Origin: an uncultured Pseudohongiella sp.
GTDB lineage: Bacteria; Pseudomonadota; Gammaproteobacteria; Pseudomonadales; Pseudohongiellaceae
DNA length: 64,000 bases
Direction of reading: 5' to 3'
Assembly: GCA_902597095.1 (NCBI GenBank)
Contig: CACJWK010000005.1
Location: 1 to 64,000, forward strand
This document shows positions 1-64,000 of this stretch, piece by piece. The notes under the pieces were generated by a model. That model saw only the letters and a list, made by a program, of their open reading frames with translations, was not told the DNA's origin and ran no database searches. Position 1 is the stretch's first letter. Every line of letters begins with the position of its first letter. The position numbers and the translations under genes are program-made.

Positions 1-145
1 GAACGGATAGGGCGCTTTCCGCCATGGTCTGGCGATGGCGGACGCCGTTTCCAAAGCCATCGCGGTCAGTACCGAATCGAGCTGTTTGCGTCTACCGGGT
101 AGGGCTGCCTCATCGGTGACATTTTAGCAGGCTGACAGTTCCGGC
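1..145. other. Left-edge stretch without a supportable gene
   Basis: No complete gene is visible. On the minus strand one frame stays open from about position 115 to the left edge and reads as a plausible protein start (MALETASAIARPW from about base 60), so the N-terminus of another minus-strand gene may begin here. It is too short to name, and there is no clear ribosome binding site. Confidence 0.3.
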
Positions 146-1156
146 TCAGAGTTTTACGATCATCTTGCCGAAGTTGTCGCCACTGAACAGCGCCAGAAAT
201 GCATCCAGAGCCTTGTCCAGACCTTCGTAAACCGTTTCCTGATACTCAATTTTGCCCGCTTCGATCCATCCCACCATGTCGCTCATAAACTGTGGCTGCA
301 TGTCTGCGTGGTCAGAAACGATGAAACCGGTGATGCGAATTTTCTTGCCGACAATGAGCATCAGATTATTAGGGCCGGGGCTCGCCTGGGCGTCATTGTA
401 GGCGGAAATCATTCCGCACGCGGCCACGCGCCCGAATGGATTCATCACGTTGAGCGCGGCCTGTAGATGCTCTCCGCCAACGTTCTCAAAGTAGACATCA
501 ACCCCCTCCGGAGCTGCCTCAGTCAGTGCCTTGGTGAGTCGCCCGCAAGTCTTGTAGTTGATCGTAGCGTCTACGCCACAATGCGTTTTCAGCCATTCTG
601 CTTTTTTGTCACTCCCCACGCTGCCAACGACGCGGCAGCCTAGCTGCTTCGCGATCTGGCAGACAATTGCACCGACCGCGCCTGAAGCTGCCGAGACGAA
701 GACCGTTTCTCCGGCTTTGGGTTCACCAAATTTCTGAAGCCCGACATAAGCGGTGAGGCCGGGCATGCCAAGGGCGCCCAGATAGAGTGAAAGGCGGTCA
801 TTATCAAACGGCTGCAGCACAGTGACGTTGCTGTCATCGGCGACGAGACGGTCCCGCCAGGCGCCCTGGTTCAGCACGACGTCACCGGCCTTGACCCGGT
901 CAGAATTTGATTCGATCACTTCGCCAATCGCGCCGCCATACATCGGTTTGTTGAGCTGATAAGCCTGAGCATACACAGCATTTTCTCGCATGCGCCCCCG
1001 CATGTAGGGGTCAACCGACATATACAGATTCCTGATCAGTACCTGGCCCGATGCAGGAGGCTTGAGCTCTCGTTGCACCTGCTCGACGTCCGAGTGGCTC
1101 GGTAGGCCGCTGGGCCTGTTAATCAGGTGAATCTCATTGGCTGTATAGATGCTCAT
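146..1156 (-). CDS. NADP-dependent zinc-free alcohol/enone reductase (MDR superfamily, CurA/YncB-like)
   Basis: This 336-residue protein has the layout of the medium-chain dehydrogenase/reductase superfamily, leukotriene B4 dehydrogenase / CurA branch. These enzymes use NADPH to reduce the double bond of alpha,beta-unsaturated ketones or aldehydes and lack the zinc sites of classical alcohol dehydrogenases. Visible hallmarks are the N-terminal SVDPYMRGRM segment, the nucleotide-binding SAASGAVGAIVCQIAKQLG motif near residue 155, and FENVGGEHLQAAL further on. It is the last gene of a minus-strand run: it starts 9 bases after the stop of the TRAP permease gene and is probably co-transcribed with it. 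That spacing hints that it acts on a compound taken up by the transporter, but the substrate cannot be read from the sequence. Confidence 0.85.
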   Translation of the reverse strand: MSIYTANEIHLINRPSGLPSHSDVEQVQRELKPPASGQVLIRNLYMSVDPYMRGRMRENAVYAQAYQLNKPMYGGAIGEVIESNSDRVKAGDVVLNQGAWRDRLVADDSNVTVLQPFDNDRLSLYLGALGMPGLTAYVGLQKFGEPKAGETVFVSAASGAVGAIVCQIAKQLGCRVVGSVGSDKKAEWLKTHCGVDATINYKTCGRLTKALTEAAPEGVDVYFENVGGEHLQAALNVMNPFGRVAACGMISAYNDAQASPGPNNLMLIVGKKIRITGFIVSDHADMQPQFMSDMVGWIEAGKIEYQETVYEGLDKALDAFLALFSGDNFGKMIVKL

Positions 1157-1165
1157 AGGGGTCTC

Positions 1166-3193
1166 TCACGTTGCGGTAAAATTATTCGGTGCAGTTACCA
1201 GCTCATTGCCCTTTCGCTGGAGATAAACGATGCCAATGAGCAGAAGCGCACCTGCTGCATGGCAATAAGTTGGAAGAGGCGTCCACATCAGCAGAAAAGC
1301 ACTGAGCAGCAGGCTCAACGCTGCCGCTGGCGTGATCCGGGCTTCCAGATGCCACTGCAGTAGTCCGGCCATTGCGTATAAACCCATAGATGCCCAGAGA
1401 AAGACTTCCAGTCGCTCAGGCCAGCTGCCCGAGATCAGTGGTGAATAGGCGAACAGGACGGGCACCAGATAAAGGCCTTTGGCGACCTTCCAGCTGGTGA
1501 GCCCGGTCGGAATGGGTCGGGTTCCCGCGATCCCCGCTGCGGCGAACGAGGCGAGGCAGACCGGCGGCGTGACATTGCTGTCCTGAGATAACCAGAAAAT
1601 AATCAGATGGGCGCTGAGGAGCATGCCATTGAGCAATTCTGCGGGCAGCATTTCCTGACGGATAAGCTGTTTCATTTCCATCGGCATTTCCTGCAGTGCA
1701 ACTGCGGGATCTCCACCGAACAGCCCGATGGTTGCGGCAACGTTACCTGGCAGGTCACCTGACTGCAGCGCCGACAGCAGCTGAGACTGGCTGATTAAAT
1801 CAAAAATGAGTGGCGCGGAGAGTGTCGCCAGCACGATGTATGATGCGGTGACAGGCAGGCCCATGCCCAGCACCAGAGAGGCAAGCGCGACCAGTACCAG
1901 GGTAATCAGCAGTGAGCCCTGTGCCCATTCAACAATCATCAGTGAAAAGGCATTGCCGACACCTGTCGTTGTCACGACGTTGATGACAATACCGACTGCG
2001 ACCAGCAGCAGGGCCGTGGTTACCATGTTACGGACGCCATCCACTACCGCATCAAAAATGTCAGGTAGTCTCATCGGGTTCGAAGATAACCAGGAAGCTG
2101 CGATGACCGAGAGGATAGCGAATGCGGCGGATGAGGTCGGGGTTCTGCCAGCGATAAGGAACCCGATCAGGACTCCCAGTGGAATGACGAAATGCCAGCC
2201 CTGCTTGAGCACCGTGCGGACTGATTCTCCTTCCCCTTTCCCGGCAGCTGTCAGACCGAGTCGTTTCGCCTCGATGCGGACAAAGTAGGACACGGTCAGA
2301 AAGTAGAGCAGGGCTGGCAGTGCTGAGGCGGCAATTACCGTGAGGTAGGAGATTTGCGTATAACTGGCTAGTACGAAGGCACCTGCGCCCATGACGGGCG
2401 GCATGAGCGCGCCGCCGGTGGACGCCGCGGCTTCGACTCCAGCGGCGAACCGCGGAGTGAATCCTGATTTTTTCATCATCGGAATGGTGATCACACCGAT
2501 CGAGACGGTATTGGCAACCGCAGAGCCGGTTACGGATCCCATCAGCCCGGAACCCACCACCGAGACCAGGCCGGCACCACCGACGAGTCTGCGCGTCAGG
2601 CAGTTTGCAAGGCGCACAATGAAATCCCCGGCGCCAGACTTCAACAGAAAGGCGCCGAAAATGATGAACATGAATACGAAGGTAGAAGAAATATTGGCGG
2701 TGAGGCCAAACATGCCCTCACTGGTAAAGTAACTACGGTACATGACCGTTTCGAGGCTCAGTCCTGGGAATGCGAACACACCACCAATATAACGCCCCAG
2801 AAAAAGGATGTAGGATAAACTCAGCGTGATGAGGATCGGCATGAACCAGCCGGTTGTGCGTCGGGTGAATTCCATGGCGAGCGCGATCGCAATGATTGAG
2901 AAAACGTAGTCACTCAGGATGTATTCGGTCTCTCTGGCATACAGCGCATTCTCGAACAGCACGAGATATCCGGCGGAGGCGATGGTCAGCAGGGCAAGGC
3001 CCAAGTTGATCCAGTACTGCGCAGATTGCTTGCCATCGCTCAGCGCCTCATTGGCCATGAACATGCAGATTGCGCCAAATCCGCCGAAATGGATCGCCGA
3101 CAGCCAGAGCTCGGAGATGCTCGCAAACACGTTGCAGTAAATGTGGAAAAGCGCGAACAGAAAAGCTGTCCAGCGCAGCCGGGGTGAATTCAT
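1166..3193 (-). CDS. TRAP transporter permease, fused DctQ-DctM (TAXI type)
   Basis: A 675-residue, very hydrophobic protein that reads as a fused TRAP permease. An N-terminal set of helices replaces the small DctQ subunit, followed by a DctM-like domain with GSGLMGSVTGSAVANTVSIGVITIPMM and GGALMPPVMGAGAF, both typical of the family. TRAP systems use a sodium or proton gradient to import substrates delivered by a periplasmic binding protein. The start codon overlaps the stop of the upstream binding-protein gene by four bases (ATGA), so the two are translationally coupled. Fused permeases go with TAXI-type binding proteins, which agrees with the neighbour. TAXI substrates known in other organisms include glutamate and alpha-ketoglutarate; nothing here fixes the substrate. 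Confidence 0.9.
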   Translation of the reverse strand: MNSPRLRWTAFLFALFHIYCNVFASISELWLSAIHFGGFGAICMFMANEALSDGKQSAQYWINLGLALLTIASAGYLVLFENALYARETEYILSDYVFSIIAIALAMEFTRRTTGWFMPILITLSLSYILFLGRYIGGVFAFPGLSLETVMYRSYFTSEGMFGLTANISSTFVFMFIIFGAFLLKSGAGDFIVRLANCLTRRLVGGAGLVSVVGSGLMGSVTGSAVANTVSIGVITIPMMKKSGFTPRFAAGVEAAASTGGALMPPVMGAGAFVLASYTQISYLTVIAASALPALLYFLTVSYFVRIEAKRLGLTAAGKGEGESVRTVLKQGWHFVIPLGVLIGFLIAGRTPTSSAAFAILSVIAASWLSSNPMRLPDIFDAVVDGVRNMVTTALLLVAVGIVINVVTTTGVGNAFSLMIVEWAQGSLLITLVLVALASLVLGMGLPVTASYIVLATLSAPLIFDLISQSQLLSALQSGDLPGNVAATIGLFGGDPAVALQEMPMEMKQLIRQEMLPAELLNGMLLSAHLIIFWLSQDSNVTPPVCLASFAAAGIAGTRPIPTGLTSWKVAKGLYLVPVLFAYSPLISGSWPERLEVFLWASMGLYAMAGLLQWHLEARITPAAALSLLLSAFLLMWTPLPTYCHAAGALLLIGIVYLQRKGNELVTAPNNFTAT

Positions 3194-4260
3194 AGGGCCT
3201 CACTTGACTGATTACAGGCGCCATCCTCGGTCTCTGCGAGCAGCAGGCGCGGCGGAATGTCCAGCCCGATTTCCCGGTAATAGCGAACAGCGCCCTGATG
3301 CAGTGGGGCGCCGAGTCCGTCAATAGCAATTTCCAAACGCATGTCTCTGGTTGCCCGGTGGATTTCATGCAGAGTGCCCAGATTTTCCCAGATCACCTTG
3401 GTGATGTTGTAAACCACTTCATCGGGAATATCTACGCGGGTTACTAGGACGTTAGGAGAAGCCACGGTCCGGATTAATTCGGTTTGATTGGGATAGGTGC
3501 CCGGCGGGAATTCATACCAGTCCCAGAGCGGGTAGCGCGCGTTGATTGCATTAAGAGACTTTTGGCTCCAGTTCAGGATGGTCACGCGTTCTCCCATAAG
3601 AGCGTAAGCCTGAGTGATGGAGCTCACCGGTGCGCCCGCCGGGATATTCATACCGACAATGTTGCCGTCCTGGATGGCGCTGGTGGTTGGACCATATCCC
3701 ATATAGGCCAGCGTGAATTTTTCCTGATAATCGATACCCAGTGAATCTAGAATAAACCGGCCGGTCTGCTCGGCGCCGGAGTTGCGGGCCCCCAGCACAT
3801 AACGTTCTCCGCTGAGCAGATTCAGGTCCTGCATGGTGCCTGTTGCACTCAACTCCGACAGCAGGACGAAGTGCTCAACGTTTTTCCACAGCGCACTGAC
3901 ACTGCGCAGATGCGTCTGTGGTGAACTGACTGGACCCTCGCCATCCCAGGACCAGGCGCCGAACGGGCCCTGCAGGATAGCGAATTGCGCCTGGTTATCC
4001 CGGAGCAGCTTGATGTTTTCCAGGGACCCGGCTGAGCTGATGGCGGTCATAGAAATGCCGTCGCTCTGGGCCAGCTGCGCATGCGCAATAGTCGCAATAG
4101 CGACACCAACCGGATAGAAAGTTCCCCCGGTCGTTGCGGTCGTGAGTACGTAGGGTCTGGCCCGACTCAGCTCATCACTGCAGGCGCCAAGCAGCAGCGA
4201 GGCCAGCATGACGACACAGATCAGCCGTGAGTTTTTGCCGTATTTCAAGGTAGGAGACAC
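3190..4260 (-). CDS. TAXI family TRAP transporter solute-binding lipoprotein
   Basis: A 356-residue binding protein of the TAXI (TRAP-associated extracytoplasmic immunogenic) family. The N-terminus carries a lipoprotein signal ending in LLGAC (Cys27), so the mature protein should be lipid-anchored in the periplasm. The domain opens with VLTTATTGGTFYPVGVAIA, the standard TAXI entry motif, followed by SSAGSLENIKLL and GAQNSG-like (LGARNSG) segments that line the ligand cleft in the family. The annotated start is GTG with no strong ribosome binding site; a TTG four codons on is an alternative. It lies 12 bases after a small membrane-protein gene and overlaps the permease gene by 4 bases, forming an uptake operon. 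Confidence 0.88.
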   Translation of the reverse strand: MSPTLKYGKNSRLICVVMLASLLLGACSDELSRARPYVLTTATTGGTFYPVGVAIATIAHAQLAQSDGISMTAISSAGSLENIKLLRDNQAQFAILQGPFGAWSWDGEGPVSSPQTHLRSVSALWKNVEHFVLLSELSATGTMQDLNLLSGERYVLGARNSGAEQTGRFILDSLGIDYQEKFTLAYMGYGPTTSAIQDGNIVGMNIPAGAPVSSITQAYALMGERVTILNWSQKSLNAINARYPLWDWYEFPPGTYPNQTELIRTVASPNVLVTRVDIPDEVVYNITKVIWENLGTLHEIHRATRDMRLEIAIDGLGAPLHQGAVRYYREIGLDIPPRLLLAETEDGACNQSSEAL

Positions 4261-4272
4261 GAGACTGTCAGT

Positions 4273-4518
4273 TCAATGCTTCTTTCGGTCGGCGCCGAGC
4301 GTATCCCGGACCGTGCCGGACAGAGGTTTTTCAGTTTCCAGCGCGTCGATCAGCTTAAAGGTGCCGCCGAGCACGGCTACACCCACTGTCACACCGACGG
4401 TCAGGGCAATGCGGAAGAACATGTGGATATAGACGCCGGAGAAGTAATAGCCGATTTCAGCGATTACGTTGATAAGTACCAGAGAGACGCCAAACGCTGT
4501 CCAGACGATTTTCTTCAT
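4273..4518 (-). CDS. Small two-helix membrane protein of unknown function
   Basis: This 81-residue protein has two probable membrane helices (IVWTAFGVSLVLINVIAEIGYYF and IHMFFRIALTVGVTVGVAVLGGTF) and a charged C-terminus. It is not recognised as a known family. It sits immediately upstream of the TAXI binding-protein gene on the same strand with 12 bases between them, so it is likely the first gene of the TRAP operon. It could be an accessory subunit of the transporter, but the permease already carries a fused DctQ-like region, so a DctQ role is not needed. Confidence 0.6.
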   Translation of the reverse strand: MKKIVWTAFGVSLVLINVIAEIGYYFSGVYIHMFFRIALTVGVTVGVAVLGGTFKLIDALETEKPLSGTVRDTLGADRKKH

Positions 4519-4557
4519 GAGGTGCTCAGTAGGATCCAGTTGTTACTGGCTTTTTAT

Positions 4558-6258
4558 TCATTGTGAGAGTAACAATAAACCCTGAATCTGACTAGCATCG
4601 AAGTGGGTGAACACGATGATGTCGTCCCGCTCGTCATCATTGAGCCGTGCCGCGATCAGGTCACCATCGACGACCTTTTGTGAAAGCGCGATCTCATCCG
4701 TCGCCACGCGGTTGTCAATCAGGTCGCGATAGGGATTTCCACTCCTGGAAGCGCTGTTGATAATGTCTCTGATGTCTATTTCATAGTTGTCGCGGTTCCG
4801 AGAGTAATCCAGCGCTCCGAGGAAACTGTCTTCCCGGGCTGGCTCAATGCTGTTCAGTAGGATTCTGATCTGGTCATTCATCAGTACCAATAAGTCGTTG
4901 TCTTCGTCCGGGCTGTCGAGCCGGGCTGAGGCGGTGCGCGTTACGCCATCGGCCTGCAGTGTTCCCACCTCATTATTTAGCGTTTGATAGGCACTCGCCA
5001 GACGCAGCACTGAGGGGAATTTGAGGTCAACTGTCACCTTTCTGGCTGGGCGTCTCTCAAACCGTTCGCCATTGTTGGGATAGATAAACGCTTCAATGGC
5101 GATGGATCCGGACAGAGCGAGCCAGACAAAGATGTCGCCCACTGAAATCGATTCAACCCGCCAAAGCCACAGATCTTTCAGCCCATCGCCGTTCTCGTCA
5201 TACAGAAACGTACTCAGTACGTTGCCGCCGGAACGGAGAATCTGGTGCGCCTGAGCGGTATTCACGCCGTCTGCCTGACCGATGAATACCGACACTTTTC
5301 CTCCTTCTCTGAGAAGCAGGTCATCAATGCCATCTCCATCGATATCTTCCAGAATTTCTTCGTGAGTGAGAGCAAGTACGCCGGTCAGGTTGGAGAAATC
5401 AAGATTGTCGATATCAAATTCTCCGAGATTTCCTTCTATAGCAGCGATATCCAGAAGAAAGTCGGGAGTCAGGGGGAAATAACGGCCCGGAGTGCGGCCG
5501 GCGAGAAACACCTCCAGTTTTTCTTCCGTCCGGACAACTAGATCTTCCCGGCCGTCTGCATTGACGTCCCTGAGAGTTAAATTGGGTATGCGTACCGCCT
5601 GTCCGGCAGAGCGATTGAAGCGGTTGATATTGAGCTGCGTGCGAAGACGGGTTTCGGAGAGAATGCTGAGAGGGCCCTCGAAATTCCCCCCGCCCTCATT
5701 GATGAGCAGGTGAATTTCGCCGGCGCCCGGAATCACCAGGTCGGTCATGCCGTCGGCGTTGATGTCTCTTGAGAAGTGCATTCGATTGATCCCCCGACTG
5801 ATGAAGCCGGGGAGTTCGGAAGCAATAGTCTGGGGTGGCAGAATGCTCTCATCATTGATGGGAAAGCGCACAGCCCGCTTTCCGTCCAGCAAGGCGATCA
5901 CGCTGACCTGATTTTCAGTGCCGAAACCTCTGTTGAGGTCCCAGCCGACGGCCCGCGATTCAAAAATGATCTCCTTAAAACCCGATTCAAAGTCGAACCC
6001 GCTTTCACGCTGGAAATATACCCTGAGACGGCTGTCGATCAGAGTCACCAGATCGTTAAGGTTGTCACCATTGAGGTCGACAATCACGAGCGATTCGGCG
6101 CTTGCCGGCAGGGCGAATGCCTGCTGAGTGAAACTGAGCACTTCGGCGCTAAGGATTTCACTGTGACTGAATATCAGACAGCAGGCAACGACAAACCTTT
6201 TGACCGCAGAGAAGCGAGCTTCATGGGTTTCAGAGCAGTGATTCATCCCTATCATCAT
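4558..6258 (-). CDS. Secreted FG-GAP/VCBS repeat beta-propeller protein (second of two)
   Basis: A 566-residue exported protein with a signal peptide (hydrophobic segment about residues 20-38, ending near ILSA). It contains about six calcium-loop repeats of the FG-GAP/VCBS type: DLNGDNLNDLV, DINADGMTDLV, DVNADGREDLV, DIDGDGIDDLL, DENGDGLKDLW and RLNDDERDDII. Such repeats form an integrin-alpha-like propeller that binds calcium and usually protein or glycan partners outside the cytoplasm. The gene starts directly after the stop codon of the paralogous gene upstream, so the two are co-expressed. No catalytic domain is visible. The upstream PDZ lipoprotein and ABC transporter genes suggest a role at the envelope; the ligand is unknown. 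Confidence 0.8.
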   Translation of the reverse strand: MMIGMNHCSETHEARFSAVKRFVVACCLIFSHSEILSAEVLSFTQQAFALPASAESLVIVDLNGDNLNDLVTLIDSRLRVYFQRESGFDFESGFKEIIFESRAVGWDLNRGFGTENQVSVIALLDGKRAVRFPINDESILPPQTIASELPGFISRGINRMHFSRDINADGMTDLVIPGAGEIHLLINEGGGNFEGPLSILSETRLRTQLNINRFNRSAGQAVRIPNLTLRDVNADGREDLVVRTEEKLEVFLAGRTPGRYFPLTPDFLLDIAAIEGNLGEFDIDNLDFSNLTGVLALTHEEILEDIDGDGIDDLLLREGGKVSVFIGQADGVNTAQAHQILRSGGNVLSTFLYDENGDGLKDLWLWRVESISVGDIFVWLALSGSIAIEAFIYPNNGERFERRPARKVTVDLKFPSVLRLASAYQTLNNEVGTLQADGVTRTASARLDSPDEDNDLLVLMNDQIRILLNSIEPAREDSFLGALDYSRNRDNYEIDIRDIINSASRSGNPYRDLIDNRVATDEIALSQKVVDGDLIAARLNDDERDDIIVFTHFDASQIQGLLLLSQ

Positions 6259-7842
6259 TCAGGGGCGCGCCACCAGAAGCGTGGTTGTCCGGCCATGTCG
6301 CAATATCAGGTCAGGTCGCTCATCTGCGTTGAGCGACAATACTTCGAATTCGAATACGGTTCGCGGAGCGACGTACTCCCAGAAAGCGTCATCCGAAATG
6401 ATCAGATCAGTGTCGATTGCTTTGGCTGCCAGGGTGCCATTTTCCGTGATGTAAAGTGCATCGTTACGACCGTCTCCGTCTACGTCATATTTCAGCGACA
6501 TCTGCTCTGACAGTCCCCGAACATTATCAGCCGAAAAAGCCTCAACCAGGCTGGAGCTAGGCCGTCGATCGAAGACCTGGCCGGGTTCGCTTTCCTGTGA
6601 GCCAAACAGCAGTTGGGTGCGGTTGATACTCGCGCTGCGAATCGCATCGACGACCGGGATTGTGTAAAAACTGGCGCTCAGAAAGGTTTCTCCCTGTGCT
6701 TGGGTGATGACATCAAGATTCAAGTCGTAACCAGAGAAGCGCATGACCTGATTGGCCTGAGTGAAATCAAAACTGCCTGACTGATTGAGGAACAGGCTCG
6801 CGGTCCACTCATTGCCATCGCCTGACAGGCGCAGGATATCTGCCAGACCGTCGCTGTTCATATCGCTCAGCTGCAACTCGCCGCTTGAATCCAGATCGCT
6901 CTGCCAGTCAGCTTGCTCTCTGAATCCGGAAGTCTGTTGGAAATGAATGTTCATTTGCCCCAGACCATCTGCGCCGGCATTGATATAGGCAATGTCCAGC
7001 AACTGATCGCTGTTCAGATGCGCCAGGGTGGGTGTGGGCATCCACTGCTCGCTTCTGAGCAGAGGTCTGTCAGAACGCTGCTGGTCAGCCCACTGTTCGA
7101 CAAAACCTTCGAAAGGGGAGGGCAGATCAACTGTCACTTCGATCACCACCCCTCGCTTAGGATTAATTTCCAGTCTGCCATCTACGTCAGTTGCCCTGCC
7201 GGCCCGCTGTATCGGCGTAATGTCGTGATTGAGGGTTGAAAAGCGGGCATTCAGCGTAAAGCTTTCATCTTGATTGCCCAGGAACAGACCGTACTGGTCA
7301 TTTCCGGCCATCAGAAGATCTATGAGTCCGTCTCCGTTGATGTCAGTGGGGATGTTGCTGAAATAGACTCGCTGCTTATCGGGAACGGTTGCGATAAGAT
7401 CCCATGCGCTCAGCAGTTTAAGGTTTCCGGCATATCCCTCGACGTCGGCAGAAAGACTGAAAACACCGCTGTCTGCGAACAGCACCAGTTCTTTGCCGGG
7501 TTCTTCCCGCAAGTCCGCAAAACCCACGGCGATTATTTCGGTCTTTATTTCAATGCGGCTGGGATTGGCATTAAACCCGCCATCCTCCTCTTGATAATGG
7601 ATGTGCAGTTCGCGACCGAATGCCGGATCGAAAGCTGAGTACACGATGTCTTTGGCGCCGTCGCCATTCAGATCCTCAAGTATCAGAGGGTCCCAGTTGT
7701 TTTCCCGGATCAGTTCGAAAGCGGTGTAGTTGGATTGAGCATTCGCAGCGGCGCTTCCCAAGAGCCACAGAAGTAGGGTGAGAGGCGGGAGGTTTCGTCG
7801 CAATGTAGCGAAAGTGTCTTGCTTGACTTGCTTATGGTTCAT
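6259..7842 (-). CDS. Secreted FG-GAP/VCBS repeat beta-propeller protein (first of two)
   Basis: A 527-residue exported protein built like its downstream neighbour: a signal peptide (LTLLLWLLGSAAANAQ), then about six FG-GAP calcium loops (DLNGDGAKDIVYS, DINGDGLIDLLMAG, HLNSDQLLDIAY, DMNSDGLADIL, DVDGDGRNDALY, SLNADERPDLIL). The ORF track begins 13 codons earlier, inside the upstream gene. The internal ATG at 7842 is preferred because it lies 7 bases after the upstream stop, has an AGG six bases before it, and places the signal peptide normally. Function is unknown beyond calcium-dependent binding expected for the fold. It is a diverged paralogue of the next gene. Confidence 0.8.
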   Translation of the reverse strand: MNHKQVKQDTFATLRRNLPPLTLLLWLLGSAAANAQSNYTAFELIRENNWDPLILEDLNGDGAKDIVYSAFDPAFGRELHIHYQEEDGGFNANPSRIEIKTEIIAVGFADLREEPGKELVLFADSGVFSLSADVEGYAGNLKLLSAWDLIATVPDKQRVYFSNIPTDINGDGLIDLLMAGNDQYGLFLGNQDESFTLNARFSTLNHDITPIQRAGRATDVDGRLEINPKRGVVIEVTVDLPSPFEGFVEQWADQQRSDRPLLRSEQWMPTPTLAHLNSDQLLDIAYINAGADGLGQMNIHFQQTSGFREQADWQSDLDSSGELQLSDMNSDGLADILRLSGDGNEWTASLFLNQSGSFDFTQANQVMRFSGYDLNLDVITQAQGETFLSASFYTIPVVDAIRSASINRTQLLFGSQESEPGQVFDRRPSSSLVEAFSADNVRGLSEQMSLKYDVDGDGRNDALYITENGTLAAKAIDTDLIISDDAFWEYVAPRTVFEFEVLSLNADERPDLILRHGRTTTLLVARP

Positions 7843-7849
7843 CGAGCGC

Positions 7850-8800
7850 CTAATTCTTCTCTTCGGTGAGTTCCCCGTCATCGGTGCTCACATTAATCAG
7901 TCCCAGAATAGTGTGTGACCTTTCACTCTCGCTGCGCTGATATCGGTACAGAGAGAACACCCATAGATCAAGCAGTGTAAAACTTTCAGCATTCGGATTT
8001 ACTGACGATTCATAACGAATCAGCGGACCCAGCGACACCTTGCTGATACGTCTTCCCGGATCCCACAGATTAACGGATTCATTTTTCACTGCTCCGTTCT
8101 GCAGCAGGGTAAAGTTCACGCTCTCGCCGTGGTCGAATTCCTGGTTCAATCGGTTGATCAGATCTTGCGCTGACTTAAGATACCGGCCGTTGACTGCGAG
8201 TATCAGGCTGTCTTTTTGGATACTCGAGGTGGTCAGTGGGCTGCCGGGGAACAACTCAATGACGCGCGCGGCGGGAAGAACGCCCTGATCGGCAACCCTG
8301 ACAAGCTCAGTCCGATAGCCTGCCCGGGTGGCGAGCGGGTCGGCTCGGTAGAGTTCACGCGGTCCGGGGATCTCTGCAGCGGGGAAAGCCTCGACGGTAG
8401 TTTCGTAGACGAGAGTGTCCCGACGAATCTGGAACAGGTACTGGTTACTTGCCGATGGCAGGCTCTGGAGCGCCTGAAGGCTGTCCGGATGATCAAGGCG
8501 TGTCTCGTCGATTTGCAGAATAATGTCTCCAACCTCAATTCCGGCTTCGGCAGCAGGTGAATTGGCTGCAATTGCCCGCACCCTGACTCCTGGCAGGGAC
8601 TGAATGTTGAAAAGGGAATCACTCTCATTCGGGGTCACATTAAGCCCAAAGTCAACTGTCCCGGTGCTTGTTGAGCGCATAAGCTCAACCTCTTCTGGCG
8701 AAAGTGTGATAGCTGGCACTAGAATTTTCGGTTCAAAGCTGACGCAGGCGGTCAGAGTTAGCGTCAGCCAGAGAGCGCAGCATCGGAGAGTATTTTTCAT
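7850..8800 (-). CDS. Lipoprotein with two PDZ domains
   Basis: A 316-residue lipoprotein: signal peptide with lipobox LTAC (Cys19), then two PDZ-like domains. The first spans about residues 70-135 (GVRVRAIAANSPAAEAGIEVGDIILQID), the second about 175-240 (RVIELFPGSPLTTSSIQKDSLILAVNGR). PDZ domains bind C-terminal tails or extended peptides, and in the periplasm usually sit in proteases or secretion factors. Here no protease domain is attached, so it may be an adaptor. The gene starts 3 bases after the ABC permease gene and is followed 7 bases later by the first FG-GAP gene, which places it in the middle of a five-gene operon. Confidence 0.8.
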   Translation of the reverse strand: MKNTLRCCALWLTLTLTACVSFEPKILVPAITLSPEEVELMRSTSTGTVDFGLNVTPNESDSLFNIQSLPGVRVRAIAANSPAAEAGIEVGDIILQIDETRLDHPDSLQALQSLPSASNQYLFQIRRDTLVYETTVEAFPAAEIPGPRELYRADPLATRAGYRTELVRVADQGVLPAARVIELFPGSPLTTSSIQKDSLILAVNGRYLKSAQDLINRLNQEFDHGESVNFTLLQNGAVKNESVNLWDPGRRISKVSLGPLIRYESSVNPNAESFTLLDLWVFSLYRYQRSESERSHTILGLINVSTDDGELTEEKN

Positions 8801-8803
8801 AGT

Positions 8804-9667
8804 TCAAAGTTTACGTGTTTGCACGACAATCAGGGATGCAGCGACCAGAACGACTAAGGTGGGGATGGGCACCCAGTAATTGAGCTGAATGACTCTATCA
8901 TCAATCAGAACATCAGAATAACCGCGCACCAGCCTGCTCACATCCTGCAGATAGGATTGATCGATCAGCGCGGGTTGAAAGCTTGCATAAAGATAATAAG
9001 CATAATCACCCAGCATGCCCTTGAAAACATCTATGGTGAGCGAGATGCCGAGCGCTGAAACTACCGCCTGAGTTGCCGTATGAGCGATGACAGAAAGCAG
9101 CAGCCCGAGGGCTATTGCAGACGGTAACGGAGCCAGTGCCAACCGGAGGCCCAAGGCAATTTCGTCGCGAATTTCGGCTTCGCTGATTAGCTCAAAACCG
9201 TCTTCTACAACAGGGCCGAACTCCCACAGCAGCCCACTCAGCAAATAGCTGGAGACGATCAGAATCCCGACTGCCACGAGTGCCAGAGCATGGAGCTGTA
9301 ACAATTTCGACATCACAATCAAGCGGCGGCTGCTGCAGCGGATTATCTGATGCCGCAGCGCGCCGCTTTCCAGTTCGGCGCTGAAGCTGTGTGCCGCTTG
9401 TGCAACCAGCAGCAGGAAAAGCAGCGTGATACCGGTATCAAGACCATCAACAAAATGTCCCCAGGCGTTGCTGGCGATGGCATCGTCAAAACTGTTCGAA
9501 TTCATCAGGCTGTCCCGGGCGGCAGTTCCTGTATCTGAGATTTTTGACGCAATAAACTGAAAAGCAGCCGCCGCGGAAGGCAGCAAGATCAACAGTCGGG
9601 CGCCAAGTGCATAGCGTGCCACATAGAACTCACTGCGCAGGGCCTGAATCAGGCTGGACAGGCTCAT
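8804..9667 (-). CDS. ABC-2 type transporter permease
   Basis: A 287-residue membrane protein with about six predicted helices and a large loop between the first two, typical of ABC-2 permeases. The cytoplasmic SAELESGALRHQIIRCSSRRLIVMSKLLQL segment matches the coupling-helix region of that family (ESGxLRxxxxxPxSR). It overlaps the ATPase gene by four bases (ATGA at 9664-9667), so one ABC complex is expected, probably a homodimeric permease with the ATPase dimer. ABC-2 systems export drugs, peptides, polysaccharides or lipids; the cargo is not evident. The PDZ and FG-GAP genes downstream suggest traffic to or assembly at the cell surface. Confidence 0.8.
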   Translation of the reverse strand: MSLSSLIQALRSEFYVARYALGARLLILLPSAAAAFQFIASKISDTGTAARDSLMNSNSFDDAIASNAWGHFVDGLDTGITLLFLLLVAQAAHSFSAELESGALRHQIIRCSSRRLIVMSKLLQLHALALVAVGILIVSSYLLSGLLWEFGPVVEDGFELISEAEIRDEIALGLRLALAPLPSAIALGLLLSVIAHTATQAVVSALGISLTIDVFKGMLGDYAYYLYASFQPALIDQSYLQDVSRLVRGYSDVLIDDRVIQLNYWVPIPTLVVLVAASLIVVQTRKL

Positions 9668-10584
9668 GTGTCTGATTCCTGTGTCAGTCGTCTGAAGAGA
9701 GAGCCGAGTGATGCGCGCTCGGTGGCCAGTTCATAGACGGGGATCTGGTGTTGCGCCAGGTGACTGTTGATTGCTGCGGCAGTCATGATGTCTGAGGACA
9801 CCCAGATTTCTTCATCCGTAGCCCCCGGTTGGCAACTGATGTCTGAAATCGTCTGCAGCGCTGCGACGGCGCCAACAGGATCAGTGGTGCGAAGCCTGAC
9901 CTTGCTGGTTTCTGAGCGCAGCAGCGCAGATTTTTCTCCGCTTCGAATGATCTTCCCCTCGTGAAGGATTGCCAGGTGACTGCAAATATTTTCCAGATAG
10001 GGGAGCTGATGGCTGGACAGCAGGAAACTGGTGCCGCGTTCTTGATTGAGCGACTTGATCAGCAGCAGGACTTCGTCTACCCCTCCGGCATCGAGTCCGT
10101 TGAAAGGCTCGTCCAGAATGACCAGATCAGGCTCTGAAATCAGCGCATGCGCGATCGAGGCCCGGCGCTTATTGCCCAGCGACAAGGTCTTAATCGGGAA
10201 ATGGCTGAACTGGCACAGCCCAAGCAGCTTCTCGAGTTCTTCCGGATGCCGCTTCGCGTGCCTGCTGAGTATGCGGGCGTGCTGGAGACACTGCCTGACG
10301 GTCAGGTTAGGGTTAAGACTCGGTGAATCGAATACCGCCGTCACTCTGCCCTGGGCCGTGCACAGATCAGTCGGCTTCAGTCCCAGCACCGAGACTTCAC
10401 CCTGGTCATACCGCTGCAGACCGAGCATGCATTCCAGCGTGGTTGTCTTGCCGGAACCGTTCAGACCCACCAGGCCCTGAATGCCCCCCGGGGCAAGCGT
10501 CAGATCTACGCCTGTAAGCACATCCAGATTGCCATAGGCTTTCCGGAGCCCCGAAATGAGAAGTGCAGGGGTCTGAGTGCTCAT
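9664..10584 (-). CDS. ABC transporter ATP-binding protein
   Basis: A 306-residue ABC ATPase. Walker A is GLVGLNGSGKTT, the signature motif is the variant LSLGNKRR (for LSGGQ), Walker B is DLVILDEPFNGLD, and the H-loop is SSHQL. The C-terminal 80 residues form the extra domain common in ABC-2 type drug or antibiotic export ATPases. It is the first gene of the operon ATPase-permease-PDZ-FG-GAP-FG-GAP. It begins 70 bases after the stop of the M16 peptidase gene on the same strand, so read-through transcription from there is possible. Confidence 0.9.
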   Translation of the reverse strand: MSTQTPALLISGLRKAYGNLDVLTGVDLTLAPGGIQGLVGLNGSGKTTTLECMLGLQRYDQGEVSVLGLKPTDLCTAQGRVTAVFDSPSLNPNLTVRQCLQHARILSRHAKRHPEELEKLLGLCQFSHFPIKTLSLGNKRRASIAHALISEPDLVILDEPFNGLDAGGVDEVLLLIKSLNQERGTSFLLSSHQLPYLENICSHLAILHEGKIIRSGEKSALLRSETSKVRLRTTDPVGAVAALQTISDISCQPGATDEEIWVSSDIMTAAAINSHLAQHQIPVYELATERASLGSLFRRLTQESDT

Positions 10585-10654
10585 ACTGTTTCTCGCAAAA
10601 ATCTGGGCAAACGATTGTTTTTGCTACGACCCCTGACCTGTTTTCCGTTAAAGG

Positions 10655-13636
10655 CTAGTTGACAAACAAATCCCCGACCTGCAGCTGCTGCACTGAGCCG
10701 AATTGCTCAAGCTCATCGGCGTCGATAATCGATAAATCACCTACGATTGAAATGAGTTTAGCCCGGTCTTTGACGTGCTCTGCCTGAAATTCCAGAAGAT
10801 CAGCCAGTTCGGTTTGCTGTAGTTTCAGATAGTTGTCCCGTCGGGGGTCGCCTTCCAGTCCCTGGCGTTCCCAGGTGCGAACGGCTCCGATCACTTCGCG
10901 GAAATTGAGCTTTGAAGTGCGGTACCGGTTCAGCATTGAATTCACAGATTCCTCAAACCGTTCAGAAGAGCTGGGCATGTTGTCTATCAGGTCGATAAAG
11001 GCGGCCAGCGCATCGACCGTTTTGTCGGTTTGCGTGCCGATTGAGCCCATCATCAGATTTTCGGCATTGATCCGGCTACCAGCCGAGTAGCGCGCCGAAG
11101 CCGAGTAGGCAAGGGCCCGGGCTTCACGCAATTCCTGAAATACCACGCTGGACATACCGCTGCCGAAATAGCTGGTGTAAAGATTGGCCAGCAGACCGTC
11201 TTCCGCGTTGTAGACGCCATCGGCGAATTCTATCCTGACCTGAGCCTGAGCGGTTTGCTGGTCGACAATCAGAACTTCCGAGCTGTCGATGTCGCGGACG
11301 TTTCGAAACCGGTATTCAGGTGTGTCCTGAAGATCAGCACTGACTTCGTAGCTGCGACGAAGCGTTTCGACCAATTCTTCAAGCGGCATGGATCCAGTAT
11401 AGGCCAGCGTATGCTTGTAGTTGAGCAACTCACCGGGTGCCTCCAGCAGATCATCGAGTGCGGTGCTGAGGATTTCCTCGCTGCTCATGGCCTCCAGCAT
11501 GGGTGATTCCTCACCGAAGCGGTTATACATAAACAGTGCCTGTGCGATTGCCGGAGGCGAGCTCTTTTGATCCTGTCGGGACTTGAGCAGGATGCTTTTC
11601 AACTGTTCAAGGGTCTGCTCGTCCGCACTGGGGCTTCTGATCAGCTGCATCATCAGATCGATTGAATTTTCAAACTGGGCATCCAGTCCCGATACGGCGA
11701 AAGCGGAGCTGTTTTCTCCGGCGCCAAAGCGGAATTCCGTGCCCATGCGGTACCACTCCTTCTGTAATTCCTCGTTGCTCAGTGAGTCAGTGCCGGCAAC
11801 GTCCATCAGGGCGGCCGCCAGTCCGAGTTGCTTGTCTGCTTCTGTTCCAACATCAACAGAAAGGGAGAATGAGAACAGATCATTGAGCGGGTTCGGCGCA
11901 TAGTACAGATCAACCCCGGGCGCGAACTCAATGATGCGGTAGTCGCTGTCCATCTCCACGAACGTTGGATCAATTTCTTCGACCTGCATGGCCAGAATCT
12001 GAGAGGCAAATTCCGACTGTCTCGTCGGATCGATAGTCACCGGATCGATCTGAGGCTTTTCGACTTCCGGAACGACATGCTGGGCATCGACGCGGTAGAC
12101 CGCGACGTAGTCGTCGCCAAAGTATTTGTTGGCGACATCAACGACATCCTGCTTGGTAAGCTGTTCCATGCGGTCTATTTCAGCGATGTGATAATCCCAC
12201 TGTGCCCCTTCGATGAATGCCTGTCGCATCATTGAGACCCTTGCAGTATTGAATTCCAGGCTGGCCTTCTCGCTCTTGAGAAAGTCGTTGATGATTGCCG
12301 GGATGATCCACTCGTCAAATTCGCCTGACTTGATAATCTCGAGCTGGTCCAGCAACAGCTGTTCAACTTCTTCAAGCGTCTGATCTTGTTTAGGGACCCC
12401 GTACAGCGATTGTGAGCCAAAGTCATTGAGAAACAGAGGCGAAGAACCTGCTTGAGAAACAAGCTGCTGTTGATTGAGATTCAGGTTGATCAGGCCTGCA
12501 GTCCGGTTGTCCAGAATCATGTCAATCAGAATCAGCGCCTCCTTGTCCGGACTGCCGTTGGGGGCAGTACGAAACGCCAGCTGGACCTGTTCTTCACCCG
12601 GATACTGAACCGTGCGCCGCTCGGCGCCCTGCAAAGGCGGCTCTTGCCAGGGGCCGACTTCGGGGACTGGCTTGCGTTCCCAGTGGCCGAATTTGTCGGC
12701 GATCAGATTGATGGTTGCTTCGATATCAATGTCACCGCTGATGAATATGCCCATATTGTTCGGCACATAGTTGGTGTCAAAGTAATTCTGGATATAAACC
12801 AGAGAAGGGTTTTTCAGGTGCTCGACAGTTCCGATTGTCGGTTGCTGACCATAAGGGTGCACTTTGTAAAGCAGTTCATCTACGGCAGTCCCGATTATCC
12901 GGCCGCCATTGTCGAGTGTCCTGTTTTTCTCCTCGTAAACGGTTTCCAATTCTGTATGAAACAGTCGAAAGACGGGATCAACAAATCTGTCTGATTCGAT
13001 TTCGGCCCATTGCGCCAGCCGGTTGGCAGGTAGCCCTACTTTATATACGGTTTCTTCATACCAGGTGTGGGCGTTCAGTCCACTGCCCCCCATGCCGTTG
13101 TATAGTTTGTCAATTTCATTGGGAACCGCATATTCAGCAGCCAGTTGTGCCTCGGTATTAATTTCGGCGTAAATCTCTGCGCGCCTGGCCGGATCAACTT
13201 CCTGAAAGTGTGCCTCATACAGTTCGACAATCCGGTCGAGATGGGGCTTTTCGGCCTCGTAGTCGAGCGTTCCCAGATTCCGATTGCCCTTGAACAGAAG
13301 ATGCTCTAGGTAGTGCGCGAGCCCTGTGCCGTCGGCAGGATCATGCTTGCTGCCGGCGCGTATAGCGATCTCCGCATAAAAGCGCGGCTCTTCATGGTTT
13401 TCGGTCAGGAAAACCTGCAGTCCGTTATCCAGCTCGAAAATATGGGCATCGAGAGGATCTTCCGGGTTGGGGTCGTTTATGCGCCGGTAGCCTGCCGCAG
13501 TGTTTTCTGTCGACGGGTCGGCCGCTCCAGAGGTGTCGGTTGAGGTTTCTCCGCATCCCCCCAGTGCGAGCAGCAGGGAGGCAGTCAGCCACCAGGTGAA
13601 TTTGACTGTTGACTCAGATTTGTGGGCGGTCGGCAT
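10655..13636 (-). CDS. M16 family zinc metallopeptidase lipoprotein (pitrilysin/insulinase type)
   Basis: A 993-residue peptidase with two M16 halves. The inverted zinc motif HYLEH (about residues 108-112) and the downstream ETVYEEKNR glutamate are intact in the N-terminal half. The C-terminal half (from about residue 560) lacks the zinc motif, as in the family, and forms the other side of the chamber. The N-terminus has a lipoprotein signal (LLALGGCGE), so it acts in the periplasm, probably on short peptides. The ORF track starts at a TTG; the ATG seven codons later is chosen because AGGAG lies six bases upstream of it. It follows a small helical secreted protein gene and precedes the ABC/PDZ/FG-GAP operon on the same strand. 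Confidence 0.92.
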   Translation of the reverse strand: MPTAHKSESTVKFTWWLTASLLLALGGCGETSTDTSGAADPSTENTAAGYRRINDPNPEDPLDAHIFELDNGLQVFLTENHEEPRFYAEIAIRAGSKHDPADGTGLAHYLEHLLFKGNRNLGTLDYEAEKPHLDRIVELYEAHFQEVDPARRAEIYAEINTEAQLAAEYAVPNEIDKLYNGMGGSGLNAHTWYEETVYKVGLPANRLAQWAEIESDRFVDPVFRLFHTELETVYEEKNRTLDNGGRIIGTAVDELLYKVHPYGQQPTIGTVEHLKNPSLVYIQNYFDTNYVPNNMGIFISGDIDIEATINLIADKFGHWERKPVPEVGPWQEPPLQGAERRTVQYPGEEQVQLAFRTAPNGSPDKEALILIDMILDNRTAGLINLNLNQQQLVSQAGSSPLFLNDFGSQSLYGVPKQDQTLEEVEQLLLDQLEIIKSGEFDEWIIPAIINDFLKSEKASLEFNTARVSMMRQAFIEGAQWDYHIAEIDRMEQLTKQDVVDVANKYFGDDYVAVYRVDAQHVVPEVEKPQIDPVTIDPTRQSEFASQILAMQVEEIDPTFVEMDSDYRIIEFAPGVDLYYAPNPLNDLFSFSLSVDVGTEADKQLGLAAALMDVAGTDSLSNEELQKEWYRMGTEFRFGAGENSSAFAVSGLDAQFENSIDLMMQLIRSPSADEQTLEQLKSILLKSRQDQKSSPPAIAQALFMYNRFGEESPMLEAMSSEEILSTALDDLLEAPGELLNYKHTLAYTGSMPLEELVETLRRSYEVSADLQDTPEYRFRNVRDIDSSEVLIVDQQTAQAQVRIEFADGVYNAEDGLLANLYTSYFGSGMSSVVFQELREARALAYSASARYSAGSRINAENLMMGSIGTQTDKTVDALAAFIDLIDNMPSSSERFEESVNSMLNRYRTSKLNFREVIGAVRTWERQGLEGDPRRDNYLKLQQTELADLLEFQAEHVKDRAKLISIVGDLSIIDADELEQFGSVQQLQVGDLFVN

Positions 13637-13674
13637 GGGGTCTCCTGATAAATTCAAAGGGTCAGTCGCTGGTT

Positions 13675-14352
13675 TTACAGCTCTGCTTCATTCATTGATT
13701 GTGTGGTCATCAGTCCGGTGATTATCTGACCCAGAAATTTTTCGGCTTCCTGCATCTGTGAATCACTCAACTTCTGACTCAATTCCATTCTGGCATCCAT
13801 GAGCGCCTGCATCTGTCGCTGACTTTCATCGACGGCGTCCCGGTTGGACCGGTTAACCTGCTCCTGTCCGGCGCCCATATAACGCATCAGGACCTCGAGT
13901 ACGATTTCCTGATTTGCCTCAGTCAGGCCTCCGGACACGCGCGCCAGCTGGCGGGTAAAGTTGCTGCGTAGCACACGTTCTTGAAAGCTGGCTTCATACT
14001 CATCAAAGCTCCGCAGCTCCCGATCAGTGAGCAGTTCAGCGACCTTGCCGCGCAAGTAGGCGGGCGAGGACAGTTCCTCCAGACTCACCGAAGAAATCAC
14101 GCCGGAGGTCCGGTTGCGGCTTGCTTCGTTCCTTGCGAGAAATACGGTGGTTATCACAGAACCGATTTCTGCTTTGCGCTGAGCAGTCGTATCCAGCGCG
14201 TCAAGATATTGCCCGTAACGCATCTGCGCCTGTGTTTCAGCCATCTGCCTTTGTGAATTGTCGACATATCCCGGTGGCGGGCCGCCCTGCGCCAGCGCGT
14301 TGCCGATCAGCAGGAAAGCCCCGACTGTCAGCAGCAGTTCAATTCTATTCAT
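13675..14352 (-). CDS. Secreted helical protein of unknown function
   Basis: A 225-residue protein with a signal peptide (LLLTVGAFLLIGNALAQ) followed by a mostly helical, glutamine- and glutamate-rich chain. The start at 14352 is chosen over the ORF-track start because it puts the signal peptide at the N-terminus. It shares a recognisable module with the coiled-coil protein at 17791-18687: YLDALDTTAQRKAEIGSVIT... followed about 60 residues later by LTDRELRSFDEYEASFQER. The other protein has FLQALDVSDERMEEIVDALT... and LDETEMAVFDSFQEER. It lies 38 bases upstream of the M16 peptidase gene on the same strand. No function can be assigned; a periplasmic chaperone- or sensor-like role is one possibility. 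Confidence 0.65.
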   Translation of the reverse strand: MNRIELLLTVGAFLLIGNALAQGGPPPGYVDNSQRQMAETQAQMRYGQYLDALDTTAQRKAEIGSVITTVFLARNEASRNRTSGVISSVSLEELSSPAYLRGKVAELLTDRELRSFDEYEASFQERVLRSNFTRQLARVSGGLTEANQEIVLEVLMRYMGAGQEQVNRSNRDAVDESQRQMQALMDARMELSQKLSDSQMQEAEKFLGQIITGLMTTQSMNEAEL

Positions 14353-14716
14353 GGTCCACTCAAGTTCGAAGTACAGGCGCTTATGGTAAGTAAAATTCAG
14401 TAAAAAACCTATGGTTTGCCCGGGCCGGCAGCGACGCGGTACAGAACCTGCCCGGAATCCCAAGCGGGCAAGCCATTGCTGCCACTGTCAACCCCGCGTG
14501 AGGATGAAGATGGACCGGGAAACGGCTATGCTACGGCCTCTGACAGAGCAATCTGATGTCAGCAACCCGCAGACGGTGACGCATAGTGCATTGAGCGCCT
14601 GGAGCCATGTCTTCAGGTTTATCCGCTGAGGATATCTCAATGCTTCGGTTTCATTGCTGCTGTGTTGCGTTTTGAATCGAATTTCAGGTGTGAATCAAAT
14701 GCGGAGGAAAACAGGA
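14353..14716. other. Divergent intergenic region, 364 bases
   Basis: This gap separates a minus-strand secreted-protein gene from the plus-strand amidase gene and should hold promoters for both. The short ORFs listed across it have unlikely composition and no ribosome binding sites. No operator, repeat or terminator could be picked out by eye. Confidence 0.4.
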
Positions 14717-16384
14717 ATGCGCAGAGAAAACCCACCGGTCGGGGTACTGATTGTGCTGACTTTCGCACTGTCCGCGATAGCTGGCGCGCAGGAGAGCCCG
14801 AATCAGGCCTGGGCGAATTACGATGAGTCCGCTGATCTGGCGCGTCTGGCCGAGCTGGACAATACACGCATGCACTACCGGTTACTCCGCTCCGGCATGC
14901 AGACCCCGGGCAGTTTATGGGCCAGTCTGAATGACGAGGTCAATAGACTGACGCCGGCGCGTTATCGGGCGCTCGAGCCGCTGGTGGTGGAATCTTCGGT
15001 TGCCAGGCTGCAGGCTTTGGTGCGTGCGGGGGACCTCAGTTACGAAGAGCTCACGCTGTTCTATTTATCGCGCATTCGCGAAATTGAGGGTGACCCCTCG
15101 AGATATCTGAATGCCGTGATCAGTCTGAACCCTGCGTCCGTCGAGAGAGCGCGGGCACTCGATCTTGCAAGGCGTGCTGCTCCTGATGTCGAACGGGATC
15201 CTATTTATGGCATGCCGATTCTGCTGAAGGACAATATCAATGCGACCGGAATGGCCACGACTGCAGGAGCAGTCGCGCTGCAAAATAATTTTGCTGACGA
15301 TGCCTTCGTTGTCGAGAAAATGCGGGAGAAGGGAGCGGTCATTCTCGGCAAAGCCAATTTGAGTGAATGGGCTTATTTTTTCTGTGATGACTGTCCATCC
15401 GGGTGGAGTGCCATGGGCGGTCAGACTCTGAATCCCTATGGCAGATTGCAGTTCAATACAGGTGGTTCCAGCGCCGGGAGTGGTGCGTCAATTGCAGCGA
15501 ATTTCGCGGCAGCAGCGGTAGGCTCAGAGACTTCCGGCTCTATTCTTTCTCCTTCAAGTGCCAACTCTCTGGTGGGCCTGAAGCCGACCACCGGCGCCCT
15601 CAGTCGCACCGGCGTGGTGCCGATATCCGGCAGTCTGGATACCACGGGGCCAATGGCTCGTTCAGTGGCCGATGTCATCATTCTGTTCAATGCCATGACC
15701 GGATATGACCAGCGGGATACCGCAATGCCGATGATGAGCGATGACCTGCGCCTGGAGCATCGCGATCAGTCGATGGCGGGCTTGCGCCTGGGAGCCCCGG
15801 GGCGCTATCTGGACGATGAACTGTTCGTAGAGGCGCTTGGGCTGCTGTCGGCTGATGAGGCCGCTATTGTCGAGATCAGCTTGCCCGAAATCGATACGCA
15901 GGGATTCGGCACGCTGTTGGGGCGAGAAATGGTGAGAGACCTGGCTCTCTATCTCAGGGATCACGCATCTCCGATGGTCATAATTGATTCTGTCGATGAT
16001 CTAAAGGCGTTCAACCTCCAGCGCCCGGATCTGAGAATGCCCTACGGTCAGGCGGAGGTTGATCGCATGGTAGAGCTGGACATCAGTCCGGCGGAGCTGG
16101 AAGCGCTCCGCGACAGTCTCCAGAGCGGCGCCCGTGCTGCCATGGAGGCTCTGTTCGCCGGTGGTGACCTCGATTTGCTGTTGAGTATGGACAATCGCAA
16201 TGCAGGATTTGCTGCGCTGGCAAATTATCCGGCGCTCACGGTACCGATGGGCTACTCGGACAGCGGCAGGCCGGTTAATCTGACGTTGATTGCACCCCCT
16301 TTTCAGGAGCAGTTGCTGGTGGATGTGGGGGGACGGTTCGAGCGTCTTGCTCAGGCTCGACGGGTGCCTGCTGCTTATCCCTGA
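14717..16384 (+). CDS. Secreted amidase (amidase signature family)
   Basis: A 555-residue amidase-signature hydrolase with an N-terminal signal peptide (VLIVLTFALSAIAGAQ). The family uses a Ser-cisSer-Lys triad. Visible parts are the lysine in GMPILLKDNINATG, the glycine/serine loop FNTGGSSAGSGASIAA, and the nucleophile region GSETSGSILSPSSANSLVGLKPT. Amidases of this family hydrolyse carboxamides, including peptide amides and aryl amides; export suggests periplasmic scavenging. Start choice: the ATG at 14717 has GGAGG eight bases upstream, while the ORF-track start 21 codons earlier has none and would bury the signal peptide. A six-codon-longer form from 14699 is less likely. The next gene, a symporter, follows 121 bases later. 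Confidence 0.9.
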   Translation: MRRENPPVGVLIVLTFALSAIAGAQESPNQAWANYDESADLARLAELDNTRMHYRLLRSGMQTPGSLWASLNDEVNRLTPARYRALEPLVVESSVARLQALVRAGDLSYEELTLFYLSRIREIEGDPSRYLNAVISLNPASVERARALDLARRAAPDVERDPIYGMPILLKDNINATGMATTAGAVALQNNFADDAFVVEKMREKGAVILGKANLSEWAYFFCDDCPSGWSAMGGQTLNPYGRLQFNTGGSSAGSGASIAANFAAAAVGSETSGSILSPSSANSLVGLKPTTGALSRTGVVPISGSLDTTGPMARSVADVIILFNAMTGYDQRDTAMPMMSDDLRLEHRDQSMAGLRLGAPGRYLDDELFVEALGLLSADEAAIVEISLPEIDTQGFGTLLGREMVRDLALYLRDHASPMVIIDSVDDLKAFNLQRPDLRMPYGQAEVDRMVELDISPAELEALRDSLQSGARAAMEALFAGGDLDLLLSMDNRNAGFAALANYPALTVPMGYSDSGRPVNLTLIAPPFQEQLLVDVGGRFERLAQARRVPAAYP

Positions 16385-16505
16385 GTTGAGGTATGCTTAG
16401 TAGACAGAGAGCTTTATCGGCAGGCCAGCAAGCTGATGTATTGCGTACGCTGTGGCAAGCTGAACAGCTGTAACTGAATTCAAGAGTGGCGAACCGGGAG
16501 TGAGC

Positions 16506-17780
16506 ATGGACAGTACCGCCAAAAACAGGAGCATTACACAGACGTGGTTCGAAATTGCGCTGTGGAAACGCATCCTGACGGCGATGGTGATTGGTGCATT
16601 ACTGGGTTCCGTGTGGGGTCCCGGGGCGGAGGCGATTGGTTGGATCGGAGATCTCTTTATCCGGCTGATACGCATGATTGTTGTGCCGCTTGTTTTTGTG
16701 ACCATTGTGTCCGGTGTGGTCTCGATGGGCGATCCTTCCAAACTGGGTTCATTAGGAGCCAAAACTCTGATTCTCTATATGCTGACCACGCTGGCAGCCA
16801 TTACCATCGGGCTTATTCTGGCGGTGTTTCTTCAGCCCGGCGTCGGTGTTGATCTGACCGGGGCGCCTGCATCAACCCTTCAGGAAACCATTCCCCTGTC
16901 GGAACGCCTGATTTCGATTGTGCCGGAAAATCCGATCGCTGCTCTGGCAGAAGGCAACATCCTTGCCATCATATTCTTCGCTATCCTGATCGGTGTAGGT
17001 CTGCTGTCGGTCGGCGAGTCTGGCAAGCCAGTGGCGGATTTCATGGACGCATCGAGCGAGGTGGTACTGCGCATTACCCACTGGATCATGGAAATCGCCC
17101 CATTTGGTGTTCTGGCTTTGATTGCGAGGGTGACTGGTGCTCAGGGGTTTGATGCGCTGCTCAATGCTGTGGTGCTGGCAATAACGGTATTGATCGCCTG
17201 TGCCGCTCACCTTGTGCTCACCCATGGGGTCATTATCATGCAGCTGATGTTAAAACTCTCGCCCATCAATTTCTTCCGCGGAGCTCGGGAAGCAATGCTG
17301 GTCGCGTTTTCCACGTCATCCAGTGCGGCGACTCTGCCGGTCTCCATGTCGGCTGCAGAGGACAATCTTGGTGTGAAGCCGGTCGTTGCCTCAACGGTGC
17401 TGCCGCTTGGCGCCACCATCAATATGGATGGCACCGCCCTGTACGTCGGTATTGTGTCAGTCTTCGCAGCGCAGGCCTTTGGCATAGACTTGACGTTGAC
17501 GGATTATCTGATCATGGCGGGAACGACGACCCTGGTTTCGGTCGGTACGGCCGCTGTGCCGAGTGCGTCTCTGTTCCTGATGGCGGCGGTAATGGAAACC
17601 ATTGGCATGACTGCGCAACAGATAGCCGTGACGGTGGGTTTCATTTTTATCATTGACCGGCCGCTGGATATGTTGCGTACTTCGATCAATATCGCGGGTG
17701 ACCTTGCGGTGTCGACAGCAGTTGCTACCTGGGAAGGGGAGTTCGATCGTGAAGTATTCGATCGGCCGCTGAATTCCTGA
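16506..17780 (+). CDS. Dicarboxylate/amino acid:cation symporter (SLC1/DAACS family)
   Basis: A 424-residue inner-membrane transporter of the glutamate/dicarboxylate symporter family. Diagnostic segments are the serine-rich re-entrant loop AFSTSSSAATLPVSM, the substrate/cation motif LPLGATINMDGTALY, and the HP2 region AGTTTLVSVGTAAVPSASL. It imports acidic amino acids or C4-dicarboxylates with sodium or protons. The ORF track begins at a GTG two codons earlier; ATG 16506 is preferred because GGGAG sits at the usual distance upstream. It follows the secreted amidase on the same strand, which could release amino acids for uptake, though this link is only inferred. It converges with the next gene, 10 bases away, with no terminator visible. 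Confidence 0.9.
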   Translation: MDSTAKNRSITQTWFEIALWKRILTAMVIGALLGSVWGPGAEAIGWIGDLFIRLIRMIVVPLVFVTIVSGVVSMGDPSKLGSLGAKTLILYMLTTLAAITIGLILAVFLQPGVGVDLTGAPASTLQETIPLSERLISIVPENPIAALAEGNILAIIFFAILIGVGLLSVGESGKPVADFMDASSEVVLRITHWIMEIAPFGVLALIARVTGAQGFDALLNAVVLAITVLIACAAHLVLTHGVIIMQLMLKLSPINFFRGAREAMLVAFSTSSSAATLPVSMSAAEDNLGVKPVVASTVLPLGATINMDGTALYVGIVSVFAAQAFGIDLTLTDYLIMAGTTTLVSVGTAAVPSASLFLMAAVMETIGMTAQQIAVTVGFIFIIDRPLDMLRTSINIAGDLAVSTAVATWEGEFDREVFDRPLNS

Positions 17781-17790
17781 CAGGAATTGA

Positions 17791-18687
17791 TCAGTTCGGC
17801 GACGGATCGTCGGGAACAACCAGTTCTATGATTTGGGTTTCGATCTGTCCATCCGGTCCCGTTGTAACACTCTCATTGAACATAACAGTGCCTGCACGAC
17901 TGCCCGGGCTACCGAAAAAACCGGTGCGGGACATCTGACGCTGCTGCTGGCGCTCCTCCTGGAAACTGTCGAATACTGCCATTTCTGTCTCATCCAGAAA
18001 ATAGGAAACGGCCTCTCGCTGAGCCGAAGGGGAGTCGAGGGCGAAAAGCTCCCGACGGATTGAGCGACGACCCTCCGGGTTGCCAACGTTTTCCTCGATG
18101 ATCTCGCGGCGCGCGCGATTGTTTTCCGCAATCTGGCTTGTCAATGCGTCGACGATTTCCTCCATTCTCTCGTCTGAGACGTCAAGCGCCTGCAAAAAAC
18201 CGCCATAAATGCCCTGTAAGCTCATGATTTCGGCCAGCTCCTCCCGCTCTAGACTGGCCAGCTGCTGAAGCAAGCGGGTTCGGGTCGGCAGATCGTTTTG
18301 CTGCTGCTGGCTTTCTACTTCGCGAATGACCCTCTGACGAATTTGCTGCTCAATTCTAGAGAGATCAGGGCTGATCTGCTCTTGCGCCAGCGCGAGTTCG
18401 TTATTCAGCGCTGCCGCAGAGTCCCGGCTGGCGCTGAGTTCCCGGTTCAGGCCGGCAATCTGCGATTCATAGCTGATGCGCTGCTCAGCAAACCCGTCCA
18501 GTTCCGCGCGCATCTCGTTCAGCAGCGTCTGAACCTGGCTCAACTGATCGCTCTGTAGCCGGTACTGGGAGTAAAACTGAAAGGCCATTAAGCTCGCAAT
18601 GAGCAGCAGCGCGAGACTGCCGGCCAAGGTCAGTTTGCCAAGCGCTTGAGAACGCTCTTCCTGATTCGGTGCTTGTCGGTTGTGCAT
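17791..18687 (-). CDS. Membrane-anchored coiled-coil protein of unknown function
   Basis: A 298-residue protein with one membrane helix (about residues 18-40, LTLAGSLALLLIASLMAFQFY), a long coiled coil (about 45-125, rich in Leu heptads, Gln and Glu), and a helical C-terminal module. That module (FLQALDVSDERMEEIVDALTSQI ... LDETEMAVFDSFQEERQQQ) resembles the secreted protein at 13675-14352. The C-terminus ends in a short beta-like tail (ETQIIELVVPDD). It is transcribed alone between the symporter (convergent) and the beta-barrel gene (same strand, downstream of it in genome order but 50 bases upstream of this start). It may be a periplasm-facing sensor or scaffold; no known family was recognised. 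Confidence 0.65.
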   Translation of the reverse strand: MHNRQAPNQEERSQALGKLTLAGSLALLLIASLMAFQFYSQYRLQSDQLSQVQTLLNEMRAELDGFAEQRISYESQIAGLNRELSASRDSAAALNNELALAQEQISPDLSRIEQQIRQRVIREVESQQQQNDLPTRTRLLQQLASLEREELAEIMSLQGIYGGFLQALDVSDERMEEIVDALTSQIAENNRARREIIEENVGNPEGRRSIRRELFALDSPSAQREAVSYFLDETEMAVFDSFQEERQQQRQMSRTGFFGSPGSRAGTVMFNESVTTGPDGQIETQIIELVVPDDPSPN

Positions 18688-18737
18688 GATATCCTCGGTG
18701 TCGGATCGATCGTCTGCTCTGAATCGTGATGACTGTC

Positions 18738-20183
18738 TCAGAATGTGTAGGTCAGGGTGGTTCCCAGACGAAGATCTTCGTCAAAAAATGTCAGAAATGA
18801 CCCGGTTTTAGCAGTTATGCTGATAATTTGGGAGCTGACCGACCAATTGTCATTAATGGTGTAGTCCAGCCCCAGAAACACCAGCAGGGACTGTGCTGAC
18901 AAATCTCCCTGCAGAGTCGCTGACAGATTGAGGTCGCCGTTTCTCAGGGCGTTGCTGTAGCGGACCAGCCAGCTACCGAAAACGCCGTCATTGGTCAGCG
19001 CCTGTCCGGGCAACAGGCCTTCGTTTTCATCGAGCAGGGTCTGCGCCTGAATGCCCAGGCTGACGTTCTGATCGTTGTCGATAGCATATTCAAAACCGAA
19101 GGACGTGCCCAACTGATCCTTTCGAAGGTTGATCGGAGCCGAAAGCGAACTGGTCCCAGGAAAAGCAAAGCTGTCTGCGAGAATGTTGTGGCTGAAGGCA
19201 AGATCAAAATTGAGCAGGAGCCTACCTATCGCCCGATTCGCACTGAAACCCAACAGGAAAAAATCGTTGATGTCAGGCCGGGCGTCGGGTGTGTCGGGCA
19301 GGGGTGGGTCGTACCGCAGCTGATTCTCGTACAGATAGGCTGCCATGACCGCAATATCGCTGCCTTCAAACGATTTTTTCCATTGCGTGCCGGCTTCAAT
19401 CAGTACCTTCCCGTCGCGGTCGTAGTCCGGCAGGTTGAAACCGGGGTCAAAAAACAGCGGGCTCCCGCGTATGGGGGCCGGATTGAACTCGGGATAGAGG
19501 TTGACGAAGGTCGACAGACTGCTGTTGTTGGCTGAATCGAAATAATCCCAGACCAGCATGGCCTGACTCAGGCGAGCGTCTTCGATGTCGATGATCGTAA
19601 AATCGCGAAACTCGCTGTTGTTGATGATATCAAGTACGGAGTTGCCGACTGTTTCGCCCCAGACAACGGTCTGACGGCCGAGTTTAAAGCTGTGTTTGCC
19701 GCTGCTGCGCTGGATAAACAGATCGTTCAGCTGCCCCTCGGTCTCTACAGCGTCCCCGTTACTGACATATTCATAATCCTGATTCCAGTATACGCGATAC
19801 CACATGCTTCCCTGCAGCACCCAGCCGGGAGCGAGAGCGTTCTGGTAGCGGATATTGAACTGCAGCCGATTGGTCTCCAGATCGGCTTCCTTGGGAAAGC
19901 TGCCGAAGGGGCCCAGATCGATGGCGTGATTATTGGCCTGCCCGGAGGTCGATTGGCTGATGCGGATGGTGAAATCTTCAAACCACTTGGCAGTCGGCGA
20001 TTTGTCACTTTCCTGTTCGAAGGCCCCGCTGAAGATGTCTTCATCGAAGCCAAAGTCGATGCCGGGATCGAAGCTGACATCGGGGTCAAGGATCAGGGGC
20101 TCATCCTGATGGGCCAGCAATAAGGCGGGGCAGAGAAGCGAGGCCAGAGCCAGGGCCAATCCGGCGATTCGCAGAAGAACCAT
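18738..20183 (-). CDS. Outer-membrane beta-barrel protein (DUF1302-like) of an RND export operon
   Basis: A 481-residue exported protein with a signal peptide (VLLRIAGLALALASLLCPALLLA), alternating hydrophobic strands, and a C-terminal phenylalanine (LTYTF) typical of outer-membrane barrels. The segment LGRQTVVWGETVGNSVLDIINNSEF resembles the conserved motif of DUF1302 barrels. It is the last gene of a three-gene operon with an MMPL-type RND permease and a LolA-like periplasmic protein. The ORF-track start lies inside the upstream gene; ATG 20183, 10 bases after that stop, gives a proper signal peptide. The likely role is an outer-membrane exit or receptor for a lipid-like molecule; this is inference from the operon. 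Confidence 0.75.
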   Translation of the reverse strand: MVLLRIAGLALALASLLCPALLLAHQDEPLILDPDVSFDPGIDFGFDEDIFSGAFEQESDKSPTAKWFEDFTIRISQSTSGQANNHAIDLGPFGSFPKEADLETNRLQFNIRYQNALAPGWVLQGSMWYRVYWNQDYEYVSNGDAVETEGQLNDLFIQRSSGKHSFKLGRQTVVWGETVGNSVLDIINNSEFRDFTIIDIEDARLSQAMLVWDYFDSANNSSLSTFVNLYPEFNPAPIRGSPLFFDPGFNLPDYDRDGKVLIEAGTQWKKSFEGSDIAVMAAYLYENQLRYDPPLPDTPDARPDINDFFLLGFSANRAIGRLLLNFDLAFSHNILADSFAFPGTSSLSAPINLRKDQLGTSFGFEYAIDNDQNVSLGIQAQTLLDENEGLLPGQALTNDGVFGSWLVRYSNALRNGDLNLSATLQGDLSAQSLLVFLGLDYTINDNWSVSSQIISITAKTGSFLTFFDEDLRLGTTLTYTF

Positions 20184-20193
20184 GATGACAGAA

Positions 20194-21081
20194 TCAATCC
20201 ACCTGCTGCCTGAGCTTTTCCAGCTCAGATTCCCGAAACGCAACATCGGTGAGTGTGCGGGTGGTCAGGAATTCATCTTCCACATCGACATCCGTATAGA
20301 TTTCAAGGAAGGCCATGTTTGAGAGGCGGTTGCTGACCAGATTCATCATGGTAAGTGAACGGGCCATCCAGATATCATTGACCAGCTCTACCCGCGATGC
20401 CAGCAGTCGTTTGATTTCATTGTCGTACTGATCAAACATTTCGACTCGCAGCACGACAAAACGCTCTTTGTCCACGTAATTGACGGTTCTGGAATAGCGT
20501 GATTTCCGAGCGCGCTCCGCGTTCGGGATCAGCTCGATTTTCCACACTTCCCGGCCCGACTCTGTCGTTTCCTCAAGGACGTTGATTTCGTACTCTTCCA
20601 GTTTGCCTGTATCGGTGTCTTCGGTGGTGAATTCGGAACCAAACACTGAGGCGGGTTCCGCGTCGTCGTCAGAGTTTCCGCTGGCGATACGCTTTACCCG
20701 GCCGAGGGCAGAGAGGTAAAGCCAGGTTTCGTTGTCGCGCTGCGTGTCGTCGTAGGAGAAAGAGAGCATGCCGACGCCACGCTCTGCCGCAGGCTCCTGG
20801 ACGATGGTTACGTTTTTCGTATCCTTGCCGTCTTCACCGTAGTTCTTGCCCACTGATTCCAGAGACTTGATCCGGGGGCGCTCAGCGCAGGTAATACGGT
20901 TGTCCTTGATGCCGAACCGGCAAGTGGACAGCTGCATGCGATTGAACGCTGAGTCTGAAGTCGCGCGCTGGCTCTCCTCCACCCGCTCCATGATTTCCAG
21001 TCCTGAAAGATTCTGGGCAGACGCCGGCGCGCCGAAAATACTCCCGATGAGTAAGGTCCAGAGCAGTCGCTGAGAGGTCAT
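20194..21081 (-). CDS. LolA-like outer-membrane lipoprotein-sorting protein
   Basis: A 295-residue secreted protein (signal peptide ending near PASA) of the 'outer membrane lipoprotein-sorting protein' type found beside RND exporters. Its features are GLEIMERVEESQR at the mature N-terminus, DDTQRDNETWLYLSALGRVKRI in the middle, and GREVWKIELIPN with RTVNYVDKERFVVLRVEMFD, which are strands of a half-barrel fold that holds acyl chains in LolA and its relatives. Its start overlaps the RND gene stop by four bases (21078-21081), so it is translationally coupled. It probably ferries a hydrophobic substrate from the inner-membrane pump to the outer membrane. Confidence 0.85.
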   Translation of the reverse strand: MTSQRLLWTLLIGSIFGAPASAQNLSGLEIMERVEESQRATSDSAFNRMQLSTCRFGIKDNRITCAERPRIKSLESVGKNYGEDGKDTKNVTIVQEPAAERGVGMLSFSYDDTQRDNETWLYLSALGRVKRIASGNSDDDAEPASVFGSEFTTEDTDTGKLEEYEINVLEETTESGREVWKIELIPNAERARKSRYSRTVNYVDKERFVVLRVEMFDQYDNEIKRLLASRVELVNDIWMARSLTMMNLVSNRLSNMAFLEIYTDVDVEDEFLTTRTLTDVAFRESELEKLRQQVD

Positions 21082-23822
21082 GCCATTTTCTCCCTGAAAT
21101 GAATTCGGGTGTCTGCGTCTTTCACACCGAAGGTCGGTTTGAAGATGATAATCATGGCCGGTATCAGAAACAAATCACACAGCAGAGCAACAAAGATCGC
21201 TGCCGAGCCAAAGAAACCCATTTTGGCCATACCAAGATAATCGGAGAAGCTGAGCAGGGCAAAACCCAGGCCCAGCACCATGGTGGTGAACATAACCGCC
21301 TGACCGACATCGCGAATAGTGGATACCAGGCTTTCACTGATGCTGCCGGTGCGGATCAGCTCCACCCGATAATGCGTCATGAAATGAATCGTGTCATCCA
21401 CTGCAATGCCAATGATCAGTGGCGCGATCAACAGGGTATCGGTATCCAGCGCAATACCCAGAAGACCCATCAGGCCGAACCCGAGCAGTGCCGGAATCAT
21501 GTTCGGGATCATCGCCATGATTCCGCCCTGGAAGGAGCCAAGCGTTATGATCATGATGACGCTGATGACTGCAATGGCGAAAGTAAAGCTGGAGAACTGC
21601 GAATTAGCCACCTCGTCTGCCATGCGCATCAACAGCGCCATCGAGCCGGTCAGGTAGACTTCCAGTTCCGGAAATTGCGATTCGAGCGGCCCGAATACCT
21701 CATCGATCTCCTGTGAGATTTCCTCGAAAAAGCGCTGGTACTGATAGCTCCCGGCGTTGTAAATATTCAGTGAAATATGGGAGCGGCTGTAGTCGTCTGA
21801 TACCAGTGCTCGACGGTCTTCGGGGTTGGCGCTGTTAAACAGATAGAGAAGCTGCGAAATCATCTGAGCATCATCTGGCACCCGATAATAGGCCGGATCA
21901 TCATCGCTCATGATCTGATAGGTATCCTTGACGATATTGGCCAGTGAGTTGGTGCGGGTGACCTGATCGGAATAGCGGGTTTCAATGCGATTCTGCAGCT
22001 GATCTACAGCCTGCATCAGACGCGGATTGTACAGTCCGTCGGACGTGTGGGTATCAACCATGATCACCATGGACATGGCGCCGGCCATATTTTCGTCAAC
22101 GGTTTCATAGGCGACCCGAATGGCGCTGCCTTCTTTGGTGAGTTCGGTCATGTTGGAGTCGATGCGAATCAGCGTCATGCCATAGGAGCAGAGGGCGAAC
22201 AAGCCGGCGAATACGCTCAGCACCAGCCAGGGTCGTTGTGCCACAAAGTTTGGTACCGCTGAGAGGATGGCAAGTTGCCAGTTGACCACAACATAGGTGA
22301 GCAGTGAGATCACCGTGATATATGTGCCGACCCATGGCCCCAGCATCAGGTACACGGCGACGACATAGATCAGGGCCGTGCCTGTCTTGGTGCTGTTGCT
22401 GAGCCTGTTCCACCGATCGCCCAGCCTGTCCGCCAGGCTGGCATCATCCGCTGCCGGAGCACCCGGGTGCCAGAGATCAAGGAGGATGGGCAGCAAGACC
22501 AGGGTAAAAAAGAAAGCCATCACGACGCCAAAGGCAGACATCATGCCGAAGACCTGAATCGGCACCAGTTCCGAAGTGGTCAGGGCCAGAACGCCGGCCA
22601 TGGTGGTGATCGTTGTCACCATGATGGCCAGGCCTGTCTTGCCGTAGGATTTGGACAGGGCATCGTAGTGGTCATCACCCTGGCGTCGAAAGCTGAAATA
22701 GGCGCTCATCACGTGAACGCAATCAGCAATCCCGACGGCAAACACCAGCAGCACGGTCAAGGAAATCATCTGTGAGATGGTCACACCCAACCACACCGTG
22801 AAACCCCAGGTCCATGCCATGCTCGCTGCGATGGTCACCATCGGCCAAAGAACCGCGCTGAAGCTTCTGAACAGGATGTAGAGCAGCAGGGTAAAGATCA
22901 GAATCATCACCAGACCCAGAACCTGCATCTGGGACAGTGTGTCCATCATAAATTCCATCATAGGCGGATTGCCTACGGGGAAGAACTCGAATTGTTCATC
23001 GTATTTCTCATACAGTGCCTTAGTCATGAGATGAAAATTGGTGTACCCCAACATGTCCACCGGCTCGAACGAGACTTCCTGGATCTGCGCCGATTCATCA
23101 AAGTCGAGGTCGAAGTTGTCATCAGCGGCAAAGGCATCAAAGTCGATGAAGCTGTCATCCAGCACGATGTCAGTGGCGTTTACCGCCGGCTCATAGCCCT
23201 CGACTGGCTGAGCGCCAAAATCGGTTTGTATCATCACCGCGCCGTAGCGGGCATCAGCCGAATAGAACGCCAGCAGATAATCCTGCTGATTCAGGGCGCG
23301 CGTTTTGATCGCCGCGAGTTCGTCATCCGATTCTGGGAGTTGTTCAGGTACCAGACGATTGGAGAGCAGCGTGTCTCCCTGATTTTCCTGGAAGCGGAGG
23401 TTGGCGATCGACTGCACGCGTCTCACATGATTCAACTCATTGAAGTCGAGGTCGATGCCGTTGATCGCGTCAGGGTAATCTTCCGGGCGCAGTTGCTGCC
23501 AATAGCGCAGGTCATCGGTTAACTGCTGAATGGCCAGCAGAGATTCTCGCGAGAATACATCCCCGTCTTTGGCCCGGTACACCAGAAAGACTGAATCGTC
23601 GCTGCCAAACTGGCGACGATATTCATTGAGCGCCAGCATCGAGGGATCTTCCTGATCCAGAAAACTGTCGGTTGTCATGTCGAGTTCGGTGCGCGTAAAG
23701 ATCCCCCACACCATGAGCAGACTGATGACGATCAGACCGCTAAGCACGAAATGCTTATAGCGCAGGACCCGGTTGGGCACCTGTGCAAAAGCGTCACTCA
23801 GTGTGATCAGCAGTTTTTCCAT
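21078..23822 (-). CDS. RND superfamily exporter, MMPL/HpnN-like
   Basis: A 914-residue inner-membrane protein with two repeats of one helix, a large periplasmic domain and five helices, the MMPL/SSD type of RND exporter. The helix bundle FAVGIADCVHVMSAYFSFRRQG and its counterpart IGIAVDDTIHFMTHYR carry the conserved Asp residues of the proton relay. These families move lipids, hopanoids, sterol-like compounds or drugs, powered by the proton gradient. The first periplasmic domain has an acidic insert (ADDNFDLDFDESAQ). It heads an operon with a LolA-like carrier and a beta-barrel, so all three layers of the envelope are covered. Confidence 0.9.
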   Translation of the reverse strand: MEKLLITLSDAFAQVPNRVLRYKHFVLSGLIVISLLMVWGIFTRTELDMTTDSFLDQEDPSMLALNEYRRQFGSDDSVFLVYRAKDGDVFSRESLLAIQQLTDDLRYWQQLRPEDYPDAINGIDLDFNELNHVRRVQSIANLRFQENQGDTLLSNRLVPEQLPESDDELAAIKTRALNQQDYLLAFYSADARYGAVMIQTDFGAQPVEGYEPAVNATDIVLDDSFIDFDAFAADDNFDLDFDESAQIQEVSFEPVDMLGYTNFHLMTKALYEKYDEQFEFFPVGNPPMMEFMMDTLSQMQVLGLVMILIFTLLLYILFRSFSAVLWPMVTIAASMAWTWGFTVWLGVTISQMISLTVLLVFAVGIADCVHVMSAYFSFRRQGDDHYDALSKSYGKTGLAIMVTTITTMAGVLALTTSELVPIQVFGMMSAFGVVMAFFFTLVLLPILLDLWHPGAPAADDASLADRLGDRWNRLSNSTKTGTALIYVVAVYLMLGPWVGTYITVISLLTYVVVNWQLAILSAVPNFVAQRPWLVLSVFAGLFALCSYGMTLIRIDSNMTELTKEGSAIRVAYETVDENMAGAMSMVIMVDTHTSDGLYNPRLMQAVDQLQNRIETRYSDQVTRTNSLANIVKDTYQIMSDDDPAYYRVPDDAQMISQLLYLFNSANPEDRRALVSDDYSRSHISLNIYNAGSYQYQRFFEEISQEIDEVFGPLESQFPELEVYLTGSMALLMRMADEVANSQFSSFTFAIAVISVIMIITLGSFQGGIMAMIPNMIPALLGFGLMGLLGIALDTDTLLIAPLIIGIAVDDTIHFMTHYRVELIRTGSISESLVSTIRDVGQAVMFTTMVLGLGFALLSFSDYLGMAKMGFFGSAAIFVALLCDLFLIPAMIIIFKPTFGVKDADTRIHFREKMA

Positions 23823-23982
23823 ACTTCAGGTTCCAGCGTTGACTGGCAGAACTCGCAGAGCGGGTGCTCACCAAGCCTAGGTTACTTCTTCTGTCGACTG
23901 AATTGGCGTGATGCAATTCAAGTTTTTGTCACTCGGACTGCCGCCGGTGCTGTCAGGATACCCAATGACAGGGTCTGTCTGA

Positions 23983-24297
23983 TCAGGGGCAGCGGTAGAC
24001 TGCGAAACTCTGTTTCCCGTCAGCAGCTGCTGTCATTGGAACAATGGCGTTGCCACCCATATCCCCAGCTTCATTTCTCGCAAGGGTCAGAAGTTCATCT
24101 TGCTGGCGCGCGGTGCTGCGTTCGACAAGCAGCAGCCTGTCCAGAGTCGATGAACTGGCGCGGCCGAGCGGCTGACAGGCGCTCACCTGGCTTTCTGAGA
24201 GAACTTCTACCTGCTGCCCGGGAGCTGTCAGTTGCACCCAACTGCCGCAGGAGGCCAGCAGCAATGGCAGGCAGTAAAATTTCAGCAGGCGGTGCAT
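23983..24297 (-). CDS. Small lipoprotein, DUF4156-like
   Basis: A 104-residue lipoprotein: signal with lipobox LASC (Cys17), then WVQLTAPGQQVEVLSESQVSACQPLG and TLARNEAGDMGGNAIVP near the C-terminus, ending in FAVYRC. This pattern matches the DUF4156 family, which includes E. coli YjeI. The function of the family is unknown. The four mature cysteines could form disulfides or a palmitoylated N-terminus. The gene is transcribed divergently from the FAD-linked dehydrogenase gene, with 165 bases between the two starts. Confidence 0.8.
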   Translation of the reverse strand: MHRLLKFYCLPLLLASCGSWVQLTAPGQQVEVLSESQVSACQPLGRASSSTLDRLLLVERSTARQQDELLTLARNEAGDMGGNAIVPMTAAADGKQSFAVYRCP

Positions 24298-24462
24298 GGT
24301 GATTTGGCTGTCCGATTTTGCTCTGTATTGATTGATGGCTTGCCTGATGTTTCAGCAGAGCTCTTAGTGTGGGAAGGTATGTTACCATCTTACTCAAATT
24401 TGTCGCTGTTTTTATTGGCATCCGGGCAAGCCTCATCTCTGTCCCGGGCAGGAGTCAGGCAT

Positions 24463-25860
24463 TTGACGGACATCAAGAGCACGCCGCTGTGCGAGCAACT
24501 CAAAGCCATTGTCGGATCAGCCGGTTTTCTTGAAGGAGAGCACATCGAGCGCAAAAACTTCAAAGACTGGATGGGTGCCCGTGCAATTCGTCCGCCTTTA
24601 TTATTGCGTCCCGAGTCCACCTCGCAGGTGTCCCAAATTCTGGCGCTGTGTCACGCGCACAAACAGCCGATTGCGCCACAGGGCGGCATGACCGGTCTGG
24701 TATCAGCTGCCGCACCGCTGGAGGGGGAAATCGCCCTGAGCTTCGAGCGGATGAAATCAGTCATAGAGGTTGATCCGGTCACCGCGACGATGACGGTTGA
24801 GGCAGGGGTTGAACTCCAGACAATCCAGGAACAGGCTGATGCTCATGCCTTGCTTTTTCCACTCGATCTGGGCGCCCGTGGCAGCTGCACGATTGGCGGC
24901 AACCTTTCGACCAATGCCGGTGGTAACCGGGTCATCAGATACGGAATGACCAGGGATCTGGTGATTGGTGTGGAGGCGGTGCTGGCGGACGGCACCGTCA
25001 TTGACGGCCTGCACAAGCTGAGGAAAAACAATACCGGGTATGATCTCAAGCAGCTGTTCATTGGCAGCGAAGGCACGCTGGGTGTGATTACCCGGGCTGT
25101 TCTGAAGCTGTCGGCGAAACCGAGCAGCCAGTCGGTCGCGCTGTGCGCGGTGCGGAGTTTTTCCGACGTGTCGCGCTTACTCATGCACATGCAGTCGGAG
25201 TTAGGTGCCAATCTTTCCGCCTTCGAAGTGATCTGGAACAACGCGTACCGGCTCATTGACGAAAAAGTCAGTCACATCACAGTTCCTCTGGCTACGGAAT
25301 ATGCTTTCTACGTGCTGATTGAGAGTATGGGTAACAACCCGGATACGGATGGAGAGCAATTTGTCAGCTCGCTCGGCTCAGCCAGTGAAGCCGGATTGGT
25401 GGCAGAAGCCATCATCGCGGATTCTGATGTTAAGATAGCCAATCTCTGGGCAGTCAGGGACGGGGCTGCAGAGGTCATGGGAATTGGCTTCATGCATGCC
25501 TATGACGTGAGCCTTGATATCGCTGATATGGGCTATTTCGGTGACGAAGTAGAGCGACGATTGCGGGCGTCATGGCCGGACGCCGTGATAGGACTGTTCG
25601 GGCACATTGGTGACGGTAACGTGCATATCATTATCAATGTCGGACCGAAGACCCAATCCCTGCATCTTGAAATTGACACGACTATTTATCAGTTAATACA
25701 GGAGCTGGGTGGTTCGGTCTCTGCTGAGCACGGCATTGGTCTGATGAAGAAGCCGTTTCTCGCTCACAGCCGGAGTGAAGCAGAAATTGCCCTGATGAAA
25801 ACGTTGAAACAGGCATTAGACCCCAGAGGGATTCTCAATCCGGGCAGAATAATTAATTAG
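24463..25860 (+). CDS. FAD-linked D-2-hydroxyacid dehydrogenase (GlcD / D2HGDH family)
   Basis: A 465-residue flavoprotein with an N-terminal FAD-binding (PCMH/VAO) domain and a GlcD-type C-terminal domain. Motifs are RPESTSQVSQILALCHAHKQPIAPQGGMTGLV, DLGARGSCTIGGNLSTNAGGNRVIRYGMTRD and, near the end, FGHIGDGNVHIIINV with SAEHGIGLMKK, as in D-lactate, glycolate and D-2-hydroxyglutarate dehydrogenases. It oxidises a D-2-hydroxyacid to the 2-oxoacid. The ORF-track start lies far upstream inside the divergent lipoprotein region. TTG at 24463 is chosen because AGGAG lies eight bases upstream and it gives the usual family length; this start is a judgement. It leads a plus-strand set with SDR, nitroreductase and receiver-like genes. 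Confidence 0.88.
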   Translation: MTDIKSTPLCEQLKAIVGSAGFLEGEHIERKNFKDWMGARAIRPPLLLRPESTSQVSQILALCHAHKQPIAPQGGMTGLVSAAAPLEGEIALSFERMKSVIEVDPVTATMTVEAGVELQTIQEQADAHALLFPLDLGARGSCTIGGNLSTNAGGNRVIRYGMTRDLVIGVEAVLADGTVIDGLHKLRKNNTGYDLKQLFIGSEGTLGVITRAVLKLSAKPSSQSVALCAVRSFSDVSRLLMHMQSELGANLSAFEVIWNNAYRLIDEKVSHITVPLATEYAFYVLIESMGNNPDTDGEQFVSSLGSASEAGLVAEAIIADSDVKIANLWAVRDGAAEVMGIGFMHAYDVSLDIADMGYFGDEVERRLRASWPDAVIGLFGHIGDGNVHIIINVGPKTQSLHLEIDTTIYQLIQELGGSVSAEHGIGLMKKPFLAHSRSEAEIALMKTLKQALDPRGILNPGRIIN

Positions 25861-25878
25861 AAGAGCACAGAGGAAATC

Positions 25879-26604
25879 ATGGCTTACAGTAATCTGGAAG
25901 GTAAAAATGTTGTAATCATTGGCGGCACCGCGGGAATCGGCCTCGCCGCCGCAAAAATGGCTGCTGATCAGGGTGCCAAGGTCTGGGCGGCCGGGAGGTC
26001 GGAGGCGCACATTGAAACAGCCAGGCAGGTGAGCGGAGGCAGTTTTGAAGTGAGACAGGCGGATACCCACGATGCTGCAGCGCTTGATGCGATTTTTAAC
26101 GAAGTGGGAAAAATTGATTACCTGGTGTCTGCCGCCGTGGGTGGTGAGCGAACGCTGAAACCTTTTCTGCAGCAAACCCAGGAACAATTCCAGGCCGCCT
26201 ACGACAAGCTCTGGGGTTACTGTAATGTGGTGCGAGTTGGCGCCCCTTATCTGGAGGATGACGGAGCCATTACCTTAGTCAGCGGCTCCCCGGCACGTAA
26301 ACTGGCAGTAGGGCAGTCGCCCCTGAGCTGTGTGGGCGCTTCTGTAGAAAATCTGGTGCGATGTCTTGCGCTGGAACTGGCACCCATCCGGGTCAACGTG
26401 GTTTCCCCCGGCACCATCAATACGGCTATGTTTGACCACTTCGGTGAGAAGAAGGAAGAAACCTTACAGGGTATGACGCAATCTCACCTGATCAAGCGAG
26501 CGGGTTCTTCTGAGGAAGTGGCGGCAGGAATTCTGTTTGTCATGCAGAATGAATTTGTGACCGGGACGACGGTTGATGTCGATGGCGGGCGGTTGCTGAG
26601 TTAG
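25879..26604 (+). CDS. Short-chain dehydrogenase/reductase with degenerate catalytic site
   Basis: A 241-residue Rossmann-fold protein of the SDR superfamily. The cofactor motif is IIGGTAGIGLAAA (GxxxGIG), and the C-terminal RVNVVSPGTINTAMF and VTGTTVDVDGGRLL are standard. The usual YxxxK catalytic pair is missing: after SGSPARKLA the expected position reads LSCVGASVENLVR. Some SDR subfamilies with this layout exist, so it may still bind NAD(P)H, but classical dehydrogenase chemistry is doubtful. AGAGGAAATC precedes the ATG. It starts 18 bases after the FAD dehydrogenase gene, so they are likely co-transcribed. Confidence 0.82.
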   Translation: MAYSNLEGKNVVIIGGTAGIGLAAAKMAADQGAKVWAAGRSEAHIETARQVSGGSFEVRQADTHDAAALDAIFNEVGKIDYLVSAAVGGERTLKPFLQQTQEQFQAAYDKLWGYCNVVRVGAPYLEDDGAITLVSGSPARKLAVGQSPLSCVGASVENLVRCLALELAPIRVNVVSPGTINTAMFDHFGEKKEETLQGMTQSHLIKRAGSSEEVAAGILFVMQNEFVTGTTVDVDGGRLLS

Positions 26605-26670
26605 GAGTTACCAGCAGCCTATTAATTGCTGAGACAGTCACAGTGAAGCAGAGGTTTAAAGGAGTCGGTA

Positions 26671-27375
26671 GTGAGTAAAGCGGCAGAAGATCTGGCAACA
26701 GATCCAGAATTGAGCCTGATTGATGCGATCTATGCACGGCGTTCGGTCAGAGGCTATCTGGATCGGGAAGTGCCCCGGGAAGTGCTTGACCGGATTTTTG
26801 AAATAGCTCAGCAGTCGCCCTCGAACTGCAATGTACAGCCCTGGAAGGTGTACATCGCGACCGGCGCGCTCAAGGACCGCCTGCGGGGTCAGATGGTTGC
26901 CAACACCGCCTCAGGGGTGCCGCCTAATCCTGATTATGAGTATCGGGGCGATTTCGTCGATGAGTACAGAAAGCGGCAGGTTGAATGCGCGGTTGCACTG
27001 TATTCCAACATGGGTATCGAACGAGGGGATAAAGAGGGAAGAATGCGCGCTGTCCTGCGGAATTTTGAATTCTTCGACGCGCCGTACATCGCCTTTATCG
27101 GAATGGATCAGAAGTTTGGAACAACGGTCGCCATCGACGTGGGGATGTGGGCGCAGACGCTGATGTTGACTATGGTGGCTTTCGGTCTGCACAGCTGCCC
27201 GATGGGAACCATGCGCAATTATCCTGACATGGTCAGGGAGGCTTTCGGGATCGAGGATGGTACAAAAATTCTGTTTGGCATCAGTTTTGGTTACGAGGAC
27301 CCGTCAGTGGCAGCCAATGCAACCCGAACGACCCGTGACCCGATCTCCGCCAATGTGGTAGTACGATCAAGCTAA
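26671..27375 (+). CDS. Nitroreductase family protein
   Basis: A 234-residue FMN-dependent nitroreductase-fold protein. The FMN phosphate site is ARRSVRGYLDREVP, followed by AQQSPSNCNVQPWKVYIATG, and the C-terminal ILFGISFGYEDP is typical of the family. These homodimeric enzymes use NAD(P)H to reduce nitro groups, quinones or enones. The start is GTG with GGAG seven bases upstream. It sits between the SDR gene and the receiver-like gene, with only 7 bases to the latter, so one operon is likely. Confidence 0.88.
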   Translation: MSKAAEDLATDPELSLIDAIYARRSVRGYLDREVPREVLDRIFEIAQQSPSNCNVQPWKVYIATGALKDRLRGQMVANTASGVPPNPDYEYRGDFVDEYRKRQVECAVALYSNMGIERGDKEGRMRAVLRNFEFFDAPYIAFIGMDQKFGTTVAIDVGMWAQTLMLTMVAFGLHSCPMGTMRNYPDMVREAFGIEDGTKILFGISFGYEDPSVAANATRTTRDPISANVVVRSS

Positions 27376-27382
27376 GCGAATC

Positions 27383-27868
27383 ATGAGCACCAAACCTGTT
27401 GTCCTGCTTTACGATCTTGATAATGTGCTGGTTGATGAGTGCTCGGCGCTTATTGGTCAGACCGGCCTGTACACTACCATCAATACCTACAACGAGACCA
27501 ACGCCATTGAAGTGATCCGGCAGTACAACCGCGGTTTCGGTCTGCTGACCAATCGGCTTTCCTGTGTCATAACAGGTTGGAATCGGTACAAGAAACCCAG
27601 GGACCAGCTGCTGTTCAGCCTGCGAGCGCAGGAAAAGCGCAGTGCTCTGCGGCGCGCCACGCCCGTGATATTGATCGCTGAAGACCACCGATATGATTTA
27701 CGGGAGCTGGCTCTGGATCCGATGGAGGGCTATGTCTCAGCCTATCTTCACGCTGAGGACTTTCAGGCCCACATCAGCGACACGCTGCACAAAATCGTGT
27801 TTGGCAGCAGGGCTCATGAGCTGAATTCAATCGCCTATGCAAAATTGCTGCAGGAGCGCTCTGAATAG
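27383..27868 (+). CDS. Degenerate response-regulator receiver-like protein
   Basis: This 161-residue protein has the strand-helix rhythm of a two-component receiver domain: VVLLYDLDN for beta-1, LSCVITGWN for beta-3, ATPVILIAEDHR for beta-4, GYVSAYLHAEDF for beta-5. The phosphoacceptor aspartate at the end of beta-3 and the beta-5 lysine are not present, so it is probably not phosphorylated in the normal way. No DNA-binding domain is attached. It follows the nitroreductase gene by 7 bases. It could be a stand-alone, phosphorylation-independent regulator; the fold call is by pattern only. Confidence 0.5.
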   Translation: MSTKPVVLLYDLDNVLVDECSALIGQTGLYTTINTYNETNAIEVIRQYNRGFGLLTNRLSCVITGWNRYKKPRDQLLFSLRAQEKRSALRRATPVILIAEDHRYDLRELALDPMEGYVSAYLHAEDFQAHISDTLHKIVFGSRAHELNSIAYAKLLQERSE

Positions 27869-27914
27869 TTCGGCTGTCAGCGGGAAATCGTGTGCGGTGA
27901 CGGCCAGCAGCGAC

Positions 27915-27933
27915 GCAGCCCTATGAGGGCTGC
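27915..27933. terminator. Hairpin between convergent genes
   Basis: A perfect 8-base stem (GCAGCCCT / AGGGCTGC) with a 3-base loop overlaps the stop codon of the VOC gene and lies 46 bases after the receiver-like gene. There is no T-run, so a terminator role on either strand is weakly supported. Confidence 0.3.
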
Positions 27934-28298
27934 ATCATGCAGAATACATTGAGCTTGTTCCCTTCAGGATCACGGAAATAGCCGGCATAAAACGATTCTC
28001 CTCTCGGGCCTGATGGTCCTTCGCATGTTCCACCCAGCTCGATGGCTTTGCGATACACCGCATCGACTGTAGCCGGCGTGTCCGCTGCCAGCGCAACCAT
28101 TGTCCCGTTGCCCGCAGTCGCCGGCTGACCATTGTGTGGAGCGGTGAGCGAGAGTGCCGGTGTCTGCGGGTTGACAGCCCATGCGATGAAGCCCTCCGTG
28201 TCCATAAACCGTGTCGCTCCGAGTTCGGCCAGCAGGGCATCGTAAAATCCGGCGGCCCGGTTCAGATCATTGGTGCCGAGTGTCACATATCCGATCAT
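27921..28298 (-). CDS. VOC family (glyoxalase/bleomycin-resistance fold) protein
   Basis: A 125-residue single VOC domain. It opens with MIGYVTLGTNDLNRAAGFYDALLAELGA, the typical first beta-alpha-beta module, and ends with YAGYFRDPEGNKLNVFCM, which carries the C-terminal metal-site region. Family members are metal-dependent lyases, dioxygenases or binding proteins; the substrate is unknown. The start overlaps the stop of the tag gene by four bases (ATGA), so the two are translationally coupled. Confidence 0.85.
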   Translation of the reverse strand: MIGYVTLGTNDLNRAAGFYDALLAELGATRFMDTEGFIAWAVNPQTPALSLTAPHNGQPATAGNGTMVALAADTPATVDAVYRKAIELGGTCEGPSGPRGESFYAGYFRDPEGNKLNVFCMMQPS

Positions 28299-28897
28299 GA
28301 GTTTTTTCCTTTATTTTTTGACGACAGCCCCTGATTGCTGATCTGGCTGTAGCGAAAGCAGTTTCTCGTGTGGTCGTTGATCATGCCTGTTGCCTGCATA
28401 AAGGCGTAGCAAATTGTGCTGCCCACGAATGTAAACCCCCGGCGTTTGAGGTCTTTGGACATCGCGTCGCTTAGAGCTGCAGAGGCAGGGACGCTTTTCC
28501 TGTTTCGGCGCTTGCCATCCATCGGGCAGCCGCCGACGAAAGACCAGATATAGGCGCTGAAGCTGCCGAATTCCCCCTGCACCGCCTGACATGCACGGGC
28601 ATTGGACCGAATTGCATATAGCTTGAGCCGATTCCGCACCAGCCCGCGGTCCAGCAGCAAGCGCTCAAGGGTCCGGTCCTGCATACGGGCAACTCGATCG
28701 ATCTCAAAATGCTTAAAGCAGGTCCGATAGCGCGCCCGCTTTTTCAGAATGGTGATCCAGCTGAGACCTGCCTGTTGCCCTTCGAGACAAAGACATTCAA
28801 ACAGTTCCCGGTCTTCATACACCGGTACTCCCCACTCCCGATCGTGATACTCGATATACTCCGGATCTGTGCCCGGCCACCAGCAGCGTGCGGTCAT
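28295..28897 (-). CDS. tag: DNA-3-methyladenine glycosylase I
   Basis: A 200-residue Tag-type glycosylase that removes 3-methyladenine from alkylated DNA to begin base-excision repair. Visible family features are the N-terminal RCWWPGTDPEYIEYHDREWGVP, SWITILKKRARYRTCFKHFE, and the C-terminal HTRNCFRY. The Cys near the start, the His of YHDREW and the His/Cys of HTRNC form the structural zinc site known for the family. The ORF track starts 43 codons earlier; ATG 28897 is chosen because it begins with the conserved residues and has AGGAG 11 bases upstream. It is followed by a coupled VOC gene. Confidence 0.92.
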   Translation of the reverse strand: MTARCWWPGTDPEYIEYHDREWGVPVYEDRELFECLCLEGQQAGLSWITILKKRARYRTCFKHFEIDRVARMQDRTLERLLLDRGLVRNRLKLYAIRSNARACQAVQGEFGSFSAYIWSFVGGCPMDGKRRNRKSVPASAALSDAMSKDLKRRGFTFVGSTICYAFMQATGMINDHTRNCFRYSQISNQGLSSKNKGKNS

Positions 28898-29146
28898 CGC
28901 GTGATGAGCTCCTGAGTCGGATTTGGTGGACGAAAAGGGGGACAGTATCAGCGACTTGAGCGTTGTCGGCAATGTCTTTCTGTCATCCGACAGCCGCGCT
29001 ACAGGACATCCGATTGTTGTCAGCAAGACGCCAGCCTGTGCGTCAGGCCTTCACTTGCTAAAGCCTTTGGGTAACAATCTGATGCAGTGCCATACACACC
29101 ATATGAGCAATCGCAAAAGAAAAAGGGCACCGAAGAGGAGAATCAG

Positions 29147-29626
29147 ATGGGAAATTTGATGAAAAAGTTATCAAGGCAGTCGATTAGTATTCTGACAAGA
29201 TGCGCACTGGTAGTGGTTTGTCTCAGTGCCTTTCAGTCAGTGGCTGCGCAGGAGCGCAGCTATATCAATCCAAGCAGTCCGGGAGGAAGTGGCTCGCCGT
29301 TCAGCGGTGCGGTGCTGACTGACGATACGCTCTACATTTCCGGCATGCTGGGCCTGGAGAAGGGCGAGGTGCCCGCCGAACCGGCCGATTAAGCGCGCAA
29401 TGTGCTTGACGCGATCAAAGGCACGCTGGAAGAGGCCGGCATGACGATGGATGATCTGGTATACGTGCAGATTTTTTGCTCTGACGTCAGCCATTAGGCC
29501 AGTTTTAACGAGGTGTATCGGACGTATTTTACGCAGGAGTTTCCTGCAAGGGCCTTTGTCGGTGCCGGCACGCTGCTGTTCGATGCCCGATTTGAGATTC
29601 AGGCGATCGCGGTAAAAAGACCCTAG
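29147..29626 (+). pseudogene. Secreted RidA-like (YjgF/YER057c/UK114) gene with two in-frame stop codons
   Basis: Reading one frame from ATG 29147 (GAGGAG six bases upstream) gives a signal peptide (ALVVVCLSAFQSVAAQ) and a full RidA domain of about 159 codons, broken by TAA at 29390 and TAG at 29495. On both sides the frame is intact and conserved: ISGMLGLEKG before the first, ARNVLDAIKGTLEEAGMTMDDLVYVQIFCSDVSH between, and ASFNEVYRTYFTQEFPARAFVGAGTLLF after the second. There are no frameshifts. RidA proteins deaminate reactive enamine/imine intermediates; exported members are less understood. The upstream fragment alone (81 residues) would lack the active-site arginine region. The gene is most simply a recent pseudogene; sequencing error or read-through are alternatives. 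Confidence 0.85.
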
Positions 29627-29779
29627 CTCAGCGTCCTTCTACTCCAGTCGCTGGGCTGTTTGGTAACAAACAATCACATCTGGGCGCTTCTGCTCAGAGC
29701 TGGGCGATTGCTATGCTTCACGCCTTGAAGAGCGGCGTCGGCTGAGCCGTCGCAGTATTGCTCAGGTACAGGAAAGCAC

Positions 29780-32020
29780 ATGTTTTATTCCACTCGAATC
29801 CAGACCCTCTGCGCGGGCCTGAGTCTATTTTTGCTTGGCGCTGTTGATCGGGCTGAATCTCAGACCCTCAGCTCTCAGTCTGTGCGTCCGACCGCGCAGG
29901 CCGTTCAGTTGAGCGCTCTGCCGATAATTGACGGCGAAGTGCTGAGAGATTCAGCGTGGGCAGCCGTGGCACCTACCAATGGATTCACCCAAACCAGGCC
30001 GAATGAAGGCCAGGCGGCAACTCAGCGAACGGAAGTGTTTGTCGGCTACAGCGACGACACTCTGTACATTGCTGTGATGGCATACGATGACAATCCCGAA
30101 GCGATTCTGGTCACTGATAGTCGCCGGGATTCACCCCTGGATGATACAGATAGTTTTCGCGTGATTATCGATGGACTGCTGGATCGTCAGAACGGTTACA
30201 TCTTCGGTACGAATCCTTCCGGTATGGAGTTCGATGCTCAGGTAATCAATGAAGGAGGCAGCGGCGGCTTCGGAGGTCGCGGGGGCGGAGCAGGTGGCTT
30301 TAATCTGAATTGGGATACTACCTGGGAAGTAGAAGCTCAGATCACAGATCAGGGCTGGAGTGCGGAATTTGCGATTCCGTTTCTGGCGCTGCGCTACGGT
30401 TCCGGCGATTCCCAGACCTGGGGTATCAATTTTCAGCGCAATATCCGTCGCAACAACGAGGAGTCTTACTGGGCGCCTCTTGATCGAAACTTCAATCTCA
30501 ATCGCGTATCCGAGGCCGGTTACATCGAAGGGATTGAAGCCCCCAGTCAGCGCCTGCTGCAGGTGACGCCCTACGCGCTCAGTTTGAGTGAGCGCGGCGG
30601 TCAGCTGACCACCTCCCGATCCAGAGAGGAATACGGCATTGACCTGAAATGGGGTATCACGCCGAGCCTGACGCTTGACGCCACGGTAAATACAGATTTT
30701 GCCCAGGTTGAAGTCGACGACATTCAGGTGAATCTCGACCGGTTCAGCCTCTTTTTCCCGGAAAAACGGCCTTTTTTCCTGGAAAATGCCGGCCAGTTCG
30801 CCATCGGTAACCCACGGGAAGTTGAACTCTTTTTCAGTCGCCGTATCGGCATCAATCGTGGTACGCAATTTCCCATTGAAGCGGGTGCCCGACTTACCGG
30901 CAAGCTGGGCAGCAGCACCAACGTGGGCTTGCTGAGCATGCGCACGGAAGGTATCGACGGTGTTGTCCCGGGCAATGATTTTTCGGTGGTTCGCGTTAAC
31001 CAGGAACTGCCCAACCGCTCTGCGATTGGCATGATGTTCGTGGAGAGGCAGGGGGACGGGTCAATCAACGGCAATTCTGTTGCAGACTTCAATCGCACCT
31101 ATGCGATAGATGGCCGTTGGGGTATCGGGGACTACACAGTTTTTCGCGGCTGGCTTTCACAGACAGAAACCCCGGGTATCAGCGGAGATGACAGCGCCGG
31201 TGGCGTGTCGTGGACTTATGCCGATGAAGACTGGAACCTGAATGCCGGTTACTCACAGGTTGGGGATAACTTCAACCCGGAAGTCGGATTCCTGGCTAGG
31301 CGTAACTTTCGTAAATACGAGGCAGGTTGGCGATACCGGTATCGCCCGGACAATTGGGGCAATCTGCAGGAATTGCGCCCCCACATGACTTATCGGGGCT
31401 ACTGGGATTTTGACGGCAATCAACAGACGGGCTATCTGCACATTGACAACCACTGGGAATTCAACAGCGGTATGGAAATCCATACTGGTACGAATTTCAC
31501 TCAGGAGGGTGTATTTGAGCCGTTTGAAATCGTCGACGGAGTCACCGTACCGGTCGGAGATTATGAGCATCAGGAAGCCCAGCTCGTTTTCTGGAGCAAT
31601 CAGAGTGCGCCGTTCAGCGTGAATTTCAGTTCCCGCCTCGGTGGGTTTTTCGGGGGAGACAGAAAGAATCTGGATTCGACGATCCGCTACCGGGTTGGTG
31701 AAAAGTTCACCAGTGAGCTGACCTGGAGCCACAGCAACATTTCACTGCCGGTAACGAATGGCGACTTTGTCGTAGACATCGCCCGGTTCCGAGCAACCTA
31801 CGCCTTCTCGCCCAGGATGACCATTCAAACGCTGGTGCAGTACAACAAGCGGGACGATGTGCGTTCCACCAATCTGCGCTTTGCCTGGTTGCATTCGGCT
31901 AACGCCGGGCTCTATATCGTGTATAACGAAGTAGACGAAAATAACCTGCTGTTCGCACCAAGAGAAAACGCGCAGCAGTTTGCGATCAAATATTCGCGCA
32001 TACTGAATATCTTCAACTAG
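29780..32020 (+). CDS. Secreted CBM9-like/DUF5916 outer-membrane-type protein
   Basis: A 746-residue exported protein (signal peptide ending near AESQ). Residues about 40-220 form a carbohydrate-binding family 9-like beta domain (LPIIDGEVLRDSAWAAV, FVGYSDDTLYIAVMAYDDNP, DSFRVIIDGLLDRQNGYIFGTNPSG), with a glycine-rich loop (GGSGGFGGRGGGAGGF). The rest is DUF5916-like: ATVNTDFAQVEVDDIQVNLDRFSLFFPEKRPFFLENAGQF is the hallmark, followed by many amphipathic strands of a probable outer-membrane barrel. The role is unknown; family members often lie near TonB receptors and peptidases. The gene sits between two pseudogenes. Confidence 0.85.
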   Translation: MFYSTRIQTLCAGLSLFLLGAVDRAESQTLSSQSVRPTAQAVQLSALPIIDGEVLRDSAWAAVAPTNGFTQTRPNEGQAATQRTEVFVGYSDDTLYIAVMAYDDNPEAILVTDSRRDSPLDDTDSFRVIIDGLLDRQNGYIFGTNPSGMEFDAQVINEGGSGGFGGRGGGAGGFNLNWDTTWEVEAQITDQGWSAEFAIPFLALRYGSGDSQTWGINFQRNIRRNNEESYWAPLDRNFNLNRVSEAGYIEGIEAPSQRLLQVTPYALSLSERGGQLTTSRSREEYGIDLKWGITPSLTLDATVNTDFAQVEVDDIQVNLDRFSLFFPEKRPFFLENAGQFAIGNPREVELFFSRRIGINRGTQFPIEAGARLTGKLGSSTNVGLLSMRTEGIDGVVPGNDFSVVRVNQELPNRSAIGMMFVERQGDGSINGNSVADFNRTYAIDGRWGIGDYTVFRGWLSQTETPGISGDDSAGGVSWTYADEDWNLNAGYSQVGDNFNPEVGFLARRNFRKYEAGWRYRYRPDNWGNLQELRPHMTYRGYWDFDGNQQTGYLHIDNHWEFNSGMEIHTGTNFTQEGVFEPFEIVDGVTVPVGDYEHQEAQLVFWSNQSAPFSVNFSSRLGGFFGGDRKNLDSTIRYRVGEKFTSELTWSHSNISLPVTNGDFVVDIARFRATYAFSPRMTIQTLVQYNKRDDVRSTNLRFAWLHSANAGLYIVYNEVDENNLLFAPRENAQQFAIKYSRILNIFN

Positions 32021-32051
32021 CGACGGACAGTGATGCTCGACAGCGACGCTA

Positions 32052-32513
32052 CTAATCGTCAGTGTCGAGGATCTCGACGATGTCCCGACGTATCCGGCTG
32101 GTTGACACGCTGACCTCGAACAGAAACAGCAGCAGCCCGCCGATCATCAGCGTCATGCCACAGATAAACTGTGCGGCAATCGCGTCGGACAAGTTTATGC
32201 GAGCGAGTTCGGCAAGCGGAAGGGTCACGATCATCAGGCAGACCAGCAGCGCCGCGCAAACGAACAGGCGCAGCGACTAGTTCACCAGGCGTATTCGCTT
32301 TCACAAACCACTGATTTCCTCCTGCAGCGTGCTTATGTGGCCGGATTGGGGCTCTAACATCAGCTGGGCTTCGACAATCCGTGCCCGATCGACGATCCGA
32401 CCCAGACGAATGGACAGGACATTATGCATGCCGGCGATACCTGCCAGCAGGAACACCTACGCCACCGACAGCTGGATGACAACTGCGATATTTTCGATGG
32501 CACTCGGTTCCAT
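32052..32513 (-). pseudogene. DUF2721-like membrane protein gene with three in-frame stop codons
   Basis: Translating the minus strand from ATG 32513 gives 153 codons in one frame that look like a DUF2721 membrane protein: NIAVVIQLSVA, stop, VFLLAGIAGMHNVLSIRLGRIVDRARIVEAQ, then ISGL, stop, KRIRLVN, stop, SLRLFVCAALLVCLMIVTLPL and a last helix GMTLMIGGLLLFLFEVSVST. The stops are TAG (32457-32459), TGA (32301-32303) and TAG (32277-32279), with no frameshift. Family members have a helix, a basic RLxRIVDRAR loop and two C-terminal helices, all of which remain. The only ORF-track trace is a 60-residue tail fragment. It begins 11 bases after the DUF2306 gene, as in an operon. Confidence 0.8.
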
Positions 32514-32524
32514 TCCGGTCTGCC

Positions 32525-33271
32525 TCAGGCGGCGCTCACGGCATCAAGATCTTTCCAGTGGCGATGACCGCTGCCCGGTGAGCGGGTGAGATTTATCCAG
32601 ATCTCAGAAGCTGCGAGGTTGACCAGGCCAGCCATCCAGAATGTTGTGCCGAATAATACGGGAACACCGATGTCGGTGGTGGCCATCAGGATTGCCAGCA
32701 TGATGCGTTCGGTCGCAATGGCCAGCATCAGCGCCCAGCTTCGGACCATCCACTCGCGATGGGCCCTGACATTTCTCGCGCGAATGGTGGAGTAGGCTTT
32801 TGCCAGACAAAACAGCGTATAGACCGCGAAAAAAGTCGTTGCCATGGATTCATTAAATCCCTGCCCATCTACCCCCATGAAAGGCTGGAAAATGCCGATA
32901 AAGCCACCGGAAATCGCCGCCAAACTGCCGGCCGAAAGCCAGATTCGACCGCTCCAGCGGTGCAGGCTGATCGATTTTCTGCGGATCGAAGGCATGAACT
33001 GCAGAGGTCCCAGAGTAAAAATAATCAGACCGGTAATCAGGTGTGCCCAACTCGACAGCGAAAACTGCACATAGCGTCCGTCAAAAGGATTGAATGTGGC
33101 GATAGGGTCGGTGAAATCCATGTTCGAAGCGGAAGTAAGAAAACCCGCTCGGTCAAAAATCGCCACCAAGCCAGTGATGACCAGGATGCTTACCGTTACC
33201 CAACCGAGTATCTCGATGGCCCGGCGCAGCGAGCGGGCACTCGGCGGTAGCGCTGGGCGCTGCGATTTCAC
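32525..33271 (-). CDS. DUF2306 family membrane protein
   Basis: A 248-residue inner-membrane protein with about six to seven helices. The central HLITGLIIFTLGPLQFMPSIRRKSISLHRWSGRIWLSAG block, with histidines placed as in haem-binding cytochrome-b-like proteins, matches the DUF2306 family, as does RAHREWMVRSWALMLAIATERIML. The function of the family is unknown; haem or quinone binding is a guess based on the histidines. The gene is followed by the broken DUF2721-like gene on the same strand, which suggests the pair was once an operon. Confidence 0.8.
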   Translation of the reverse strand: MKSQRPALPPSARSLRRAIEILGWVTVSILVITGLVAIFDRAGFLTSASNMDFTDPIATFNPFDGRYVQFSLSSWAHLITGLIIFTLGPLQFMPSIRRKSISLHRWSGRIWLSAGSLAAISGGFIGIFQPFMGVDGQGFNESMATTFFAVYTLFCLAKAYSTIRARNVRAHREWMVRSWALMLAIATERIMLAILMATTDIGVPVLFGTTFWMAGLVNLAASEIWINLTRSPGSGHRHWKDLDAVSAA

Positions 33272-33385
33272 TCATGGTTTGGCTCCATTCGTCGGCTCAG
33301 AATCAGACTACCCGCGCGGGGCAGAATAGACAAGTATGCGCAGAGGGCAGTTTCGGTCGCCGCGCGTATCAGCCTTCAGAAGCAA

Positions 33386-33414
33386 GTGACCTCAGTCCCA
33401 TAAACACTTATACT
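33386..33414 (+). promoter_or_regulatory. Sigma-70-type promoter of the tRNA-Arg gene
   Basis: A -35 element GTGACC (4 of 6 consensus) and a -10 element TATACT (5 of 6) are separated by 17 bases and end 12 bases before the mature tRNA. Spacing, position and match are all good for a stable-RNA promoter. Confidence 0.7.
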
Positions 33415-33426
33415 TCGCCACGCAGC

Positions 33427-33503
33427 GCGCCCGTAGCTCAGCTGGATAGAGTAACTGGCTTCGAACCAGTTGGTCGGGAGTTCGAATCTCTCCGGGCGTG
33501 CCA
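33427..33503 (+). tRNA. tRNA-Arg (anticodon UCG)
   Basis: A 77-base cloverleaf. The acceptor stem GCGCCCG pairs with CGGGCGT, the D-arm is TAGCTCAGCTGGATAGAG, the anticodon stem is ACTGG/CCAGT with loop CTTCGAA (anticodon TCG at 33461-33463), and the T-arm is GGGAGTTCGAATCTCTC. The 3' CCA is encoded. UCG reads CGA arginine codons. It has its own promoter and terminator, so it is a single-gene transcription unit. Confidence 0.95.
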
Positions 33504-33512
33504 AATTTAGAA

Positions 33513-33534
33513 GGGAGCCGATGGCTCCCTTTTT
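33513..33534 (+). terminator. Rho-independent terminator of the tRNA-Arg gene
   Basis: GGGAGCC, a 3-base loop, GGCTCCC, then five T residues, beginning 9 bases after the encoded CCA. The stem is a perfect 7 bases, a textbook intrinsic terminator. Confidence 0.85.
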
Positions 33535-33693
33535 ACTTTGGTGTGGCTAGAGAATTTGATTCGAGCTTCTCGGAGGGTCTGGATTCAATCTTTGACACGC
33601 AGCCGGGATTAGTCAAACATAGTGCGAGTCGACTGTGCGGCCTTCAAACCACATACTAATACTCACTTCCCAGTCACTTGTGTGAGGTAAGTC

Positions 33694-34401
33694 ATGAAAG
33701 CAAGAATAACCTGTTGGCTGAGAACGACGATTGCGTTTTGCGGAATACTTGCACTTGCAGCGCCCTCCCTTGCGCAACGCGGTGCAGATCCCAGCATCTG
33801 GGACGAAGCAATGCGCCGATTCTCAGATATGGATCGGCAGAATCCTCCCGAGCCGGGTGGCATCGTGCTGACTGGAAGTTCTAGTATTGCGCGCTGGAAC
33901 GGACAAGCAGCCGATGCACTCGCACCTCTGTCAGTAATTCCCCGAGGTTTTGGCGGCAGCGTCATGAATGATGTTTTATTCCATCTTGACCAGGTTGCTT
34001 TGAAATACCGGCCACGCGCTATCGTCATCTATGAGGGGGACAACGACACTGCATTCGGAATTCCCAAAGACGTCATTCTGTCCGGCCTAGAAAAGATTAT
34101 TACTAGAGTCCATGAAGCATTACCCGATACGCGTATTTATGTTATGGCAGTCAAACCCTCAACACTCAGGGTGAATGTCTGGAATGATGCACAGCAAGTC
34201 AATGCGGCTTATCAGGAAGTAGCAAAGTCTGATCCGCTAGTGTACTTCGTTGATTCCGCCTCTCCCTTCCTCCGAGAGGATGGCCAAGTGATGACCGATA
34301 TCTTTGTTGAAGATGGCCTGCATTTAAATGCGATGGGCAATCTTATTTGGGGTTCGATCATTCGTGCTGCATTGATGCCGCAGGAAGCTCGCTACGAGTA
34401 G
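33694..34401 (+). CDS. Secreted SGNH/GDSL-family hydrolase
   Basis: A 235-residue exported protein (signal peptide IAFCGILALAAPSLAQ) of the SGNH hydrolase superfamily, which includes lipases, carbohydrate esterases and arylesterases. The blocks are visible: GSSSIARW (block I, nucleophile serine), GFGGS (block II glycine), YEGDND (block III asparagine) and EDGLHLN (block V Asp and His). The catalytic set is complete. GAGG lies seven bases before the ATG. It is a single gene after the tRNA-Arg terminator, followed by 145 bases without a gene. Confidence 0.85.
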   Translation: MKARITCWLRTTIAFCGILALAAPSLAQRGADPSIWDEAMRRFSDMDRQNPPEPGGIVLTGSSSIARWNGQAADALAPLSVIPRGFGGSVMNDVLFHLDQVALKYRPRAIVIYEGDNDTAFGIPKDVILSGLEKIITRVHEALPDTRIYVMAVKPSTLRVNVWNDAQQVNAAYQEVAKSDPLVYFVDSASPFLREDGQVMTDIFVEDGLHLNAMGNLIWGSIIRAALMPQEARYE

Positions 34402-34546
34402 GTCATGGAACTTCAGACCCAATGCCTCAGTGCAGCCACCCTTGGCATTAACTTAGAGGCATAGCAGCCATTTTGAATAAAATGAGTTCGTTAACATATT
34501 CTGGCTTGGTTGAGCCTGCGCTCGGTCGGGATGAGGCGCTGCTCTG

Positions 34547-35521
34547 ATGTCAGAAGTCCCGGTAACGCAATCAAAGTGGCAGGTAGATGATGCGGCACCT
34601 GAACACACGCCAAAGATTCTCGAATTATTCAAGGCGGTTTTCGGGCAGGAGATGTCAGAGGCTCACTGGCATTGGAAATACGGCGAGGGCAGGGGTGCCG
34701 GCATAGTTGTCCACGAGGACGATGAGCTTGTGGCTTACTTCGGCGGCATGGAGCGCCGCATTCTGTTCAAGGGCTTACCGACTACGGCCTTTCAGAGTGG
34801 CGATTCTATGGTAGCCCGGGAGCATCGAGGCACCCTGTCCAAGCGGGGCCCGTTTTTCCTTTCTGTTGCCGCCTTTCAGGACCGCTATCTGGGTCACGGC
34901 AGACCCTATCTGATCTCCTACGGATTCCCCAACGAAAGGGCGATGCGTCTCGCTGAACGTCTTGGCATGTATACGCAAATCGGCAGGCTTTTCGAAATTT
35001 ACTGGCCGGCGGAGCCCAGCCTGCGGTTTCGTCCGGTGCCGTTCGAGTTCGATAACGATGAACACCGAAAAGCGCTGGAAACGCTCTGGCATGCGATGTC
35101 AGAGCAGTTCGGCGATCGGGCGATCGGGGTTCGCGACCTTGAGTACCTCGCCCATCGCTATCGGGATCACCCGACGCATGCTTATCTGATTCACCTGGTT
35201 ATCGATGACAGCACAGCGCATTTGCTGGGCATTGTCGTCGCCAGAAGGGCCGAAAGCCGTCTGATACTGGTGGATTTCGTAGGGCGTCAGCAGGCATTTA
35301 GGGATCTGATTTGCTACACCAGGAGTCTCGCCAGTGAGCAGCATTGCGCTGAGGTGTTCGGCTGGCTGACTGATCTTGACTGCCATCTGATCACCGGGAC
35401 GGGAGAGCAGCTCAATGAGTTGCCGCTGCGATTGCCATTCGGTGTGTACCGGCGGGGGCTGGATCCTGAAGAGATTCGAGACCGCTGGTTCTTTATGTGC
35501 GGTGACAGTGACTTCATGTGA
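34547..35521 (+). CDS. GNAT-like acyltransferase of unknown substrate
   Basis: A 324-residue soluble protein that reads like a GNAT-type N-acyltransferase. HTPKILELFKAVFGQEMSEAHWHWKYGEG is the typical opening, followed by GGMERRILFKG, STLSKRGPFF and ISYGFPNERAMRLAERLGM, where a GFPN motif recurs in exopolysaccharide-type acyltransferases of this shape. The C-terminal half looks like a second, degenerate GNAT-like domain. The next gene, 57 bases later, is a PIG-L deacetylase, so the two may act in turn on an amino sugar or amine. The family call is moderate. Confidence 0.6.
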   Translation: MSEVPVTQSKWQVDDAAPEHTPKILELFKAVFGQEMSEAHWHWKYGEGRGAGIVVHEDDELVAYFGGMERRILFKGLPTTAFQSGDSMVAREHRGTLSKRGPFFLSVAAFQDRYLGHGRPYLISYGFPNERAMRLAERLGMYTQIGRLFEIYWPAEPSLRFRPVPFEFDNDEHRKALETLWHAMSEQFGDRAIGVRDLEYLAHRYRDHPTHAYLIHLVIDDSTAHLLGIVVARRAESRLILVDFVGRQQAFRDLICYTRSLASEQHCAEVFGWLTDLDCHLITGTGEQLNELPLRLPFGVYRRGLDPEEIRDRWFFMCGDSDFM

Positions 35522-35578
35522 TGGGACTCAATGCGCCGATGCATCTGTAAATACGTCGCTCATCAAAAGGACTAAGAC

Positions 35579-36307
35579 ATGCTTCCCGAAAGTGAGCTGA
35601 TCCCTTACGGCACTTCCGAGCTTCCGCCGGGGCCGTGGCTGGTATTTTCCCCTCACCCTGATGACGAAACCTTTGGTCTTGGTGGATCCCTGATTCTGGC
35701 AAGTCAGCAAAAACTCGAGACTCATGTGGTTTTTGTTACTGACGGGGCGCTGGGCGGTACGACTGATCAGGGCTCGCTAGTAAATTGCAGGAAAGCCGAG
35801 GCGGAGCAGGCAGCAGCCGCCCTTGGGGTCTCGCAAATCCATTTTTTTGGCGAGCCGGATCGAGGGCTGCAGGTTTGCAATCGTCTTATTGAGCGGGTTT
35901 GCGAGTTGATCCGGGTCGTTGGGCCCGCATCGGTTTTTATCCCCACGCCGCTGGAATACCACCCTGATCACAGAGCTACCTCCGAAATAGTATGGCGCAG
36001 CGTGCAGGCGATGGGCGATTTTTCAGGCGGGGTCTATGGCTATGAAGTGAGCAACCTGGCACCGATCAATCTGCTGGTCGATACCTCTGCGGTTGCGTTG
36101 CAGAAGTATGAGGTAGTTAAAATCTATGCCAGCCAGTTGACTGAAAGCAAATACATGGCCCTGGTCAAAGCTGTTGATACCGCAAGAACTTTCTCTTTGC
36201 CCTTGGAATGCACAGCAGCAGAAGGTTTTTTCCACTTTTCGGATGTCACCAGAACGCTTGAAGAGCAGGTTCAGGAGAGTCTTGGGTTCTTTTTCAAAGG
36301 CCTTTAA
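35579..36307 (+). CDS. PIG-L (LmbE-like) zinc deacetylase
   Basis: A 242-residue PIG-L family protein, which removes N-acetyl groups from GlcNAc-type substrates using zinc. The metal motif HPDDE is in FSPHPDDETFGLGGSL near the N-terminus, and the third ligand region is TPLEYHPDHRATSEIVW. It has no signal peptide, so it acts in the cytosol. AAGGA lies eight bases before the ATG. It follows the acyltransferase-like gene and converges with the NHL propeller gene, 21 bases away. Confidence 0.88.
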   Translation: MLPESELIPYGTSELPPGPWLVFSPHPDDETFGLGGSLILASQQKLETHVVFVTDGALGGTTDQGSLVNCRKAEAEQAAAALGVSQIHFFGEPDRGLQVCNRLIERVCELIRVVGPASVFIPTPLEYHPDHRATSEIVWRSVQAMGDFSGGVYGYEVSNLAPINLLVDTSAVALQKYEVVKIYASQLTESKYMALVKAVDTARTFSLPLECTAAEGFFHFSDVTRTLEEQVQESLGFFFKGL

Positions 36308-36328
36308 TGCAGCGATACAAATTGGCGT

Positions 36329-37351
36329 CTAACGTCTGACGAACTTGAGGACCTCGCGGTCTCCCACCGAGGCGCCCCAGATTACGCCCTCTTCGCTGAC
36401 TCCGATGCCTTCGGGAAAACTGGTCGCGCCGCTGGGGCTGGGGTCGGGAATAAAGTCAGTTATCGTGCCATCAAGATGGCCGACGTAAATGCCCCGGTGC
36501 CAGCCCGGGTTGTAGCCGTATTCCCCTATAGCTGCTCTTGATTCAGAATCGACGGCATAGAGAGTATCGCCAACGATGCGGATTCCGCTGGGCCTGCCCC
36601 AGTGAGTCCAGATTGCCAGCAGCTCGCCCGTAGAGGATAAAACCTGCAGGCGATTGTTGGTGCGATCTCCGATGTATATTCTGCCCCTTGAATCGACTGC
36701 GATGGCGTGAGGGCCTTCGAACTGGAGTGGGCCATAACCCTTGCTCCCCCAGCTCTCAATAAATTCGCCAGCAGCGGTCATGTGCACGATGCGCCGGTTT
36801 GAATCCGGATTAATGTGACCGTCAACAATATACAGAGTGCCATCAGGCCCGATGGCTAAGTCGGAGGGTTCATTGAACTGTCCGGGGCCGTCCCCTCTGA
36901 TTCCCGGTTCACCCAGTTCGAGCAACAAGGTGCCCTGGGGGCTGAATTTAAAAATCTGATTGCCTTTTTCCCCTTCGATGACGCCCGCATCAATAATCCA
37001 CAGATTGTCGTCTTCATCGACGACAATACCGTGGGGCCACACAAACAGGCCGCTGCCAAAGCTGGAAAGCAGCTTGCCCTCCGGGCTGAATTGTAGCACC
37101 GGGTCGACGTCGGAAACCGGACAGGCGCCATTGTTGCCGCCGCACCGCTCGAAGACCCAGATGTTGCCCTGCGAGTCGATATCGATGGCATTGCCCGACC
37201 CCATTTGTCTCCCTGCTGGTAACTTAATGACGTCGCGGACGATTTCATAGCTATTCGGATACTCAGGCAGCACGGTGTTCTGCTGACTGGTCGCCACAGA
37301 GGCATGGAGTGTCCCGAGGAGGTAAAGTGTTCCCGTGATCAGTGATCTCAT
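36329..37351 (-). CDS. Secreted NHL-repeat six-bladed beta-propeller protein
   Basis: A 340-residue exported protein (signal peptide ending near VATSQQ). NHL-type blades recur: GNAIDIDSQGNIWVFERC, WPHGIVVDEDDNLWIIDAG, FNEPSDLAIGPDGTLYIVDG, FEGPHAIAVDSRGRIYIGDRTNNRLQVLS. This layout resembles the lyase half of peptidylglycine amidating enzymes, but no catalytic assignment is safe. Start at 37351 is preferred over the ORF-track ATG because GGGGA lies eight bases upstream. It is a paralogue of the protein at 41190, sharing SFGxGLFxxPHG and a CxxxxxxCP cysteine pair. Confidence 0.82.
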   Translation of the reverse strand: MRSLITGTLYLLGTLHASVATSQQNTVLPEYPNSYEIVRDVIKLPAGRQMGSGNAIDIDSQGNIWVFERCGGNNGACPVSDVDPVLQFSPEGKLLSSFGSGLFVWPHGIVVDEDDNLWIIDAGVIEGEKGNQIFKFSPQGTLLLELGEPGIRGDGPGQFNEPSDLAIGPDGTLYIVDGHINPDSNRRIVHMTAAGEFIESWGSKGYGPLQFEGPHAIAVDSRGRIYIGDRTNNRLQVLSSTGELLAIWTHWGRPSGIRIVGDTLYAVDSESRAAIGEYGYNPGWHRGIYVGHLDGTITDFIPDPSPSGATSFPEGIGVSEEGVIWGASVGDREVLKFVRR

Positions 37352-37663
37352 CTTGTAATCCCCTCTTAGCATAGAAGAAAAGTGTGTGGATGCGCATGAT
37401 TCTTCCAGCAGCTTAGCAAATTCGGAGAAAATAGGAAGTCAGTTGCGCCCGCCCTACGCGTGAGAAATCGCGCCAGTCTGTTTGAAGAGTGGCGCTGGTA
37501 CACAGTCTGGCGCTTCATTGAGGCGGCCAAACAGAGTCGGTTTCGAGCAATCTGTTTTGTCGAATTCGCCAATCTTCCGGAGAACTCGAGTCGGGTTTGG
37601 TGTATCCTGAGCGTCTCAGCGCGGCAGCATGCCGTAAATTACTACCCCAGACGAGGTGTCGAA
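37352..37663. other. Divergent intergenic region, 312 bases
   Basis: It separates the NHL propeller gene (minus) from the alpha/beta hydrolase gene (plus). The long frame of the hydrolase ORF runs through it but has no signal peptide or ribosome binding site until 37664. No terminator, repeat or clear promoter was recognised. Confidence 0.4.
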
Positions 37664-38548
37664 ATGTTACTGAATCGAAGTGGACGGCTCCGCTGGTTTG
37701 CCAGCGTTTTCCTAAGCTTATGGTGCGTCGCGGCAAGCGCGCAACTCACCATCGAAGCCGATGTGATTTACGGGCGAAAGGACGGAATGGCCCTTACTTA
37801 TGACGTTCTCAAGCCAGAGAATGCCAACGGTGCTGCGGTAATTTTTATGATGAGTGGGGGTTGGTATTCCTCATGGACACCCCCCGAGCGAGTGGCACTT
37901 CGCTTCGCAGATCTGCTTGGTGCTGGATTCACTGTTATACCTCTGTATCACGGCAGTGCGCCGAGATACAAAATTCCGGATGCTGTGAATGATGTGAATA
38001 TGGCAACAGTGCACGTAAAAAGGCACGCACGGGATTATGGCGTGGACCCAGAACGTATTGGTGTAACCGGTGGCAGTGCAGGTGGCCATCTTGCGCTGAT
38101 GGTGGGCTTGGCCAAAGAGCAGGTTCAGGCCAGCTCTGCAATGGGAGATGAAGCGCTCGACGTTTCGCTCGCGGCGATAGTTGCTTATTTCCCTCCGGTG
38201 GATTTCAGGCAAGAGGAAACAGCTGTATCTGGCATTATTAGTGAGGTGAGCCAAGATGAACTATATTCTCGATTTCCGGCTCTCACTTTTGAGGAGGAGC
38301 TTATTCCTGCGATGTCTCCCATAACACATGTCGATCCCATGGACCCTCCGACTCTGTTAATACATGGGGACGCAGACCCACTTGTTCACATTAGTCACTC
38401 TATTGTCATGAGCGAAAAATTTAACGCGACTGGCGTAGAGAGCGACTTTATTACTATCGAGGATGGGAAACACGGCTTCTCAGGAGAGAATTCGTCAAGA
38501 GCGAACCAAGCTAGATTAGAGTGGTTTCAAAAGCATTTATTGCATTAA
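37664..38548 (+). CDS. Secreted alpha/beta hydrolase (esterase/lipase, BD-FAE-like)
   Basis: A 294-residue exported hydrolase (signal peptide FASVFLSLWCVAASAQ). The oxyanion region is FMMSGGWYSSW, the nucleophile elbow is GVTGGSAGGHLAL, the acid is in LIHGDADPLVHISHS, and the histidine is in EDGKHGF, so the triad is complete. It resembles esterases that deacylate sugars or feruloyl/acetyl esters. The ORF-track start is 68 codons upstream; ATG 37664 is chosen for the signal peptide and a GAGG eight bases before it. Base composition here and in the next gene is more AT-rich than in the surrounding genes. Confidence 0.83.
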   Translation: MLLNRSGRLRWFASVFLSLWCVAASAQLTIEADVIYGRKDGMALTYDVLKPENANGAAVIFMMSGGWYSSWTPPERVALRFADLLGAGFTVIPLYHGSAPRYKIPDAVNDVNMATVHVKRHARDYGVDPERIGVTGGSAGGHLALMVGLAKEQVQASSAMGDEALDVSLAAIVAYFPPVDFRQEETAVSGIISEVSQDELYSRFPALTFEEELIPAMSPITHVDPMDPPTLLIHGDADPLVHISHSIVMSEKFNATGVESDFITIEDGKHGFSGENSSRANQARLEWFQKHLLH

Positions 38549-38617
38549 CGGGAGCGCTCGCTTACTGTTTGCTAAAAGTGGCTCAGAAATTCAACTTTAT
38601 TAGAGGGAAACATAAAT

Positions 38618-38911
38618 ATGATACTGGTAAATCTGCAACTAGCAATTAAACCTGAGGTGCGTGAAGAGTTTATCGAATGGTTTTATTCTGTTTTGCCGGA
38701 TACCCGGGCATATGAGGGCTGCTCCGAACTCAACGCATGTTCGCTGGAAGGTGATCCCGATGCAGTCGAGGTAATATCTAAGTGGGAAACTAAAGCTCAC
38801 TATGAAAAGTATCTAGCTTGGCGTGAAGAGGATGGCACACTGGGCAAGCTTGGCGCTTACCTTGCTGCAGATCCAGTTTTCAGATTTCTGGAGGCCGATC
38901 TCCAGATCTAG
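38618..38911 (+). CDS. Antibiotic biosynthesis monooxygenase (ABM) domain protein
   Basis: A 97-residue ferredoxin-like single domain of the ABM type: MILVNLQLAIKPEVREEFIEWFYSVLPDTRAYEGC, then SKWETKAHYEKYLAWREEDG. Members include quinol monooxygenases and haem-degrading enzymes, but many have no proven activity. GAGGG lies about ten bases before the ATG. It follows the hydrolase gene by 69 bases on the same strand in a locally AT-rich stretch. Confidence 0.82.
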   Translation: MILVNLQLAIKPEVREEFIEWFYSVLPDTRAYEGCSELNACSLEGDPDAVEVISKWETKAHYEKYLAWREEDGTLGKLGAYLAADPVFRFLEADLQI

Positions 38912-39077
38912 ATAGCACACTTGAAGATTGCAAGATCCGGCCTTATGTCTGGCGAGAGAGAAACTTCGGCTTTTAGGCCTGCATTTGTACTTTACGCGCT
39001 CGATCTTTATCCTTCGGGTGTTCACTTAAATCATTCCGTTGCCGTGGTAACAGCAGCAGAGTAAGGAGAAATAACTT

Positions 39078-40256
39078 ATGCTTCGTCACGTTAATAAGCT
39101 TGTGGGCATTGTGCTAACGACCACTTTATCGACGGGTGTGCTTTCGCAGGACGTATACCAAAGCGCACATCATGATTATCGCGTGGTGCCGGTTGCCGAA
39201 GACCTGGTGCAACCATGGTCTATGGCGTGGCTGCCCAATGGTGACATGCTGATAACAGAAAAGCCTGGTCGGCTTCGCATGGTCCGTGATGGTCAGTTGT
39301 TGCCCGAAGCGATACCGGGAACTCCTGAGGTATTGTACAAAGGCCAAGGTGGTCTGTTTGAAGTCGTGCCACATCCTGACTTTAATGAGAACCAGTGGGT
39401 TTATCTGACTTTTGCCAAGCCAAATGCAAATGAGGTAGACGATGGTTCGACCACGGCAATTGCCCGCGGTCGACTCCAGGATGGCCGTCTGACGAACCTT
39501 GTTGAATTGTTCGCGGCGCAGGCTACTGGCTTCGGCCACTATGGTGGCAAGCTGGTCTTTGACGGTGAAGGCCACATGTTTCTGACTTTGGGGGATCGCC
39601 AGGACTTTTCATTTGGCGATCGAGAAGCGCTAATGGCCCATTCAGCTCAGGATCGGAGCAATCATGCGGGAGTTATTGTGCGCCTGAATGACGACGGAAC
39701 TGTGCCTGATGACAACCCGTTTGTCGGCGTGGACGGTGTCTTGCCCGAGATCTGGTCCTACGGTCATCGGAGTCCCCAAGGTTTGGCTATACATCCCATT
39801 ACAGGAGATTTGTGGGAATCTGAGCACGGACCTCAGGGTGGTGACGAGATCAACCTCATCGAGCCCGGCAACAACTATGGCTGGCCTGTGGCTGGCCGCG
39901 GTGTCAACTACGGAGCCTTTGGGCGGCCCATTCACGTTGGCATCAGTGAAGAGGGCATGACGAGCCCGATCAACTTCTGGGTGCCTTCCATTGCGACCTC
40001 GGGCCTGATGATCTACAACGGCGACAAATTCCCAATGTGGGTTGGAGATATTTTCTCCGGTGCGCTGGCTGGAGAGCAGCTAGCACGAGTTCATCTCGAC
40101 GATGAATATCGAAGCGTCGTTCTGGAAGAAACTTTGGCCTACAACATGGGCCGTATTCGCGACGTGAGACAGGGTCCTGACGGCTACATCTATCTAGCGA
40201 TCTCAGATCGGCAGGCCGGCTCGACCCCCATTGTCAGGCTGGAACCGGAAGACTAG
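39078..40256 (+). CDS. Soluble PQQ-dependent aldose sugar dehydrogenase-like protein
   Basis: A 392-residue exported six-bladed propeller (signal peptide ending near VLSQ) of the soluble glucose/aldose sugar dehydrogenase family (YliI-like). Motifs include LVQPWSMAWLPNGDMLITEKPGRLRMV, YKGQGGLFEVVPHPDF, GFGHYGGKLVFDGEGHMFLTLGD (with the catalytic-site His), GHRSPQGLAIHPITGDLWESEHGPQGGDEINLI and IYNGDKFP. Such enzymes oxidise aldoses in the periplasm with PQQ and calcium. AGGAG lies about nine bases before the ATG, and an intrinsic terminator follows. No PQQ synthesis genes are in the window. Confidence 0.88.
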   Translation: MLRHVNKLVGIVLTTTLSTGVLSQDVYQSAHHDYRVVPVAEDLVQPWSMAWLPNGDMLITEKPGRLRMVRDGQLLPEAIPGTPEVLYKGQGGLFEVVPHPDFNENQWVYLTFAKPNANEVDDGSTTAIARGRLQDGRLTNLVELFAAQATGFGHYGGKLVFDGEGHMFLTLGDRQDFSFGDREALMAHSAQDRSNHAGVIVRLNDDGTVPDDNPFVGVDGVLPEIWSYGHRSPQGLAIHPITGDLWESEHGPQGGDEINLIEPGNNYGWPVAGRGVNYGAFGRPIHVGISEEGMTSPINFWVPSIATSGLMIYNGDKFPMWVGDIFSGALAGEQLARVHLDDEYRSVVLEETLAYNMGRIRDVRQGPDGYIYLAISDRQAGSTPIVRLEPED

Positions 40257-40303
40257 ACCGAGTCTCAGAGTTCGATAGCCTGAGTGGCTTTCAAATAGGA
40301 AAA

Positions 40304-40327
40304 GGGGCGTGTCAGAGCCCCTTTTTT
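40304..40327 (+). terminator. Rho-independent terminator after the PQQ sugar dehydrogenase gene
   Basis: GGGGC, an 8-base loop, GCCCC, then six T residues. The stem extends by A-T pairs (AAA upstream, TTT downstream). It lies 48 bases after the stop codon and 40 bases before the next gene. Confidence 0.75.
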
Positions 40328-40366
40328 ATGCGGCTATTGTGCTTCGAGGAGCAGTAGACAGGAATA

Positions 40367-40996
40367 ATGAACCTCAAGAAGTTAAAGCAGGTTGAGGCGG
40401 CTTTTCTTGCCAGTTTTCCTCATGGGTTTGAAGATCCGGAAATCAGGGTAATCGGGAAGAAGCACAATATGCCTCGCCTGATGTCTCAGGTTCAGGACAG
40501 CTTTGCCAAAGCCAGATTCAAATACTCCGGGGCGATTGTTGACGACATGGTGCGCTACATCGGTCGCTCCTCAATGATCTCCTTGTTTGAAAAACCAAAA
40601 TTCCGCGATCTTGTTAAGTCTCTTAATTCGGCCGAGCGCGAAGCTCTGGCTGCGGGTTTCAGGAATATGCTACACGGCAAACAGCAGATGGGTTTTGAAA
40701 TTGTGCTGTCGATATTGCAGAGCCGAAAGCTGGCAAAGTGGTCACTGCTTACGATTCTGCCGGCTTATTTCCATCCTCAGCATGAGGTTTTTGTTAAGCC
40801 CACCACTGCCAAAGGGGTAATCGAATATTTCGAGCTGTCTGATTTGACCTACAGGCCGCAGCCAAGCTGGGAGTTCTACGAGGCCTATCGCAAGCAGATT
40901 CTTGACATGAAAGCGCGTGTAAGTCCTTCCTTGTCGCCGAACAACGCAGCGTTCACCGGGTTTCTGATGATGTCGCTGCGTGCGCTCAAGCCCTAG
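40367..40996 (+). CDS. Conserved-looking cytosolic protein of unknown function
   Basis: A 209-residue, mainly helical, basic protein without signal peptide or membrane helix. It is not recognised as a known family. Composition and codon use look like a real gene, and AGGA lies ten bases before the ATG. Features are an N-terminal basic helix (MNLKKLKQVEAAFLASFPHGF), a conserved-looking FRNMLHGKQQMGFEIVLSILQSRKLAKW, and a C-terminal proline-poor helical end. It is transcribed alone, after a terminator and 193 bases before the next gene. DNA or RNA binding is conceivable from the charge, but unsupported. Confidence 0.6.
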   Translation: MNLKKLKQVEAAFLASFPHGFEDPEIRVIGKKHNMPRLMSQVQDSFAKARFKYSGAIVDDMVRYIGRSSMISLFEKPKFRDLVKSLNSAEREALAAGFRNMLHGKQQMGFEIVLSILQSRKLAKWSLLTILPAYFHPQHEVFVKPTTAKGVIEYFELSDLTYRPQPSWEFYEAYRKQILDMKARVSPSLSPNNAAFTGFLMMSLRALKP

Positions 40997-41034
40997 CAGG
41001 CTAAAATTTATATTTTTCACTAGGTAGCGTCCCC

Positions 41035-41049
41035 TTCGTGCCGCACGAA
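41035..41049. repeat. Near-perfect palindrome in the gap before the second NHL gene
   Basis: TTCGTGC, one base, GCACGAA: a 7-base inverted repeat with a 1-base centre, about 140 bases upstream of the NHL gene at 41190. The form fits a dimeric-regulator operator better than a terminator, since there is no T-run, but one occurrence proves little. Confidence 0.3.
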
Positions 41050-41189
41050 AGAGCCGCCATGATTAGATTCTTAAGCAAGGTAATGCCACACTTTGAACTT
41101 ATATGTCTGTTGGTTTAAAACGGGGGCAGATAGCCCTATTTCTATTCACGAACCTGAGGTGATGTGAGTGTGATTGGGAGCCACCAGTT

Positions 41190-42257
41190 TTGAATCGCTT
41201 TTCTTACGGTATTACGCGTTCGGTGTCGCGCTGTGTCCAGCGCATTGTGCTCTTTTTGCTTGCGATCAGTTGGCCGATTGCGCTTCAGGCTCAATCAGAA
41301 CCTTTTGCCCATGGCGTGCGAAATGATTTGCCACGCCCATATGAGACCTATCGAGATTGGGGGGGATTGCCGGGAAATACAGCGGCTTGGGCTGCGGTAA
41401 CAGCAGTAGAGCCTGCTCCAAATAACGAGACTATATATGTCGTGCATCGCTGCTTCGAAAATTCCTGTGCAGGTCGTCCAGAAGATCCGATTCTCAAATT
41501 TGACTATTCCGGCAGGTTGCTGGCGAGCTTTGGTCAGGGACTTTTCCTGTTTCCCCATGGCGCAACGGTTGATCACGAAGGAAATCTCTGGGTGACTGAT
41601 GCGCGTTCCAATGAAGTGCTGGGGAATCAGGTCATCAAATTCGGTCCCGACGGTGAAATTCTTATGACGCTGACTCATGCCGGTAGTGACTCTGAACCCC
41701 TGCACTGGCCGAACGACGTTGTGGTTGATCCGAGCGACGGTGATATTTTTGTTGCGGAAAGTCATCGCGGTGGCCGTAACAACCGGATTGTGCATTTCGA
41801 CCGTCAGGGACGGTTCATCAAAACCATCGGCTCAGCCGGCTCGGCTCCCGGGCAACTTAGTGAGCCCCATTCGCTGGCGCTTGATTCGAGGGGTAGGCTG
41901 TTTGTGGGCGACCGTGAAAATAACCGAATTCAGATCTTTTCCCAGAGCGGGGAGCTGCTTGATGTCTGGACCCAATTCGGTCGTCCCAGCGGCTTGTTCA
42001 TCACTCAGGACGACACGCTTTATGTGGCAGATTCCGAATCGGGCCCGGACACCGGCGCCGGAGAGCTGACCGGCATCATGAAAGGGATTCGAATCGGTTC
42101 TGCCATTGATGGTACCGTCCACAGCTTCATCGAAGACTTGGAGCCACTCAGAGACGATCATTCCGGAGCCGAAGGGGTTGGTGTCGACAGCGCAGGTAAT
42201 GTTTATGGCGCGGTTGTCCGGCGACGCATGTTGGAACGGCACGTTCCCAGGCCGTGA
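41190..42257 (+). CDS. Secreted NHL-repeat six-bladed beta-propeller protein (paralogue)
   Basis: A 355-residue exported protein with signal peptide (VLFLLAISWPIALQAQ). NHL blades include FPHGATVDHEGNLWVTDARSN, WPNDVVVDPSDGDIFVAESH, LSEPHSLALDSRGRLFVGDRENNRIQIFS and GLFITQDDTLYVADSE. The start is TTG, with GGGAG about 10 bases upstream. It is paralogous to 36329-37351; both carry the SFGQGLFxxPHG motif and two cysteines near VHRCFENSC. No catalytic residues can be assigned with confidence. The next gene, a GNAT acetyltransferase, begins 19 bases after its stop. Confidence 0.82.
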   Translation: MNRFSYGITRSVSRCVQRIVLFLLAISWPIALQAQSEPFAHGVRNDLPRPYETYRDWGGLPGNTAAWAAVTAVEPAPNNETIYVVHRCFENSCAGRPEDPILKFDYSGRLLASFGQGLFLFPHGATVDHEGNLWVTDARSNEVLGNQVIKFGPDGEILMTLTHAGSDSEPLHWPNDVVVDPSDGDIFVAESHRGGRNNRIVHFDRQGRFIKTIGSAGSAPGQLSEPHSLALDSRGRLFVGDRENNRIQIFSQSGELLDVWTQFGRPSGLFITQDDTLYVADSESGPDTGAGELTGIMKGIRIGSAIDGTVHSFIEDLEPLRDDHSGAEGVGVDSAGNVYGAVVRRRMLERHVPRP

Positions 42258-42276
42258 AATGCTGGAGGCCGACATC

Positions 42277-42816
42277 ATGACATTTCGTCACAGGCTGGCG
42301 ACACAGCAGGATATTCCTGCAATTATCGACCTGATGAAGCTCTCCATCGAAGAGAACATGAAAACGCTGCTGTCTTGCGAGGAGATTGATGCCGCAAAGG
42401 AGACCATGGGTGTAGATCAGACGCTGATTGATGACGGCACCTACTTTGTTATCGAAGTGGACACACAGGAGCGGACGCTGGTCGGCTGCGGGGGCTGGGG
42501 AAAGCGGCGGACCTTGTATGGCGGCAACAACACCAAGGGCAGGGATGACTCTCTCAGTGACCCTTCCCGGGAGGCGGCCCGGATCAGGGCAATGTATACG
42601 CATCCGCAATGGGTGCGCCGGGGTATTGGGAGTCTACTCATCCGATTGGGAGAGGAAGCGGCCAGAGCAGCCGGTTTTACGCGGATTGCATTGGGTTCAA
42701 CGCTAGCCGGTGAGCCGCTCTATCTGGCCCATGGTTATGCAGAGGCGAGACGGGAGACCTTCCGGGGAGAAAACGGTGCGGACAATCTGATCATCACGAT
42801 GGAAAAGAATTTATAA
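42277..42816 (+). CDS. GNAT family N-acetyltransferase
   Basis: A 179-residue GNAT acetyltransferase. It opens with FRHRLATQQDIPAIIDLMKLSIEEN and carries the acetyl-CoA pyrophosphate-binding motif in MYTHPQWVRRGIGSLLIRLGEEAARAAGF (R/Q-x-x-G-x-G/A type), then LGSTLAGEPLYLAHGY. The ORF-track start lies inside the NHL gene; ATG 42277 has GGAGG nine bases upstream. ATG 42259 is a longer alternative without such a site. The acceptor is unknown. Confidence 0.85.
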   Translation: MTFRHRLATQQDIPAIIDLMKLSIEENMKTLLSCEEIDAAKETMGVDQTLIDDGTYFVIEVDTQERTLVGCGGWGKRRTLYGGNNTKGRDDSLSDPSREAARIRAMYTHPQWVRRGIGSLLIRLGEEAARAAGFTRIALGSTLAGEPLYLAHGYAEARRETFRGENGADNLIITMEKNL

Positions 42817-42881
42817 ACAAGCCGCACGCTCAGCGGGGCTGAGTTTCGACAGAATCGCAAAGTGATGGACAGTTAAGCGCT

Positions 42882-43091
42882 ATGAGAACACTGATATTCG
42901 TCCTGATTGGAATGACCCTGGGCGCCTGTTGGTCGCTAATGATTGCGGCTGCTGCGATCTTTGTGCTCCCGATGGTCATGACAGACGCGGAGCAGCTGCC
43001 TGATATCTTGGGGACCCTGCTGGTGGTCATTACGGCGCCGCTATTCGCGCTGGCAGGCGCCGCAATCGGTTTTCGAAAGGGGCAAGAATGA
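42882..43091 (+). CDS. Small two-helix membrane protein
   Basis: A 69-residue hydrophobic protein with two predicted membrane helices (TLIFVLIGMTLGACWSLMIAAAAIFVL and ILGTLLVVITAPLFALAGAAIGF) and a short acidic turn between them. No family is recognised and there is no strong ribosome binding site. It lies 65 bases after the acetyltransferase gene and converges with the TonB receptor gene. It is accepted because of its clean membrane pattern. Confidence 0.5.
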   Translation: MRTLIFVLIGMTLGACWSLMIAAAAIFVLPMVMTDAEQLPDILGTLLVVITAPLFALAGAAIGFRKGQE

Positions 43092-43140
43092 ACTGAATGA
43101 CTGTCGAACATCGGCATTTGCCGGGCGTACAAGCAGGGTG

Positions 43141-45294
43141 TCAGAAGGTCGTGCGGACTCTGAGTGCCAGCTCCATCCCGCCACCGTTACAGTAGTCTTC
43201 GAACTCTTCCATGATGCCAATGGCCGTCGGGCCGACGAACCGGCTGCGTTTTCGGCACCACTGCGCATTGGTCATGTTGCTGGATTCGAGACGAAACATC
43301 AGATTTCCGAAAGCGCGCTTTTCCACGTATGCAGAGAGTCGGGGCGCCTCGATGAACTCTTCGATGTCATCGATGTCGATGGCGAGACGGCCGGTGCCGC
43401 CGTTTGAGTTGTTGGAATAATTCAGGCCATAGGTCAGTCCGTGAGCAGAGACGTCGTGACGGAAACCTAAATTGGCCTGCCATCGGCCATTACCGCGCTG
43501 ACGTCGCTTGAACCCCAGAAACGGATCAATATATTCAGAATCGCGCAGGCGCACTGCGGTCGTGAGCAGTGCGTTCTGAAGACCGAGATTGTCGAGTTTG
43601 GTGCTGAGATCCAGATTCAACCCGTAGCGTTTACCATCACCGATGTTGCCGCGGGCAGAAGCCAGAGTGCCTTCACTGCTTGAGACATCAATCCGGTCAA
43701 TGTGGTCGGTAACGTCGCGATACCAGAACTGTGAATTGACCACGCCCAGGTCATTCGGTAAGCGCATTTCGAGGTTCAACTCATAACGCCAGGATTGCTC
43801 CTGACGGATCTCAGGGTTTCCGGCAAGCGTGTCTCTGTCTTCGTCCCCTCCATCCACTGAAGCGCTGAAGTCGGAAAAGCTGAGCTGCTCAACATCTTTT
43901 CTCAGCCCTGCGCGCAGTTGCAGGCTCGGCGTGATGTCAAAACGGTAGTCGATACGAGGCCGGAAAAACTGAAAGTCGCGGGCATTGCTGACGTCTCCGC
44001 TCTGCTCAATCCTCGAGGTCTCGACAATCACGGCACTTTCCAGCGACATCCTGTCATTAATCTGCCAGTTGTGGTTCGCGAATGTCTCGTAGCGCATTTC
44101 CTGCACGGTTGAATTTCCATTTGGCACGACCACCGGTACCAGATTGGCCCAGGCGGGATCAGGTGTGCCGTCTACAGCGCGCCCGAGCATGAGGTTTGAG
44201 TCCCTGATGGTCTGAGCGCCCTCAACACCCAGTTCCAAACCCTGCAGATCGTTGAAATCCAAGGTATAAGAGGTTCGGGCAATGCGTTCCCGGTCCCGTC
44301 CGGCATTCCGGATAAAGAGATCCTGAGTGCTCAGACCGTCGGTTTGCTGAAAACGGTTGCGGTCATTGATCGAATCACGGTCGTTGATGATAAAGAGAAA
44401 GCGATAGGTGCCCGCGTCATTGAAATCGTATTCAAAGTCACCGCCTAATTCCCAGGCATCGCGTGTGGCGAGGTTTGACTCGGTTTCAACGCGTGAAGAA
44501 CTATCTGTGAGCTGTGTGATGGTGCGGTAGCGTTCATCCGGAACTTCACCCAGCGTCTCGTAGAGGGCGTTAAACTGCAGCACGCTTTGTGGGAAGGTAT
44601 AGCCAAGATTCATACTGGCCTGCAACTGGGTTTCGTCCCGGGTGCGCGATTCCCTGCGCACTTCGGTCAGTTCTCCGTCCGGTGTGAAGCTAAACTCCCG
44701 GCTTTCCCAGGCCCTGTAGCGCGGGTCTGCCTCCAGATTAAACAGGTAATTCAGATCGCCATTCTGGCCGCTGCGGGAGACCTGGCCGCCGGGGTCAAAA
44801 GTGCCGTCCTGTATGACATCGGAGCGCAGCTGGACGGTAGTGCTGGAGCGACTGGGTTCGTCCAGCAGCACTACGTTGACAATCTGACCGCCCCCTCTGA
44901 TATCAAGTTCTGTCGAGGTGCCCCGGATGATTTCGATATGTTCCACCTGGTCTGCTGAAATCCGCGCCAGCGCGCTGCGGCCTCCGTTGTTCTTGCCGGT
45001 AATACGCTGGCCGTTGATCAGGATTTCTCCTGCTCCCGATCCCAGGCCTCTGCCGCCACGGCCGCCGCGCAGGGCCAGATCGATGCCAGGAATGCGACTG
45101 AGCATGTCATTGGCCGACACGGGAAGGAATTGGTTGAAATAATCGGCGGGGTAGACGACCGTTGAATCGTCATCACCGGCTGTCGGGTTGGTGGAGGGTA
45201 TCTCTGACAGCGCTGGATTCATCAGGGCAAACAGCGCCAGCAGCAACGTGATCTGCCGGCCCGGTCTGTGCGTGTTTGCTGATTTCATAGCCAT
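43141..45294 (-). CDS. TonB-dependent outer-membrane receptor
   Basis: A 717-residue receptor: signal peptide (QITLLLALFALMNPALS), plug domain (DMLSRIPGIDLALRGGRGGRG, GEILINGQRITGKNNGGRSALARISADQVEHIEIIRG, GGGQIVNVVL), then a large barrel ending in the canonical aromatic (RVRTTF). TonB receptors pull siderophores, cobalamin, sugars or peptides across the outer membrane using energy from TonB-ExbBD. The substrate is unknown, and the plug lacks a carboxypeptidase-like extension. The ORF-track start is 52 codons upstream; 45294 (or 45288) gives a proper signal peptide, though neither has a strong ribosome binding site. Confidence 0.9.
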   Translation of the reverse strand: MAMKSANTHRPGRQITLLLALFALMNPALSEIPSTNPTAGDDDSTVVYPADYFNQFLPVSANDMLSRIPGIDLALRGGRGGRGLGSGAGEILINGQRITGKNNGGRSALARISADQVEHIEIIRGTSTELDIRGGGQIVNVVLLDEPSRSSTTVQLRSDVIQDGTFDPGGQVSRSGQNGDLNYLFNLEADPRYRAWESREFSFTPDGELTEVRRESRTRDETQLQASMNLGYTFPQSVLQFNALYETLGEVPDERYRTITQLTDSSSRVETESNLATRDAWELGGDFEYDFNDAGTYRFLFIINDRDSINDRNRFQQTDGLSTQDLFIRNAGRDRERIARTSYTLDFNDLQGLELGVEGAQTIRDSNLMLGRAVDGTPDPAWANLVPVVVPNGNSTVQEMRYETFANHNWQINDRMSLESAVIVETSRIEQSGDVSNARDFQFFRPRIDYRFDITPSLQLRAGLRKDVEQLSFSDFSASVDGGDEDRDTLAGNPEIRQEQSWRYELNLEMRLPNDLGVVNSQFWYRDVTDHIDRIDVSSSEGTLASARGNIGDGKRYGLNLDLSTKLDNLGLQNALLTTAVRLRDSEYIDPFLGFKRRQRGNGRWQANLGFRHDVSAHGLTYGLNYSNNSNGGTGRLAIDIDDIEEFIEAPRLSAYVEKRAFGNLMFRLESSNMTNAQWCRKRSRFVGPTAIGIMEEFEDYCNGGGMELALRVRTTF

Positions 45295-45611
45295 GGCACT
45301 TTTCTGGTGGAAACCTTGTCCGTAATTAGCGCGGTTAACCGGGCCCATAACCGGATGTGTCGGCCTTTCCTTGGATCCCTTAACACGGAGTAAAGTATAA
45401 TGATTGGTAACGGCAAACTTTGTGACAATTTGTAGAGATCCGGTGTTCAATCAGGGGTAATTGTGGCAAGACTGTGGCAAGTCATGCTGATTGACGCACC
45501 TCAGGCGGCAGCGGTGAATATGCTGTCCATGACCACTGCGGGATCCATTGATACCTGGCGGTGACGCAGGCAGTGATCGAATTACCCGATACCGATACCC
45601 AGGAGTGATCC
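45295..45611. other. Divergent intergenic region, 317 bases
   Basis: It separates the TonB receptor gene (minus) from the LPS transferase genes (plus). It holds a locally AT-rich patch around 45390-45405 with a possible promoter (listed separately). No convincing Fur-box-like or other operator was seen, and the short ORF starting at 45548 is a shadow of the glycosyltransferase frame. Confidence 0.4.
45371..45401 (+). promoter_or_regulatory. Possible sigma-70 promoter upstream of the GT9 gene
   Basis: A perfect -10 hexamer TATAAT (45396-45401) is preceded by TTGGAT (4 of 6) with a 19-base spacer, which is longer than ideal. It lies 210 bases before the GT9 start. The AT-rich patch could serve the divergent TonB gene instead. 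Confidence 0.3.
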
Positions 45612-46682
45612 TTGAAAAACGGAATCCAGAACAGCGCCGAGGAGAAGCCGATTTTGCTGTTTCCTACCCACTATCTGGGCAATTTTGTCTTAGGGCTTCC
45701 GTGGGTGCTGAAAGTGCTCTCTGTCAGGCCGCAAGCGCCCGTAGTTCTGGATGCCCGTTTTGGTCCGCTGGCCAGACTGATCTTGCCTGAGCACAGTCGG
45801 CTGATTCTCTATCCCCGCCAGGCAATGGCGGCTGGTCAGCCCTTTTTCAGTCGACTGTTGCACTATTGGAGGTTTCTGACTGCTCTGAGAGGCACAGGCT
45901 CACAGGTAATACTGGATCTTGAAGGAGAGCGCTTTACCGGCATACTGGCTCGCCTGAGTGGTTGCCCGGTCCGGATCGGCCCGGTGATGAAGAGAGCAGA
46001 ACGCTTTTACACCGAGATTCGTGACCTGAACTACCAAAATCATCGATTTAACGCGTTCGGAGAAATCGTGGCGGATTTTGTAGACGGTGACCTGCCTGCC
46101 ACCCGACTGCCTTTTCGGGTCGACCAGGCTGCGCTTGATGTGCTTGGCACGCTGATGCCGGACTGGCAGAGCAAAACGCTCGTGGCTATTCATCCGGGTG
46201 CAAGCGTGCCTTACAAGCTCTGGTCACAGGATCGTTTTGCCCGATTGGTCAGTCAGCTACAGGACTCCGGTTATCAGGTGGTCTGGGTGGGTGCCGGAGG
46301 GATGGACGCGCAGATCATCCACGCGATCACCGGGCAGATCAAGACAGACGAAACGGTCAATTTATGCAATCGCATGTCCTTTTCGGAGTTGATGGCGCTG
46401 TATCAGCACTGTCGGTTCTTTATCGGCAGTGACAGCGGTCCCATGCATTTGGCTGCTGCAAGCGGCGCTCCGGTGTTTGCCCTGTTCGGGCCAAGTGATG
46501 AGGCGATTTGGGCTCCGCTGGGTGAGCACAGCCATCTTCTGCGCGGGACCTTGTGCTGTGCCGATGATTGTGACGCCTTTCACTGTCGATTGGATTATCG
46601 TTGCATGACATCCTTACAGCCTGAGGCAGTGATGGAAGCCATCAATGATAGACTTCCATCCTTGAGTGTTGAGACACAGTGA
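45612..46682 (+). CDS. Glycosyltransferase family 9 (heptosyltransferase-like)
   Basis: A 356-residue GT9 transferase, the family that adds heptoses to the LPS inner core. It opens with LLFPTHYLGNFVLGLPWVLKVL, has VAIHPGASVPYKLWSQDRFARLVSQL in the middle, and carries the nucleotide-sugar motif FIGSDSGPMHLAAASGAPVFALFGPSDEAIWAPLG near the end. The start is TTG with AGGAG six bases upstream. It overlaps the following GT2 gene by four bases, so both probably act on the same LPS or glycan. Exact sugar and acceptor are not determined. Confidence 0.88.
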   Translation: MKNGIQNSAEEKPILLFPTHYLGNFVLGLPWVLKVLSVRPQAPVVLDARFGPLARLILPEHSRLILYPRQAMAAGQPFFSRLLHYWRFLTALRGTGSQVILDLEGERFTGILARLSGCPVRIGPVMKRAERFYTEIRDLNYQNHRFNAFGEIVADFVDGDLPATRLPFRVDQAALDVLGTLMPDWQSKTLVAIHPGASVPYKLWSQDRFARLVSQLQDSGYQVVWVGAGGMDAQIIHAITGQIKTDETVNLCNRMSFSELMALYQHCRFFIGSDSGPMHLAAASGAPVFALFGPSDEAIWAPLGEHSHLLRGTLCCADDCDAFHCRLDYRCMTSLQPEAVMEAINDRLPSLSVETQ

Positions 46683-47491
46683 GTCGGCGTCCCAATAAAT
46701 TCCTGTCTGCATGGGCTCCACAAATGTTTCAGAAAATCCCAGTAAGCGCTTACATCATCACCCTGAATGAATCACGCAACATCGGTGCCTGTCTTGACCG
46801 GCTGGTAGAGTTCGATGAGGTTATCCTCGTAGACAGCGGCAGCACTGACGGTACCGTTGAATTAGCCGGGCAGTATGAAAATGTTCAGGCCAGCTATCAT
46901 GCATGGAACGGATTCAGTGAACAGAAAGCGCACGCCTTGAGCCTTTGTCGCAATGATTGGGTGTTCAACATCGACGCCGATGAGATCGTGACGGACGCCT
47001 ATCTGGATGAAATCATGCGGGTGGTTTCGGAGGACGAAGCTGATGCTCTGGAATCCACCCGGACCCTGTATCGCTGGGGAAGGCGCCCTCGTCACTTTGG
47101 CAGTGACGATCGACTGATCAGACTTTTTCGCAAAAGTGCCGGCCACTATGAGCCCCGACGTGTTCATGAAATTATCACGATTACCGGCAAGATCGCGCAG
47201 ACCGCAGCTACCATCAACCACCATGAGAATCTGACTTATTCCAAACGGGTGGATAAATCTAATAAGTACAGTCAGGCCAAGGCTGAGGATAAGTTCGAGA
47301 AGCGTAATCGCGTGTCTGTATTCACGCTTGTTTTTATATTCCCTTTGTCCTTTATTCAGATCTACTTTTTCAAAGGGCATTTTCTGGATGGCGTGGACGG
47401 CCTTCTGACCAGCATGAATTTTGCGTTTTACAACTTCATGAAATACGCGAAACTCTGGGAGCTGAATCGCGGCCGAGACGATCGGGGCTAA
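46679..47491 (+). CDS. Glycosyltransferase family 2 (LPS core type, WaaE/KdtX-like)
   Basis: A 270-residue GT2 enzyme: VSAYIITLNESRNIGACLDRLVEFDEVILVDSGSTDGTVE, the metal/nucleotide DAD in NIDADEIVTDAYLD, and ESTRTLYRWGRRPRHFGSDDRLIRLFRK, as in LPS-core beta-glucosyltransferases of the WaaE group. A C-terminal hydrophobic stretch (FTLVFIFPLSFIQIYFFKGHFL) suggests membrane contact. The start is GTG overlapping the GT9 stop; ATG 46724 is an alternative that would also leave the domain complete. It converges with the PETase-like hydrolase gene, four bases away. Confidence 0.87.
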   Translation: MSRRPNKFLSAWAPQMFQKIPVSAYIITLNESRNIGACLDRLVEFDEVILVDSGSTDGTVELAGQYENVQASYHAWNGFSEQKAHALSLCRNDWVFNIDADEIVTDAYLDEIMRVVSEDEADALESTRTLYRWGRRPRHFGSDDRLIRLFRKSAGHYEPRRVHEIITITGKIAQTAATINHHENLTYSKRVDKSNKYSQAKAEDKFEKRNRVSVFTLVFIFPLSFIQIYFFKGHFLDGVDGLLTSMNFAFYNFMKYAKLWELNRGRDDRG

Positions 47492-47495
47492 CGGC

Positions 47496-48401
47496 TTACT
47501 CCGTCAAAAAGAGAGTCAGCTCCGCGCCCGCATCGTCAAGCGCTTGCAGATGGTTTCTGCCATCCAGCTTGTCTTTGAGGAAAGCCAGAACGAAACGCCC
47601 CAGAGCTGCTTTCCGCTGGCCACTGTTAGACACGAACATGTGGTCACCGCTGGCAAACTCGACATAGGTCTTGCTGCCGCCGATGGAGTCATAGAGCAGT
47701 TTGGCGTGCTCAGCGGGTGGCGCGACCTCGTCTTCGGCGCTGGCGATAATCATGGCAGGTACCGTCAGGCTGCTGTAATCACCGCTGAAAGACTGGCCGG
47801 GTTCACAGCAATACAGTGCCAGTGGGATGACTGCCTTGATGTCGTCTCCCATTTGCGTAGCGGCCACCATAGAGGCACCGCCACCCATGGAATGACCCAT
47901 TATCGCGATTTTTTCCGGATCAATTTTATTCGCCACGGGCGCGTCAGAGTTCTGGTTTTCTGACTTGATGAAGTCCACCGCTGCGATCAGTGCATCAGCC
48001 CGGGCAGCGAGTGCGTCAGTCGGTCTGTTGGTTTCGAGTATGAAGACTGTATATCCCAGAGATGCAAGGGCAGGTCCCCACCATTCATAGATAGATGCAG
48101 GAGCTCTGAAGCCGGGAACAAAGGCCACAGCGCCGTTAGGCGGATCGAAGCTCAGGGTTAACGGGTAGAAGACCATCGCTCCGGCGAATGCTTCGTTACT
48201 GACCTCGGGCTCATAGGTCCGTACCTCGTAGAGTCTTTCATCGAATTCCCGGCCGATCGTCAGACCGACTTGTCTGCCTTCTGGGCGGTAGCGGCCCTGG
48301 CTGTTGTCCTGTGCCAGCAGACTGAGGGGAGTAATCAGCAGGCCGACAATCAGGGTGGCGATACCTGCGCTTCGCAGGGATTTTTCTGGTAGCAGGACCA
48401 T
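47496..48401 (-). CDS. Secreted alpha/beta hydrolase of the PETase/cutinase-like (dienelactone hydrolase) group
   Basis: A 301-residue exported hydrolase (signal peptide GIATLIVGLLITPLSLLAQ). Its order of motifs follows bacterial polyester hydrolases: VFYPLTLSFDPPNGAVAFVPGFRAPASIYEWWGPALASLGYTVFILETN, the elbow IMGHSMGGGASM (Ser171), the acid ASAEDEVAPP (Asp224), and the histidine in SGDHMFVSNSG (His254). The oxyanion-site aromatic is Phe98, where PETase has Tyr87, and the elbow has His before Ser, as in cutinases. The extra disulfides of PETase are not present; a CC pair occurs at 198-199 instead. The substrate may be a polyester, lipid ester or other; this is unproven. Confidence 0.82.
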   Translation of the reverse strand: MVLLPEKSLRSAGIATLIVGLLITPLSLLAQDNSQGRYRPEGRQVGLTIGREFDERLYEVRTYEPEVSNEAFAGAMVFYPLTLSFDPPNGAVAFVPGFRAPASIYEWWGPALASLGYTVFILETNRPTDALAARADALIAAVDFIKSENQNSDAPVANKIDPEKIAIMGHSMGGGASMVAATQMGDDIKAVIPLALYCCEPGQSFSGDYSSLTVPAMIIASAEDEVAPPAEHAKLLYDSIGGSKTYVEFASGDHMFVSNSGQRKAALGRFVLAFLKDKLDGRNHLQALDDAGAELTLFLTE

Positions 48402-48645
48402 AGTGGATTACCTCGCTGTTTTTGTTCTTGATCAGGCCTCGGGCTATCCTTGTTGCGAAGGCATATAGGTTGAATTTCCGTGCCCGACGGCTTTGCTTCA
48501 ATGCCTTTACGGCCTGAATATAACAAACCCGATTTTGTTTCGAAACCTGAGCGAAATTGCCGCTCTGCAGGCCTTGGTCCATATAGACCTGCTCGCGGCT
48601 AGGTTATATGCTTAAAGGCAGTTTACTAGCAGTATAGGTAGCCAT

Positions 48646-49443
48646 ATGAGTAAGCAAATTCGGGATCTTCGCCGGTCGAGGATCCGATTATTCTCAGTTA
48701 TCGTGACGCTGACCGCGTTGCCCTGCCTGAGTCAGGCACAGGAGTTAGGGGACCATCAATACACGTCCGAAGCCATTCAGGCGGGTCTGCGGGTCTATTC
48801 GAGGGAATGTGCACTTTGTCATGGTCCGCAGGGTGATCTCGTCAGCGGGATCAATCTGGCCCGGGGAGAGTTTCGCTCAGCACAATCAGACGATGATCTG
48901 AGAAGCGTCATCACGGAAGGTCGGGCGCAGGGGCAGATGCCGGCGTTTGATTTGCGAGAGTCCGAGCTGAGTGGGGTGATCGCTTATATCAGGGCCGGGC
49001 TTGATCCTGATGGTATTGCCATTCGCATCGGAGATGCGGTGCGCGGTCTGGCGCTTTTTCAGGGAAAGGGGGAATGCGCGAGTTGCCATCGGGTAAACGG
49101 AGTGGGTCCACGAACAGCCCCTGATCTGAGCGCGATTGGTGTTGAGCGCTCACCGGCCAACCTGCAGTTAAATCTGGTCGATCCGGCTGGGGCGATTCTG
49201 CCCATCAACCGTCCGGTCAGAATTGTGACCCGTAACGAAGAGACAATTATCGGACGGCGGCTGAATGAGGATACTTACACGGTTCAGCTTATCGATTCGA
49301 ATGAACGCTTGCGTTCACTAATTAAGGCCGATCTGGTGACTTATGAGATCAGCGAAGCGCCAAGCAAGGGGCCGACGAATCTGACTCCGGCAGAAGTGGC
49401 CGACGTCATTGCTTATCTGCTCACTTTGGATGGGGAGAGTTAG
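48646..49443 (+). CDS. Secreted two-domain c-type cytochrome
   Basis: A 265-residue exported protein (signal peptide IVTLTALPCLSQAQ) with two haem c sites: CALCH in YSRECALCHGPQGD and CASCH in KGECASCHRVNGVGP. The first domain has a methionine ligand candidate in GQMPAFD. The second has no methionine anywhere after its CXXCH, so its sixth ligand must differ or be absent. It ends 2 bases before the PQQ dehydrogenase gene and very likely carries electrons from that enzyme towards the terminal oxidase. Confidence 0.88.
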   Translation: MSKQIRDLRRSRIRLFSVIVTLTALPCLSQAQELGDHQYTSEAIQAGLRVYSRECALCHGPQGDLVSGINLARGEFRSAQSDDDLRSVITEGRAQGQMPAFDLRESELSGVIAYIRAGLDPDGIAIRIGDAVRGLALFQGKGECASCHRVNGVGPRTAPDLSAIGVERSPANLQLNLVDPAGAILPINRPVRIVTRNEETIIGRRLNEDTYTVQLIDSNERLRSLIKADLVTYEISEAPSKGPTNLTPAEVADVIAYLLTLDGES

Positions 49444-49445
49444 GG

Positions 49446-51131
49446 ATGAATACTTTGAATGCGGGAATAGCTAAACTCGTCGAATCTGCTTCAAAAGGAT
49501 GCCTGGCTCTCTTGTTGGTGGGTCAGTCCACATATCTTGCCAATGCTCAGGTCTCTTACGACCGCATTCTTAACGCTGCCGATGAGCCGCAGAATTGGCT
49601 GACCTACAATGGCGGCTACATGAGCCAGCGCTATAGCCTGCTTGATCAGATCAATCACGAAAATGTTAGGAATCTTGAACTCAAGTGGGTGCTGCAGAAT
49701 CAGGTGTTCGGTGCGTGGCAATCGAACCCTGTAGTGGTTGACGGCATCATGTATGTGACCGAGCGCCCGAACAGCGTTATGGCGGTTGATGCGATCACCG
49801 GCAGGGTATTCTGGAAATACGTGCATACGCCTGATGAGAGAGCCCGGGTGTGTTGTGGCGCAAATAATCGGGGGGTCGCGGTTCTGGATGATCGGGTGTT
49901 TATGGGTACTCTTGATGCCCGGCTGATTGCGCTCGATCGGATCAATGGTGAAGTGTTATGGGACGCTGAAGTAGGTGACGTGGCACTGGCTAATTCAGTG
50001 ACTATGGCGCCTCTGGCGGTAAAAGACAAAGTTCTCGTTGGTATTGGGGGTGGGGAATTCGGAATACGAGGCTACGTTGCTGCTTACTATGCAGACACCG
50101 GGGAGCAGGCCTGGAAAACCTATACCATCCCGGGCCCGGGTGAGCCCGGTCACGATTCCTGGCAGGACGATGACTGGATGCATGGCGGAGCACCAGTATG
50201 GATAACCGGGTCATTCGATGCAGAACAGAATCAGGTTTATTGGGGGGTCGGAAATCCCGGTCCTGATTGGAACAACGAACAGCGCCCAGGTGACAATCTT
50301 TACTCTGACTCGGTTATCGCGTTGGATGTCGATACGGGCGAGCTGGAATGGTATTTTCAATTTACGCCGAATGACCCTTACGACTATGACGCTGTTCAGG
50401 TGCCGGTGCTCGCGGATCTGAATTGGAACGGCATGCCCAAGAAGGTGATGATGTGGGCGAATCGTAACGGCTATTTCTATGTCCTCGACCGGACATCTGG
50501 TGAATGTCTGGTTGCCAAGCCCTATGTGCGGGTGAACTGGTCCAGTGGTCTGGATGAAAACTGCCGGCCGATCATCACGCCGCAGCCAGATGGTATGCCA
50601 ACCTATCCGGGAAATCAGGGCGGGACAAACTGGTACCCGCCTTCTTTCAGTCCACGTACTGGCCTCTTTTATTTCAGTGCCTGGGAGGATTACGCAACGA
50701 TTTATCGCTCGGAAGAGCAGGAATATACCGCGGGCAGGGCCTTTCTGGGAGGTGGGTTCAGTGTCCTGGCGCCGGCGCCGGATGCACCGACGATAGGCAT
50801 TGGCCGCACTAACCCGGTAAATAACTGGACAGATGAAGTCGGGCACGCCTCGCTTAAGGCGATGGATCCGAATACCGGGGAAGAAGTCTGGGAGTTCGAA
50901 CAGTATGACGTCAGCGACAGTGGTATGCTGACCACAGTGACTGATCTTCTGATCACCGGCGGCCGGGAAGGGTACTTCCACGTGCTCGACGCAAAAAGCG
51001 GCGAATTGCTCTATCACAAGAATCTGGGTGGGCAGATCGTCATGGCACCGGTGACTTACATGGTGGATGGCGTGCAATATGTCTCCATCATTTCGGGCAA
51101 CAGTCTGTTTACTTTCGCGCTAAAAGGCTGA
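49446..51131 (+). CDS. PQQ-dependent alcohol dehydrogenase (methanol/ethanol type, lanthanide-type metal site)
   Basis: A 561-residue exported quinoprotein with eight W-motif blades. Features are the vicinal disulfide VCCGANNRG (Cys136-Cys137), the metal ligand Glu204 in GGGEFGIRG, Asn270 in WGVGNPGPDWNNEQRPGDN, and the catalytic Asp313 in NDPYDYDAVQ. Two residues later is a second aspartate, Asp315. In characterised XoxF and related enzymes this extra Asp marks rare-earth (lanthanide) dependence, whereas calcium enzymes have Ala, Ser or Thr there. The substrate is probably a primary alcohol or aldehyde. It follows the dihaem cytochrome by 2 bases, as an enzyme-acceptor pair. No pqq biosynthesis genes are seen. 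Confidence 0.9.
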   Translation: MNTLNAGIAKLVESASKGCLALLLVGQSTYLANAQVSYDRILNAADEPQNWLTYNGGYMSQRYSLLDQINHENVRNLELKWVLQNQVFGAWQSNPVVVDGIMYVTERPNSVMAVDAITGRVFWKYVHTPDERARVCCGANNRGVAVLDDRVFMGTLDARLIALDRINGEVLWDAEVGDVALANSVTMAPLAVKDKVLVGIGGGEFGIRGYVAAYYADTGEQAWKTYTIPGPGEPGHDSWQDDDWMHGGAPVWITGSFDAEQNQVYWGVGNPGPDWNNEQRPGDNLYSDSVIALDVDTGELEWYFQFTPNDPYDYDAVQVPVLADLNWNGMPKKVMMWANRNGYFYVLDRTSGECLVAKPYVRVNWSSGLDENCRPIITPQPDGMPTYPGNQGGTNWYPPSFSPRTGLFYFSAWEDYATIYRSEEQEYTAGRAFLGGGFSVLAPAPDAPTIGIGRTNPVNNWTDEVGHASLKAMDPNTGEEVWEFEQYDVSDSGMLTTVTDLLITGGREGYFHVLDAKSGELLYHKNLGGQIVMAPVTYMVDGVQYVSIISGNSLFTFALKG

Positions 51132-51225
51132 GTACCGGGTACTGGTGATAGGGCTTCAGCGCTATGGTGATAGGGGCCTGTGGGTCCCGCCAGCACCGCG
51201 TCTGCTTTTCAACCCGAGGGTCTGT

Positions 51226-51678
51226 ATGTCAGAAGCACTTTGGGACAGAACCCACCCCTTTGTCATTCCGGTCACTGCGAGTGCCCGGCATGTCGATGGA
51301 TATGGTCATGTGTCCACTCACAATTATGTGCAGTGGATGATCGATTGCGCGTTTGCGCATTCGGCTTATCTGGGGCTGGATGCAGTGACCTGTAAAACAA
51401 TGGCCCGTGGTATGGCCGCGATCAGTTTCGACGTACAGCTTTTGGGCTCAGCCTATGAAGGAGATCAGCTTGAAGTTGCGACCTGGATCGTCGATCCCGA
51501 TGGGCGAGTCAGATTGGCCCGGCAGTTTCAGATATGTCATCCGGAATCTGGCCGGACGCTGGCACGCGGCCATTTCAAATTCGTCTGTACTAACCTCGAT
51601 ACGGGCAAGGCCGTACGCATGCCGCAAATCTTCAAAGAGACTTATGTGATGGTCAGCGAGCCGTTGGTTTCCGAGTGA
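51226..51678 (+). CDS. Hotdog-fold acyl-CoA thioesterase
   Basis: A 150-residue single hotdog domain of the 4-hydroxybenzoyl-CoA thioesterase / YbgC type: RHVDGYGHVSTHNYVQWMIDCAFAHSAYLG (Asp-Gly-x-Gly-His in the active-site helix region), followed by AISFDVQLLGSAYEGDQLEVATWI. The ORF-track start is 27 codons upstream; ATG 51226 has GAGGG five bases before it and starts the domain normally. It lies between two quinoprotein genes and may hydrolyse acyl-CoA products of alcohol oxidation; this link is inferred. Confidence 0.85.
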   Translation: MSEALWDRTHPFVIPVTASARHVDGYGHVSTHNYVQWMIDCAFAHSAYLGLDAVTCKTMARGMAAISFDVQLLGSAYEGDQLEVATWIVDPDGRVRLARQFQICHPESGRTLARGHFKFVCTNLDTGKAVRMPQIFKETYVMVSEPLVSE

Positions 51679-51828
51679 GACAAACTTTGTTGCTTTTCAG
51701 AGAGTTGAGGCGCTTGGAATCCCGTTCAAAAGCCGGATAATCCGTAGGCAAGAGTCGGGTTCGCTTGGGAATTCGTCGCCGGAGCCCGCTGCCGGGTGCA
51801 CCGAATTATTTAACTGAAGGAGAAATCC

Positions 51829-53847
51829 ATGCAAGCTATTGATTTAAGGAAGGTTTTACTCACCTTTCTTACGCTTATGAGTCCGGGGCTCACCTCAGCT
51901 CAAGACGCTGACCAATGGTTCACGCTTGGCAATGACTTTGCGCATACTCGCTACACTACAGCTGACGAGCTGTCGCCGGAAAACTTCGCGGATCTGGAAA
52001 TGGCCTGGGAGTGGGATGGTGCCAGCTTCGGGGCAGTAAGCGGCCGTTCCACGCCGTCTTTGATCGACGGTCTGCTTTATACGGTGGCCGGCTACAACCG
52101 CCATGTCATCGCCATCGATCCGAAGACCGGTGAAACCGTCTGGTCCTATCGCGAGCCAAAAACCCCGCGCGCGGCATATTCCATGCGGGCCGACTATGGT
52201 AAAGGCGTCGCCTTTGGCTACATTGATGGACGGGGCGTGGTGCTGATTGTGTCTCCGGGCTTTTTCCTGACGGCGCTTGATGCCAAGACAGGGGTGCCGC
52301 TCGATGATTGGGGTGCGCCGGTTGGCGTGGACGGATTCCCGGAAAGCGGTGTCGTGGACATGCTGAAAGATCTGGGTCATCCCTACGACCCCTATGAAGG
52401 CATCCCGCTTGAGACCGGATATATCACGTCTTCCTCTCCGCCCATCGTGGTGAATGACACCATTGTGGTGGGCAACTCTGCGGAACAGGGCTACCACCAG
52501 GCGCGCATAGAAAATGTTCCCGGCGATATCCTCGCCTATGATCTGCGCACCGGCGATTTCAAATGGAAATTCAATGTCATTCCTAAGCCCGGAGAATACG
52601 GCCACGAAACCTGGGAAAACGATGCCTGGGAATGGACCGGAGACGTGTCTTCCTGGGCGCCCCTCTCGGCTGATCCGGAAAACGACTTGGTCTACGTTCC
52701 GACCAACAGCGCGACCATCGATTACTACGGGGGTTTTCGCCCGGGCGATAATCTCTACGGTGCGAGTATCATTGCGCTCAACGCCAGTACCGGTGAGCGC
52801 GCGTGGCACTTTCAGTTCGTCCATCACGAAATCTGGAACTTTGATACGCCGACAGCGCCTGTGCTGATGGATCTCAGCGTAGACGGGCAGGAGATTCCTG
52901 CTGTGGTGCAGGCGACCAAGCAGGGCTGGTTGTACGCCTTCAACCGCCTCACCGGTGAGCCGGTCTGGCCGATTGAGGAACGTGCGGTTCCGGCATCAAT
53001 CGTGCCGGGAGAGGTTCTTTCCCCTACGCAACCCCACGTGACCTGGCCAGAACCCTATTCCATGCAGGGAATCGGTGAAGAGGATCTGCTGGATTTCACG
53101 CCTGAGCTGAAGGAGCAGTCACTGGCTACCATGGAAGACTATGTGATGGGGGGGCTATTTAATCCACCGATACACGCTGACAATCCCATGGGTAAGTATG
53201 CGGCCATGAACTGTCCCGGCGGGGCGGGTGGCGTGAACATCACTTCACCGCCGGTGGCTGACCCTGTGAACAATGTCTTTTACCTGTCAGAGCACACCGC
53301 GTGTTTTGCCTTGCGGCTGATTCCGGGCGAGGAGGCTGATCTGCTGTTCCCGAACTCGACCGGCACAACTACCGCGCAATATGCTAATGGCGTGCCCGGC
53401 GCCACCGCGCGGCCTCCGCGCCATCCGAGCGGCCTGCCAATCTGGAAACCGCCCTATAGCACGATCGTCGCCTATGATATGGACACCGGTGAGAAGAAAT
53501 TTACTGTACCTACCGGTGAAACGCCGCAGCGCTATAAGGACGCCTTTGAACGCGCGGGGGTCGCGGAATCAGTCTACGGTAATACCGGTACCGGTGCTCT
53601 GGTGCCAATGGTCGTAACGCCTACCATGCTGGTGTATTCCGACCAGGCCTCCGACGGTACCCCTATGCTGTGGGCTCTGGACAAAGATACCGGCGAGATT
53701 GCGGCCAAGATGGAAGCGCCCGCTCGCTCAAGCTACGGTATGAGCAGTTGGGTGCACGAAGGGCATCAGTACATCATGCTGCAGACCAGCTCCAAGTTGA
53801 CCGCGCTGGCTCTGCCTGCTGCTCAGGCGGAAAGTGGGGCACACTGA
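51829..53847 (+). CDS. Secreted PQQ-binding-like quinoprotein (mGDH-related) with Asn at the catalytic Asp position
   Basis: A 672-residue exported quinoprotein-fold enzyme (signal peptide ending near TSAQ). Repeats of the W-motif type (AIDPKTGETVWSYREP, ALNASTGERAWHFQFVHHEIW, AYDMDTGEKKF) form the propeller. At the site where membrane glucose dehydrogenase has WDMD it reads HHEIWNFDTPTAPVL, so the catalytic Asp is replaced by Asn337 (AAC codon); Asp339 remains. No vicinal cysteine pair and no cytochrome domain are present. AGGAG lies six bases before the ATG. Some relatives may share the Asn, so activity cannot be ruled out. A terminator follows. Confidence 0.82.
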   Translation: MQAIDLRKVLLTFLTLMSPGLTSAQDADQWFTLGNDFAHTRYTTADELSPENFADLEMAWEWDGASFGAVSGRSTPSLIDGLLYTVAGYNRHVIAIDPKTGETVWSYREPKTPRAAYSMRADYGKGVAFGYIDGRGVVLIVSPGFFLTALDAKTGVPLDDWGAPVGVDGFPESGVVDMLKDLGHPYDPYEGIPLETGYITSSSPPIVVNDTIVVGNSAEQGYHQARIENVPGDILAYDLRTGDFKWKFNVIPKPGEYGHETWENDAWEWTGDVSSWAPLSADPENDLVYVPTNSATIDYYGGFRPGDNLYGASIIALNASTGERAWHFQFVHHEIWNFDTPTAPVLMDLSVDGQEIPAVVQATKQGWLYAFNRLTGEPVWPIEERAVPASIVPGEVLSPTQPHVTWPEPYSMQGIGEEDLLDFTPELKEQSLATMEDYVMGGLFNPPIHADNPMGKYAAMNCPGGAGGVNITSPPVADPVNNVFYLSEHTACFALRLIPGEEADLLFPNSTGTTTAQYANGVPGATARPPRHPSGLPIWKPPYSTIVAYDMDTGEKKFTVPTGETPQRYKDAFERAGVAESVYGNTGTGALVPMVVTPTMLVYSDQASDGTPMLWALDKDTGEIAAKMEAPARSSYGMSSWVHEGHQYIMLQTSSKLTALALPAAQAESGAH

Positions 53848-53861
53848 TTTGTCTCAGCGAT

Positions 53862-53893
53862 AAAAAAAGGCGGCCACTGGCCGCCCTTTTTTT
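53862..53893. terminator. Bidirectional rho-independent terminator
   Basis: A-run, GGCGGCC, ACT loop, GGCCGCC, then seven T residues. It sits between the convergent quinoprotein (plus) and pckA (minus) genes and can end both, because the A-run becomes a T-run on the minus strand. Confidence 0.85.
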
Positions 53894-53930
53894 GCCTTCA
53901 CTCCTCCCGCGCAAGGGTTTGCTGCAGTCT

Positions 53931-55580
53931 TCAGACCTGAGGGCCAGCTGCAACCAGCGCCGCCGCAGACGGGTCGTCGGTGAATTTATCGAAATTCCGG
54001 ATGAACAGAGTGGCCAACTTTTTCGCTCTTGAGTCCCACTCAGCGGGCTCGTCAAAGCTCTTACGTGGATCCAGAAGCGCTGCATCGACGCCGGCTACCG
54101 AGAGTGGCACTGCGAGATCGAAATAGGGCAACTGCTCGGTATCCGCTTCATCGATGCTGCCATTAAGGATGGCATTGATTATATGGCGTGTCGCCCCGAT
54201 CGAGATCCGCTTGCCGGTACCATTCCAGCCGGTGTTGACCAGATACGCTCGTGACCCTGCGGCCTGCATTCGTTCTACCAGCACTTCTGCATAGCGGCTG
54301 GGATGAAGAGACAAAAAAGCCGCACCAAAACAACTGGAGAAAGTCGGGGTGGGTTCAGTTACCCCGAGCTCGGTCCCTGCCAGTTTTGCGGTAAATCCTG
54401 AGAGGAAATGATACTTGGTCTGTGCATCGGTTAATTTCGAGACCGGCGGGAGAACGCCGAAGGCATCCGCCGTCAGAAAGATGACCTGCTTGGCGTGATC
54501 TCCCACGGACGCAGGCTTCACGATATTTTGAATATGGTAAATCGGGTAGGACACCCGGGTATTTTCAGTCCGGGAGCTGTCGCTGTAGTCAACCCTCCCT
54601 GTTTCATCCACGGCGACATTCTCCAGCAGAGCGTCGCGTCTGATCGCCTGATAGATGTCCGGCTCATGATCTGGACTCAGATTGATTGTTTTCGCATAAC
54701 AGCCGCCTTCGAAATTGAAGACGCCCTGTTCGTCCCAGCCATGTTCATCATCCCCGATCAAGGCCCGATCGGGGTCGGTAGAGAGGGTGGTTTTTCCTGT
54801 CCCAGACAGCCCGAAAAAAATCGCGGTAGAGCCGTCCTTGCCGACATTGGCTGAACAGTGCATTGAGGCGATACCCTGCAGCGGCAACAGATAGTTCATT
54901 ACTGAGAACATGCCTTTTTTCATTTCGCCGCCATACCAGGTGCCGCCAATAAGCTGAATTCTTTCGGTCAGGTTGAAGGCAATGAAGTTCTCCGAGTTCA
55001 GGCCTTGCTTCTCCCAGTTGGGGTTCGTGCATTTGGCCCCGTTCATTACCACAAAATCTGGTTCAAAATCTGCCAGCTGCTCGGGGGTCGGTCGGATAAA
55101 CATGTTTTTGACGAAGTGTGCCTGCCAGGCGACCTCTGTAATAAAGCGTACGCGAAGACGGGTTTTGGGGTCTGCCCCGCAGAATGAATCAACAACGTAG
55201 AGCGCTTTACCGCTCAGCTGTTCGGTAACCAGATTCTTCAGATCACACCAGACCACTTCGCCGATGGCCTTGTTGTCGTTAACACCTTGATCAGACCACC
55301 ACACCGTGTCGCGGGTTGTGTCATCCTTCACCAGATATTTGTCTTTGGGAGAACGGCCGGTAAATTTTCCGGTATTTACCGATACGGCTCCTGATTCTGT
55401 GACGGTGGCGCGCTCACGGCCGCTCAGTGAGGGGGCTGTTTCATGCGCGAACAGGAGTTCATAACTGGGATTGTAGTAAATTTCCGCAACGTCATGGATG
55501 TCGTATTGACTGAGGTCAGGGAGGATTTCGATTTCTTCAGATTGAACAGTAGCTTGCACAGATATGCACTCCGTCTGCAT
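53931..55580 (-). CDS. pckA: Phosphoenolpyruvate carboxykinase (ATP)
   Basis: A 549-residue ATP-type PEP carboxykinase, which turns oxaloacetate plus ATP into PEP and CO2 at the start of gluconeogenesis. Motifs are [11 protein letters not shown], the P-loop [11 protein letters not shown], the metal-binding IGDDEHGW, and [11 protein letters not shown], with TNTGW-type [15 protein letters not shown] near the end. The catalytic lysine and the metal-binding His and Asp regions appear intact. Its presence fits growth on organic acids or amino acids imported by the TRAP and SLC1 systems. No good ribosome binding site precedes the ATG. Confidence 0.95.
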
Positions 55581-55683
55581 GACTTAGAAAAGTAGTATTA
55601 CTACAGGATCAAGAGAGGCTGGGGTGTCGCGTAAGAAGCCCGCGATGGCAAAGGTGTGGCCAGAAAGGCCAACAAACGCATTT

Positions 55684-56388
55684 TTAGTGCTGTTGTCTAC
55701 CTTCATTCACAATGATAGCGACCGCTAAGTCGCCGACATTAGTTATTTGATACGCTGAACCCGGCTCCCGCCAGGCCCACTCGCCGGCGTAGGCCAATTC
55801 CCGGGCCAGACCATCTTCGCGACTGACCCGAACGGTGCCTTCACTGCCCAGGATCACGAAACTCGGATTGATGTGGTGCTGCATGGCGGTTGTTTCACCG
55901 GGCGCCAGTTCATAGCGGTATGACCGGAACCAGGCGTTTTCAATCTCAGGCGCGATTTCCATTCCGCCCGGTTCGTCACTGTCACTGATCAGTTCCCCGG
56001 CGCCATCGTGGACAAGGGCCATGATGTGAAACAGACCCGGCCCGTCGTTGCTGACCTTGTGAGTGAGCGGGTCTGAGGCATAGTCGATGTTGACCCCGAC
56101 ACGTCCATTCTGCGGACCGCCGGCGAGGCTGATATAGGTGAGCAGGATGGCCTGATCATGAACGTGGGCGAAGGACTCATCCCCGGGTTTCAGACGCACG
56201 TCGAGCAGATAAAGCTGGCCGTGCTGGCGAACGGGACGATGACGCGGCTCATCGAGTAAATGCACAACGCGCTCGCCGTCGAATGCATTCTGCTGTGCCA
56301 AGGCGGTTTGCCAGAATGGCAGCCACAGCGTGAGCATGAGGCAGCTGGCCTTAAAGGGAAAACATCGTCGGTTCAGGGTGTGTAGCAT
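55684..56388 (-). CDS. Secreted two-domain cupin-like protein
   Basis: A 234-residue exported protein (signal peptide ending near ALAQQ) with two cupin-like strands sets. The first (about residues 55-110) has LKPGDESFAHVHDQAILLTYI, a histidine pattern typical of a metal-binding cupin. The second (about 160-230) has LAPGETTAMQHHINPSFVILGSEGTVRVSRED and a C-terminal GSAYQITNVGDLAVAIIV. Bicupins of this size are often metal enzymes or sugar-binding proteins; no substrate can be assigned. It is a single gene downstream of the P1 peptidase and upstream of pckA on the same strand. Confidence 0.75.
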   Translation of the reverse strand: MLHTLNRRCFPFKASCLMLTLWLPFWQTALAQQNAFDGERVVHLLDEPRHRPVRQHGQLYLLDVRLKPGDESFAHVHDQAILLTYISLAGGPQNGRVGVNIDYASDPLTHKVSNDGPGLFHIMALVHDGAGELISDSDEPGGMEIAPEIENAWFRSYRYELAPGETTAMQHHINPSFVILGSEGTVRVSREDGLARELAYAGEWAWREPGSAYQITNVGDLAVAIIVNEGRQQH

Positions 56389-56624
56389 AGCGACGGAACT
56401 ACCGGACCGGGCTGTTTCGGAAGCACCGTATTATCCAGATCAATCGCTGCGTGTCACGCAGTTTTTAAGACAAACCCGGCGGCCAATCCAGACAGCAAAG
56501 TGGCGGCCGCGGTAAGAAGCAAGGTTTCTCGACAATATGACGGGCTGGCTGTCAGTCGCTCATGCGCTGAACGCGCGCTCTCGGGGGATCCGTTGTTCCG
56601 GTGATTCTGGCGGCGAAGTTGACG

Positions 56625-57800
56625 CTAGCGGGGAACTGTTATGTCCCAGTTCAGTACCTGGTGCTTTTTGAGTATCCGGATCAGCTCGTCGTAGGGCACC
56701 GCCCGTAGCTCGCCACGAGCGCTACTGACCGTGGTGGCTTTGAAGATGGCATTGTAGATCGCTTCTTCAGTGGCTTCTGACACCGCCGCAAACAAAGGTG
56801 ACATCGAAGCATTGACCAGTTCTTCAATAGCCACAGGTGATTCGCTGACGCGGGGCTTGCGCACAGCAGGATGGGTGGAAAAAGAAATCACGTAATCCCC
56901 CGAACCGTTGCTGGCATAGGATCCGGTGCGGCCAAGTCCCATCAGTGCCCGAAAACCGAGCCGATCCAGACTGCGTGAACTGAGGGGGGCATCTGTTGCA
57001 ACGACGAGCATGATCGAGCCGTCGTCTAGATCACCATCATCAGTCGGGGCGAGCTGATCCCGGTAGGGGTAGGTGCCCAGTTCTCTGCCAACCGGCGCCC
57101 CATTGATTGTCATGTATCCGCCATAATTGGTTTGCACCAGTACCCCGACGGTATAGCCTCCGAGTGACTCCGGCAGAACTCTAGAACTGGTGCCGATCCC
57201 TCCTTTCCAGCCGAACGCTTGAGTGCCTGTTCCGGCGCCAACACTGCCTTCAGCAACAACGCCACTGCTGGCTCTCGCCAGCGCGCTGAAAACCTGTTTT
57301 TGCTGAACAGGATCAGCCCACATATTGTTGATGCGACCGTCGTTCGTTTCGCCGACGACAGGATTGACGGTGTGCTCCCCCATGCCCGGTTGGGTGTAGA
57401 CCCACTCTTTCAGTGCGTTGGCGGCGCTCCAGACACACAGCGTACAGGTAAGCAGAATCGGAGTTTCCAGTTCACCGAACTCTCTGATCTGGGTTTCCCC
57501 GATCATTTTGCCATAACCGTTCCCGACAGTGACCCAGGCAGGAATCGGATGAGTATAAAGATTACCCGGCGCCGGAATGATGGCGGTTACGCCGGTCCGG
57601 ATGTCGTCCCCTTCAATAACTGTTTCATGCCCCACCAGGACGCCATCTACGTCTGTTATGGCATTATATACTCCAGGTTCAAAAACTCCGACAACCAGGC
57701 CGGCCTCGCGTGCCCGAAGGCGATTTTCGGATTGCTCGGCTGCTTCCGCAGAGCTTACCTGGGCGAGCAGGAGGCTTGTTATCAATAGCTGTTTAATCAC
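56625..57800 (-). CDS. P1 family peptidase (DmpA/BapA-like N-terminal nucleophile aminopeptidase)
   Basis: A 391-residue exported peptidase (signal peptide LITSLLLAQVSSAEA). The family self-cleaves to expose a serine nucleophile; here the cleavage motif is DDG|SIMLVVATDAPL with Ser262 as the expected new N-terminus. Supporting motifs are ITDVDGVLVGHETV, GFKGGIGT-type (WKGGIGTSSRV), and GYTVGVLVQTNYGG. Known members hydrolyse peptides containing D-residues or beta-amino acids, or amide and ester bonds of L-aminopeptidase substrates. It points to periplasmic use of unusual peptides, in line with the M16 peptidase and amidase elsewhere in the window. Confidence 0.9.
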   Translation of the reverse strand: MIKQLLITSLLLAQVSSAEAAEQSENRLRAREAGLVVGVFEPGVYNAITDVDGVLVGHETVIEGDDIRTGVTAIIPAPGNLYTHPIPAWVTVGNGYGKMIGETQIREFGELETPILLTCTLCVWSAANALKEWVYTQPGMGEHTVNPVVGETNDGRINNMWADPVQQKQVFSALARASSGVVAEGSVGAGTGTQAFGWKGGIGTSSRVLPESLGGYTVGVLVQTNYGGYMTINGAPVGRELGTYPYRDQLAPTDDGDLDDGSIMLVVATDAPLSSRSLDRLGFRALMGLGRTGSYASNGSGDYVISFSTHPAVRKPRVSESPVAIEELVNASMSPLFAAVSEATEEAIYNAIFKATTVSSARGELRAVPYDELIRILKKHQVLNWDITVPR

Positions 57801-58016
57801 GGTGCACTCTGTTGCGGAGGATCGAAATTACGTGTCTGAATCATACACCGTTCTGCCGACAAGCGCTTGACCAAACCGTTCAGTAGAGTCAGCTCCAAGC
57901 TGCAGGGCAGTTTTCAGACCGGCTGCAGCAGTTAAAATATCGGGCTCTCTTGTGCGTTTACTCCGGGCGGATAAATTGTGTACGATACCGGAGTCAGTGC
58001 GCCTCAAAGAATAATA

Positions 58017-60050
58017 ATGTTGTTTCTAAAGCAAGCGCTTCGCGGTTATCGCGGTCATTCCCCGAAACCCACTTCGCAATCAAGCAGGTTGGTGTCTGCG
58101 CTTGGTCTGTTTGCCCTCATGACTGTCGCCTACGGGCAGGCACCGATTGCCGTCAACGAGGAAGTTCTGAAATCGGTCATGCGCGACGCCGATTCTTTCT
58201 CCCTGAAGGAGGGAAGCCCACCCGTCTATCGGGGTTTTAAGGGTGAGGCTGGCAGCGCAGACGCGGAATTGGTCGGTTATCTTTTTGAAACACCGGATTA
58301 TCCACCTGAAGAAGTAGGCTACAGTGCCCCCATCGACGTCCTCGTCGGAATTGACCTTCAGGGTACGCTGACCGGCATCGAAGTGCTGCACTACATCGAG
58401 TCTTATAAAAGTATCCGCGGTGATTTCATCAACAGCGAATATTTCCCTCAACAGTTTTCCCGCAAGAACATTACCGAAGACTTTCGGGTCGGCAGAGACA
58501 TTGATGGTATCTCCCGCGCAACGATAACCAGTTGGGCAGTAGCGCGGGGCGTCAGGGATTCTGCCCGTAAAATGGCACACAGCTATCTCCCGGATTCTGA
58601 GTATGTGGCGGCTACCAGCGGTGATGCAGTGGCACTGCGCGTGTACGAGGATCAGAGTTGGGATGACATGATCGAAAGTGGTCTGGTCAAGGAAATGCTG
58701 GTGATCCAGCCAGATCTCACTGAGCTTCATCTGTCACTCGCATTTATCGGACATGACGGCCTCGGAGAGCTGATGCTGGGAATCGATGATTATTCCCGTG
58801 CGGACCGCGATGCCAGCAACCGGTCGCGGGAAGGTAAAATGCTGCTGGTAGGGATTGATGGCAATTCATCTCAGCCGTTCAGACAGGAGCGTCTGGCAAT
58901 CAAGCAGGGGGATGAAGTCTATCCGGTTGAAAGGCGCCGGTTTGTCTATGCGGGTAGTGCAGACGCCGGCAAGATTAAAGATCGTACCCGCTTTGCGGGC
59001 GCTATTGTGCTGATCCCTGAGCTGGATCTGGCGGAGCCATTCTCAATCCTCTACAGCACTGAAGGAGTGGTCGGAGAGTTCGGCGGTATTCATGAAATGG
59101 CCTATCAGGTGCCTGAACTCGCCCTCGCGCTCTCCGACGGAGGGCCCATCGCTCCTGAACTGATTACCCTGTCAGAGAATGACGCCGAGAGGTTTCAGTT
59201 TCCGGAAGAAACGGTTTGGACTGAGCTGCTTGACAGCGCACCTCTGTCAGAGGTGTTTGCCGTGCTTTTTATCTGTGCTCTGGTGATGACGGCATTTGTC
59301 ATGAAAAAGGAAATACTGCGATGGGCAGCGTTGACGGTGACTCTGATCTACCTGGGCTGGATGGACGGTGGTTTTGTCTCAGTTTCCCATATCACCAATG
59401 GCATCAAATTAGGTCCTTCGTTGTTTCTGAATGATTTGCCTTTGCTGATCGTCATTGTGTTCACGGTGGTGACCGCTCTGCTGTGGGGTCGAATTTTCTG
59501 CTCTTCGCTATGCCCATTCGGTGCGCTGCAGGATTTCATCACACGAATCGTTCCCATACAGTTTCGCTATCAGGTGCCTCAGGCCGTTCACGATCTAGCT
59601 ATCTACTTAAAATACGCCATCCTGGCTTTTCTGGTCATGATGGCACTCGCCTATTCGGATTTGAGCCTCTTTCAGTACTTTGAGCCATTCGGAACGGTAT
59701 TCTACATTTCCCGCTCAATAGTGCTCTGGGTTATTGCCGCAGGGTTTCTGCTCGGCGCTGTGTTCATCCCACGGTTTTATTGCCGTTATGCCTGTCCGCT
59801 TGGAGCCTCCCTTGGCGTGGTTTCGCTGGTGTCACCGTTCAGAATCAAACGGGTGCAGCAGTGTGATGTCTGCAAAGTGTGTGAGCATGCCTGTCCGACC
59901 GGAGCGATCAGAGGTCCGGCGATTGATTTTAAGGAATGTGTCCGCTGCGACATTTGTGATTACAAGCTCATTGCAAAAGCCGGCGTATGTAAACATGATA
60001 TCGAAACTGTCAAAGTCCGGGTAAAGCACTGGGGCGAAGCAACCGCCTAG
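58017..60050 (+). CDS. NosR/NirI-like membrane flavo-iron-sulfur protein
   Basis: A 677-residue protein with a signal/anchor helix near residues 30-45, a periplasmic FMN-binding domain with the flavinylation-type motif DGISRATITSWAV (about residue 165), then several helices (from about 415). Two CxxxCP motifs follow (CSSLCPFGALQDF and CRYACPLGASLGV), and a C-terminal ferredoxin region (CDVCKVCEHACPTGAI, CVRCDICDYKLIAKAGVC). This is the architecture of NosR/NirI, which feeds electrons to periplasmic reductases. No nosZ or other denitrification gene is nearby. ATG 58017 is preferred over the GTG at 57978 because it starts just before the helix; the start is uncertain. Confidence 0.85.
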   Translation: MLFLKQALRGYRGHSPKPTSQSSRLVSALGLFALMTVAYGQAPIAVNEEVLKSVMRDADSFSLKEGSPPVYRGFKGEAGSADAELVGYLFETPDYPPEEVGYSAPIDVLVGIDLQGTLTGIEVLHYIESYKSIRGDFINSEYFPQQFSRKNITEDFRVGRDIDGISRATITSWAVARGVRDSARKMAHSYLPDSEYVAATSGDAVALRVYEDQSWDDMIESGLVKEMLVIQPDLTELHLSLAFIGHDGLGELMLGIDDYSRADRDASNRSREGKMLLVGIDGNSSQPFRQERLAIKQGDEVYPVERRRFVYAGSADAGKIKDRTRFAGAIVLIPELDLAEPFSILYSTEGVVGEFGGIHEMAYQVPELALALSDGGPIAPELITLSENDAERFQFPEETVWTELLDSAPLSEVFAVLFICALVMTAFVMKKEILRWAALTVTLIYLGWMDGGFVSVSHITNGIKLGPSLFLNDLPLLIVIVFTVVTALLWGRIFCSSLCPFGALQDFITRIVPIQFRYQVPQAVHDLAIYLKYAILAFLVMMALAYSDLSLFQYFEPFGTVFYISRSIVLWVIAAGFLLGAVFIPRFYCRYACPLGASLGVVSLVSPFRIKRVQQCDVCKVCEHACPTGAIRGPAIDFKECVRCDICDYKLIAKAGVCKHDIETVKVRVKHWGEATA

Positions 60051-60231
60051 TCAGCCCGATCGATGTTCTTTCGTAATGGAAATTCTCTGGCACTCCGAAG
60101 ACAGACCGAGTCTCCGGCAGGCCGTTGAGTTGACTGGCTTGAGTTCGCCCGGCAGAACGCTCTGGCGTCATTGCGCATCAGCCCTGAATTCGCTAGCTTA
60201 AGCCTCGCGCAACTAGGCCGAGAAGGAAGAC

Positions 60232-61086
60232 ATGCCCGAGATAAAACGCGGTAAGAAACTGAAGAACAGCGAGCAGCCCTGTCAGGCAGAGCTGGCAGAC
60301 AAATTTGTCTGTTATCAACGTTCAGTACAGGAGCCGGATCATGAGGTTCGTGTTTTCGATCAGGTTTATCGGGACGCCTTTAACACCAAGCCACTGACTC
60401 TGAGAGAGGATTTTTGTGGCACATTTGCGGTGTCCTGCAAATGGGCTAAGTCAGACAAGAATCGCCAGGCGGTCGGGCTTGATATCTGCCCTGAAACGCT
60501 CGCTTGGGGTATTGAAAACAATCTCGGCAAGCTGAAAGCCAAAGTGGCAGAGCGAGTTGAAGTTCTCGAACAGGACGTGCGTTCAACAACCGTACCGCAA
60601 GTTGATGTGCTGGCTGCCCAGAATTTCTCGTTCTGGTGCTTCAAAACCCGGGCAGAGGTCGTGAACTATTTCAAGATAGCCTATGAGAATCTGGGAGAAA
60701 AAGGTGTCATGGTCATGGACATGATGGGAGGCAAGGAATGCTATGCCTCGGACGTGACCGACAAGCGCACGATCATCAAGGGCAAAGACGGCTTCAAATA
60801 CCACTGGGAGCAGGCCTATTTCAATCCCGTCACTGCCGACTGCTCGTTCTTTATCCATTTTAAATTCGGTGACGGCAGCATGATCAAAAAGGCATTCGAA
60901 TACTACTGGCGGTTCTGGACTATCCCCGAGGTTCGCGAAATGCTGGCTGAAGCAGGATTCAGCATGAGTAAAGTGTACTGGGATATCGCCGACGAGGATG
61001 AAGATGCGGATTGGCAGGCGGTGGACGAAGCACCTAATGACGACAGCTGGCTTTGCTACGTAGTGGGTGTTAAGCAGGTGCAGTAA
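60232..61086 (+). CDS. Class I SAM-dependent methyltransferase
   Basis: A 284-residue cytosolic protein with the class I methyltransferase fold: LREDFCGTFAVSCKWAKSDKNRQAVGLDICPETLAWGI covers motif I and the acidic residue after beta-2, DVLAAQNFSFWCFKTR is motif II region, and EYYWRFWTIPEVREMLAEAGF is a late conserved block. The substrate is unknown. AAGGA lies five bases before the ATG. It is a single gene between the NosR-like gene and a repeat-bearing intergenic stretch. Confidence 0.82.
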   Translation: MPEIKRGKKLKNSEQPCQAELADKFVCYQRSVQEPDHEVRVFDQVYRDAFNTKPLTLREDFCGTFAVSCKWAKSDKNRQAVGLDICPETLAWGIENNLGKLKAKVAERVEVLEQDVRSTTVPQVDVLAAQNFSFWCFKTRAEVVNYFKIAYENLGEKGVMVMDMMGGKECYASDVTDKRTIIKGKDGFKYHWEQAYFNPVTADCSFFIHFKFGDGSMIKKAFEYYWRFWTIPEVREMLAEAGFSMSKVYWDIADEDEDADWQAVDEAPNDDSWLCYVVGVKQVQ

Positions 61087-61135
61087 AGAGCAGCAAACAA
61101 AAGTAAAGCAGAGCAAAGAACGTTGAGGATAGCCT

Positions 61136-61175
61136 GGGAAAATTAAAGAAACCCAGGGAAAATTGAGAAAGCCCA
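61136..61175. repeat. Tandem 20-base purine-rich repeat, two copies
   Basis: GGGAAAATTAAAGAAACCCA is followed directly by GGGAAAATTGAGAAAGCCCA (16 of 20 identical), with a third partial unit after it. CCTGGG just before and CCCAGG across the junction could pair. The stretch lies 50-90 bases downstream of the methyltransferase gene. Confidence 0.55.
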
Positions 61176-61333
61176 GAAAAATCCCTCACAGACGAACAGC
61201 ACCGAAGAGGCCGGACCGTCTCAGTATGGATGGCTGTTGATCAGGGGAGAAGTTCAATGGCTGGCTCCGCCCCATTGCTTGGCGGCAAACAAGGGAGGGT
61301 AATGCGGGTCAGTATCGGACCCGTCTTTTGTGC

Positions 61334-61669
61334 TCAATTGAGTCTGTCCGCGTCGCCCGGCTGCAGCGCATAGGCCTCGCCACCGATCAGCACTTCCAGG
61401 GTATTGTCCGACTTCTCTTCCGAAAGTCCGATCATTTCATCATAAGGGCTTTGATGCCGGAGCACCATTTCACCAATGGTCACATCCTTAAATTTGCTCT
61501 GCAAAGAAAGCTTGTTGAATGATTTCAGGAAGCTGCCCTGCTCGTCAGTGACGTAGCGCTCCTCATTGTCCATTTGTACAGAGACCAGATAAAGACTCTG
61601 GTCGTGACAATGCAGGATGACTTTTTCGATGAAGTTAAGCTGGCGAAGCTCGGAGAGTTTAATTTTCAT
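61334..61669 (-). CDS. DUF6482-like small protein
   Basis: A 111-residue soluble protein: MKIKLSELRQLNFIEKVILHCHDQSLYLVSVQMD, then LKSFNKLSLQSKFKDVTIGEMVLRHQSPYDEMIG. This agrees with the DUF6482 family of small proteobacterial proteins with no known function. The gene stands alone on the minus strand; its upstream neighbour is the SSADH gene, 234 bases before its start. Confidence 0.7.
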   Translation of the reverse strand: MKIKLSELRQLNFIEKVILHCHDQSLYLVSVQMDNEERYVTDEQGSFLKSFNKLSLQSKFKDVTIGEMVLRHQSPYDEMIGLSEEKSDNTLEVLIGGEAYALQPGDADRLN

Positions 61670-61903
61670 GGCAGATTCCCCCGTTAGGTCACTGAAAGCC
61701 AGTACGCAGCGCGCACAGCGTTGGCTCAGTGCGCCGCGTCAATTCTTCCCGGATGCCGGGAGTAAAGGCTCTGCTGAGGTGGCTTTCCGCTTTGTGATTG
61801 CTTCAGCAGCACTTGGAGGATCCGATTCATAGTGCTCGCTTTTATGGGGGCAAACTCGCAGATCGTGGCATGGCGTCTGACCGCAGCGGCAGTGTGGAAC
61901 GTG

Positions 61904-63361
61904 CTATCGATCGATCCCGCCCATGGAATGAAATTTCGTTCCAAGAAAGTCTGCGATACCTTCTGCACCTCCTTCAGAGCCAATCCCCGATTGCTTCCAC
62001 CCCCCGAACGGGGCAACTTCTGTTGAAAACACACCGGAATTGGAGCAAACAATGCCGTACTCCAGCGCTTCTGCAACACGCATAACCCGGCCTACGTCCC
62101 GAGAGAAAAAATAAGCAGCCAGGCCATAGTCGGTTGCATTGGCTTTATTGATGACTTCATTTTCGCTCGTAAAGGTCTGAACAGCCGCGATTGGGCCGAA
62201 GATTTCTTCGGCAACCAGATCCATCGTATCGTCTACTGATCGCAGCAGGGTGGGCTGAAAAAATAAGCCTCCGAGCTCATGCCGGGCGCCTCCCAGAATC
62301 AGTTCTGCCCCTTTCGCGACGGCATCGCTGATCAGTTGCTCCATCTTGGCCATGGCCCGTTCATTGATCATCGGCCCAATATCGGTGCCGGTGGCAAAGC
62401 CATCAGCGACCCTGAGCGACCGAATGCCGTCCTGTAGTTTTTGAATGAATGCTTCAGAGGCAGTTTCCTGAACAAAAATACGGTTCGTGCAGACGCAAGT
62501 CTGGCCGCAATTGCGGAACTTTGTGGTAAGGCAGTGGCTGACCGCTTCCTCTAGATCGGCATCCTCGAAGACAATGAAAGGCGCGTTGCCACCAAGTTCA
62601 AGAGAGATTTTTTTCACTGTACTGGCGCACTGCTTCATCAGCAGTTTGCCAACGGCAGTGGAGCCGGTAAACGTAAATTTGGCAATTCTGGGGTGCTGCG
62701 TGAGAACCTCTCCGATTCCTTGACTGTCACTGCCCGCGACCACATTGAGAACGCCAGCCGGTAGGCCGGCACGCTGCGCCAGTTCACAGAGAGCGAGAGC
62801 TGACAGCGGTGTGGCGGGATCAGGTTTTATGACGATGGTGCACCCCGCCGCCAGCGCAGGGGCAGCTTTGCGGGTGATCATGGCATTAGGAAAATTCCAG
62901 GGCGTGATTGCACCGACAACTCCGACGGCTTGTTTGTAGGTTTGCAATCGGCGTTCCGGGGCAATGGTCGGGATTGTGGCTCCAAAGACCCGCTTGGCCT
63001 CTTCGGCATAATATTCGATGAATCCGGCGCCGTAACTGATCTCAGTGAGACTTTCAGCAAGCGGTTTTCCTTGCTCCCAGGTCATCAGCGCGGCAAGATC
63101 TTCGGCATTTTCCAGAATCAGGTCATGCCAGCGTCGCAGGACGGAGCTTCTTTCCTTAGCGCTTATCCTGCTCCAGCTGGCAAAGCTGCGATGAGCGGCC
63201 TCAACAGCCAGTTCGGCCTGCTCTTTCGGCCCGTCTGCAACTTCAGCAACAGTTTCTCCTGTTGCCGGGTTGGTGACAGGGATTGACTGAGCAGAGCTGA
63301 CCCAGTTGCCATCGATGAAATTATCGCAGCAGAGAAGGCCTTGATCCTTGAATGTGGGCAT
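61904..63361 (-). CDS. gabD: NAD(P)-dependent succinate-semialdehyde dehydrogenase-like aldehyde dehydrogenase
   Basis: A 485-residue aldehyde dehydrogenase. The catalytic cysteine is in KFRNCGQTCVCTNR, the general-base glutamate in KKISLELGGNAPFIVFEDADL, and cofactor binding in AITPWNFPNAMITRKAAPALAAGCTIVIKPDPATPLSALAL. The length and the NRIFVQ and GGWKQSGIGSEGG blocks match GabD-type SSADH, which oxidises succinate semialdehyde to succinate in GABA breakdown. The exact substrate is inferred from family resemblance; related glutarate-semialdehyde enzymes look alike. No gabT is nearby. Confidence 0.85.
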   Translation of the reverse strand: MPTFKDQGLLCCDNFIDGNWVSSAQSIPVTNPATGETVAEVADGPKEQAELAVEAAHRSFASWSRISAKERSSVLRRWHDLILENAEDLAALMTWEQGKPLAESLTEISYGAGFIEYYAEEAKRVFGATIPTIAPERRLQTYKQAVGVVGAITPWNFPNAMITRKAAPALAAGCTIVIKPDPATPLSALALCELAQRAGLPAGVLNVVAGSDSQGIGEVLTQHPRIAKFTFTGSTAVGKLLMKQCASTVKKISLELGGNAPFIVFEDADLEEAVSHCLTTKFRNCGQTCVCTNRIFVQETASEAFIQKLQDGIRSLRVADGFATGTDIGPMINERAMAKMEQLISDAVAKGAELILGGARHELGGLFFQPTLLRSVDDTMDLVAEEIFGPIAAVQTFTSENEVINKANATDYGLAAYFFSRDVGRVMRVAEALEYGIVCSNSGVFSTEVAPFGGWKQSGIGSEGGAEGIADFLGTKFHSMGGIDR

Positions 63362-63601
63362 GTGGAGCTTCCTGATTAACGTGCCAGTGTTTCAGAGCCG
63401 CTGTCGCCACAAGACATTAACAGCGCACACAAGAGGAGCGTGAAAAGTTTGGTGACCGTAGAGCTTGTGAAGATCCTGATCAATGGTTTCTCTCGTTTTG
63501 CACATGCCTTTCAGCGTTTACAGATAGCCGCGCTGTCTGTTCGCGCTGGATAACAAGCTGATCGGATAAGCTTACATCCCTTGGTGCCGAATTTCGGGGC
63601 A

Positions 63602-63641
63602 GTTGCTACCCGCGGAATCTGGGTTGTCAGTCGGTAGCAAC
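63602..63641. repeat. Inverted repeat (9-base stem, 22-base loop)
   Basis: GTTGCTACC pairs with GGTAGCAAC across a 22-base loop. It ends directly where the larger hairpin begins. Either a structured leader/trailer RNA or a factor-binding site is possible. Confidence 0.5.
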
Positions 63642-63675
63642 CACAGCAGCGCCGGCTAACGGCGGCGCTGCTGTG
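63642..63675. terminator. Large hairpin (13-base perfect stem)
   Basis: CACAGCAGCGCCG pairs perfectly with CGGCGCTGCTGTG over an 8-base loop. It lies about 58 bases downstream of the stop of the minus-strand partial gene at the window edge and could end its transcript, but no T-run follows on either strand. Confidence 0.4.
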
Positions 63676-63733
63676 ACGACTGTTTCAGGAGAAGGACAGG
63701 CTGCTGTCAGCCGCAGCCTCATTTTGAACGTGA

Positions 63734-64000
63734 CTAGTCCCGGCTGTCCTGTTCGAGCCAGGAAAAGTCGTCCTCGCTCTGCACCAGCAGACTGGCATTA
63801 TCCCGCCGGCGCTGCTCTTCTTCCTGAGCCCGTTTCAGGACGTCAGGTGGCAGGTCACGGCCGACCACGATCCCGCGGGGAGTCGTCGGCGCGTAATAAA
63901 TCCGGGCATTGGCCATTTCATCGGTTGTTTCCGGGCCGTAAACCACATCTTGCGTGGGATCCGGATTCCAGCGATTGCCTTCTGAGTTGTCAAACCACCA
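63734..64000 (-). CDS. C-terminal part of a probable secreted copper monooxygenase/redoxin-type protein (partial)
   Basis: The minus-strand frame is open from the right edge to a stop at 63734 (88 residues), beyond the GTG the ORF track lists as a start, so this is the end of a longer gene. The sequence WWFDNSEGNRWNPDPTQDVVYGPETTDEMANARIYY matches the late segment (NSxxNxxNPDP...G..T..EM) of copper type II ascorbate-dependent monooxygenase C-terminal domains, often fused to redoxin domains in environmental bacteria. The tail is charged and helical. The call rests on this short segment only. Confidence 0.5.
   Translation of the reverse strand, partial: WWFDNSEGNRWNPDPTQDVVYGPETTDEMANARIYYAPTTPRGIVVGRDLPPDVLKRAQEEEQRRRDNASLLVQSEDDFSWLEQDSRD

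Follow-up and report, generated by a model that had tools for sequence, protein, structure and literature searches.

A short PQQ dehydrogenase with a predicted lanthanide-type metal site, encoded beside a dihaem cytochrome c in an uncultured Pseudohongiella

The lanthanide enzymes confirmed biochemically so far are the XoxF methanol dehydrogenases and the type 2b alcohol dehydrogenases (PMC11996626). In the marine survey of Voutsinos et al. (2025, ISME J, PMC11996626), 61% of PQQ dehydrogenases carried the D-x-D motif, and genomes of the Pseudomonadales group UBA9145 encoded up to 70 such enzymes each; thus, the general idea of an ocean-wide occurrence of D-x-D dehydrogenases, with dozens in some genomes, has already been published. 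What we add here is a complete ligand set, found in a separate group of short enzymes that lack a C-terminal loop and have a constant dihaem partner. The gene that led us to this group lies in a window of 64,000 nucleotides, which is the whole stretch of DNA analysed (contig CACJWK010000005.1, uncultured Pseudohongiella sp.):

49446..51131, plus strand: short PQQ alcohol dehydrogenase of predicted lanthanide type, 561 aa, ATG start

The open reading frame scored 544.3 bits against NCBIfam TIGR03075 (curated cut-off 480.05), matched PF01011 and contained the PQQ-site residues required for the TIGR03075 family (vicinal Cys, Arg and Trp). Judged by these matches, it belongs to the methanol/ethanol family of PQQ dehydrogenases. 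By inspection, the protein probably begins with a signal peptide (ending in LLLVGQSTYLANA, followed by Q). Among solved structures PedH was the best match in the sequence search (E = 2.4e-97), and it was also the top fold match of an AlphaFold2 model of the protein. The model, obtained with 30 close sequences, had a mean pLDDT of 69.6 and a pTM of 0.75; confidence was low across residues 309-320 around Asp315, with a mean pLDDT of 58 at residues 311-320. We therefore regard the model as adequate for the fold, but too uncertain for the geometry of the metal site. The residues of the site were read from the sequence and the alignment:

50055..50057, plus strand: codon of Glu204, metal ligand equivalent to MxaF Glu177 (sequence and MAFFT alignment)
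50253..50255, plus strand: codon of Asn270, metal ligand equivalent to MxaF Asn261 (sequence and MAFFT alignment)
50382..50384, plus strand: codon of Asp313, catalytic Asp equivalent to MxaF Asp303 (sequence and MAFFT alignment)
50388..50390, plus strand: codon of Asp315, the additional Asp of lanthanide enzymes, MxaF 303+2 (sequence and alignment)
49851..49856, plus strand: codons of Cys136-Cys137, position of the vicinal disulphide over the PQQ plane (alignment)

The preliminary description of this DNA had proposed that Glu204, Asn270, Asp313 and Asp315 (DYD) form a lanthanide-type set, and the alignment bore this out. The four residues, located in GGGEFGIR, GVGNPGPD and NDPYDYDAV, aligned with the ligands of PedH, XoxF1, XoxF2 and XoxF5, all of them lanthanide enzymes, so that the enzyme possesses the Glu, the Asn, the catalytic Asp and the Asp at +2 that together make up a lanthanide-type site. 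The +2 position of the calcium enzymes is occupied by Ala in MxaF, Ser in ExaA and Thr in ADH-IIB and qhEDH; the MxaF and ExaA query letters were verified against the respective PDB entries. All four residues were unchanged in 30/30 aligned family members (the others being 69-98% identical to the query), which excludes chance. Cys136, Cys137, Arg142, Trp252, Arg340 and Asn395 were likewise invariant in these 30 members; a further orthologue, L023, had ambiguous bases at the positions of Glu204 and Cys136.

The metal site is thus likely to have been built for a trivalent lanthanide. It is rather unlikely that the enzyme is metal-promiscuous or works mainly with calcium or magnesium, with calcium filling the site in seawater even though Asp315 is present. 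Such a reading draws on the membrane glucose dehydrogenase, which has D-x-D and yet functions with Mg and Ca and accepts several divalent metals, and on the concentrations in seawater, ~1e-2 M for calcium as opposed to ~1e-11 M for lanthanides (PMC11996626). However, the site has Glu204 and Asn270 as well, as in PedH and XoxF, whereas the +2 residue of the calcium relatives is A, S or T, and those XoxF and type 2b enzymes with D-x-D that have been assayed need lanthanides (PMC11996626). Since the calcium-type PedE, which lacks the extra Asp, retains 60-80% of its activity in lanthanides (PMC10409515), sequence alone is not fully decisive on the metal. We found no assay or metal analysis of short-group members in the literature surveyed.

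The source genome (77% complete) provided a comparison of its own, as we found 18 PQQ propeller ORFs in it. In a single alignment, in which the most divergent paralogues are uncertain, six of these had the full E/N/D/D set (the 561-aa protein included), six had D-x-D but not the Glu/Asn pair, and the other six had N-x-D. The second class is a further point in favour of the calcium reading, as it indicates that D-x-D is unspecific. Because paralogues from the same genome have D-x-D without the Glu and Asn ligands, D-x-D alone appears to be a weak marker, and the full four-residue set a better one. In two of the six full-set proteins, L009 (6016-7674) and L012 (1492-3243), the vicinal cysteine pair over PQQ was absent. 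Another protein of the same genome (contig C20, L013, 4271-6418) was quinohaemoprotein-like and combined a C-terminal CxxCH with the complete E/N/D/D set, in contrast to the D-x-T of the calcium quinohaemoproteins compared.

A maximum-likelihood tree of 51 sequences was calculated under LG+C20+F+G4 (support given as bootstrap/SH-aLRT). The orthologues of the 561-aa enzyme formed a group with 100/100 support, nested in a broader short group (100/96), which further included the paralogues L009 and L010 from the same genome, a Sinorhizobium fredii protein (L057) and L064, which comes from another gammaproteobacterial family. XoxF/MxaF, ExaA/PedH and the quinohaemoproteins made up the other groups of the tree. 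Joining the short group with ExaA/PedH was rejected at AU p = 0.0012 and joining it with XoxF/MxaF at AU p = 0.0029, p-values that are somewhat optimistic, as the groups were named after the first tree had been seen. No characterised member of the short-bodied branch was present among the structures compared.

Gammaproteobacterial MAGs, Pseudohongiella-like and others, were the sources of the named orthologues, together with Gemmatimonadetes/Longimicrobiales. An orthologue of at least 79% identity was present in 23 of the 37 genomes of the genus of the window, and none was found in 273 other sampled gammaproteobacterial genomes, where the best match reached 49%. The enzyme had initially been described as possibly an uncommon lanthanide enzyme type, to be placed in a phylogeny. 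The tree and the AU tests do put it outside both XoxF/MxaF and ExaF/PedH; as to rarity, the description does not hold within its own genus.

The reduced length of the protein (561 residues), also remarked on at the outset, proved to be real. Two regions account for the differences in the alignment:

51093..51131, plus strand: C-terminus without the closing loop, which has ~22 residues in PedH and ~38 in MxaF (alignment)
50772..50828, plus strand: orthologue-specific insertion, residues 443-461, PAPDAPTIGIGRTNPVNNW (alignment)

In the members of the short group the last propeller strand leads directly to the final strand, and the closing loop is absent throughout. The insertion is common to the query and its orthologues, several positions inside it were invariant in the 30-member alignment, and PedH, ExaA and the nearest paralogues do not have it. 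Loss of the loop together with the insertion probably reshapes the substrate entrance.

The surroundings of the gene were then compared among the orthologous loci:

48646..49443, plus strand: dihaem cytochrome c of 265 aa with two CxxCH motifs, at residues 55 and 144
51145..51678, plus strand: 4HBT-like thioesterase, next downstream gene, conserved in the closest relatives only
51829..53847, plus strand: second quinoprotein with a PQQ propeller, 672 aa, conserved neighbour in close relatives
47496..48401, minus strand: PETase-like alpha/beta hydrolase (PF12740), divergently oriented, neighbour retained in the Pseudohongiella-like group

The cytochrome gene ends 2 bp before the start of the dehydrogenase. 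Its pairing with the dehydrogenase, pointed out in the preliminary description, was constant: a homologue lay immediately upstream in 33/33 assessable orthologous loci (36 in total, three of them truncated or fragmentary and outside this count). Related dihaem genes were found upstream of the more distant members L009, L010 and L064, and in the S. fredii locus L057 (5380-7563), which is on a plasmid, a cytochrome c domain with CxxCH at 127 was fused N-terminally to a short D-x-D dehydrogenase. The upstream pairing, the related dihaem genes and this fusion support the dihaem cytochrome c as the probable electron acceptor of the 561-aa enzyme.

The remaining neighbours were less constant. The PETase-like hydrolase gene, divergent from the cytochrome gene, was kept in 20 related loci, and across phyla we found no catabolic gene besides the cytochrome adjoining the dehydrogenase. 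A guess at the substrate from the neighbours was rejected, as the hydrolase, the thioesterase and the second quinoprotein adjoin the gene in close relatives only. In the second quinoprotein, and likewise in its orthologues, Asn replaces the catalytic Asp and is followed by an Asp at +2 (HHEIWNFD); the protein may have no activity or may work by a different mechanism. Elsewhere in the window, 39078-40256 encodes a protein resembling soluble glucose/sorbosone dehydrogenases (GSDH, PF07995), which could be a further PQQ enzyme. A promoter scan returned one weak match, and shuffled sequences gave more.

The genus of the window carries many other PQQ dehydrogenases and, from this load and from its relatives, is probably the UBA9145 group. 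The source genome has pqqB, pqqD, pqqE and pqqC in one cluster; genus-wide, pqqE was found in 10/37 genomes and pqqC in 11/37. No pqqC, pqqD or pqqE was found in G010, G011, G686, G687 and G689 (97-100% complete), all of which kept PQQ-dehydrogenase candidates (21-75 each at a first look), and three of which (G010, G011 and G687) have an orthologue of the window enzyme despite the missing genes. This suggests that these five genomes probably depend on imported PQQ. For G680, the absence of PQQ synthesis was dropped because a PqqD match was present.

The scarcity of pqqC and pqqE, which are missing from most genomes of the genus, could also be taken to mean that the protein has lost PQQ binding and is an "empty" quinoprotein, a reading suggested by the name of an Acidobacteria group in NCBIfam (Acido-empty-quinoprotein group A, TIGR04528). 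The match to this family reached 486.5 bits, under the curated cut-off of 650, and membership was rejected. We consider a loss of PQQ binding very improbable, as the residues for PQQ and the metal do not vary within the family, the source genome has a pqq cluster, and PQQ import is common among Gram-negative bacteria that do not make PQQ (PMC12124388).

Taken together, the protein is best read as a periplasmic PQQ dehydrogenase that uses a lanthanide and feeds the dihaem cytochrome c, a reading that we hold with good though not full confidence. We infer that it is catalytically active, that it passes electrons to the cytochrome encoded upstream, and that its substrate is other than methanol. 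In the proposed mechanism, the metal would polarise the C5 carbonyl of PQQ and Asp313 would remove the substrate proton, so that an alcohol or aldehyde would deliver two electrons to PQQ. The dihaem cytochrome c would then reoxidise the resulting PQQH2 in single-electron steps and hand the electrons on to a terminal oxidase. More tentatively, the short group may represent a separate type of lanthanide dehydrogenase: without the loop, larger alcohols or aldehydes could reach the active site, and the dihaem cytochrome c, encoded in one operon with the enzyme, would stand in for the usual monohaem acceptor. As a third separate group that combines a full lanthanide site with an altered body plan and a constant dihaem partner, these enzymes would be a target for testing whether lanthanide use does extend across the many predicted marine enzymes, and whether the four ligands are a better predictor of it than D-x-D alone.

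Of the known systems, PedH/ExaF (type 2b) shares with the 561-aa enzyme the fold, the family, the E/N/D/D site and the single-domain soluble form. Among solved structures PedH comes nearest to it in both sequence and fold, and the two have Gln at the position of MxaF Glu55. These similarities could suggest a diverged but otherwise ordinary ExaF/PedH ethanol dehydrogenase, which we regard as highly improbable: identity to PedH is just 33-34%, the C-terminal loop is absent and the 443-461 insertion present, the cytochrome alongside is dihaem and scores far under the PedF cut-off, and the enzyme belongs to a clade distinct from PedH and ExaA (AU p = 0.0012, to be read as above). The XoxF methanol dehydrogenases have the same E/N/D/D site and vicinal cysteines; in contrast to them, the 561-aa enzyme lacks the C-terminal loop, has a dihaem cytochrome alongside in place of XoxG and lies outside the XoxF1/XoxF2/XoxF5 clade (AU p = 0.0029, with the same reservation), so identity with XoxF was rejected. 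The type II quinohaemoproteins ADH-IIB and qhEDH resemble it in the fold, in the Glu and Asn ligands and in electron transfer via cytochrome c, but they carry D-x-T at the calcium site, have their haem domain fused on and sit in a separate clade (100/100), whereas the 561-aa sequence reads D-x-D and contains no CxxCH; this assignment was rejected as well. The D-x-D dehydrogenases of UBA9145 and other marine MAGs (PMC11996626) likewise come from marine Pseudomonadales with many lanthanide-motif PQQ dehydrogenases. They probably come from the same group of organisms and may belong to the same subfamily, and the classification of that study, based on D-x-D and tree position, may already name the subfamily to which the 561-aa enzyme belongs.
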